The notes beneath the pieces are model-generated. The model was not told where the DNA came from. It saw nothing but the letters and a program-made list of their open reading frames with translations, and ran no database searches. Positions 1 through 40,960 of a stretch of DNA of 40,960 bases are shown piece after piece. Numbering within the stretch: the first letter of the stretch is position 1; each line of letters starts with the position of its first letter. A program made the translations under genes and the position numbers. The stretch is from Desulfobacteraceae bacterium (GTDB lineage: Bacteria > Desulfobacterota > Desulfobacteria > Desulfobacterales > SKZT01): contig JAABTQ010000030.1 of the NCBI GenBank assembly GCA_011389745.1, positions 1 to 40,960 of the forward strand, in the 5' to 3' direction.

Positions 1-2226
1 GTCTGCTGCATGTATGCCATCAAGGATGCCATGATTGCCAAGGAGCATTCGGGAGGCGACCTTGACTGTGCCATTTTCTATATGGATATCCGATCCTTTG
101 GCAAGGACTATGAACTTTACTACAACCGTGCCAGAGACCGGGAAAAAATCCGGTTCATGAAATCCAGGATACACTCCCTTACGGAAGATCCCCAAACCAG
201 GGACCTGATTTTGAAGTTTGCGGATGAAACCGGCAAAATGCAAGAAGAAAAATTTGACATGGTGGTTCTCTCCGTGGGTCTTGAAGTACCGGATTCCTCA
301 CTGGAATTGGCCAAAAGACTGGGCATCAACGTTAACAAACATAAGTTTGTCGACACCGATCCTTTTGCTCCGGTAACCTCATCTCGTCCCGGTGTTTTCA
401 CCTGCGGTATTTTCCAGGGACCCAAGGACATTCCTGCATCAGTGACCGAGGCCAGTGCAGCGGCCAGTCTGGCAGGTGCAGAAATCGCCGAAGCCAGGGG
501 TACGGATACAAAAACAATTGTAATTCCCGACGAAACCGACATTGAAGGTCAGGAGCCCAGAATCGGTGTTTTTGTCTGCAATTGCGGGATCAATATCGCC
601 GGTGTTGTGGATGTCCCCGCTGTTCAGGAATATGCCGCAACACTTCCAGGCGTGGTATATACAGACAACAACCTGTTTACGTGCAGCCAGGACACCCAGG
701 ATAAAATCAAGGAAAAGATCCAGGAAGAACGGTTGAACCGCGTGGTGGTCGCCTCATGCAGCCCCAAAACCCATGCCCCCATGTTCATGGAAACCCTGGA
801 GGCCTGCGGTTTGAACAGGTACCTGTTTGAAATGGCTAACATCCGAAACCAGGATTCCTGGGTACACGCCAACAACCATGAAATGGCAACTCAGAAGGCC
901 AAAGATCTGGTTCGCATGGCCGTGGCCCGTTCAGGACTGCTCAAGCCTCTCAAAGGCAAGGTCATTCCGGTTAACAAAAGGGCGCTTGTTTTGGGCGGTG
1001 GAATTGCCGGCATGAACGCTGCGCTTGATCTGGCAAAACAGGGCTTTGAGTCCACCATTATCGAAAAAGAAAGCCAATTGGGCGGTATGGCCCGAAAACT
1101 TCATCACACCATTGAGGGTGCCGATGTCGCAGCTTACGTGGATAAACTTGTCAGCCGGATAGACACCGAAGAAAAAATCGAGGTGGCCACAAACGCCGCT
1201 GTAGTCGATTTTGAAGGTTTCCAGGGCAATTTTATCACCAAGGTTGATATTAACGGCGGGGAAGAAATCCGGGAAATCAGCCATGGTGTCCTCATAGTCG
1301 CCACAGGCGCTAAGGAGTATGTACCCACGGAGTTTCTGTACGGCGAAGACAAACGGGTTGTTACACAGGTAGAACTTGGTGACAGGTTGACCGAAAAAGG
1401 TGCCTCGGATCTCGACACCGTTGTCATGATCCAGTGTGTGGGTTCACGCAACGAGGAAAGACCCAACTGTTCCAGGATTTGCTGCCAGGGTGCCGTGAAA
1501 AACGCCCTGGATATCAAAAAGCAAAATCCGGAAACCCAGGTATTCATCCTTTACAGAGACATCCGTACATATGGATTACTCGAAGACTACTACACCGAGG
1601 CCAGAAAACAGGGAGTGATATTTATACGGTTTGACAGGGACAACCCGCCGGTTGCAAATGCTTCCGATGATGGTGTTCTGGTTACCGTAAAGGACCATGT
1701 ACTTCAAAGAAATATTGAAATCAGGGCGGATCTGCTCACCTTGAGTGCAGGTGTATACCCCAACGCCACCGAGGACTTGAGCAAGGTCATGAAGCTCAAC
1801 CGGAATCCGGAAGGATACTTTATTGAGGCTCATGTCAAATTGCGGCCTGTGGATATGGGAAGCGAGGGTGTATTTCTATGCGGCACAGCGCATGGACCCA
1901 AACTTATTTCGGAAACCATCGCCCAGGCCAATGCGGCAGCCTCACGGGCCGTGACATTTTTGTCCAAGGATGAAATCAAACTGTCGGCTATTAAGGCCGA
2001 GGTGGATACGGATCATTGTGTGAAATGTCTGACCTGTGTGAGATCGTGCCCGTTTGAAGTGCCTGTTTTTAATATTGATGTGGGTGAAGTAGAAATCGAC
2101 CCTGCACTTTGTCAGGGATGCGGTGTTTGCGCTTGTGTATGCCCGAGACAAACAATCCAGCTCAACTATTATGAAGACGACCAGATAACTTGTAAAATTG
2201 ATGCCTTGCTGGCGGGAGGAATGTAA
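1..2226 (+). CDS. hdrA: HdrA-like heterodisulfide reductase iron-sulfur flavoprotein, tandem type (5' partial)
   Basis: The frame is open through position 1 and the first visible codons (Val-Cys-Cys-Met-Tyr-Ala) are internal to an HdrA module, so the ATG at 10 is not the start. Visible are the C-terminal half of one HdrA module (about 180 residues) and then a complete second one. The second contains an N-terminal Cys region (VCNCGINIAG, then ASCSPKTH), a Rossmann FAD motif (VLGGGIAGMNAAL), the family cluster CVGSR...PNCSRICCQGA, and a C-terminal pair of [4Fe-4S] motifs (CVKCLTCVRSCP and CQGCGVCACVCP). HdrA is the FAD subunit that bifurcates electrons in Hdr complexes. It overlaps mvhD (TAATG) and leads an operon with HdrD-like, MetV and MetF proteins. 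A role passing electrons between NAD(P)H or ferredoxin and methylene-H4F is inferred from this context. The family call is secure; the physiological direction is not. Confidence 0.93.
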   Translation, partial: VCCMYAIKDAMIAKEHSGGDLDCAIFYMDIRSFGKDYELYYNRARDREKIRFMKSRIHSLTEDPQTRDLILKFADETGKMQEEKFDMVVLSVGLEVPDSSLELAKRLGINVNKHKFVDTDPFAPVTSSRPGVFTCGIFQGPKDIPASVTEASAAASLAGAEIAEARGTDTKTIVIPDETDIEGQEPRIGVFVCNCGINIAGVVDVPAVQEYAATLPGVVYTDNNLFTCSQDTQDKIKEKIQEERLNRVVVASCSPKTHAPMFMETLEACGLNRYLFEMANIRNQDSWVHANNHEMATQKAKDLVRMAVARSGLLKPLKGKVIPVNKRALVLGGGIAGMNAALDLAKQGFESTIIEKESQLGGMARKLHHTIEGADVAAYVDKLVSRIDTEEKIEVATNAAVVDFEGFQGNFITKVDINGGEEIREISHGVLIVATGAKEYVPTEFLYGEDKRVVTQVELGDRLTEKGASDLDTVVMIQCVGSRNEERPNCSRICCQGAVKNALDIKKQNPETQVFILYRDIRTYGLLEDYYTEARKQGVIFIRFDRDNPPVANASDDGVLVTVKDHVLQRNIEIRADLLTLSAGVYPNATEDLSKVMKLNRNPEGYFIEAHVKLRPVDMGSEGVFLCGTAHGPKLISETIAQANAAASRAVTFLSKDEIKLSAIKAEVDTDHCVKCLTCVRSCPFEVPVFNIDVGEVEIDPALCQGCGVCACVCPRQTIQLNYYEDDQITCKIDALLAGGM

Positions 2227-2660
2227 TGGCTGAATTCGAACCGACGATCATAGCCTTTTGTTGTGATTACTGAGGATATTCGGCAGCGGACCTGGCAGGT
2301 TCCATGCGGCTGGATTATCCGACCAATGTTAAAATTATCCGTGTGCCTTGCACCGGAAAAGTGGATGTGATGCACATGTTAAGGTGTTTCCAGAAAGGGG
2401 CTGACGGCGTTTACTGTGTCGGATGCCTGGAAGGGTCATGTCATTATAACGCAGGAAACTTAAGGGCCCGGGAACGGGTCGGGCATGTTCATAACCTTTT
2501 GGAGGAGATCGGCATCGAGGGCGATCGTGTCAGAATGTACAACCTGTCCTCAGGCGAAGGTCCCACCTTTGCCAATTATGCCAAAGAGATGACGGAACAT
2601 ATCAAATCCCTTGGACCAAACCCTTTGAAAGAAAAGATGAAGAAGGCCGCAAGTGCCTAA
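2226..2660 (+). CDS. mvhD: MvhD-like hydrogenase delta subunit, selenoprotein (UGA at codon 16 read as Sec)
   Basis: The ATG overlaps the hdrA stop. The frame runs FCCDY-UGA-GYSAADLAGS and continues, fully MvhD-like, to the TAA at 2658-2660 (144 residues including Sec). MvhD/FrhD proteins have a CxxxC-type [2Fe-2S] motif (commonly CNWCSY) at this place, so the TGA at 2271-2273 sits exactly where a ligand cysteine is expected. A hairpin with a bulged U and a GG-starting loop lies about 20 nt downstream, as in bacterial SECIS elements. Later family Cys motifs are present (GCLEGSCHY). MvhD docks a donor such as a hydrogenase or formate dehydrogenase to HdrA. Without Sec insertion the gene would give a 15-residue peptide. 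A nonsense mutation is unlikely, given the intact downstream frame and the same arrangement in the next gene. Confidence 0.92.
2271..2273 (+). other. Selenocysteine codon (UGA) in mvhD
   Basis: This in-frame TGA is codon 16 of mvhD, within FCCDY-U-GYSAADLAG, at the position normally held by a cluster-ligand cysteine. Translation is open on both sides and similarity is continuous. Confidence 0.88.
2283..2307 (+). promoter_or_regulatory. SECIS-like hairpin of mvhD
   Basis: The stem is GGA-CCT (2288-2293) with AGG (2297-2299), a bulged T2300, then TCC (2301-2303). The apical loop is GGC, and an outer GCA/TGC helix (2283-2285 with 2305-2307) supports it. The loop begins 20 nt after the UGA. The E. 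coli fdhF SECIS has a comparable distance, a bulged U and a loop beginning GG. Here the bulged U is on the 3' side of the stem, unlike fdhF. Confidence 0.7.
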
Positions 2661-2676
2661 AAACGAGGAGCAAACT

Positions 2677-3975
2677 ATGTCTGATGAAGCAATTAAATTA
2701 GGCGGAAAAAAGAAAAGCAAGTTTATAGACAAAGTCAAGGAAATACTGCCCGAAGGCGGTAACCTCAATCTTTGTCTGACTTGCGGGGCCTGCTCTTCCG
2801 GATGCCCGGCTACGGGATTGGAAGACATGGACCCGAGAAAGTTTTTGAGAATGGCGGCACTGGGTATGGACGATGAGTTGTTATCATCCGAATGGGCCTG
2901 GATGTGCACCATGTGTCAGCGGTGTATTTATGTGTGCCCCATGAAAATCGATATTCCACAGCTGGTTTTTAACGTCCGGGCCAGCAGGCCCCGGGAAGAA
3001 AGACCCAAAGGAATACTGGGCTCATGTGATATGGCTTTGAGACATGATACCTGCAGCGCCATGGGCGCTTCAGAGGAAGACTGGCAGTTCGTGGTGGAAG
3101 ATGTGGCCGAAGAAGTCCGGGAAAACCAGCCGGGTTTTGAAACCCTTCAGGCACCGATGAACAAACACGGCGCTGAGTTTTTCCTGAATCAGAATTCCAG
3201 GGAACCAGTCACCGAACCGGATGAAATGGTTCCCCTGTGGAAAATCCTTCATCTTGTCGGTGCGGACTGGACTTACGGCAGCAAGGGATGGGCCGCGGAG
3301 AACTACTGCATGTTCCTTGGCGACAACAAGTCATGGGAACATATCGTCCGTGTCAAGGCCAAAGCTGTGGAGGACCTGGGCTGTAAAGTCTGGCTCAACA
3401 CGGAGTGAGGGCACGAATTATTTGCAGTCCGGGCCGGACTGAAAAAATTCAACATTCCTTACAACTTTGAAATTAAAAGCATAATTCAATACTATGCCCA
3501 ATGGGTGCGGGAAGGAAAACTCAAAGTCAATTCCGACTGGAACAAGGATCTGAAGGTAAAGTTTACCGTTCAGGATCCGTGCCAGCTTATTCGAAAGACC
3601 TTTGGTGATCCCGTTGCCGAGGACCTTCGTTATGTGGTGAAAAAAGTCGTGGGTGAAGAAAACTTCATCGACATGACCCCGAACCGCTCCAACAACTACT
3701 GCTGCGGCGGCGGCGGCGGGTTTCTCCAGTCAGGCAGGCCCGAAGCACGGCGTGAGTATGGACGTCTGAAATCCGATCAGATCATCAAAACCGGCGCAGG
3801 TTATGCGATAACACCCTGTCATAACTGTCACGCTCAGATTCATGATCTGAGCGAACACTATGAAGGCGGATGGCATACGGTGCATCTGTGGACATTGATC
3901 TGTTTATCTCTTGGCATTTTGGGAGAAAACGAACGAGAATACCTCGGACCCGATTTGAAGGAAGTCGGTCTATAG
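2677..3975 (+). CDS. Fused HdrC/HdrD-like CCG-domain iron-sulfur protein, selenoprotein (UGA at codon 244)
   Basis: The start chosen is the ATG at 2677, behind a GAGGAG site; a GTG at 2653 is an in-frame alternative. Residues about 30-100 carry two [4Fe-4S] motifs (CLTCGACSSGCP and CTMCQRCIYVCP), as in HdrC. The rest is CCG-type (HdrB/HdrD, DsrK, GlpC family): the first half reaches NTE-UGA-GHELFA, where related proteins read ECGH. The second half has DPCQLIRK, NNYCCGGGGGF and CHNCH, a full CCG motif. The frame stays open from 3409 to the stop at 3973-3975 (432 residues with Sec). HdrD-like subunits carry the cluster that accepts electrons from HdrA and reduces disulfides or passes electrons on. 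Tandem position after mvhD and before metV suggests it links HdrA to MetV/MetF; this is inference. A hairpin follows the UGA as in mvhD. Confidence 0.9.
3406..3408 (+). other. Selenocysteine codon (UGA) in HdrD-like gene
   Basis: TGA within LNTE-U-GHELFAV, at the Cys of the ECGH segment of CCG-domain proteins. The downstream frame continues for 188 codons with intact CCG motifs, so readthrough as Sec explains it better than a pseudogene. Confidence 0.82.
3425..3441 (+). promoter_or_regulatory. SECIS-like hairpin of HdrD-like gene
   Basis: Perfect 6-bp stem CAGTCC/GGACTG with loop GGGCC. The loop begins 22 nt after the UGA, close to the 20 nt seen in the mvhD copy. Unlike that copy it lacks an obvious bulged U. 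Confidence 0.6.
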
Positions 3976-3983
3976 CATCTTCG

Positions 3984-4011
3984 TGGGCCGGACAATTCAT
4001 TGTCCGGCCCA
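3984..4011 (+). promoter_or_regulatory. Strong intercistronic hairpin before metV
   Basis: Twelve-bp perfect arms (TGGGCCGGACAA and its complement) close a TTCA loop, followed by only TTT and then the metV ribosome site AGGAGG (4015-4020). It could be a weak terminator, an mRNA-stabilising element, or a way to set MetV/MetF levels apart from the upstream selenoproteins. Which of these applies cannot be told from sequence. Confidence 0.7.
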
Positions 4012-4025
4012 TTTAGGAGGAAAAT

Positions 4026-4706
4026 ATGATAGTTGCCAAAAGAAAACCCTTTGAAGAAATCAAAGAGATGCTCAAAGGCTACAAAAAGGTTCTCAATGTT
4101 GGATGTGGAACCTGTGTATCCGTATGCCTTGCAGGCGGCGAAAAGGAAGTGGCCATTTTAAACGCCGAGCTGGACATGGCAAGAAATTTGGAGGATGATC
4201 CCATTGAAATCCACGGACAAACCGTCGAACGTCAGTGCGACCGGGAATACCTGGCGGAGCTGGATGATATCATTAAAAAAGAAAAATTCGACGCGTTAAT
4301 GTCAATGGCTTGCGGTGTGGGCATTCAGTTTCTGGCCGAAAGATTCCCCGACATCCCCACCTTTCCGGGAGTGGATACCACGGGTCTTGCCGTCAACCAG
4401 GCCGTGGGATGGTATGAAGAACGGTGCCGTTCCTGCAGCCAGTGTGTACTGGGTATCACCGGAGGCATTTGTCCGATTACCATGTGCGCAAAGGGTCTTT
4501 TTAACGGACCCTGCGGCGGAACCAACAAAGGAAACTGTGAAATCAGCGCGGATCAACCTTGTGCCTGGTTCAAAATACACGAACGCCTGGCTGCACAAGG
4601 CCGCTTGTCCTCCATCAGAAAAATCAATCTTGCCAGAGGCTGGAAAGATCAGATTCCCAGAAACCTGATTCAGCCCGGCTACAAGAAACCCGAAAAGGTT
4701 TCTTAA
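4026..4706 (+). CDS. metV: MetV-like methylenetetrahydrofolate reductase partner, zinc/iron-sulfur protein
   Basis: 226 residues, ATG after AGGAGG. The N-terminal half has GCGTCVSVC followed by an alpha/beta domain. The C-terminal half is the MetV Cys-rich region: ERCRSCSQCVLG, GGICPITMCAKG and NGPCGGTNKGNC, then a conserved basic tail. MetV is the small subunit that pairs with MetF in acetogens and in sulfate reducers using the acetyl-CoA pathway. It is thought to connect MetF flavin to electron carriers. It sits 52 bp upstream of metF and 50 bp after the HdrD-like selenoprotein, consistent with an HdrABC-MvhD-MetFV complex of the type proposed in Moorella. The family is secure; complex membership is inferred. 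Confidence 0.9.
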   Translation: MIVAKRKPFEEIKEMLKGYKKVLNVGCGTCVSVCLAGGEKEVAILNAELDMARNLEDDPIEIHGQTVERQCDREYLAELDDIIKKEKFDALMSMACGVGIQFLAERFPDIPTFPGVDTTGLAVNQAVGWYEERCRSCSQCVLGITGGICPITMCAKGLFNGPCGGTNKGNCEISADQPCAWFKIHERLAAQGRLSSIRKINLARGWKDQIPRNLIQPGYKKPEKVS

Positions 4707-4758
4707 TTTCCGATGATTTTTAAATAAGCACCCTTATATCAAAACCAGGGGATTTACT

Positions 4759-5706
4759 ATGAGCATACAAGGAAATAATTTGAAATCAGGAAGCAATTTA
4801 GAAAAGATCCTCAAATCAGGTCAATTTGCTTTTACCGGAGAGCTGGGCCCGCCGAGAGGCACCGACGTTAAAGAAGTTATCGAAAAAGCACAATTTTTGA
4901 AGGGTAACGTGGACTCGGTCAATATTACCGATAACCAGACCGCCGTTGTTCGGATGGCAAGCTGGGCCGCTTCTCTGTTATTGGTTCAGGAAGGACTCGA
5001 ACCCAACTATCAGATGGTATGCCGTGACCGAAACCGTCTTGCCATGCAGGCCGATATCCTGGGCGCCTATGCGCTCGGTATCCGAAACATGCTGTGCCTG
5101 TCCGGAGACCACTGTCAGTTCGGCGACCATCCGGATGCTAAAGGTGTCTTTGATATCGATTCAATGCAACTGATCGCCATGGTCAAACAGATGCGCGATG
5201 ATGCCAAATTTTTGGGCGGTGCGGAAATCCATCATCCCCCCAAAATTTTTATCGGCGCCGCCAGCAATCCTTTTGCCGACCCCTTTGATTGGCGGGTACA
5301 ACGTCTAGCCAAAAAAATCGAGGCCGGTGTGGATTTTATTCAGACTCAGTGTATCTACAATATGGAAAAATTCAGAAAATTTATCCATATTGCCGGCGAA
5401 GAAGGGCTTACCGAGAAAGTGTATATCCTGGCCGGTGTTACTCCTTTTAAGAGTATCGGTATGGCCAAATACATGAAATCCAAAGTACCCGGCATGGATG
5501 TTCCCGATGAGGTCATCAAACGCCTCCAGGGAGTTGAAAAAGGCAAAGTGGCCCAGGAGGGCATCAACATGGCTTGTGAACAGATCGAAGAGTTCAAATC
5601 CATGAAAGGCGTTCACGGCGTACATTTGATGGCCATCGAATGGGAACACAAAGTGCCTGAAATTGCCGCACAGGCTAAGGTACTTCCACGACCCAAACCT
5701 GAATAA
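4759..5706 (+). CDS. metF: 5,10-methylenetetrahydrofolate reductase MetF
   Basis: 315 residues, a TIM-barrel MTHFR of usual length. The N-terminus has the family signature FTGELGPPRG with its conserved Glu. Further along are NITDNQ, then LCLSGDH, FIGAASNPF, FIQTQCIYN and ILAGVTPF. It interconverts methylene-H4F and methyl-H4F using FAD. In a sulfate reducer with MetV and Hdr subunits alongside, it probably works in the reductive or oxidative acetyl-CoA pathway rather than only in methionine synthesis. The start ATG follows a CAGGGG purine stretch. It is the last gene of the cluster, and repeats follow it directly. Confidence 0.95.
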   Translation: MSIQGNNLKSGSNLEKILKSGQFAFTGELGPPRGTDVKEVIEKAQFLKGNVDSVNITDNQTAVVRMASWAASLLLVQEGLEPNYQMVCRDRNRLAMQADILGAYALGIRNMLCLSGDHCQFGDHPDAKGVFDIDSMQLIAMVKQMRDDAKFLGGAEIHHPPKIFIGAASNPFADPFDWRVQRLAKKIEAGVDFIQTQCIYNMEKFRKFIHIAGEEGLTEKVYILAGVTPFKSIGMAKYMKSKVPGMDVPDEVIKRLQGVEKGKVAQEGINMACEQIEEFKSMKGVHGVHLMAIEWEHKVPEIAAQAKVLPRPKPE

Positions 5707-5736
5707 TAGTGTTCAGTGTTTCTCAGGTATTCTTAT

Positions 5737-5769
5737 GTCATTCCAACGAAGGCAGGAATCCAGTATTTC
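5737..5769 (+). repeat. 33-bp interspersed repeat, copy 1 (in a palindrome)
   Basis: This 33-bp stretch matches the reverse complement of 38842-38874 with two mismatches. Here it is also the left half of an inverted repeat (17-bp arms, 5747-5763 and 5778-5794, one mismatch), so a transcript could fold into a long hairpin. It lies straight after metF. Confidence 0.8.
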
Positions 5770-5838
5770 AGACGATCCTGGATTGCTGCCTTCGCCCATT
5801 AACGCCAAGTTAAGGTAAAAGAAAAAGGTACAAAGACC

Positions 5839-6042
5839 GTCATTCTGAGGAGACCGACACCATAATTTGTTATTTGGCACCCAATCATTGGCCGACGAAG
5901 AATCTTTGGCTCCTGTTGACTCGTTTTTTCTATTGCCATCTTCTAAGTACTTCCTCAAAAGTCCCCCTGTGAAAAAAGGGGACTTTTGGGGAGTTACTTG
6001 TAGGCTGCTATATCTGAATGCGAGTCGCTCCCTCAGAATGAC
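5839..6042. repeat. 204-bp MITE-like element with perfect 12-bp terminal inverted repeats
   Basis: Ends GTCATTCTGAGG (5839-5850) and CCTCAGAATGAC (6031-6042) are perfect inverted repeats. The inside holds GCCGACGAAGAATCTTT and GCGAGTCGCTCCC, both also present at 38491-38672. A nested hairpin at 5957-5987 has 10-bp arms (AAAAGTCCCC). It has no coding capacity. It fills the gap between metF and the convergent radical SAM gene, with nothing else recognisable there. Confidence 0.75.
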
Positions 6043-6093
6043 AAGCAAGGGCGAGATATACAAATAGAGCTGTCGGGCAAAAAGAAATTTATG

Positions 6094-7785
6094 TCACGCT
6101 TTTTTTTTGGCAATGGCCTGCCGGCAGGCATTCTGGTAACCTTTTGCGTGAGCCGAATCGGGAAACTTTTCAAAAATATCAAGCGCTGATTCATAATTTC
6201 CCATGTTCATAAAACTTACTCCAAGACACAAATGCAGTGGCTCGCTTTTCGGATAATACTTCAATCCCATCTCGATAAATTTCGTTGATTCCAAATCATA
6301 ACCTTTTTTTTGATAGATAATTCCTGCTCCTAAAAAAGCCCGATGATCCGGATAATACAACAAAGCTTTCTTGTACAATGTTAATGCGATTTCTTCCGGA
6401 GCCTCGATTTCTTCGATTCGGGAATAGTCTCCATGACTAAACGTCATGGCAAGCCGCGAAAGAAAATCCGCATGGAAAACATAAAGGTCTTTTTGATCCT
6501 TTAATCGGATTGCATCAATAAAATCAGGAATGCTTTTATGAAAATCACCTCTCAGTTTTTTTCCAAAAGCCATGATCTGTTCCTGTGACAGGAAGGGATC
6601 TGTTTCAAAATGGAGAATATCTTCAATTCGTTTTTTCCAGATGTCATCTGTGACACCCTTTTGTTTTTGCCAATCTTTATACAATTCCGTTCCGGGAAAG
6701 ATATCCAGGATATAAAAAACAGCGGCCAAAGGTTTAATATCCCTGATCAGGTCAAGGGTCTCCCGGATGGTATCCCAGGTCTCTCCCGGACATCCATAGA
6801 TAAAATAGGCTCTCGGTAAAATGCCATATGAAGTGGTCAGGCAAAACACTTTTTTGAGCATCTCTGGTTTAATCGGTTTATTCAGATATTTTCTTATTTT
6901 TTCCGAACCACTTTCAACCCCGTAGCTGATTTGAACACAACCCGCTTTTCTCATCCAATACAGAACATTTTCGTTGATTTCTGCCACGCGGCAAATGGCC
7001 ACCCAGGATATCAAAAGCTTTCTTCGGCAAATTTCCTCACACACATGGATAGCCAGATCTTTTTTAAGGGCAAATGTGTCATCCGACACATAAAAAAAGG
7101 TGACACCCTTTCGATAAAGCCTTTCCAATTGATCCACAAAATAATTGGCCGAATGAAACCGCACACGATGTTTCCAAAACTGAGGCGAACCGCAGAAAGT
7201 GCAGTTTCCGGGGCATCCCCGGCTCAAACAGACATGCTGAAAAGTAAAAAAACGGGACGGATCAGGAAGGTCATCCAGGTTTTTGATAAAGTTCGATTGC
7301 GGATTGCAAACGATTTTGCCCTGCCGGCGATAGGCAATTCCAGGAATTGTCTCAGGAATGGATTCCTCTTTTTTTTCAAGCCATTGGACTAGCTGCAAAA
7401 AAATATACTCTCCCTCACCAACCACACAAAAATCGATATCCCTGAAATGGGTCAAAAGATGTTCGTATAAAAAAGTGGTACCGATTCCTCCGAACACGAT
7501 TTTTATATCCGGGTTTATTTTTTTGGCAATTCCGGCAATCTCAATGCCGCCCCAGCGGTTGGCATGAACAACAGACATGCCGATAACATCCGGATTTTTG
7601 GATTCTATGGTCTCTTTGATTTTTTCCGGTGATTTTTGAAAGTCATGCCAGTTTAAAATTTCCACATCATAATGGTCTTCCTTTAAGACTGCTCCTACAT
7701 AAAAAAGACCGATCGGAACGGCCCTGATATCCTCCTTATGAATTCTTTCTTCCAGAAAATAAGGATAGATCAACAATATTTTCAT
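6094..7785 (-). CDS. Radical SAM protein with B12-binding-like N-terminus and C-terminal TPR repeats
   Basis: 563 residues. The N-terminal 140 resemble a cobalamin-binding Rossmann domain (MKILLIYPYF, VIGMSVVHANRWGG, IVFGGIGTTF, VVGEGE). The usual DxHxxG cobalt-ligand motif is not present in clear form. The radical SAM core begins about residue 185 with Cx3Cx2C (CPGNCTFC, Cys 191, 195, 198), then VSDDTF, SYGVESGSEKIRKYLNK and YFIYGCPGET. The last 110 residues are TPR-like. Such B12-radical SAM proteins are methylases or cyclases of many substrates; the substrate here is unknown. It is downstream of the zraP-like gene on the same strand but separated by about 165 bp, so co-transcription is uncertain. 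The start ATG lacks a strong ribosome site. Confidence 0.85.
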   Translation of the reverse strand: MKILLIYPYFLEERIHKEDIRAVPIGLFYVGAVLKEDHYDVEILNWHDFQKSPEKIKETIESKNPDVIGMSVVHANRWGGIEIAGIAKKINPDIKIVFGGIGTTFLYEHLLTHFRDIDFCVVGEGEYIFLQLVQWLEKKEESIPETIPGIAYRRQGKIVCNPQSNFIKNLDDLPDPSRFFTFQHVCLSRGCPGNCTFCGSPQFWKHRVRFHSANYFVDQLERLYRKGVTFFYVSDDTFALKKDLAIHVCEEICRRKLLISWVAICRVAEINENVLYWMRKAGCVQISYGVESGSEKIRKYLNKPIKPEMLKKVFCLTTSYGILPRAYFIYGCPGETWDTIRETLDLIRDIKPLAAVFYILDIFPGTELYKDWQKQKGVTDDIWKKRIEDILHFETDPFLSQEQIMAFGKKLRGDFHKSIPDFIDAIRLKDQKDLYVFHADFLSRLAMTFSHGDYSRIEEIEAPEEIALTLYKKALLYYPDHRAFLGAGIIYQKKGYDLESTKFIEMGLKYYPKSEPLHLCLGVSFMNMGNYESALDIFEKFPDSAHAKGYQNACRQAIAKKKA

Positions 7786-7950
7786 GATTGGATTTCCGCG
7801 TCATTGTCGTTATTTATGCCCAGACTGAGCGACTCCGAATTACTCTCAAACCAGGGCCGGTGCGGTTGTGAAGAGGAGTTGCGGGTGCTGGGGTTTCGTT
7901 GCGACCGTGGCGTGAAATACTCTCGCAACGGGCGCAACGTTTGTCCGGAT

Positions 7951-8430
7951 TTACCGCATGCAATATCCGCCACCGCCGCAGCCGCGACCCGTCATCATAC
8001 CATGCCCCATAAAACCACGTTTGTAGTTGGGCATTAATTTTCCGGTCTCAATGTCATAATCCAGCCTTTTTTGATCAAGGTCTGCCTGAAGCTTTGATAT
8101 TTCGCTCTGCAATTCCATCGCAACGGCACGATCAGGATTTTCTTTAACCAGCTCGCTTTGCAACGCCAGTTCCTTTTCATAGAGCTTCCGTCTTATATCT
8201 TCCGTCGCTGCAAAAAATTGAGCACGCTGCTCCTCAAGCTTTGCAAATTCCTCCTCAGAAAGGTTACCCTGGCCATAAGCGCATCCCCCTCTTTGATGCC
8301 AACCCGGTCCACGACCCTCAGGTCCCATCATCTGACCGGGGCCCCTGCCCCATCCGGCAAATGCCATGGTAGTAATACCAAAGATCGCCACAACCGTTAA
8401 TACCATGATTGCTTTCATTCCCCTATTCAT
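7951..8430 (-). CDS. zraP: ZraP/Spy-like periplasmic metal-binding stress protein
   Basis: 159 residues from the ATG at 8430, chosen for the GGAGGT at 8437-8442; an upstream in-frame ATG at 8499 has no such site. The N-terminus MNRGMKAIMVLTVV...TTMAFAG is a Sec signal peptide with cleavage near residue 25. The mature part begins Gly/Trp/Met-rich, then has a long amphipathic helix (about 60-130) typical of the heavy-metal resistance/CpxP-Spy fold. It ends in a Met/His/Cys tail (FMGHGMMTGRGCGGGGYCMR). ZraP-type proteins bind zinc or copper and act as periplasmic chaperones. A sigma-54 promoter lies upstream, and the neighbouring genes encode a matching two-component system. Identity with ZraP rather than a generic Spy homologue rests on that context. 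Confidence 0.82.
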   Translation of the reverse strand: MNRGMKAIMVLTVVAIFGITTMAFAGWGRGPGQMMGPEGRGPGWHQRGGCAYGQGNLSEEEFAKLEEQRAQFFAATEDIRRKLYEKELALQSELVKENPDRAVAMELQSEISKLQADLDQKRLDYDIETGKLMPNYKRGFMGHGMMTGRGCGGGGYCMR

Positions 8431-8579
8431 TTTAGTACCTCCGTTCAGTTTTCCAGGGAAATTCCCTGAAATATTTTCTAAAAATTCCAAAAACATCATG
8501 TTTCCACTTGTTTATAAATCGAACATCCTTCTAAATTCCGTTCAGCCCTGATAAATAACCGCCTTTAATCATTCTATAG

Positions 8580-8595
8580 AGCAACCATCATGCCA
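8580..8595 (-). promoter_or_regulatory. Sigma-54 (-24/-12) promoter of the zraP-like gene
   Basis: On the minus strand the sequence is TGGCATGATGGTTGCT, with GG and GC exactly 10 nt apart, matching the sigma-54 consensus TGGCAC-N5-TTGCW. It lies about 150 bp upstream of the zraP-like start. The gene just upstream encodes a sigma-54 activator. Confidence 0.85.
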
Positions 8596-8702
8596 GGTTT
8601 GATAAAATATCAATCACTCATGATAACCTACCGATTTTCTAATAATATTAAAGCTGACCATTTGGGAAATTAGATGTGGCGGGCATGACTCCATCGAAAA
8701 TA

Positions 8703-8719
8703 TGGGTATTAAATACCCA
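8703..8719. promoter_or_regulatory. Palindrome, probable activator site upstream of the sigma-54 promoter
   Basis: Perfect palindrome TGGGTATTAAATACCCA (8-bp arms, 1-nt centre), about 110 bp upstream of the -24 element. That is the usual distance for an NtrC-family enhancer site. Binding by the adjacent response regulator is inferred. Confidence 0.6.
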
Positions 8720-8769
8720 AATTTTATGGGACAATAGGAAATGGCGGGGCTAATTTACCCTGTTTGAAA

Positions 8770-10149
8770 TCAATCAACTCCATAATATTTCAGTTTTTTG
8801 TGGAGCGTTTTGCGATTGATTCTAAGTCTTCGGGCTGTTTCACTTTTATTGCCTCCGGCAGCTTCAAGGGTGGTGAGTATTGCCTCCTTTTCAATTTCTT
8901 CCAGGGGGCGATTGCCCATACCAGCGGGTTTTTGTTGTTCAATCAGGTCGATTCTTTCCGCGTAAATATCGGTGATGTTGGAAGGTATTTCCTTTTCGGT
9001 GATATGATCTCCGGTTAATAAAATCACGGCACGTTCAATGATATTTTCCTGCTCCCTGACATTGCCGGGCCAATCGTATTTCAGGAGCATATCCATGGCG
9101 AGCGGCGTGAAAGCCTGAATTTTTTTGCGATTTTTTTCTGCATATTTTTTTAAAAAATGCTGCGCCAACAGAGCAATATCTTCCTGTCGCTCACGCAACG
9201 GCGGCACTTTAAGGGTTACTACATTCAAACGATAGTAGAGATCTTCCCGAAACCCGCCGTTTTCAACTTCGTCTTCCAGGTTTTTATTGGTAGCCGCCAG
9301 AATGCGGACATCCACATTGAATGTTTCATCCCCCCCCACTCGTTGAATTTCCCTTTCCTGAATGACCCGCAGAAGTTTGGCTTGCATTGCCGGGGATGTT
9401 TCTCCGATTTCATCCAGAAAAATGGTTCCCTTGTTTGCCAGCATAAACCGTCCTTCACGGCGCTTGTCAGCTCCTGTAAAAGCGCCCTTTTCATGGCCGA
9501 ACAGCTCGGATTCCAGAAGTGTCTCCGTCAGGGCCGCACAGTTTACAACCACCAGAGGATTGTTTTTCCGACTGCTGTTGTAATGAATCGATTTGGCAAT
9601 CAGCTCCTTCCCAGTTCCGCTTTCACCGGTGATCAAAACGGTGGCTTCGGAAGGGGCGATCATTGCCATCATATCGATCAGTTCCTTCATTTTCGGGCTT
9701 TTTCCAATAATGTTTTTCAAATCATAACCGACCGTGAGCTGCTGTTTCAACGTCTTGTTTTCCACTTTCAAACCCGCATGCTCCAGGGCGCGTTCAAGGG
9801 TCAGTTTCAGCACGTCAAAGTCAAGAGGTTTGGTCAGATAATCATATGCCCCGGCTTTCAGGGCTTCCACTGCCGAGTCCACGGAAGAATAGGCGGTCAT
9901 GATAATGATGGGAATGGAGGGATTGTAATCTCCGATTTGTTTTAGCGCATCTATGCCGCTCATTTCAGACATCCGGACATCCATCAGAATAAGATCAAAC
10001 GACCGCTCTTTGACCGTCTCAACCGCTTTGGTTCCGTCATCTGCGTCGGAAACATCGTAACCCCAGCTCCGTATGATCGTTGCAAGGATTTTCAGATGGC
10101 TGGGATCATCATCAACTACAAGAATTTGAAACGGTTTTTGGATATTCAT
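8770..10149 (-). CDS. zraR: ZraR-like NtrC-family sigma-54-dependent response regulator
   Basis: 459 residues from the ATG at 10149, which sits 5 nt after GGAGG and overlaps the kinase stop (ATGA); a TTG four codons upstream is less likely. The receiver domain (1-120) has acidic pocket DDD at 13-15 and phosphoacceptor Asp57 (LILMDVRM). The AAA+ domain (about 140-375) has Walker A GESGTGKE, the sigma-54 contact loop GAFTGA, Walker B GTIFLDEIGE and an arginine-finger region PLRERQEDI. The C-terminal Fis-type HTH (about 415-459) contains NKSETARRLRINRKTLHKKL. It probably activates the sigma-54 promoter at 8580-8595, and thus the downstream zraP-like gene. Confidence 0.93.
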   Translation of the reverse strand: MNIQKPFQILVVDDDPSHLKILATIIRSWGYDVSDADDGTKAVETVKERSFDLILMDVRMSEMSGIDALKQIGDYNPSIPIIIMTAYSSVDSAVEALKAGAYDYLTKPLDFDVLKLTLERALEHAGLKVENKTLKQQLTVGYDLKNIIGKSPKMKELIDMMAMIAPSEATVLITGESGTGKELIAKSIHYNSSRKNNPLVVVNCAALTETLLESELFGHEKGAFTGADKRREGRFMLANKGTIFLDEIGETSPAMQAKLLRVIQEREIQRVGGDETFNVDVRILAATNKNLEDEVENGGFREDLYYRLNVVTLKVPPLRERQEDIALLAQHFLKKYAEKNRKKIQAFTPLAMDMLLKYDWPGNVREQENIIERAVILLTGDHITEKEIPSNITDIYAERIDLIEQQKPAGMGNRPLEEIEKEAILTTLEAAGGNKSETARRLRINRKTLHKKLKYYGVD

Positions 10150-11936
10150 ATCCTCCTCCAAATATTGCTCACCGGAATCCCAACCGTCACGGTGGTACCC
10201 TGTCCGGGCACACTGCGAATCTTTATTTGCCCGTGATGGGCTTCGACTATTTTATGGACAATGGCCAAGCCCAACCCCGTACCCTTACTCTTGGTGGTAT
10301 AATACGGGTCGAATATTTGTTTCAAATTTTCAGGCTGAATTCCCGAACCGGTATCTTTAATGTCTATACCGATGGTATCTTTATTGGTTAAACCTGCCGA
10401 GATACTCAACCGGCCCCCCTTTTCCATTGATTGAAGCGCATTCAGATATAAATTGAGAAGGCATTGGGAAAATCGGTCGGAATCAAATTTCGCCATCAGG
10501 GATTGCTGCAACAGGTCTACTTTTAGGGATATCCCTTTGGCCGAAGCTTCTTTTTCAATAAGTTTGACCGAATGCTCTATCAAGGAGTTCATATCCGTTT
10601 TTTGGAGATTTAAATCCGTCGGCCGGGCAAACTCCAGCAGTTCACTAATGACCCGGTTCAGGCGGTCCACTTCCTGGATCATGACACCAGCCATCTCCCT
10701 GTCACCAGTACTGTCTTCAAATTTATCCTTAAAATATGAGGCAATACCTTTTATGGAACTTAAAGGGTTTCTGATCTCATGGGCTACACCGGCAGCAAGT
10801 CCTCCGATGGCCACCAGTGTTTCTTTCCGTCGAATCTCTTCCTGAAGCCGGCGAACTTCCCTTAAATCACGAATGATAAGCACCTGGCCGATAAATTGTC
10901 CTTCTTCATTAATAATTTTCGAAGCACCGACACTCACGGGTACAACCTTTTTTTTGATAAACTCACATTCCATCTCCTTTTCAATGATGGATTCCCCGCG
11001 ATCCAGGGATTCACTGAGTCCGGAAATAGGTCCCGGAAAAATACTTTCCAGATATTTTCCCCGGGCTTGTGATAAATCCAGGCCCGTGATACGCTCTGCA
11101 GCGCTGTTGCAGAATGCAATTTTTTTGTCCTTATCCGTTGCGATCAATCCCACCGGAAGGCTTGTCACAACCTCATCGGCAACCGCACTGGTATCCTGAA
11201 GCGATTTTTTGGTGGCATGGTAGCTATGCATCCAGAACATGGAAATAAAGCCGGCCAGCCCCAGTATAACCAGCACGCCGGATATGATCACCGTGTTACG
11301 AATATCCTCTTTGCGTGCATCCTCAAACGGAGCAGGATCCAGTCCAACCAGTATGATCTGCTCCTGGCCGGATGTTGACGAGGGAAAACACCATTCATTG
11401 TCGGAACCCGGCATCATGCCCCGCCTGCGCATAAATTGGCGCATGTGATCGTTCATCCGGTTATCCCGGCCGGATATCGGTTTGAAATATTTATAAACTT
11501 CAAAGGCACGCTGATTGTTTTCCGTCTGGATCATTTTCCAATGGATTGCATCGCTTAGATCATTCTTACCAAAATAGGGACGGGCTGCCATAGTGCCGAT
11601 AAAGTTTCTGTGGCTGCCGGCTAATACCAGGCCCTCACGGGTGGTAATCATAATGTAGAGGATATCCGGAAGCAGCGCGGTTTCTTCGATCAGGGTCTGA
11701 ATTTGCTGAGCGCCCCACATCATTCCCATCATTCCGGTGCGGGAACCGGCTTCCAGGCCCTTGATCAATGCCGCCCCTTTTTCGCTGAGAATACGGGACA
11801 TGTACAGTTTTTCACGGTTGTAATTCTGAACGGCCAGCACAATCACCGTAATCAGAAGGATCGCCACAGAACCGAGTATGATCCATGGCGACGAGTGCAT
11901 CACCTGTTTAAAAGGGCTGTTACATTTTGTAGTCAT
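10146..11936 (-). CDS. zraS: ZraS-like membrane sensor histidine kinase
   Basis: 596 residues. TM1 is at about 18-38 and TM2 at about 214-236. Between them is a roughly 175-residue periplasmic domain rich in Met (GMMGMMWG, MNDHMRQFMRRRGMM), which could bind a metal. A PAS domain (about 250-360) follows, then HisKA with H-box His386 (GVAHEIRNPLSS) and an HATPase domain (LNLYLNALQSM, DTGSGI, KGTGLGLAIVHKIVEAH). It is translationally coupled to the response regulator by a 4-bp overlap. Envelope stress or zinc/copper is the likely signal by analogy with ZraS and the adjacent ZraP-like protein; the actual ligand is not known. Confidence 0.9.
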   Translation of the reverse strand: MTTKCNSPFKQVMHSSPWIILGSVAILLITVIVLAVQNYNREKLYMSRILSEKGAALIKGLEAGSRTGMMGMMWGAQQIQTLIEETALLPDILYIMITTREGLVLAGSHRNFIGTMAARPYFGKNDLSDAIHWKMIQTENNQRAFEVYKYFKPISGRDNRMNDHMRQFMRRRGMMPGSDNEWCFPSSTSGQEQIILVGLDPAPFEDARKEDIRNTVIISGVLVILGLAGFISMFWMHSYHATKKSLQDTSAVADEVVTSLPVGLIATDKDKKIAFCNSAAERITGLDLSQARGKYLESIFPGPISGLSESLDRGESIIEKEMECEFIKKKVVPVSVGASKIINEEGQFIGQVLIIRDLREVRRLQEEIRRKETLVAIGGLAAGVAHEIRNPLSSIKGIASYFKDKFEDSTGDREMAGVMIQEVDRLNRVISELLEFARPTDLNLQKTDMNSLIEHSVKLIEKEASAKGISLKVDLLQQSLMAKFDSDRFSQCLLNLYLNALQSMEKGGRLSISAGLTNKDTIGIDIKDTGSGIQPENLKQIFDPYYTTKSKGTGLGLAIVHKIVEAHHGQIKIRSVPGQGTTVTVGIPVSNIWRRI

Positions 11937-12094
11937 TTTTTAGGATCTTAAGAAGTTTCGGATAATTTGTAAATACTTTTGATACATCGTGCCGTTTATC
12001 AGTTGCATTCTTTTCAAATGGTCTGGTATTATTCCCAAAATTGCAAACCAGGTGATTGCATATCCCATATACTCTTTTAAAGATTGAGGAACTA

Positions 12095-12253
12095 ATGGTT
12101 GAATATGGAATTCTGGCGTCAAAATCATCCGATATAATAATTAGCGCTTTTGGCCAAATACAGAGTTTTTTGAATTCCATTCCCTATAGCCATGCCATTG
12201 CGATTGGGGCAGGTATCGCCATAGTCGCCTATTTGTTATTTCGGAGCCGGTAA
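12095..12253 (+). CDS. Small single-pass membrane protein, unknown function
   Basis: 52 residues from the ATG at 12095, 5 nt after GAGGA. An amphipathic N-terminal half is followed by a hydrophobic segment (HAIAIGAGIAIVAYLLF) and an RSR end. It is divergent from the kinase gene, and a terminator follows about 50 bp later. I do not recognise a family. A small gene with ribosome site, membrane segment and terminator is credible, but codon evidence is thin at this length. Confidence 0.5.
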   Translation: MVEYGILASKSSDIIISAFGQIQSFLNSIPYSHAIAIGAGIAIVAYLLFRSR

Positions 12254-12303
12254 TTTATTGGTAACTTTTTGAAAGGGAAGAAGATGCTGACGTTTTAAAA
12301 TGA

Positions 12304-12356
12304 AAACCCTGAAAAATGGACCCAATGTTGAGTATATTCTTCAGGGTTTTTTTTTA
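12304..12356 (+). terminator. Intrinsic terminator after the small membrane protein
   Basis: ACCCTGAA (12306-12313) pairs with TTCAGGGT (12340-12347), followed directly by nine T. The 26-nt loop is long. On the opposite strand it could also end tRNA-Pro transcription, though the T-run there is short. Confidence 0.7.
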
Positions 12357-12386
12357 TCATCCGATAGTAAAAATGAATTGTATGGC

Positions 12387-12463
12387 TGGTCGGGAAGACT
12401 GGATTTGAACCAGCGACCCCAGCGTCCCGAACGCTGTGCTCTACCAGGCTGAGCCACTTCCCG
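12387..12463 (-). tRNA. tRNA-Pro (CGG)
   Basis: Cloverleaf with acceptor CGGGAAG/CTTCCCG, anticodon arm CAGCG-TTCGGGA-CGCTG (anticodon CGG), T-loop GTTCAAATC, discriminator A and encoded CCA. Confidence 0.95.
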
Positions 12464-12526
12464 ACTCAAAATCATTGTGAATTTTTAAGCCTTTTACCCT
12501 TAATTGTCAATGAAAAATCATGGCTT

Positions 12527-14352
<1,826 letters not shown>

Positions 14353-14456
14353 AATTTATTCAACCAAATCTCCAAATATTTTACTTTTCTCAAAGAAATC
14401 GTTGACAGATTCGCTCGTATATCTTATCAACGGGTCAAATTTCAAATCTTTTTTAT

Positions 14457-14533
<77 letters not shown>

Positions 14534-14543
14534 ATAAAATCAA

Positions 14544-14578
14544 GGGGTTATGACCATCAGGTTATAACCCTTTTTTTT
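14544..14578 (+). terminator. Intrinsic terminator after tRNA-Arg
   Basis: GGGTTAT (14545-14551) pairs with ATAACCC (14564-14570) and eight T follow. It overlaps the stop codon of the opposing integrase remnant. Confidence 0.85.
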
Positions 14579-14678
14579 ACGTGTGTGAATCCGTGTGTGA
14601 ATTTTGTCTGGCACGCTCAAAAATCCTAATTGCCTGGAGTTCAGAATCGCCATCCGAATGCAAATAAATTGCCTTTCG
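14577..14678 (-). pseudogene. C-terminal remnant of a tyrosine-recombinase (integrase) next to tRNA-Arg
   Basis: The minus strand reads RKAIYLHSDGDSELQAIRIF, then ERARQNSHTDSHT and stop. This matches the clearer remnant at 27026-27169 (TTEIYLHSIGDLEKDAMIAF, then ERAREKSHTDSHT). The Tyr in IYLHS corresponds to the nucleophile of phage-type integrases. Upstream, in-frame similarity is lost by 14680; from there to 14886 I see no gene. The short length and decayed start indicate a relic. Confidence 0.65.
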
Positions 14679-14886
14679 GAATTGTAAGCCTTCACACGAT
14701 CCAAGCGCAAATTAGTCAATTCCAAGAAGGTTATGTCGGTTTAGGTCTCCGGATATTCTTGAATTTCCCCATGTTACAAGTCTGTCAAATGAATCTGATA
14801 ATTGTCCTGAATATCGGTGATCAAATAAACGGTGGCATTATTGCCAAGCAAAACTACAAGCATATCAGCTTATTTAAGCAGGTCCC

Positions 14887-17139
14887 CTATACTGGTAATG
14901 AAACAATCACAGTACTTCCTTTACCAACAACAGAATTGATGTGAATGTTTCCTCCATGCCTGGCAACAATAGCTTGCGAAGATGCAAGACCTAAACCCAC
15001 TCCTTTCTGGGAGCTCATCGGCTTGGTTGTAAAATAAGGATCAAATACTTTTGGCAAATCAGATTCAGCAATACCTGTTCCGGTATCTTCAAAGGATATT
15101 TCGAGAAAAATGTCTTTTCCATGTTCGGCTGAAACAATTTTGATCCGTACATCCAGTGATCCACCCGTGGGCATTGCCTCAATGGCATTGACAACAATAT
15201 TTTGAAATACGATGAGCATTTGTTCCAAATCAAGCTCCAGCATCGGCAAGTCAGCAGGATAATCAAAGGAAACACTGACGTCTTTTGTTTTTGCTGAAAG
15301 TTCAACAGCGGTAGTCAACACCTTTTTTATATCACATTCAAATTTATTGAGCGCTGCCCCCTTTGACATTGAAAGAGTGATAAAGTTTTGTGTCAAAGAC
15401 CTTGCATACTCACATGCATTTTCTGTCTCTTTGAAAAACTCATGAGCCACTGTGCCGGATATTTCATTTTTTAAAAGTGAAATATTGCCCCATATGATGG
15501 TCAAAAGATTGTTGTAATCATGGGCAAGACCGCCGGCCCATATTCTGAAAGCTTCTGCTTTCATGGCACTGATGATCTTTTGTTCCCTGATCTTGCTATC
15601 GGTGATATCTCTCACAACATGCACCGCTAATCCATCTTCTTTGTTAATGCTCTTTATGGGACCTACAAAAAAATGCCACCAGCGACCATTTTCAGTCCGG
15701 CATTCAAAATCTTCTCGCTGTTTAAGCTGGATGGATCTTTTTCTTGGGCATTCAAAGGGAGGATTGTCTGTACAGTGGATAATTTCATGACATTTTTTCC
15801 CAACAATATCTTGTGGAGACAGCTTGAAATAGGTCTCTGATGCTTTGTTTGAACGAATAATATTACAATCCTTATCGATGATCGCCACCCAATCCGTAAT
15901 GGCATCAAAAGTTACTTCCCACTGATTCCTGGCATTTTCCAATGCTCTTTCAGCATTTTTACGATGGGTGATATCGCGAACAAGAGCAAGGATATATTCA
16001 ATGTTGCCGATAGAAATTTTACCTGTGGTAACTTCACCTGGATAGACATCTCCATTTTTTTTCAGATATTCAACTTCAAGAGTGACATGCTGCCCGGGCT
16101 TCCAGCTTTCCCAGATATCAAGTATTTCTTCTCGGTCATATCTTTCATGGATAAGATCGAAAATATTCAAACAAAGCAGCTCATTTTCGGAGTATCCGGT
16201 TTGTTCAACAGCGGCCTTGTTGACATCTAAAAAGTTACCCTCCAGATCTTGCAAAAAAAGCATATCCAGAGACTGCTCCATCAGTGAGCGGTATTTTTCT
16301 TCACTTTGCTTTAATGCATCTTCGGCCTGTTTCCGTTTTTCTATATCAATGGAAAAACCGGATATGCCATACAGTTGCCCGGTTGAATTGATCAGAGGAT
16401 ACTTTGCAGTTAGAAATGTTTTCAACTTTCCATTTACCGGAGCTATCTCCTCTATTTCCAATGGGGCAAGATTTTGAATAACCTGTTGATCATTTTCCAT
16501 CGACTGGGTGGCAACCACATCAGGAAACAATTCAAAATCGGTTCTGCGAATGACTTTATCTTTTGTTAATCCGGATAGCTCTTCAAATTTCTTATTGATT
16601 ATCGTGTATTTTCCATCAAGATCTTTGCTGTAGATCACCACTGGAGAATTATCCAGTATCCGGCTTAAATTGTCTCTGCTTTCCCTGAGAGATTCTTCAG
16701 TCTTCTTGTACTTGTTGATATCACTGACCATGATACGGCTTTTGTCCCGGGATAGTTTTCCTTTCAAGCTTACCCAGGATGACAGGGAGTCTGATAAACG
16801 TAATTCACAAAATGTTTCTTTGCCTGTTTCAAAAAGATCTTTTTCAAAGAGACGATAGACATTCTGATCCTCCGGCGAGATTAGATTTATCAGAGCCTCA
16901 TTGATAAATGAATCTCCGGATCTTCCGGTCAGTGTGGCAAAAGTGTGATTTGAATCAAGAATTACCCCATATTTATTGATGGTAACATAACCTACCGGAG
17001 CAAAGTCGTAGAGCCCGGTTAATTTCTCTTTCATATCCTCAATAGTACGGTGAAGCTGCTCACTTTGCCTCTCCAGGTCCATCAGGTGGATTTGATCCGG
17101 AGTCGCGAGTATCTGATTGTCACCCTGGTTATCAGTCAT
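14887..17139 (-). CDS. Orphan multi-PAS sensor histidine kinase (soluble)
   Basis: 750 residues with no membrane segment. An N-terminal coiled region is followed by four PAS/PAC domains (about 40-145, 160-270, 275-390, 400-520), with typical ends such as ISGFSIDIEKRK and LALVRDITHRK. The transmitter domain (about 530-750) has an HDYNNLL-type H-box (GGLAHDYNNLLTIIWGNISL), N-box NIVVNAIEAM, G-boxes DTGTGIAE and VGLGLASSQAIV. No response regulator is adjacent, so it is an orphan. The signal is unknown; cytosolic redox or small ligands are typical of such PAS arrays. It lies at the tRNA-Arg end of the accessory island. Confidence 0.9.
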   Translation of the reverse strand: MTDNQGDNQILATPDQIHLMDLERQSEQLHRTIEDMKEKLTGLYDFAPVGYVTINKYGVILDSNHTFATLTGRSGDSFINEALINLISPEDQNVYRLFEKDLFETGKETFCELRLSDSLSSWVSLKGKLSRDKSRIMVSDINKYKKTEESLRESRDNLSRILDNSPVVIYSKDLDGKYTIINKKFEELSGLTKDKVIRRTDFELFPDVVATQSMENDQQVIQNLAPLEIEEIAPVNGKLKTFLTAKYPLINSTGQLYGISGFSIDIEKRKQAEDALKQSEEKYRSLMEQSLDMLFLQDLEGNFLDVNKAAVEQTGYSENELLCLNIFDLIHERYDREEILDIWESWKPGQHVTLEVEYLKKNGDVYPGEVTTGKISIGNIEYILALVRDITHRKNAERALENARNQWEVTFDAITDWVAIIDKDCNIIRSNKASETYFKLSPQDIVGKKCHEIIHCTDNPPFECPRKRSIQLKQREDFECRTENGRWWHFFVGPIKSINKEDGLAVHVVRDITDSKIREQKIISAMKAEAFRIWAGGLAHDYNNLLTIIWGNISLLKNEISGTVAHEFFKETENACEYARSLTQNFITLSMSKGAALNKFECDIKKVLTTAVELSAKTKDVSVSFDYPADLPMLELDLEQMLIVFQNIVVNAIEAMPTGGSLDVRIKIVSAEHGKDIFLEISFEDTGTGIAESDLPKVFDPYFTTKPMSSQKGVGLGLASSQAIVARHGGNIHINSVVGKGSTVIVSLPV

Positions 17140-17163
17140 GCTGACACGCCCTTTTTTGATGGT

Positions 17164-18086
17164 CTAGTTTCTGCTGATTATCCAAAACATTTGAATCAAA
17201 AAACATATTTTTGTCAAGATTTTAAATCAGAATTGACTTTTACCCGTAATGCAGCTTCTGCAATGAGAGAAAAGCTGCTACCCATACTGGAAGATCTTGC
17301 ATCCAGGGTAACACTTTCCACCATTCACAGTTTCTGTCACTACCTATTAAGACAGGAAGGAAAAGTATTCATCCTGGATATTAACTACCGATCAACTCCG
17401 TAGATATTAAATTGCTGTCAGCTTTAGATCAATCACAATTCCAAAAAAATTGACAAGCTGCTGCAGACACAAAATCCCACCGGACCAAAGGCAATGATCA
17501 TTGAAGCCACCAACTAAGAAGACGAAGCCATTGGGATTGTAAACGAGATCAAATCACTGACTGAGGCCCATGGGTATCAGTTTAAAGAAAATACATCAGA
17601 AAGTTTATCACATTAATTGACCCGTTGATCAAGGATGCAAAACAACTGGAGCCTTCCGGATCATCCGGATCCTTCGTGACGGGCTTGACTATGACAGGTT
17701 CATATCCGATGATGATTTGCCGACTCCGGATGACTCCAAGATCGAAAACATCAACCAGCTCCAGCTTGTTGCGGCCAAGTATCAAAATATTGCATCGCTG
17801 TTAAATTATACCGAGACATTTAAAGAGGAGATCAGCAAACAACAAAGACGGAGTTGCTCTAATGACCATACACAAATCCAAGGGACTGGAATTTCCAGCG
17901 GTATTTGTGATGGGAATGATCGAGGGAGTGATGCCCAACAAACAGGGCGAGATTGAAGAAGAAAGGAGAATCGCCTTTGTGGCCATGTCAAGAGCTATGA
18001 AAATGCTGTATCTGACGTATCCACAAAATTATATGGGAAGATCGATTAAAAAATCACGATTTATAGATGAGACTATAGAAAGATGA
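17164..18086 (+). pseudogene. Decayed UvrD/PcrA-like superfamily 1 helicase
   Basis: Pieces of one helicase appear in order but in shifted frames with internal losses. They are LTFTRNAASAMREKL (motif Ia region), STIHSFCHYLLRQ, ILDINYRSTP (motif IV region), AIGIVNEIKSLTEAHGYQF, YDRFISDDDLPTPDDSKIEN, and finally MTIHKSKGLEFPAVF with EERRIAFVAMSRA (motifs V and VI). The Walker A part is absent. At least one stop and two frame changes separate the pieces, so no functional helicase is made. The last piece (17862-18086) is uninterrupted. It may be half of a former helicase-nuclease pair with the fragment at 26460. Confidence 0.8.
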
Positions 18087-18683
18087 AAAAATGGACGGTC
18101 AAGGTGTTTACCAATTATAGGTGAACACCACCGTTCAACAAGAATAATATTTTTTTGCTTGTGCCCTTTGAATCGAGGAAATCCGAGCGAAATTATCTTT
18201 GCAATATCCATTTAAATTTGTTATTGATTTTTGAGGTCTTGAGTAATAACTCAGTTCTGGCTCGTTTTATCCAGCTTTCCACTTCCGTTTAAAATTCTTT
18301 TTATTGGTAGATAAAAAAGGCCAAACATTAATTCTTAATGAAAATCTTTTACGTTGAACTGAATGAAACACTTGAATGTATGGCTCCTATAAACAAAAGA
18401 AGATTCTGGCAGTAAATAATTTTCTGATACTATCGTTGAATTTAACTATATTCAAGCATTATGCAAGTTATCCTTCACTTCTAAATAATGCCGATTATAC
18501 ACGACGGCTATTTCGGGAGGGGTATAGCTCAAAGTGCTGTACGGCTTTCTCGGGCCGAATGCAAGAAATGAAGGCAAATCGATTTTTCGCTACGAGAGCA
18601 TATTAAGTGCGCGGGATCGTCATAATGATTTGCACGATCCCGCGGAAAAAAATTCTGAAATCAAGCCGAAAGTATATGCTTCA
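18087..18683. other. Gene-free spacer, 600 bp
   Basis: I see no credible gene. It contains an imperfect hairpin at 18103-18129 (GGTGTTTACC/GGTGAACACC) and a strong palindrome at 18610-18644, listed separately. Confidence 0.6.
18610..18644. terminator. Strong hairpin downstream of the multicopper oxidase
   Basis: Perfect 11-bp arms CGCGGGATCGT/ACGATCCCGCG with a 13-nt loop, 40 bp past the oxidase stop. It lacks a T-run on the oxidase strand, so it may act as a stem that protects the mRNA end or as a Rho-assisted stop rather than a classical terminator. Confidence 0.5.
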
Positions 18684-20750
18684 TCAAGTTACTTTCGGTA
18701 AAACCTGCAAAACACGCATCATCTCGTGGTCTTCGTGGGAGAGAATATGGCAGTGCCAGACATACCGTCCCTCTTTATCGAACGTAGCCTTGATTCTGGT
18801 CCTTTGTCCTGGCAAAGCGGTTACAACATCCTTTGGAGAGTTCTCGACATATCCGTCGCTTGGCCCAAGATTCACCCCATTGCCAACTGTTATATTCGAA
18901 ATCGCCGCTACGGTACCATATTGGCCATTGTGCTGCAAAACCATTTGGGGGTTGGCCTCGTCCTCATCGAAGCTTATCTCGTGACGTCCCAATATCTGGA
19001 ATTTCACCAAATGAAGATGAACGGGATGCGCGTCTCCAGTAAAATTGTATATTTCCCATTCCTCGGTGGTATGGACAGTCGTTTTTTCAGTGGTTTCTTG
19101 AAACCATGCGTAGGCTGTCGCCGTGCTGAGATCGTCTGCAACTGTTCCTAGCAGCGGCTGGAGGCGACCGAATTCGTCTCTGCCCTCGAAGAGTGCCACC
19201 CGGCGAACTTTGTCAACATCCTTTTTATTGCCGGAGTATTGATCGATCTTAGCCGGGTCGAAGTCATCGGTGACGTCCGAAAGTTCTCCAAAAGCAAGAT
19301 TAACGTCGAAAGCCATCACCATGTTGGTGAATTTAAATATCTGTTCCCCCGGTATATCCCCGCCGAAGGGTACGTCGCCGCCGATGTTTTCCATTATGAC
19401 CCTTTCTCCACTAAGACCATCAAAGTTGAAAACGATATCGTAACGGCTGCCCGGTTCTACAACTAGTTGATCAACAAAATGAGCTTCGGATGCCAATCCC
19501 TGATCACTCCCGATAACGTAAAACTTTATTGGAGTACCTGCCTCTAAAAGGATAGTTGCTCCCATCGTTACCGAACGGAAACGGATTACTAAAAATCGTG
19601 AGTCACAGCCATTCAGCAGTCGCATTCGGTAGTGGCGCGGCTCCACATTTTCTTTTGGCCAAATCTTTCCGTTAACTACCATATAATCACCGAAGAACTC
19701 GGCCAATACCGAGGGTTGAGGCACTTCATAATCGGCAAGTCCCTCATCTGTGATAAAATCCGCCCAAGCCGGATCACCTGGAAATGCCGGATAGAAAAGA
19801 GCGCCTTTGTCGGTGAACATGCGGTCCTGAATGGCGTACGCCAACTCGTAGGGAAACGCCGGCAGGCCGAGAGGGTTGTCCGGCATGCCCGTATCATCCA
19901 AGTCGCGGACAAAATAGAACCCGGCGAGCCCCGCGTAGACGTTTAACCTGGTAATGCCGAGTGCGTGGTCGTGATACCAGAGATTTCCGGCCTGCACTGC
20001 ATTATTGTACCGAAAAACATTGGTAAAGCCTCCGGGCACGGAGTCCCATTGCGGACCGATGACCTTGTTGTTGGGGCTGTAAAAGAATTCAGGGTTTCCG
20101 TCGAACTGAAAGTCGGAATTGCCTCCATGGAGATGGGTGATGATCGGCACTCCGTCCTTCTCGAGCGAGAACTGACGGTAGTCGACGCCGTTGGCCGAAC
20201 TGTCGCCGTGCAGCGAATAGCACCAATGCAGGTTGGTATCGAGGGGGAGCAGGTGCGACTTGTCCCGAATCTTGTTGTCCCACTGGATTACGGTTTCTTT
20301 CGCGGCTTCCGGGTTCCCCAATGAACTCATTACCTGAACTGTCTGCCCGGGCCATGAAACTGTGTTTTGCCCGTAGCCCCAAAGGTTTGTCTTTAACTTT
20401 TTGCCGGTGGCAGGATCAATCAGCCCCGTCTCCTGCTTGGTCTTGCTTGCCTTAATCTTGAAGTTCGGCCTTGGGGATGGCGTGCCGCCGAAATCTTTAT
20501 ACAGGAAGCCCGGATCAAGTGCGTTCGGCGCCAGCTCCACGAACTTTGGCTGCAATGACGGATCGGATAATCCAAAATTGCTGCAACCCAATATTTCGCA
20601 TGCCTGTCCCCAGTTATTTGCAAACGCCTTCGCCGGTAAAAATCTCAACGGCAACATCATTCCCGCGCCGGCGTAGATCCCGGCTTTTAAAACCTGTCGC
20701 CGAGTCATTTTCAAGCGATTTTCCAGTGAATTCGATTTTTCTTTTTTCAT
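18684..20750 (-). CDS. Tat-exported multicopper oxidase (CotA/bilirubin oxidase type)
   Basis: 688 residues, ATG after AGGGGG. A twin-arginine signal is visible (MTRRQVLKAGIYAG, residues 15-28, then a hydrophobic stretch ending AKAFA). Copper motifs are complete: THLHGG (about 205), WYHDHALG (about 257), HPVHLHLVKF (about 585) and HCHILSHEDHEMM (about 665), the last with the T1 Cys and an axial Met. This is the three-cupredoxin CotA/bilirubin oxidase pattern; such enzymes oxidise phenols, metals or pigments with O2. An O2-using periplasmic enzyme is odd in a presumed strict anaerobe, and might serve O2 removal or metal oxidation. It sits in the accessory island between pseudogenes, so acquisition by transfer is likely. 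The physiological substrate cannot be told. Confidence 0.93.
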   Translation of the reverse strand: MKKEKSNSLENRLKMTRRQVLKAGIYAGAGMMLPLRFLPAKAFANNWGQACEILGCSNFGLSDPSLQPKFVELAPNALDPGFLYKDFGGTPSPRPNFKIKASKTKQETGLIDPATGKKLKTNLWGYGQNTVSWPGQTVQVMSSLGNPEAAKETVIQWDNKIRDKSHLLPLDTNLHWCYSLHGDSSANGVDYRQFSLEKDGVPIITHLHGGNSDFQFDGNPEFFYSPNNKVIGPQWDSVPGGFTNVFRYNNAVQAGNLWYHDHALGITRLNVYAGLAGFYFVRDLDDTGMPDNPLGLPAFPYELAYAIQDRMFTDKGALFYPAFPGDPAWADFITDEGLADYEVPQPSVLAEFFGDYMVVNGKIWPKENVEPRHYRMRLLNGCDSRFLVIRFRSVTMGATILLEAGTPIKFYVIGSDQGLASEAHFVDQLVVEPGSRYDIVFNFDGLSGERVIMENIGGDVPFGGDIPGEQIFKFTNMVMAFDVNLAFGELSDVTDDFDPAKIDQYSGNKKDVDKVRRVALFEGRDEFGRLQPLLGTVADDLSTATAYAWFQETTEKTTVHTTEEWEIYNFTGDAHPVHLHLVKFQILGRHEISFDEDEANPQMVLQHNGQYGTVAAISNITVGNGVNLGPSDGYVENSPKDVVTALPGQRTRIKATFDKEGRYVWHCHILSHEDHEMMRVLQVLPKVT

Positions 20751-21594
20751 AATGGCCCCCTTGTGTTGACTATTGCTTTCAAATAGGCCTTCTATAAATA
20801 TTATAGAAAACCAGTGAAGATTGCAGAGATAATCTACAAGGCCAGATACTACAAAAACGTAGGTTACTCGACTGTATTATTGAGGTTAAAGTAAAAAACA
20901 GAGGCCAGAAACTCTCTTATGAAAAAAAGAATAGCTTATATTTTATACAGAAGTAAAGAAACACAAGATTATTACTTCTAATGCCGTCTATTTACAGAAC
21001 GCGAATATCAACTCTTAGAGCCTTTTTCCAAACAGTTTTGGCCATACCCTGGTGCATTCGTCGGGCAACCTTTGCCCAAATCCATCTACTAAAAAAAAGT
21101 TACGGAGTTGCTAATCTTTCCGCGAAACGACAACGGAAAACGGAAATTACCTTGTATCTTAAAATGTTTGCTTTTTGCATTTATGGAACTGAATACTTGC
21201 TTATACACCGATTTATTGGAAACGCCAATCATTTTTTTTTCAATGTCAAAATGATCTTAAGATGCGTTGCCGCATATCGCATCATAATTATATCCGGGGG
21301 ATCGGCTGACTTCAGGATCATTATCCAAAACGGAAATATTCCCGACTCAAAAATGTCAAAGATACCTTTTTGATTCGAAACTTGAATTATCTGCACATTT
21401 AGTACATAACTATGGGAAAAAAATTAAAAACACTTTATAAATGGAAAACTTTATGACAACTCCCAATTCCTTAAAATGTACAGGTAGTGGTCCGGTTTAT
21501 TAGGGGCACATAGATGGGGCATGGGGTCGCCCTTTATCACGTCCGCATCCCCCGTCACACAGTATATTTATAGCTGATTATTTCCCATCGGATG

Positions 21595-21840
21595 TCCATT
21601 GACGGCACAAGCCCGCTGAAAAAAGCCCGGGTGCTCAGACAATTTGTTGAAAATGAAGGCAGCGCCCTGAAGTTCGGGATAGAAAAGTGAACCGCTCTCA
21701 ACTTTCTCATCCAGCGGGGTTTCTACAACATCAATATCGTTCCGGCGCCGTCTTTGAAACAGGCTTATTTCAGAGGAGAAAGTATAAAAAGGCTAGTTTT
21801 ATCCATGTCTAATTTTGTCAAAGCCTCTGTCGCTCCTTAA
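21595..21840 (+). pseudogene. Possible C-terminal fragment of a class I SAM methyltransferase (leucine carboxyl methyltransferase-like)
   Basis: One frame reads SIDGTSPLKKARVLRQF, then GSALKFGIEK, a TGA, and FLIQRGFYNINIV, SLKQAYFRG and NFVKASVAP to a TAA. The pattern of a 'RGF' segment followed by 'AYFRG...FVKA' resembles the end of LCMT-family methyltransferases. There is no start, no SAM-binding region and an internal stop, so it is a relic if real. The assignment is from memory of the family and is weak. Confidence 0.35.
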
Positions 21841-22011
21841 CCTGGCTTGTTTATGCTGGAAACGCCCTTATACGGTATTTTCAGCCTGATCAGATAGTTG
21901 AGGAAAACATGATTGTTGGAAATACAAAAATTTTTATTTCCGACAATCATCAAATGTTACAGGCCAGAGTCGGAGCATATATCATATTTCAAATAATTTT
22001 TCATACTTCTC

Positions 22012-22040
22012 TTGACAAAAAGCATTTTCCTAACTTATGC
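22012..22040 (+). promoter_or_regulatory. Possible sigma-70 promoter upstream of the GGDEF-EAL gene
   Basis: TTGACA (22012-22017), 17-nt spacer, TTATGC (22035-22040). The -35 is perfect but the -10 is poor. It lies about 240 bp before the start. Confidence 0.3.
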
Positions 22041-22277
22041 GTATTGGAAATGTTATACTCGGTTTCTTCAACTTTTTTTTTCTTTAGAATCAGGATGATG
22101 TGGCCATTTGCCGCGTACCGAAAAAAATGTATCCGGAACAAATGGCAAATTAACGCATTTTAAAAATACTGAGGTTATTTGTAAATACCCGGCACTGACT
22201 TAAGAATACGTAACAAAAGGATAGCCCCACGTAAAATCTGTTTAAGGCTACGGGAGAAAATTTACAGGAATAAAAAA

Positions 22278-24398
22278 ATGGCGAATTCTAAAATATCCGA
22301 AGAGGAGGCGAACCAATACGCAGAGAGTATCATCGACACCATCAATGAACCCTTAATCGTTATGAATCATGATTTAAGGGTGATTTCCGCCAGTCGTTCC
22401 TTTTATGTCGACTTTAAGATAAGGCCTGAAGAGACTTTGGGCCGGCTTATCTATGACCTTGGCAACAAACAGTGGGATATCCCAAAACTGCGGCAACTGC
22501 TCGAAAACCTCCTTCCCCGAAAAACAATTCTTGATGACTACGAAATTGAACACGAATTTGCCGACATCGGCAAGCGCACCATGCTTTTCAATGCCCGGGA
22601 AATTCAAAGAAAGACTGAAAAAGAGCGGCTTATCCTCCTTGCCATAGAAGACATCACCGAGCGCAAGCAGATGGAAGAAAAGTTGCGATTAAGCGAACAT
22701 CGGTTCAGAAGCATCTTTGACGAAGGACCTTTCGGAATGGGTTTAGTGAAACCGGACTCTACTTTTATCGCGGTGAATAAGGTGTTGTGTAATTTATTGG
22801 GATATACCGAACAGGAACTTGTTGGTAAACGCATTGCTGACATAACCCATGAGGAAGACAATGAAAAGAGCAGGGAATTTTTACGACAATTGTTTACAGG
22901 CAGCACCCCTGTGGTTCGGTTTAAAAAGCGGTATGTCGGAAAAAATGGCGAAATTCTCTGGGTTAGTATCACCTTTTCTGCCATCCATGATAAAGAGGAC
23001 AACATACCTTACGGCCAGATTATCATTGAAAGCCTCACGGAAAGCAGGAAAGCGGCGGAAAAGATTCACCTGATGGCTTATTATGACAGCCTGACAGGAT
23101 TAGCAAACCTTACATTTCATAAAGAGCTTATAAAAAAAACAATTGCACATGCCCGCCGTTATAATAAAACAGCAGCCAATATTTATATTGGATTGGACCG
23201 TTTTCAACGGATTAACGACACACTCGGATACAGTATCGGAGATTTGCTGCTGAAGACCGTTGCTGACAGGCTTACCAGCTTTTTACGAAAAAGCGACTTC
23301 ATTGCCAGATCAGTTGAAGGTGAAATAAAAAATGTCATATCCCGGCCGGGCGGAGATGAATTTATAATATGGACCCATGATCTGCACCATGCTCAGGACG
23401 CCGCAAGAGTAGCCGGCCGATTACTTAAGGAAATATCCGCACCGTATAATCTGGACGGCCGCGAGGTTTTTATAACGGCCAGTATGGGTATTGCCTTGTA
23501 TCCTGATGACGGAACGGATGCTGACGAGCTCCTGTTAAACGCCGAAAGGGCAATGAGACACGCGAAGAGCAAAGGGATAAACAACTTTTACTTTTACTCA
23601 AAATCCATGCATTCCGCTGTCCTGGAATTTTTGACGCTGGAAAACGACCTGCACAGAGCACTTGAGCGAAAAGAGCTTGTACTCTACTATCAACCGAAGG
23701 TAGATGCGGCAACGAAAATGATCACAGGGATGGAAGCGCTGATACGCTGGAATCATCCCGGCAAGGGCTTGATTCCACCCATGCAGTTTATCCCCATAGC
23801 CGAAAAAAGCGGTCTCATCCTGCCCATCGGAGAGTTTGTCATACGCACCGTGTGCAGGCAAATCAAAACATGGCAGGAGGCCGGTTACAAGCAGATCAAT
23901 GTTGCCCTGAACGTGTCGAACCACCAGTTTGAGAAAAATGATCTGGCAGGCATAATAAAGGCGGCCTTGCAGGATACGATGATTTATCCGAACTGCCTGG
24001 GATTGGAAATAACAGAAAGCGCCATTATGGGCAACACTAAAAGAGAACTTCAGATTTTGACTGAACTAAGCGCCCTGGGCATAGAGCTTGCAATTGATGA
24101 TTTCGGTATGGGATATTCATCCTTGAGCTATTTGAAACAGCTGCCGCTGGATTTTTTGAAGATCGATAAGTCCTTTATCGATGGTGTAGCGTCCGACAGT
24201 AGAGATCAAGCTATTGTCAGGGCAACAATTGTTATGGCGCACGGCCTAAATATGAAAACCATTGCAGAAGGCGTGGAAACAGAGGAGCAGTTATCCTTTT
24301 TGCAGGAGCATGGATGCGACGAAATCCAGGGCTACTTGTTTAGCCGGCCTTTGCCGGCAGATCAAATCCAGGGTATTTTTGCGAAAGATTATCTATGA
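22278..24398 (+). CDS. PAS-PAS-GGDEF-EAL cyclic-di-GMP protein
   Basis: 706 residues, soluble. Two PAS domains (about 10-125 and 135-260) precede a GGDEF domain (about 265-435) with an intact GGDEF motif (PGGDEFIIW). The usual 'ARLGGDEF' approach is stretched by about a dozen residues (IARSVEGEIKNVISRPGGDEF region), and no RxxD inhibitory site is evident. The EAL domain (about 445-700) has EALIRWNHPG, NVSNHQF, EITESAIM, DDFGMGYSSLSYL, LKIDKSFI and TIAEGVET, so the phosphodiesterase site is complete. It may both make and degrade c-di-GMP, or use a GTP-binding GGDEF to control the EAL. The ATG follows CAGGA. No target gene is adjacent. Confidence 0.93.
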   Translation: MANSKISEEEANQYAESIIDTINEPLIVMNHDLRVISASRSFYVDFKIRPEETLGRLIYDLGNKQWDIPKLRQLLENLLPRKTILDDYEIEHEFADIGKRTMLFNAREIQRKTEKERLILLAIEDITERKQMEEKLRLSEHRFRSIFDEGPFGMGLVKPDSTFIAVNKVLCNLLGYTEQELVGKRIADITHEEDNEKSREFLRQLFTGSTPVVRFKKRYVGKNGEILWVSITFSAIHDKEDNIPYGQIIIESLTESRKAAEKIHLMAYYDSLTGLANLTFHKELIKKTIAHARRYNKTAANIYIGLDRFQRINDTLGYSIGDLLLKTVADRLTSFLRKSDFIARSVEGEIKNVISRPGGDEFIIWTHDLHHAQDAARVAGRLLKEISAPYNLDGREVFITASMGIALYPDDGTDADELLLNAERAMRHAKSKGINNFYFYSKSMHSAVLEFLTLENDLHRALERKELVLYYQPKVDAATKMITGMEALIRWNHPGKGLIPPMQFIPIAEKSGLILPIGEFVIRTVCRQIKTWQEAGYKQINVALNVSNHQFEKNDLAGIIKAALQDTMIYPNCLGLEITESAIMGNTKRELQILTELSALGIELAIDDFGMGYSSLSYLKQLPLDFLKIDKSFIDGVASDSRDQAIVRATIVMAHGLNMKTIAEGVETEEQLSFLQEHGCDEIQGYLFSRPLPADQIQGIFAKDYL

Positions 24399-24497
24399 CC
24401 GACTCGAAAAAAAGTTCAGGATCAAAGCGCGTAAAAATCCACTTGAGACACGAACTGCAGAGTTGTTTAATCAAAGTATTTTAATATTTACAAGGTA

Positions 24498-25076
24498 ATG
24501 AAAATGGTAACACTATCAGAATATCACGCATTAATTGAACAGGCGCCAATACTGATATGGAGAGCCAATACAGATGCCCTCTGTGATTATTTTAATGATC
24601 GCTGGCTCGCATTCAGAGGCCGTACGATGGAGCAAGAGTACGGTAATGGTTGGGCCGAAGGTGTGCATCCTGAAGACTTTGATCGTTGCCTGAAAATTTT
24701 TCTTGATAGTTTTAATAAGCGAGAGGTGTTCGAGATGGAGTACCGCCTCATGCGACATGATGCAGTCTATCGATGGATATTTGATAGAGGCGTGCCATAT
24801 CAAGAAGATAAAGGAGGATTTGCAGGTTATATCGGCAGTTGTATTGATGTGACTCAAAGAGTCGAAGCTCAGGAAGCCTTAAAATTTAAACTAGAAGAAG
24901 AACTCCGTGTACTCAAAGGAATTATCCCGATTTGTATGCATTGCAAAGGAATCAGGGACGACAAAGGCTATTGGAACCAACTTGAAAAATACATTTCGGA
25001 ACATTCAGAGGTCCAATTTAGCCACGGCATTTGCGACAAATGTTTAAAAAAATATCACCCAGAATTTGCAGATTAA
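24498..25076 (+). CDS. PAS-domain protein with conserved C-terminal Cys-pair domain
   Basis: 192 residues. The first 130 are one PAS/PAC domain (LIEQAPILIWRANTDALCDYFN, FAGYIGSCIDVTQR). After a short helical linker comes a C-terminal module: IIPICMHCKGIRDDKGYWNQ, then a 'SEVQFSHGICDKCLKKYHPE' end. This is a motif I recognise from many deltaproteobacterial PAS and receiver proteins, with two CxxC pairs suited to a metal. There is no catalytic output domain, so it may be a redox or ligand switch acting through protein contact. It ends 14 bp before an attC-like site, so it may itself be a cassette gene, though no attC-like site was found in front of it. Met codons at 24498 and 24504 are both possible starts. 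Confidence 0.8.
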   Translation: MKMVTLSEYHALIEQAPILIWRANTDALCDYFNDRWLAFRGRTMEQEYGNGWAEGVHPEDFDRCLKIFLDSFNKREVFEMEYRLMRHDAVYRWIFDRGVPYQEDKGGFAGYIGSCIDVTQRVEAQEALKFKLEEELRVLKGIIPICMHCKGIRDDKGYWNQLEKYISEHSEVQFSHGICDKCLKKYHPEFAD

Positions 25077-25090
25077 AATTCAAGACGTTC

Positions 25091-25150
25091 GCCGAACCAT
25101 CGCTTCCAGCCGACGTTCGTACCTCGCGCGACTGAAGCGGAGCGTTATAT
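25091..25150 (+). other. attC-like integron recombination site 1
   Basis: About 60 bp of imperfect dyad. AACCATCGCTTCCAG (25095-25109) faces CTGAAGCGGAGCGTT (25132-25146), whose complement is AACGCTCCGCTTCAG. The outer AAC...GTT boxes, inner CGCTTC boxes with an unpaired base, and a GC-rich loop all fit attC layout. The 3' core is GCGTTATAT. It lies 5 bp before the next start codon, as in cassettes. Confidence 0.7.
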
Positions 25151-25154
25151 TAAT

Positions 25155-25727
25155 ATGGATAATCATGGCCCAAATGTAATCGAACACTTAGATGACACTC
25201 TTGGTATACAAGAGAATCAATCTATTTGGTCATACAAGGAAAAAGGTTTTTGGATTCTAAAATACGATAATCAACCACAAAAATATTCATCCTCCTATAT
25301 CACTGTAGGCTTAGGAAGACATCTTTTAACTCAAACTTCTGGCAAGAAAATAAGACAAGAATTGATGTTTACCTTTTGGGAAGAATATGCTGAAAACAAA
25401 CCAGAAGATAAATTAGCCTCACTATCATTAGATTTTTTAGATCGCCATATTCCCATTCCTAATCATCAGGTAATTCCGTGGAAGGGAGGTGTTTTTGAAA
25501 AATTTGCTTTCAGTGCAGTTTATTGTACAAATGCAAGGCATATGCCTGAAAATTTTGAGTTAATAGAAGATGAACCAAATTTAATTTTTGCATGGCTCAT
25601 CCCTATCTATCCGGAAGAGCAAGCATTCTGCATGAAATACGGTTGGTCAAATTTTGAGAATCACATAAATACACAAAAGCCTGATTTTTTTAGTCTTACG
25701 AGAGAAAGAATAAAATTAATAATATAA
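25155..25727 (+). CDS. SUFU (suppressor of fused)-like domain protein in an integron cassette
   Basis: 190 residues, AT-rich relative to neighbours. Segments SSSYITVGLGRHLL, IRQELMF, FAWLIPIYPEEQAFCMKYG and FFSLTRERI follow the pattern of bacterial SUFU-family proteins. Those are often found in cassettes or as immunity-type proteins linked to polymorphic toxins; no toxin is visible here. The ATG is 5 bp after an attC-like site, and the TAA overlaps the first box of a second one, so the gene fills a cassette (25145-25838) exactly. No ribosome site or promoter of its own is visible. The SUFU call is moderately sure; biological role unknown. Confidence 0.7.
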   Translation: MDNHGPNVIEHLDDTLGIQENQSIWSYKEKGFWILKYDNQPQKYSSSYITVGLGRHLLTQTSGKKIRQELMFTFWEEYAENKPEDKLASLSLDFLDRHIPIPNHQVIPWKGGVFEKFAFSAVYCTNARHMPENFELIEDEPNLIFAWLIPIYPEEQAFCMKYGWSNFENHINTQKPDFFSLTRERIKLII

Positions 25728-25843
25728 CAACAGCATGCACTCGGACCCGGAAAGCTCGCGATTTCAAAGATTTAGGCGAACAGCGGCTTTCGCCTTGGTC
25801 AAGTGGTGGACGGCTTTCCGGGCCGGTGATGCTGGGCGTTCAC
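25722..25843 (+). other. attC-like integron recombination site 2
   Basis: About 120-bp imperfect palindrome. AACAACAGCATGCACTCGG then CCCGGAAAGC (25726-25755) pairs with GCTTTCCGGGCCGGTGATG then CTGGGCGTT (25813-25840). Outer AAC...GCGTT boxes and inner unpaired bases match attC organisation; the long version resembles super-integron sites. It ends the SUFU-like cassette. Confidence 0.72.
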
Positions 25844-26459
25844 AATAATTATCCGAAACCTGAATAATCAAGGCTCAAATTTCTAAAGGATACCGAAACG
25901 ATTCGTGACTTGAATTTATATAAAAATTCGGGCACCGCATCTTCTCAGGCAGAACAAATCATAGCAGGATGGCCTCCAAATAAACCAGGTAATCGATGAA
26001 AATAGCAGGCTCATTATCAATGCGGGGGCCCTGGTCTCGGAGCCTTATCAATGACCTGCTTCTCGTTTGAGAAACTTTTTAAGGCGCAAACCAAGCCGAA
26101 TTTCAAAAATTCCCACAAAGAGAGAAGCCCCCTTAATTTTGTACTCAAGGGGGCTCAAATTAAAGGACCTTATGTACGGAGTTTCACCGTATCGGAACGT
26201 TAATTATTTTTTCGGCAGATCCATCGAAAAAGTTTAGAAAAATATTCCGGTTCCAAATGGATTTTTGAAACCCACCTTGTCTACGTTCTGAAAACTTTGG
26301 AAATGAAGAGTTTTAGGCTGAATCAAGAACAGCTATTTCGAGCGCTGGTATCGTAATGACAACCGAAAAATGACCCCGGAAATATGCCTGAAATAAATAC
26401 ACAATAGAATGAAAACTATCCTGTGATCGTGATACAAGTATTTTTTAATCAACTTTACT
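25844..26459. other. Gene-free spacer with one hairpin
   Basis: No gene recognised in about 600 bp. The only structure I see is a 9-bp perfect stem AGCCCCCTT/AAGGGGGCT around 26127-26157, without a T-run. Confidence 0.6.
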
Positions 26460-26969
26460 TTGGAGGTATTCGAAGACAGCCTGAGTGCTGATCTGGAAAA
26501 AAGAGAAGTCCCTATCATTTACAAGAAAGAAACTCCGAACAAAAAGTCTGCCATCGAAACAGGAAAAAATCTTCTGAAAGTGTTTTACGAAAATATTGAC
26601 ATGACAGGTTTTGAGATCGTCGCCATCGAATTACCTCTGATGGCAAGACTTTATACCGATGAAAAACAGCCCACCGAGCTGATCCTCACAGGCATCATAG
26701 ACCTTTTATTAAAGGACGCTAAAGGACCATTACAGGAAATCGTCGCCCAACTCGCAGGCCAGTGCCTGTGTTTAATGGTAGGAAAAAGCGGAGATAAATT
26801 TCTGGGAACTTCCTACCGCTACATTGAAAAATATGCCGGTCAAATCAAAATGACCCCACACAAAGCCTGTATTAAAGTGATCAGCGATACGGAAAAAGTT
26901 CTCCAGCTCATTTTGGGTGTTTCTGAAACAAATGTGAATGCTGAAACCAGCGAGATGGCTACTGTCTGA
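26460..26969 (+). pseudogene. Decayed PD-(D/E)XK (RecB/Cas4-like) nuclease fragment
   Basis: The frame opens with no ATG (TTG at 26460), behind TTTGGAGG. The first 90 residues (PNKKSAIETGKNLLKVFYEN, FEIVAIELPL, LTGIIDLLLKDAKG) resemble the region around the first catalytic Asp of PDDEXK_1/RecB-type nucleases: an 'E' at the end of a strand, then 'GxIDLLLxD'. The expected DxKT strand that should follow is missing, and the remaining 80 residues are not family-like. It therefore looks like a 5'- and 3'-truncated relic joined to unrelated sequence. An intact protein of unknown function is a less likely alternative. Confidence 0.4.
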
Positions 26970-27025
26970 AAATAACAATCTGACCATAGAAGCAGTTCGT
27001 AATTTAGCCCTTTTGGCATGGTATA

Positions 27026-27169
27026 GGCCATGAGAATAGAAAAACCACCGAGATTTATCTTCATAGTATTGGTGATTTGGAAAAAGACGCCATGATAGCA
27101 TTCGAACGTGCAAGAGAAAAGTCTCACACGGATTCTCACACAGTGGGTGACAAAACGAAAGAGGGCTAA
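27026..27169 (+). pseudogene. C-terminal remnant of a tyrosine-recombinase (integrase) next to tRNA-Ala
   Basis: The frame reads GHENRKTTEIYLHSIG, then DAMIAFERAREKSHTDSHT and stops at 27169. GHENRxTTExYLH is the terminal segment of phage-type integrases with the nucleophilic Tyr. Upstream (26970-27025) similarity survives only in another frame (IEAVRNL), so the gene is broken. It points at the 3' end of tRNA-Ala 40 bp away, mirroring the remnant beside tRNA-Arg. Confidence 0.75.
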
Positions 27170-27209
27170 CCAATGCTTCAGCTAACCCTCTGATTTTATT
27201 TTAATTGTT

Positions 27210-27285
27210 TGGTGGAGCTGAGGGGGCTCGAACCCCTGGCCTCATGACTGCCAGTCATGCGCTCTCCCAGCTGAGCTACAGCCCC
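27210..27285 (-). tRNA. tRNA-Ala (GGC)
   Basis: Acceptor GGGGCTG/CAGCTCC, D-arm GCTC...GAGC, anticodon loop CTGGCAG (GGC), T-arm with GTTCGAGCC, encoded CCA. Its 3' end faces the accessory island. Confidence 0.96.
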
Positions 27286-27399
27286 AAATTTGAAATGATT
27301 TTTAACAAAACTTATGATCGATGTCAACGTTATTTTTAAATAGGCTCAAAAGAGTCGCCGGTTTATCTTCAATCCGAAAATGTTCAAATTCCTAAAATG

Positions 27400-27428
27400 T
27401 TGACAAAAACTTTTGTTGAAAATACAAT
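27400..27428 (+). promoter_or_regulatory. Sigma-70 promoter of the zinc ribbon-ppiD operon
   Basis: TTGACA (27400-27405), 17-nt spacer, TACAAT (27423-27428); near-consensus, 95 bp before the first start codon. Confidence 0.75.
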
Positions 27429-27522
27429 AATGACTTAAAATTCTGATAATTTATTAAAAAAATTTAAATGGTTAAGATAAATATTAAAAAAGCTTTCAGC
27501 CAGGTTCAGGATAGGTGATGAA

Positions 27523-27765
27523 ATGGATTATAGGAATATCAGATCTAAAGCGATTTCCGGCATGAAACAGGACTCCGCAGTTTTTAAGGAGTTCGATGCC
27601 ACTGAGCTTTATTGCCCGAAATGCAAGGAGGCAATGCCGGTCAGAAAACGCCTTTTGCTTATTTTACCTGATGGTGATAAGTATGAATATCGATGCGCAA
27701 ATTGTGCTGAATCTTTGGGAACAAAGATCGATCGGCAGCAAAAGCCCTTGGCGATTATTGCCTGA
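27523..27765 (+). CDS. Small zinc-ribbon cytoplasmic protein
   Basis: 80 residues, ATG a few bases after AGGTGA. Two Cys pairs (YCPKCKEAMP and RCANCAESLG), about 30 residues apart, form a probable zinc ribbon. It is 57 bp before the PpiD-like gene and behind the promoter at 27400. Family unknown to me; similar short proteins accompany stress or folding genes in related bacteria. Confidence 0.75.
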   Translation: MDYRNIRSKAISGMKQDSAVFKEFDATELYCPKCKEAMPVRKRLLLILPDGDKYEYRCANCAESLGTKIDRQQKPLAIIA

Positions 27766-27822
27766 TCTGTGCAATTATGTGAATCAATAATGAGCGTTAC
27801 TTGAAAATGGAGAGGTCATTAA

Positions 27823-29721
27823 ATGCTGAGTCTTTTTAGGAAACATGCTGCATCCGGAATAATCAAGGTGATTCTGGGTCTTATCGTTATTGTGTTTGTC
27901 TTTTGGGGTTTTGAAGGGTTTCAGTCTGACAGGTCCGGCAGGGTAGCATTGGTTAATGGTGAGGCCATTACATTAGATGAATATCGTCTGGCGTATAACA
28001 ATCTTTTGGAAAGGTACCGTCAGCAATACGGGGAGCAACTTAATGACGAGCTTATCGAGATGTTACAGCTTAGAAAACAGGCACTGGATTCTCTGGTCAA
28101 TCAAAAACTGATGGAATTGGAAGCCGGAAAACTTAATTTCAGGGTTTCGGATCAGGAGCTTGCCGACTATATCCGTAATGTGGAAGCCTTTCAAAATGAT
28201 GGCGTTTTTGACGGCAGAATGTATCGGGAAATTCTCACAAGAATTCGAACCACACCTGAACAGTTTGAGCAGGAACAGAGAACGTCTTTGTTGATTCAAA
28301 AACTGCGGGATTTTATTGTCAGCAATGTCAACGTGTCCGACGATGAAGCCATGGAATTTTTCAAATGGATTAATGCATCTGTAAAGATAAAATACGCCAT
28401 GTTTGACCCCGGCAAATATGAAATTGCCGCACCCGATTCTGAAATACTAGAAGCTTATTTTGAAGAAAACAAAGAGGTTTTCAGGTTCAAACCCATGCGG
28501 AAGGTCCGATATGTTCATATCAACCCAAAAGATTACACAGATAAGGTAATTTTATCGGATCAGGAAATAAAAGAATACTATGATCGTAATATTGTTGAAT
28601 TTGCCACGGAAGAAACAGTTGAGGCTCGTCACATTCTGATCAACGTGGACAATGATGCCGAAGAACAGGTTTGGGAAGATAAAAAACAAGAGATTCTGAG
28701 CATCCTGGAAAAAGCACGCGCGGGTGAGGATTTTGCCGGACTTGCTGAAAAATACTCTGAAGATTCATCCAGGGAACAAGGCGGGCAGTTGGGTGTTTTT
28801 GGTCGGGGTGCCATGGTAAAGCCGTTTGAGGAGGCTGCTTTTTCCATGAAAGCAGGAGAAATCAGTGATCCTGTTCGTACCCAGTTCGGCTGGCATATTA
28901 TTAAGGTGGAAAATGTCAATGAGGCCAAAACACTGACACTTGAAGAATCCAGAGAACAAATCGAAAAAAGGCTTAATGAAACTCATTCCAAAACTCTGGC
29001 ATATGATGCTGCCGAGGCAGTTTATCAAAATTCTTTTGAAGGTGATGATTTGGTTAACGCCGCTGAAAAATTAGGTGTTTCACTTAAAACAACAGACTTT
29101 TTTACGGATGAAGGTTCTCAGGACAAAAACGTTATGCCCCTTGACAAATTCACCGAAATCGCATTCTCGCTTTCTGATATGGAGATAAGCGAAATAAATG
29201 AATTTTCGGATGGATTTTACATCATTCAACTGGTTGGTATTCAGGAGTCCAGAATTCCGGGTTTCGAAGAAGTTAATGAAAAAGTAGTCAGCAATTGGAC
29301 TCTCGAAAAGCAGGATGAAATGGCTCGGCAAGATGCTGAATCCTTTCTGGAAAAGGTAAAATCCGGAAGTGTGATTGAGGAAATTTCCGAAGAATTCGAC
29401 GTGGTTGTTTCAGAAAGTGATTTTTTCAAAAGAAATCAGCCCATACCCAATCTTGGTTATGAACCCGAAATTTCAAATGCCGCATTCGATTTATCTCAAG
29501 AGAAGAAATATCCGGAAAAAATCCTGAAGGGTCGTGATGGCTATTATATTATCGGTTTCCAGGATCGTAAAGAACCTGATACCGGAGATTTTGAAAATGA
29601 AAAGGAAAATATCCGTCAGCGCTTGATGGTTCAGAAACAAACGAAAACTTTTGAGGATTGGATGACACAAATCCGAAACAACAGTAATATCTCGATAAGA
29701 GAAAATGTTGTTACAGGATAA
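27823..29721 (+). CDS. ppiD: PpiD/SurA-like membrane-anchored peptidyl-prolyl isomerase
   Basis: 632 residues. A single N-terminal membrane anchor ([20 protein letters not shown], residues 13-32) is followed by a SurA-N-like chaperone region (about 40-240). A parvulin domain (about 265-365) follows, with [44 protein letters not shown] and GWHIIKVE. A second, divergent folding region extends to the C-terminus ([20 protein letters not shown]). PpiD assists proteins leaving the Sec translocon into the periplasm. It probably shares a transcript with the upstream zinc ribbon and the two following genes. Confidence 0.93.
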
Positions 29722-29734
29722 GAACGGATGGTTT

Positions 29735-29974
29735 ATGTTAAAGTCTAAAAAACACCGCGATACGTCCAAGTTACATTCAATGAAAAAATGCCCTTATTGT
29801 TTTACCATGCTGAAATTGGGTGCTAAAAAGTGTGATATGTGCAAAAAACGGGTGGGCGCAGTCAATAACGCGGGGTTTGCCGAAAAAGGCATTGATTGGA
29901 AAGCATACATTACGGCAATTCTTGCCTGGACAGCGTTTTTTGTCTATGTCTGGTGGGCATTTTTTAGAAAGTAA
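29735..29974 (+). CDS. Small zinc-ribbon membrane protein
   Basis: 79 residues from the ATG at 29735, 13 bp after ppiD; an ATG at 29780 (MKKCPYC) is also possible. Zinc-ribbon pairs CPYC and CDMC are followed by a C-terminal membrane helix (AYITAILAWTAFFVYVWWAF). The function is unknown. Its position between ppiD and the AMMECR1 gene suggests cotranscription. Confidence 0.65.
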   Translation: MLKSKKHRDTSKLHSMKKCPYCFTMLKLGAKKCDMCKKRVGAVNNAGFAEKGIDWKAYITAILAWTAFFVYVWWAFFRK

Positions 29975-30010
29975 CATTTTGGAATTCAATCAAAAATATG
30001 AGGAAAATAT

Positions 30011-30580
30011 ATGGCCACCATAACCGATGAAGATCAAGCGGCTTTGCTCAAACTTGCCAGATCCACTATTGAAGCGGAGCTGGTAAAAGGAATGAAGGTC
30101 ATACGGCCTTCCAAAATAACATCTGCTTTGAAAGAAAACAGAGGCTGTTTTGTCACTCTTCACAAGGATGGAGCATTAAGGGGATGTATTGGAACCATTG
30201 AGGCAATAAAGCCGCTTGTGGACAGTGTGCAGGAAAATGCTCTGAATGCCGCCTTTCGGGATCCCAGGTTTCCTTCTCTTGAAGAAAAAGAACTTAAGGA
30301 TATCAACATTGAGGTCAGCGTTTTAAGCGTACCTCAGAAATTGTTATTTGAAGATGAAGATGATTTGAAAAGGAAGCTTAAAAAAGGGGTTCACGGCGTT
30401 ATATTGTCAAGCGGTCGGCATAAAGCCACATTTTTGCCCCAGGTGTGGGAGCAATTGCCGGATGTGGAAAAATTTCTTGAGCATCTTTGCATAAAGGCAG
30501 GCATGGATAAGGATTGTTGGAAAAATAGAACAACACGAATTCAAACCTATGAAACTGAGTATTTTTCCGAGCCCTCATAA
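30011..30580 (+). CDS. amrA: AMMECR1-domain protein (AmmeMemoRadiSam system protein A)
   Basis: 189 residues, ATG after GAGGAAAA. The family signature is clear: GCFVTLHKDGALRGCIGTIE, AAFRDPRFPSLEEKEL, IEVSVLSVPQKL and the late HKATFLPQVWEQLPDVE, CIKAG...TYETEYF. AMMECR1 proteins are widespread and often adjoin Memo and a radical SAM protein; neither is next to it here. The biochemical role is unsettled. It is the last gene of the operon begun at 27523. Confidence 0.92.
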   Translation: MATITDEDQAALLKLARSTIEAELVKGMKVIRPSKITSALKENRGCFVTLHKDGALRGCIGTIEAIKPLVDSVQENALNAAFRDPRFPSLEEKELKDINIEVSVLSVPQKLLFEDEDDLKRKLKKGVHGVILSSGRHKATFLPQVWEQLPDVEKFLEHLCIKAGMDKDCWKNRTTRIQTYETEYFSEPS

Positions 30581-30594
30581 AACGGAATTATTTT

Positions 30595-31263
30595 CTATTT
30601 TGCTATCATTGCCCGCATCATGTCCCCGGCATTTTGAGCATGATCCGCTATATGGCCGATGGTCTCGGCCAGTCTGACCAGATGAAAAACCGAAACCGGA
30701 TCTTTGGCCAGCGAAAAGACTTTTCTTTTCAGGGTATCTTCCAACCTGTCAGCATCGTGTTCCATGCGCCTGAGTGTCCGGATAATATCCTTGACCACGT
30801 TTCGCTGTTTATCAGAAAAATTTTCAAAATATTTCCGGGCTTCCATTACCATTCTAGCCAATTCTTCGATAGGATCTACCGTGGCATCCACAAGCATAAA
30901 AAAATCCTGTTGGATTTCTTCAGGAACTCCCGGTTCCGGTCTGTAGGAAATCCAGTCCAAAGCATCCTCCACGGCATCCAAAACACTGTCCTGCTCCCGC
31001 AGATAGCGGAAAAGCTGAAACTTGTCGACAACCATCAATGTCCCTTTGGGAATATGGCCCCGTATTCGCCTTTTAATAACATCGGCCTCCCTTTCCAGTT
31101 CAATTACTTCTTTGCGAAGACCTTCAAAGGTTGTGCATCGGGTGATGACATAGCATTCCATAGCCTGTTGAAAAGCCCAGGCCACCTCTTTGACCTTTTC
31201 GGCATGTTCCTGAAGGCCGTCAAAGGGAGAAGTCATAAAAATGGACAGAAAAGGTATACGCAT
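30595..31263 (-). CDS. DUF47/PhoU-like phosphate transport regulator
   Basis: 222 residues, all-helical, with SPFDGLQEHAEKVKEVAW at the start and EREADVIKRRIRGHI and RRMEHDADRLEDTL repeats, the acidic metal-contact motifs of the PhoU-like DUF47 family (TIGR00153). These proteins pair with Pit transporters. It lies 61 bp downstream of the transporter gene on the same strand and is probably its partner, regulating phosphate uptake. The end is convergent with the AMMECR1 gene. Confidence 0.92.
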   Translation of the reverse strand: MRIPFLSIFMTSPFDGLQEHAEKVKEVAWAFQQAMECYVITRCTTFEGLRKEVIELEREADVIKRRIRGHIPKGTLMVVDKFQLFRYLREQDSVLDAVEDALDWISYRPEPGVPEEIQQDFFMLVDATVDPIEELARMVMEARKYFENFSDKQRNVVKDIIRTLRRMEHDADRLEDTLKRKVFSLAKDPVSVFHLVRLAETIGHIADHAQNAGDMMRAMIAK

Positions 31264-31324
31264 ATGGATAACTCCTTAATATCAAACTATGGATAATAAT
31301 TTTATAATTTTTGTCATATTACAT

Positions 31325-32554
31325 TTACAAGATTAATTTTAACAGCCAAAAGATGGCCATGCTGGTAATTGCTGCTGCCGGCACTGTGAGTACCCAATAA
31401 AGCATTATTTTGAGCACAATTCTAAAATTTACGGCCTCCAGGCCTCTTGCAAGGCCTACACCCATCACCCCGCCCACCGCCGCATGGGTTGTGGATACCG
31501 GAAGTCCCAATTTGGAAGCAATCAGAACGGTTGTAGCGGCCGCAAAATCCACGGAAAAGCCGCGTGTATTGGTCAGGGTTGTAATTTTTGTTCCGAGAGT
31601 TTCCATCACCCGGTAGCCTGCCATGGAAATACCACATGCAATGCCGACACCGCCGAACAGAAGAAGAAAAGTCGGTACAGGAATTGTCTCTGCAACAGTT
31701 CCGGTTTTGACAAGAAAATAAATGACCGCAAGGGGGCCGATAGCATTGGCCACATCGTTTGCACCTTGTGCGAGAGCTACATAACATGATGTACCGATTT
31801 GAATTTTGCGAAAAATTTCTTCCGCCCCGCGATTTTTATTAACTTTTTTGACAAGATGTTTTACCAGGAGGGTTCCCAAAAATCCCATCAAAACCGTGGC
31901 AATTACAGCAATTATTATGGCCGAATGAGTTTTTAGTGATAAATTTTTCCCCAAGGGCGTTTTAAACAAAAATGATAACACCACTATGAAACAGGTCAGG
32001 CTGATAAAAATAGGCGAAAGCTTCAATGCCTTGTTAAAAGAATCCTTCGCAGAAATGACAAAGCGGATAATGATTTTTAACATCAGATATGAAATCATCA
32101 TACTGAAAACAGGGGAGATGACCCAGCTTAGGACCACACCGCCCAGTTTGGCCCAGTTAATTACCGAAACCCCTCCGGCCATAATCCCGAAACCGATCAT
32201 GGCTCCAACAATGGAGTGGGTTGTTGAAACCGGCAATGATTTCCAGGTGGCGAAACTTACCCACAGTGCAGCCGCCAACAATGCCGACAATGCCCCGATA
32301 AGAGCCAGATTAGGATCTGCGAGAATATGTGTGGATACAATCCCTTTACGAATGGTATCGGTAACATGCGAGCCTAAAAAGGTCGCCCCCACAACATTTA
32401 AAATACCGGCAATGAAAACAGCCTGTTTCAATGTGATGGCTTTTGCCCCGACGGCTGATGCCATTGAATTGGCCACATCGTTTGCTCCGATGTTCCAGGT
32501 CATATAAAAACCAAAGATGTAGCCGATTACCAGGATATAAGTTTCATAACCCAT
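31325..32554 (-). CDS. pit: Pit-family inorganic phosphate transporter
   Basis: 409 residues, about ten membrane segments. The inverted-repeat PiT signatures are both present: GANDVANSMASAVGAKAI near the N-terminus and ALAQGANDVANAIGPLAV in the second half, plus SLPVSTTHSIVGAMIGFG and GLPVSTTHAAVGGVMGVG. It imports phosphate by ion symport. Low-affinity uptake is assumed; related proteins may carry metal-phosphate or sulfate. It pairs with the downstream DUF47 gene. Confidence 0.95.
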   Translation of the reverse strand: MGYETYILVIGYIFGFYMTWNIGANDVANSMASAVGAKAITLKQAVFIAGILNVVGATFLGSHVTDTIRKGIVSTHILADPNLALIGALSALLAAALWVSFATWKSLPVSTTHSIVGAMIGFGIMAGGVSVINWAKLGGVVLSWVISPVFSMMISYLMLKIIIRFVISAKDSFNKALKLSPIFISLTCFIVVLSFLFKTPLGKNLSLKTHSAIIIAVIATVLMGFLGTLLVKHLVKKVNKNRGAEEIFRKIQIGTSCYVALAQGANDVANAIGPLAVIYFLVKTGTVAETIPVPTFLLLFGGVGIACGISMAGYRVMETLGTKITTLTNTRGFSVDFAAATTVLIASKLGLPVSTTHAAVGGVMGVGLARGLEAVNFRIVLKIMLYWVLTVPAAAITSMAIFWLLKLIL

Positions 32555-32876
32555 AATTTATCGTTGTGGTTGTTGCTATGTTGGTGCTTGAACAAAAAAG
32601 GTTGTGATCCCAAATGTATCCATTATTTTTAAATCCGGTTAAAAAGAAAAAAGTGTCCGGATTATCAAAGAATTTAGACACTTTAAAGTTTTTTATTAGA
32701 TTTATGTTAGGGCTCATATCATGACACAGCCAATATGACAATCCAAAAAATGGGTAAGGGAAATTTAAGAAAAACGTGTGCCCATCAATTTGCCATCTCA
32801 GTATATGTGCTTTATTTTTCTGTCTTTAAAGGTGCTATAAACATGATTTTCGAAAAGTTACCGAAAGGAAGGTTCC
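32555..32876. promoter_or_regulatory. Divergent intergenic region between pit and the M16 peptidase
   Basis: About 320 AT-rich bp that must hold both promoters. TGTCAT occurs twice on the minus strand (within 32721-32740) but with spacing that does not fit a Pho box. An AAGGAAGG ribosome site precedes the peptidase ATG. Nothing else is resolved. Confidence 0.35.
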
Positions 32877-35726
32877 ATGAAAGAAAGAAGTTTGATTGTT
32901 AAGTCCGCGTTTATTTGTATTGGCGCCATTTTGGGTATCTTCTTTTACATTACTTCTGCAAGCGCGATTGCGGTCTGGCCCCATGAGAAAAGTGACCTGA
33001 AACCTGACCCGGATGTTGTCTGGGAAAAGCTGGACAACGGTTTCAGATATGTCTTAATGAAAAATACCCAGCCCAGGGACCGTGTCAGCATGCATCTGAA
33101 TGTTCAGGCCGGGGCTATTCATGAAAATGAAAATGAACGTGGCCTTGCACATTATTTGGAACATATGCTTTTCCAGGGCTCTGAAAATTTTGAACCCGGA
33201 GAGCTTGTCAAGTATTTCCAGAGCATCGGTATGCAGTTCGGCCCGGATGCCAATGCTTATACCAGTTTCACTGAGACTGTTTATGATATTATCCTGCCCG
33301 ATGGCAATAGCAAAAGTATTCGCGACGGGCTTCTTGTCATGAAAGACTTTGCAAATGGGGCATTGCTGCTTGAAGAGCAAATTGAAAGCGAACGGAAAGT
33401 TGTGTTGGCTGAAAAACAAAGCCGGGATTCGGCTTCCTATCGAACCTTCGAAGCAACACTGAATTTTGAATTCCCGGAATCGATCCTTCCCCGAAGGCTT
33501 CCTATCGGTGATGAGGTTGTTTTAAAAAAGGTTGACAGGGACTTGATGAAAGGTTTTTACGATGCCTGGTATCGGCCTGAAAACATGATGGTGGTGATGG
33601 TGGGTGATTTTAATCTAAATGAGGCCAGGGCGCTCATTCAAGAAACTTTTTCGGATATGAAATCCATGGCTTCGGCCCGTTCTCTGCCTGATCTTGGAAA
33701 AGTAAGGCATCAGGGGATTCGTACTTTTTATCATTTTGAAGAAGAAATCGGGGATGCATCCATTAGCCTTGAAGTGCTGGAAATGGTGGAACATGAGCCT
33801 GATTCCAAGGCTTTTAAGAAGCGAATGCTTAGAAGGGACATTGCCAACGCTATTGTTCAAAATCGCCTTAATGCGATGATTCAAAGAGGAACTGCTCCTT
33901 TTACGAGCGCGTCGGTAGGGTCAAGTATTTTTCTTAATCGTTTTTTTTATGCCGAGATTTCTGCAACAAGCAGTTCCGAAAACTGGGAAAAATCTCTGTT
34001 CGTGATTGAGCAGGAGCTCAGAAAAGCCCTTGAATTCGGGTTTACAAATTACGAGTTTGAACGGGTTAAAAAAGACTATATCAGCAAACTTGAAACCGCG
34101 GTGCAAAAAGCACCCACACGGGACACCAGAGAGCTTGTGAGGCAGCTTATCCGGACCATCAATACCGATCGGGTTTTTAAATCTCCACAACAACTCAGGG
34201 ATCTCTATGTTCCCATGCTTGAAGATCTGACTGTTGATAAGATTCATAAAGCTTTTACCGAAAACTGGGACAAAGATCATCGTCTGGTGCTTGTCACGGG
34301 AAACGCTGTTGTTCCGGAAAATGCCGGCAACCCGGAATCCTATATATTGTCGGTTTTTAACGAAAGCCGCCAGTCGGTAGTATTACCGCCGGAGGAAAAG
34401 ACCCCGGTGGTATTTCCTTATCTTCCTGAACCTGAAAATCCCGGAAAGATTGTTCACAAAAAGGAATTTTCCGATTTGGGCATTGTTCGGATAGACTTTG
34501 AAAACGGACTTCGCTTAAATTACAAAAAGACGGATTTTAAAGCTAAAGAAATTGTCGCGGAACTTGGCTTTGGTCCGGGCAAAGCCGGTGAGCCCCATGA
34601 AAAGCCCGGTCTTTCGGAACTATCCCGGAATGTTGTTAACGAAAGCGGAGTCGGTCCTTTGGACATGGAAGATTTAGATCGCGCGCTGGCCGGTAAAAAC
34701 ACGACCGTTGACTTTGGTATTGATGAGGACCGGTTTTTATTCAGGGCAAATACAGTTCCTGATGAACTGGAGCTGATGTTCCAGCTTCTTTACGCTCGTA
34801 TTAAGGATCCGGCATTCAGGTCCGAAACTTATCAATTGGCAATGGAACGTTACAGGCTTTCATATATGCAGGATACCCGCACGGTGGAAGGAGCCATGAA
34901 ACTTCACGCTGAAAAGTTTCTTGCCGGCGGTGATTCACGGTTTGGACTTCCGGACTACGAAAACTACAGCAAACTCACTTTAAACGATGTTCGTTCATGG
35001 ATTGAAACCGCTTTAAACAATTATCCGATCGAAATTTCAGTGGTGGGAGATTTTGATCCGGATATTCTTGTTGAAATGGTATCCAGATACCTTGGAGGGC
35101 TGCCCTCCAAAAAGACAAAAGTTGACAGGGAACAGGGCGGTGTAGTACCAAAATTTCCGGAAGGTGAATCATTACTACTTGAAGTGGATACGGAAATTCC
35201 CAAAGCAGTTGCCATGGTTGCTTATCCTACCGATGATTTTTGGGATATTCACCAGACCCGAAGGCTTTCCCTTCTGGCCAGTGTGATTAATGAAAGGTTG
35301 CGGGTGACCATCAGAGAAAAGCTGGGGGCATCCTACTCTCAATATGCCTATAACCGGCCAAGCAGGGCGTATCCCGGCTACGGTGTATTTCGTAAAGTCG
35401 TTTTTACCGGACCTGAGGAAGCCCGAAGTCTTGTCGATGTGATGAAACAGATTGCTTCCGATATCACCACCCAAGGCATATCCGATGATGAACTGAATAG
35501 GGCATTAAAACCGACCCTGACAAGTATAATAGAAATGCGTCGGAAAAATGACTACTGGTTAAGGAGTGTGCTTTCAGGTTCAAAGTCACACCCGGAACAG
35601 CTCGATTGGGCGAGAAGCATCATTGATGATTATAGTTCCATCACACGTGATGAAGTTGTTTTAACAGCAAAAAAGTTTCTAAAAAATGATAAAATGGCTC
35701 AGGTGGTCATCGTCACTAAAAAATGA
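32877..35726 (+). CDS. M16-family zinc peptidase (pitrilysin/insulinase type), exported
   Basis: 949 residues, ATG after AAGGAAGG. An N-terminal hydrophobic signal (AFICIGAILGIFFYITSASA) suggests export to the periplasm. The first M16 domain has the inverted zinc motif HYLEH (His92, Glu95, His96) in GLAHYLEHMLFQGS, and the downstream Glu region (EEQIESERKVVLAE). Four M16-like modules follow; the C-terminal pair has IREKLGASYSQYAYNRPSR, the R/Y substrate-binding site. The length fits a PqqL/pitrilysin-like single-chain enzyme. It probably degrades peptides in the periplasm; the substrate is unknown. A convergent small gene follows 2 bp later. Confidence 0.92.
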   Translation: MKERSLIVKSAFICIGAILGIFFYITSASAIAVWPHEKSDLKPDPDVVWEKLDNGFRYVLMKNTQPRDRVSMHLNVQAGAIHENENERGLAHYLEHMLFQGSENFEPGELVKYFQSIGMQFGPDANAYTSFTETVYDIILPDGNSKSIRDGLLVMKDFANGALLLEEQIESERKVVLAEKQSRDSASYRTFEATLNFEFPESILPRRLPIGDEVVLKKVDRDLMKGFYDAWYRPENMMVVMVGDFNLNEARALIQETFSDMKSMASARSLPDLGKVRHQGIRTFYHFEEEIGDASISLEVLEMVEHEPDSKAFKKRMLRRDIANAIVQNRLNAMIQRGTAPFTSASVGSSIFLNRFFYAEISATSSSENWEKSLFVIEQELRKALEFGFTNYEFERVKKDYISKLETAVQKAPTRDTRELVRQLIRTINTDRVFKSPQQLRDLYVPMLEDLTVDKIHKAFTENWDKDHRLVLVTGNAVVPENAGNPESYILSVFNESRQSVVLPPEEKTPVVFPYLPEPENPGKIVHKKEFSDLGIVRIDFENGLRLNYKKTDFKAKEIVAELGFGPGKAGEPHEKPGLSELSRNVVNESGVGPLDMEDLDRALAGKNTTVDFGIDEDRFLFRANTVPDELELMFQLLYARIKDPAFRSETYQLAMERYRLSYMQDTRTVEGAMKLHAEKFLAGGDSRFGLPDYENYSKLTLNDVRSWIETALNNYPIEISVVGDFDPDILVEMVSRYLGGLPSKKTKVDREQGGVVPKFPEGESLLLEVDTEIPKAVAMVAYPTDDFWDIHQTRRLSLLASVINERLRVTIREKLGASYSQYAYNRPSRAYPGYGVFRKVVFTGPEEARSLVDVMKQIASDITTQGISDDELNRALKPTLTSIIEMRRKNDYWLRSVLSGSKSHPEQLDWARSIIDDYSSITRDEVVLTAKKFLKNDKMAQVVIVTKK

Positions 35727-35728
35727 GA

Positions 35729-36292
35729 TTACATTTTAATATATAGGCCTTTTTCCGATTTGAGGATTCCGCGTTTTTTGAGTTTATAGAGGATATCCTG
35801 AACTTTTTTCTTTTTAAATCCGGTAGCTTTCATAACATCTTTGGCAGAGGCGCCTTGTTTTTGTAGTGCTATAAATGCCTGAACTTCGTCGATGGCTGTG
35901 GACGACATTTTCTTTGATGGTGAGCTTTTTTGCGGAGAAACAGGTTTTTTTTCTTTTTTTCTTTCGCTTTTAAAGGGAATTGTTTTTGGGAGAGAGGCAG
36001 GTACCGGTGACGATTCAGAAGGAACCATAACCTTTTTTGAAAGTGGCTCTTTTTTAATTTTAGAGGTTGCTTTGGTTTTTTCGAATATCTCTGTCGGTGC
36101 TTTTGCAACAGGCGGTGGTTGGGGGGTGTCCGTTGTTTTTTTCATGACCGGACCTTCTTTTGCTGTGGGCTTCTTTGTTTGACCTGAAAATCCTGCAAAA
36201 AGCTCCATCATTTTTAACATGCTTTCCAACCCTATTTGAGCTATTTTCATGCCGGCTGCAGCCGATTTAAAAAATAAGTCCATACCGAACAT
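35729..36292 (-). CDS. Lys/Pro-rich protein with C-terminal winged-helix-like domain
   Basis: 187 residues from the ATG at 36292, 8 nt after AGGAGG; an upstream in-frame ATG at 36334 lacks a site. The N-terminal 45 are helical (MKIAQIGLESMLKMMELFAG). The middle (about 50-130) is a low-complexity Lys/Pro/Ser linker. The last 50 (DEVQAFIALQKQGASAKDVM, TGFKKKKVQDILYKLKKRG) look like a small winged helix. The role is not known: DNA binding or a polymer-granule (phasin-like) association are both possible from the shape. Confidence 0.7.
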   Translation of the reverse strand: MFGMDLFFKSAAAGMKIAQIGLESMLKMMELFAGFSGQTKKPTAKEGPVMKKTTDTPQPPPVAKAPTEIFEKTKATSKIKKEPLSKKVMVPSESSPVPASLPKTIPFKSERKKEKKPVSPQKSSPSKKMSSTAIDEVQAFIALQKQGASAKDVMKATGFKKKKVQDILYKLKKRGILKSEKGLYIKM

Positions 36293-36369
36293 ATGCCTTA
36301 CCTCCTTTTGAAATTGCTGAAAGAAATTTTTCAACGCTTTGTGATTCGTGAGTTTAAATGCTCCACTTT

Positions 36370-36430
36370 AAAAATCCCCCTAAATCCCCCTTTTATTCAA
36401 AGGGGGACTTGTGGGAAGTTACTTGTAAGC
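36370..36430 (+). repeat. Palindromic repeat related to the core of the 5839-6042 element
   Basis: AAATCCCCC...GGGGGACTTGTGGGA then AGTTACTTGTAAGC shares GGGGACTT, GGGxAGTTACTTGTA and the hairpin layout with 5957-6004. It lies between the HTH protein and the aromatic-pathway gene. Confidence 0.65.
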
Positions 36431-36484
36431 AATTTATTTTCGATAACATATCTGCATCGTAATTGCAAATTTGCCCCCCCATGT

Positions 36485-38383
36485 TCAAGTAATGGCCTGG
36501 GGACCTTTCTGATAATTTCCCAGTAATTTAAAAAATTCGGTTTTGTTTTTCAAGGTTTCGAGAATGTCCAGATTATTTTCGTTTTCCAAATCCATTTCCA
36601 AATCCATGTAAAACAAATACTGCCAGGGTTTATTAGGGTCAGGACGGGATTCGAGTTTGACAATATTGATCTGTTTTTCAGCAAAGATTTTCAAGGTTTC
36701 ATGAAGGGCACCGGGATTGTCACTCACAGAGTAAATAACAGATGTTTTATCCTTAGGCCCTGTAAAAAAGTCTTCACGGGCAATGACGACAAAACGTGTA
36801 AAATTTCTTGGGGTTGTCTCGATACCTTTTTTTAGGATAGACATATGAAATAACTCTGCTGCTTCCTGATTGGCAATGGCCGCCTCCTTTGGGTCATTGT
36901 TTTCTTTTACACGAAGCACCCCGGCCACCGTGTCCTTGACGGCAATCAGATCCCATGACGGATGTTGATTAAAAAACTCACGGCACTGTTCGAACACAAG
37001 CGGATGAGAATAAACTTTGTTTAAACCTTCAATTTTTGCATCAGGAAAACCAATGAGATTATGGACAATGCGCAGAGCGATTTCGCCGACGATTTTAACA
37101 TCATATTCTAACAAAAGATCGTAGTTTTCATGGATACTTCCGGTAAGGGAATTTTCCACCGGCGCAACTCCAAGGCAGGCGCTGTCCTCCATGACTTGCT
37201 GGAAGATATTTCGGTATGATGTAAAACTTTCCATGGGGGTTTGTGTACCGAAATATTGTGCGCAGGCTTTATGACCTGATGTGCCGGGTACTCCGTGATA
37301 TAAAATCTTTGCAGGGGACTGCGCTTTTCCTATGGGTTTTCGTAAAGCCTCCGCCTTTTCGAGATACCTGAAATCCACCTGTTTGCCCACGACAGGGGCA
37401 ATGACGTACAAGTCTCGCATGAGCTGCTCGAACTGGTCCGGATAAAGGCTTTGGGGGCCATCGGAAAGGGCTTTTTCCGGTTCGGTATGAACCTCGATGA
37501 TTAGCCCATCCGCACCCGCCGCGACTCCAGCTCTGGCCATGGGGCAGACCTTTTCCCGGATTCCTGTAGCATGACTGGGGTCTATGATGATGGGAAGATG
37601 GGTTAGTTTTTTAACAATAGGTACCGCAGTAAGATCCAGAGTGTTTCTCGTATAAGTTTCAAAAGTTCGGATACCCCTTTCGCAAAGAATAACCTGTTCA
37701 TTGCCTTCGGACAAAATATATTCGGCGGCCATAAGCCATTCCTCGATTGTATTGGCAAGGCCCCTTTTAAGTAGCACCGGTTTTCCAAGGCGACCGACTG
37801 TCTTTAATAGTTCGAAATTTTGCATGTTTCGGGCGCCGATCTGTAATAAATCCACATATTTTACAAGAAGGTCCGCCTGGCTGGGAGCCACGATTTCCGT
37901 TACAATACCCAACCCGGTTTCTTCACGAACCTCAGCAAGGATTTTTAATCCTTCCTCACCAAGTCCCTGGAAAGAATAGGGAGAGGTTCTGGGTTTAAAT
38001 GCACCCCCCCGAAACAGGACTGCTCCATGTTTCCTGACTGCACGGGCGATATCCAGGGTGCGGGTTCGATCTTCAACACCACAAGGACCGGCAATGACCA
38101 CCAGGCGATCTCCCCCCACCGCCACATCCCTCACCATCACTACCGAAGCATCCCGGTGGAGTTCCCGGCTGACAAGTTTATAAGGTTTGGATATGGGAAT
38201 AGCCTTGGATACCCCAGGAAATGTTTCATAATAACGGATATCCCTTGAGATCTTGCCCACAACACCCAGAATGGTTTCTTCCACCCCTATAATTTCTTTA
38301 ATGATACAGTTTTCCTTGCGTAGTTCCTGGTTAAGCCGCTCCTTTTGTTCCGGAGTGATAGTCTTTTCCAATACCAAAATCAT
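36485..38383 (-). CDS. Fused DAHP synthase (type I-beta) - prephenate dehydratase
   Basis: 632 residues. An N-terminal ferredoxin-like domain (1-70) and DAHP synthase barrel (about 75-345) show VVIAGPCGVEDRTRT, GGAFKPRTSPYSFQG, LQIGARNMQNFEL, VLLKRG, PIIIDPSHATG and LSDGPQSL. A prephenate dehydratase (about 360-535) follows with YHGVPGTSGHKACAQYFG, GVAPVENSLTGSIHENYDLL and NFTRFVVIA (the TRF signature). An ACT domain (about 545-620) with KLESRPDPNKPWQYLFYMDL comes last. It joins the first step of the shikimate pathway to the phenylalanine branch, so Phe binding to the ACT domain could restrain both. DAHP synthase is more often fused to chorismate mutase. Confidence 0.94.
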   Translation of the reverse strand: MILVLEKTITPEQKERLNQELRKENCIIKEIIGVEETILGVVGKISRDIRYYETFPGVSKAIPISKPYKLVSRELHRDASVVMVRDVAVGGDRLVVIAGPCGVEDRTRTLDIARAVRKHGAVLFRGGAFKPRTSPYSFQGLGEEGLKILAEVREETGLGIVTEIVAPSQADLLVKYVDLLQIGARNMQNFELLKTVGRLGKPVLLKRGLANTIEEWLMAAEYILSEGNEQVILCERGIRTFETYTRNTLDLTAVPIVKKLTHLPIIIDPSHATGIREKVCPMARAGVAAGADGLIIEVHTEPEKALSDGPQSLYPDQFEQLMRDLYVIAPVVGKQVDFRYLEKAEALRKPIGKAQSPAKILYHGVPGTSGHKACAQYFGTQTPMESFTSYRNIFQQVMEDSACLGVAPVENSLTGSIHENYDLLLEYDVKIVGEIALRIVHNLIGFPDAKIEGLNKVYSHPLVFEQCREFFNQHPSWDLIAVKDTVAGVLRVKENNDPKEAAIANQEAAELFHMSILKKGIETTPRNFTRFVVIAREDFFTGPKDKTSVIYSVSDNPGALHETLKIFAEKQINIVKLESRPDPNKPWQYLFYMDLEMDLENENNLDILETLKNKTEFFKLLGNYQKGPQAIT

Positions 38384-38490
38384 ATTTTTTCCTCTCTCGA
38401 ATTCTTTTTGGGATTAAAATTTTTTAGATTGAATGCCTTATTGCAGCGTAATTTGGCGTCAAGTTATGCGCGGAACAAGTATTCACCCCT

Positions 38491-38672
38491 GTCATTCTGA
38501 GGCGGCCAATAATAAAGTTTATCAGTTGGTACTATATTTCCGGCCGACGAAGAATCTTTCGCTCTTGCAGCCCGATGTTTCCAGTTACCACCTCAAGGTC
38601 AGGTCTGATGTTACAGCCTTGGGGCGTTAGATTCTTCGGTCGCCGGCATCAAACCGCTGCGAGTCGCTCCCT
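38491..38672 (+). repeat. Partial second copy of the MITE-like element
   Basis: Shares the left terminus GTCATTCTGAGG (38491-38502), GGCCGACGAAGAATCTTT (near 38542) and TGCGAGTCGCTCCC (38658-38671) with 5839-6042, but lacks the right terminus CAGAATGAC. An internal inverted pair, GACGAAGAATCT and AGATTCTTCGGTC, adds a palindrome. It is probably a decayed or variant copy. Confidence 0.7.
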
Positions 38673-38841
38673 TCTAAAAAAGAAAATAAATAAAATTGAT
38701 CACAAATAACGCGATAATCAAAAATTTTTATTCCTGATAAAATGTTGTGTCAATAATAAAAAATGTATAGTTGCCATGAATTCTTTTTTCAAAGTAATAA
38801 GGTTCCGTCACTTCGCCGACGGCCGGAGTCTATAAGTATTA

Positions 38842-38874
38842 GAAATACTGGATTCCAGCCTTCGCTGGAATGAC
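38842..38874 (-). repeat. 33-bp interspersed repeat, copy 2
   Basis: Reverse complement matches 5737-5769 with two mismatches. It contains the hairpin ATTCCAGC-CTTC-GCTGGAAT (38852-38871). Confidence 0.8.
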
Positions 38875-38994
38875 GCCGGAAATGTAAGTTTTGGAAATAT
38901 GATGACAATTTGCCTTGATTTTCATGACCCGTCCATATATTTTCCAGCCCGTAAATGGTCAGGATACCAAAAAAACAGAAAAAGGAGTAAATTA

Positions 38995-39825
38995 TTGGAA
39001 ACTCTTTACGCTATTGCTTTGGGCATTATACAAGGGCTTACGGAATTTTTGCCGGTCAGCAGTTCCGGTCACCTGGTGCTGTTTCAAAATGTTTTCGGTT
39101 TGACCGAACCTGAATTATTGCTTGATATATGGCTGCATGTGGGAACTCTCATGGCTATTTTTGTTGTATTTTATAAAGAGATTCTCTCGATTTTGACCAC
39201 TCTGATGAATTTTCCCCGCCTTTACCGGCAACACAAAGGGCTTGCATCCATGTTCAGGGAAAACCAGGATGTCAGGCTGGCAGGGTTGATTATCATTGGA
39301 AGTATTCCCACCGGCATTTTGGGTGTGCTTTTTCACGAAATAGCAGATCAGATATTTTCCTCAGTACAACTTGTCGGGATCATGCTCTTGATCACCGGCA
39401 CATTTTTGTGGCTGACACGCTGGACAAATGTTCACGGAAGACCATTGAACCAGATGAAAGTATCTGACTCTCTTGGTGTTGGTCTAGCCCAGGGACTGGC
39501 CATTCTTCCGGGTATATCACGTTCCGGTGCCACCATTTCAGCAGCCCTTTTTTTGGGTATAGATCGGGAGGTGGCCGGAAGGTTTTCCTTTCTGTTGTGC
39601 ATACCGGCCATAACAGGGGCTTTGATTCTGAGCCTTAAAAGTCCGGCCGCCTATTCAACCATACCGGCTGCGGGAATTTTTGCAGGCAGTGTCGCCGCCG
39701 GTCTGACCGGTTTTTTTGCCCTTAAAGTTCTTCTTAAACTTGTGCGAAAAGGGCGCCTCTATTATTTTTCTCCTTACTGCTGGCTTTTGGGAGCCATGGC
39801 ACTTGGATGGTATTATTGGGGATAG
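38995..39825 (+). CDS. uppP: Undecaprenyl-diphosphatase UppP (bacitracin resistance family)
   Basis: 276 residues from a TTG start at 38995, 7 nt after AAGGAG; an ATG at 38899 would add 32 residues unlike the family. Signatures EFLPVSSSGHLVLF and LPGISRSGATISAALFLG are the active-site segments, and eight or so membrane helices are visible. It dephosphorylates undecaprenyl diphosphate to recycle the cell-wall lipid carrier at the inner membrane. Confidence 0.95.
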   Translation: METLYAIALGIIQGLTEFLPVSSSGHLVLFQNVFGLTEPELLLDIWLHVGTLMAIFVVFYKEILSILTTLMNFPRLYRQHKGLASMFRENQDVRLAGLIIIGSIPTGILGVLFHEIADQIFSSVQLVGIMLLITGTFLWLTRWTNVHGRPLNQMKVSDSLGVGLAQGLAILPGISRSGATISAALFLGIDREVAGRFSFLLCIPAITGALILSLKSPAAYSTIPAAGIFAGSVAAGLTGFFALKVLLKLVRKGRLYYFSPYCWLLGAMALGWYYWG

Positions 39826-39880
39826 GCGTTTCATAAAATTATCCCTCTTGTTGAAAGCCACCCGGGAAATAGAAAAAATA

Positions 39881-40660
39881 CTATTTCAGGGTCCACACGG
39901 GTTTTCGCTTTTCAAAAAAAGCTTTGACTCCTTCTTTGGCGTCATCAGTTGAGCACAAACGGGCAAAAGCCTCGTTCATATACTCAAACTGCCTGTCATA
40001 GTCCATGTTTTCAGAGGTATAAAACGCGCTTTTAGCAATCTGAACCGCAATGGGACTTTTTTTAGCCAAAGTCTCGGCCCATTTTTGGGTATCCGCTTCA
40101 AGTTGATCCAAAGGCGATACCTTGTTGATCAACCCCAGAGAAAGAGCTTCTTCTGCACTGATCAGGTCTCCGTATAACAATAACTCAAGCGTTTTTTTCC
40201 GTCCTATTGATTTTGAGACAGGAATAACAGGCCCCACACAGTTCAACCCGACATTTATGGCTGTAAGTCCCATACGGGCATTGTGCGCCGCGATAGCCAG
40301 ATCTGCCGCAGCGACAAGGCCCATGCCGTTTGCAGCAGCCACACCGTGAACTTGCGCGATCACAGGCTTTTTTATTTTTGAAATAACCATCAAAGGACGC
40401 TCCATTCTTTCAATCCACTCCCGGTATTCCAAGGTAGATTTGCCTTCAAGTTCATTGACATCGATGCCGGCGCAAAAAACCTTACCTTCGCCTTTGATTA
40501 CCAACACCCTGGCTGTAGGATCGGCATCCAGGTTCAAAAGTGCTTTATAAAGCTCTTTTGCCATTTCACTGCTAAATGTATTCATATGTTTTGGACGGTT
40601 CAATGTAATGGTGGCGACAAATTTTTCCGATATTTCGACAAGAATGTGTTCGTATGTCAT
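39881..40660 (-). CDS. Enoyl-CoA hydratase/isomerase family protein
   Basis: 259 residues, ATG after GAAAGG. The crotonase fold is clear: LNRPKHMNTFSSEM, FCAGIDVNEL (oxyanion loop), and VHGVAAANGMGLVAAADLAI (second oxyanion loop). The two Glu that normally act in hydratases are not evident. One (GGxxEL) reads NGMGL and the other (PExxLG) reads AINVGL. So it may act as an isomerase, dehalogenase-like or thioesterase relative, or use other residues. The C-terminus has LAKKSPIAVQIAKSAFY. No beta-oxidation gene is adjacent; the next gene downstream is convergent uppP. Confidence 0.88.
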   Translation of the reverse strand: MTYEHILVEISEKFVATITLNRPKHMNTFSSEMAKELYKALLNLDADPTARVLVIKGEGKVFCAGIDVNELEGKSTLEYREWIERMERPLMVISKIKKPVIAQVHGVAAANGMGLVAAADLAIAAHNARMGLTAINVGLNCVGPVIPVSKSIGRKKTLELLLYGDLISAEEALSLGLINKVSPLDQLEADTQKWAETLAKKSPIAVQIAKSAFYTSENMDYDRQFEYMNEAFARLCSTDDAKEGVKAFFEKRKPVWTLK

Positions 40661-40826
40661 TTTTGATCCTTTCTTTTTAATAAAAAAGGTTTCAGTGTTC
40701 AGTGTTCAGTGTTCAGGGAGCCGATTCACTTGTCTGGTACCCAGCCTGACACCTGAACACGTGAAACCTCATACCTATATCATTGGCTACGTCCATCTCC
40801 GGGGCCCATGCCACCTTTTCTCGTAC
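40661..40826. other. Short spacer with tandem and inverted repeats
   Basis: Holds three 7-bp CAGTGTT units in tandem (40693-40713) and an inverted pair GTGTTCAGG (40709-40717)/CCTGAACAC (40753-40761). Related bases (GTGTTCAGTGTT) occur right after metF (5709-5720). Confidence 0.7.
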
Positions 40827-40960
40827 CTATTTGCCTGAACTCCATTCACGCCTCATGCCGGACCCAGGCGGTTCTTCAGGAAGCATCAGACCACGTTCTT
40901 TGGCAATATTGTAATAGTGACGATGGTATACAGTGCTGCACAAAAAATGGCTAAGGGGGT
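40827..40960 (-). CDS. Unidentified gene, C-terminal 44 codons only (partial)
   Basis: On the minus strand an open frame enters from the window end and stops at 40827-40829. Its end reads VYHRHYYNIAKERGLMLPEE and then PPGSGMRREWSSGK, with residue content of a real protein tail. I do not recognise it. It would run in the same direction as the downstream crotonase gene; continuation beyond the window would settle whether it is coding. Confidence 0.4.
   Translation of the reverse strand, partial: PLSHFLCSTVYHRHYYNIAKERGLMLPEEPPGSGMRREWSSGK

Follow-up and report, generated by a model that had tools for sequence, protein, structure and literature searches.

An HdrD-like gene on the forward strand of the window (the whole stretch of Desulfobacteraceae DNA analysed, 40,960 nucleotides in length), at positions 2677–3975 with its ATG at 2677 and a TAG stop codon at 3973–3975, encodes a 432-residue fusion of HdrC and HdrB that resembles HdrD and DsrK. 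By comparison with homologous sequences, the UGA at 3406–3408 is decoded as selenocysteine (Sec; U244, in the context NTE-U-GHE), and the product belongs to the known GlpC/UGH family of selenoproteins. The new feature is the location of this residue: by profile alignment, U244 is placed at Cys581 of EtfD (Cys78 of HdrB) and His246 at His583 of EtfD, an arrangement in which Sec is probably beside the one remaining noncubane cluster. On balance, we lean towards a reading in which Sec is a reactive residue facing this cluster and the fusion is the HdrBC-equivalent arm of an HdrA–MvhD–MetVF complex.

The in-frame UGA alternates with cysteine codons

Under the standard code, the gene is split into open reading frames of 251 and 156 codons. 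The initial annotation had instead described a TGA at 3406 within NTE-U-GHE, followed by 188 intact codons that include a full CCG motif. On re-reading, each of these statements holds, and all 188 codons after the TGA are sense codons. It had also called for an alignment of the ECGH column across homologues. We examined the codon at residue 244 in relatives. Of 96 genomes, the source genome included, at least 80 have a match to the HdrD-like protein at E 1e-60 or better, and among the matches listed, all those with at least 71% identity contain a TGA. The best matches at 80 loci from named genomes have TGA (76 loci) or TGC (4 loci) at this position; cultured relatives represented among these loci are Desulfopila aestuarii, Desulfonema magnum, Desulfoluna limicola and Desulfospira joergensenii. 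Over all loci, 157 distinct rows comprise 127 with TGA, 29 with a cysteine codon (TGC or TGT) and one with TTC; a serine or alanine codon is found in none of the 157. For these counts, duplicates were merged when the 61 nt from codon 244 onwards were identical (as in the neighbour counts below), and matches that did not cover residues 240–250 or had less than 60 nt downstream were left out.

Other readings of the codon were considered and rejected. A stop, a sequencing error or a pseudogene is at odds with the presence of TGA in 127 distinct sequences and with the frame open beyond it, and decoding as tryptophan is at odds with relatives that have cysteine, not tryptophan.

Two further copies in the family are irregular. 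One Sec copy (L123, 6001–7296; the same reading in L089) has an extra in-frame TAG at the Lys229 column, for which an error, decay of the gene and an amber-encoded residue are all conceivable. The other (L173, 6102–7283) accompanies an intact Cys form as a second copy. It reads phenylalanine (TTC) in place of the ECGH cysteine and also contains one stop codon and, in the CCG glycines, a small deletion, and for these reasons looks like a decaying gene; it was counted neither as Sec nor as Cys and forms a separate state in the tree described below.

A hairpin and a Sec machinery accompany the UGA

A bSECIS-type hairpin is located at 3425–3441 of the forward strand, with arms CAGTCCG (3425–3431) and CGGACTG (3435–3441) enclosing a GGC loop (3432–3434), the distance from the UGA to the loop being 23 nt. 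This is the GC-rich hairpin noted previously, and it is kept in close Sec rows only: all seven pairs form in 106 of the 115 close Sec rows and at least six of seven in 115/115, as against 0/25 close Cys rows. Pair 25:29 covaries among the same 115 Sec rows (GC 75, TA 35, GT 3, AT 1 and a GG mismatch in 1). The median energy of the best local hairpin is −10.3 in 127 Sec rows versus −6.0 in 29 Cys rows (Mann–Whitney p 2.7e-13, a value that is only indicative because related rows are not independent). The same genome contains selB, selA and tRNA-Sec, with one match each above the cut-off. The original proposal of a selenoprotein is thus borne out by the alternation of Sec and Cys, by the hairpin in Sec rows and by the co-occurrence of SelA, SelB and tRNA-Sec. 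GlpC-type UGH selenoproteins are expected to have a bacterial SECIS-type hairpin and relatives with Cys in place of Sec, and both are found here.

The history of the residue was followed in a tree of 140 rows (rows spanning residues 60–370, merged at 90% identity from 177). The tree contains 4 changes of Sec label, which is the minimum forced by the starred branches of this quick tree, whose changes carry no direction; with the decayed copy of L173 as its own state, there are 5 changes in all. This interchange of Sec with other rows (4 label changes among 140), and the occurrence of both Sec and Cys forms in several genomes (G073, G046 and G083), are what would be expected if the protein were a mere electron-transfer relay and Sec a selectively weak replacement of Cys that changes little. 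We consider this highly improbable: Sec is kept in 112 of the 140 tree rows together with a conserved hairpin, which would be costly if useless, and the lack of Ser or Ala at the Sec column in 157 distinct rows also argues against it.

In a distant subfamily (L066–L077, 35–38% identity), all 12 loci taken likewise show TGA at the Sec column, together with a hairpin particular to the subfamily, and 8 of the 12 loci are within 300 nt of mvhD. Paralogues in the source genome (L003–L005) combine a single complete CCG motif with ECGH.

Domain architecture and family membership

The protein is composed of an HdrC-like part with two [4Fe–4S] motifs and a CCG part, in agreement with the HdrD-like architecture first assigned to it. 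Pfam CCG matches residues 297–388 (whole-protein E 9.8e-11), and the C-terminal CCG motif is complete (C302, C342, C343, C381 and C384). Among rows that span residues 60–370, with identical sequences merged, 157 distinct rows have Sec or Cys at 244; E243, G245, H246 and the five cysteines of the CCG motif are invariant in all of them, and the same holds for the eight ferredoxin-type cysteines, apart from one row at C33. A second complete CCG motif, expected of HdrB/HdrD proteins with two noncubane clusters, is absent from the protein, which has no Cys at 127–210 or at 247.

The best curated models are HmcF (183.6 bits), TmcB (169.1 bits) and DsrK (112 bits), yet all three scores are far below the respective cut-offs of 750, 735 and 400. 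The HdrB/HdrD model TIGR03288 scores 16.4 bits against a cut-off of 345.15, and the curated GlpC models NF008369 and TIGR03379 score 36.1 against 278 and 27.1 against 279.9.

Assignment to the GlpC/UGH family comes from other features. In 2006, Zhang et al. reported 5 members of a selenoprotein family named 'Fe–S oxidoreductase (GlpC)', in a study that checked candidates with a bacterial SECIS search (PMC1794560); a later review lists the family again (PMC9312934). A 2026 review describes the family as PTHR43551 with the motif UGH, mentions the operon and counts it among functionally largely uncharacterized selenoproteins (PMC13188914). The protein analysed here shares with that family an in-frame UGA that immediately precedes GH within a CCG protein, the description as an Fe–S oxidoreductase, the occurrence in Deltaproteobacteria and an operon with hdrA and frhD (mvhD), both of which lie directly upstream of our gene. 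The published operon, glpC–hdrA–frhD–frhG–frhA (PMC1794560), has frhG and frhA, whereas the next two genes downstream here are metV and metF. A published member of the family is WP_174406253.1. 'GlpC' is the name used in COG, and the curated GlpC model gives our protein 36.1 against a cut-off of 278. A further relative by description is hdrD4 of Desulfobacterium autotrophicum HRM2, a Sec-containing HdrD (PMC2702500): it has HdrC and HdrB domains, no transmembrane part and Sec, and its host is also a sulfate reducer.

A fusion of hdrC and hdrB in a MetVF–Hdr-type cluster is on record, reportedly also from some sulfate reducers (PMC5736913), and the HdrCBA–MvhD–MetVF enzyme of Moorella has been described (PMC8760232). 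With the GlpC Sec family in PMC1794560, all three elements (family, fusion and cluster type) are therefore already in print. Five Sec genes are listed for D. multivorans, none of them a Sec-containing HdrD (PMC5109826), and no Sec-containing HdrD is named in the passages of PMC8691401 and PMC5109826 consulted for proteomic evidence of the protein. In the open-licence literature, we found no description of a structural role for the Sec of this family, and no paper that joins family, fusion and cluster type or that assigns the Sec a position relative to the known cluster ligands.

By alignment, Sec is located on a vacated cluster-ligand position

The AlphaFold2 model of the HdrD-like protein (pLDDT 87.8, pTM 0.86) has EtfD of Mycobacterium smegmatis (9ojn) as its best fold match (Z 24.0, 368 residues, r.m.s.d. 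3.0), followed by HdrB chains (Z 19.7–20.7), and Foldseek also ranks EtfD first. No DsrK chain is among the fold and structure matches listed, an absence that proves nothing. EtfD resembles our protein in the CxH of its N-terminal CCG repeat and in the ligands of its noncubane cluster, but differs from it in that it is membrane bound, keeps a linear [3Fe–4S] cluster in the N-terminal repeat and has Cys where Sec stands. This linear cluster has C581 and C584 among its ligands, and His583 caps the noncubane cluster (PMC13083937).

In the HMMER alignment, E-C244-G-H246 is opposite T-C581-P-H583 of EtfD. The same register is obtained by HHalign against EtfD-like proteins of related genomes, both the 8 with CPHC and the 18 without it (template CPHG). 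Through an alignment of EtfD-like proteins with HdrB, U244 is carried to Cys78 of HdrB, the first Cys of the N-terminal CxxC. When the family is compared directly with HdrB-like proteins by HHalign, the register differs by one residue from that of the EtfD route and the match is weaker (Probab 94.7 and E 6e-8, versus 99.3); this alignment was set aside. In the AlphaFold2 model, U244 directly precedes helix 245–257, just as C381 precedes helix 382–394.

The position of U244 is the one N-terminal cluster ligand that survives. Residue 206, opposite the Cys538 position of EtfD-like proteins, is Ala in this protein and Ala, Gly or Thr in close Sec rows, and at position 247 the close Sec rows have E, V, I, S or A. 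As the other cysteines of the N-terminal cluster are lost, Sec stands at the sole remaining ligand position of a cluster that has disappeared; as H246 matches His583 of EtfD, a ligand of the surviving noncubane cluster, Sec probably lies close beside the noncubane site. The initial annotation had Sec replacing the ECGH cysteine at a noncubane site. The replacement is supported, and the site can now be refined: U244 is on the ligand position of the lost cluster (EtfD C581, HdrB C78), and it is H246 that is on the noncubane ligand position (His583).

This geometry bears on whether Sec itself ligates the noncubane [4Fe–4S] cluster, where it would complete the coordination of the catalytic iron or exchange there, such that substrate would displace a selenolate rather than a cysteine thiolate. 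U244 is on a cluster-ligand position of HdrB and EtfD, its neighbours E243, G245 and H246 are invariant, and it is only two residues from the EtfD position that ligates the noncubane cluster. However, Cys81 and Cys234 are the ligands that can be displaced in HdrB, whereas U244 maps via EtfD to Cys78; an equation of U244 with Cys81 was rejected on these alignments. Moreover, it is His that caps the cluster in EtfD, and this residue is kept here as H246 in 157/157 rows. We regard direct ligation as possible but unlikely, and a reactive selenol as the more likely role of Sec than that of a displaceable ligand (Cys81).

A selenol could also act away from the cluster, as a redox-active residue that forms a selenenylsulfide with a resolving Cys of the same protein. 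The candidate is C211, which is kept in 117/117 close Sec rows and 25/25 close Cys rows. It is Gly in 12/12 rows of the distant Sec subfamily, and the other non-cluster cysteines (117, 126, 236 and 409) are each kept in at most two of these 12 rows. A resolving Cys is therefore not general, and we hold a selenenylsulfide to be very doubtful.

Gene neighbourhood

The gene order at the locus is hdrA–mvhD–hdrD(Sec)–metV–metF, all on the forward strand. The contig starts inside hdrA, of which the 3′ part remains (10–2226; 738 codons open from the first ATG), with Pyr_redox_2 and Fer4 domains; the product of this gene, cut by the contig end, scores 589.5 bits (E 9.1e-177) with the NCBIfam model HdrA2, below the cut-off of 1100. 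The adjoining mvhD (2226–2660) has an in-frame TGA of its own at 2271 (CCDY-U-GYSAAD) with a hairpin after it, and matches Pfam FlpD at 2e-48 with TGA read as U; Sec in MvhD/VhuD is already known (PMC13188914). Downstream of the fusion are metV (4026–4706; Pfam DUF5981, methylene-THF reductase C terminal, 1.5e-31) and metF (4759–5706; Pfam MTHFR, 4.4e-39).

One cluster thus holds hdrA, mvhD, hdrB and hdrC (as a fusion), metV and metF, the gene set of Type IV MetVF–Hdr complexes. The set of parts is that of the Type IV MetVF–HdrCBA–MvhD methylene-THF reductase of Moorella. Unlike in Moorella, HdrC and HdrB are fused and contain Sec, mvhD contains Sec and there is one complete CCG motif.

A second Sec copy in the same genome (L038, 7431–8726, reverse strand), 78% identical and also with a TGA, sits after hdrA–mvhD–metV–metF and not between mvhD and metV; an additional gene matching Pfam MTHFR lies upstream of it. 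Among relatives, we find five arrangements: hdrA–mvhD–hdrD–metV–metF, hdrA–mvhD–metV–metF–hdrD, hdrA–mvhD–hdrD, hdrD–(metF-like)–hdrA–mvhD–metV–metF, and none of these genes nearby. Neighbours were counted in the window, L038–L097 and L107–L186, with L001–L037 left out for their short flanks. At least 4 kb on both sides is available at 58 of 99 close Sec loci; within 4 kb, 31 of these have HdrA or MvhD, 17 have MetV or MetF and 25 have none. Full flanks are available at 17 of the 25 close Cys loci, where the corresponding numbers are 12, 0 and 5, and HdrA or MvhD is present at all five of the 12 distant Sec loci that have full flanks.

A fixed operon with metVF was accordingly rejected as a general rule. 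With 25 of the 58 close Sec loci lacking all of these genes, and with unrelated genes downstream at two such loci (parA, parB, lytB and a fapA-like gene among those scanned at L130; Bax1-I-, lpxK- and RNB-domain genes at L180), a fixed HdrA–MetVF partner is not general.

A model for the Sec arm

We propose the following model, which builds on what the sequences show, namely the Sec coding, the fold family, the ligand residues and the gene order. SelB and the hairpin right after UGA 3406 would direct Sec insertion. The N-terminal ferredoxin part would carry two cubane [4Fe–4S] clusters and the C-terminal CCG repeat (C302, C342, C343, C381 and C384) one noncubane cluster, while the N-terminal CCG repeat would have no cluster of its own, only E-U/C-G-H remaining. 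His246 probably takes the role of His583 in EtfD and caps the noncubane cluster. Sec, on the vacated position, would face that cluster, and its selenol or selenolate may meet a disulfide or thiol partner, or tune the cluster.

At the locus in the window, the HdrD-like protein is probably the HdrBC-equivalent arm of an HdrA–MvhD–MetVF complex. Electrons from (or to) methyl-/methylene-tetrahydrofolate would travel by way of MvhD and the flavin of HdrA, and the Sec arm may exchange one half of the electrons with a thiol/disulfide or an electron carrier. In the boldest version, Sec would itself ligate the noncubane cluster of an Hdr-type subunit, an encoded selenolate serving as the exchangeable ligand of a disulfide-cleaving iron in the arm of a methyl-THF-oxidizing, flavin-bifurcating complex; we think this rather improbable.

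The GlpC selenoprotein family has stood in lists for twenty years. If its Sec performs ordinary tuning, the present finding reduces to a routine annotation correction. Placing the Sec on the EtfD/HdrB ligand map nevertheless turns the family into a concrete question, namely whether selenium is on, or next to, a noncubane Fe–S cluster, and pairs of Sec and Cys forms within one genome are natural controls for it. A role for this Sec would also bear on the second partner of MetVF–Hdr complexes.
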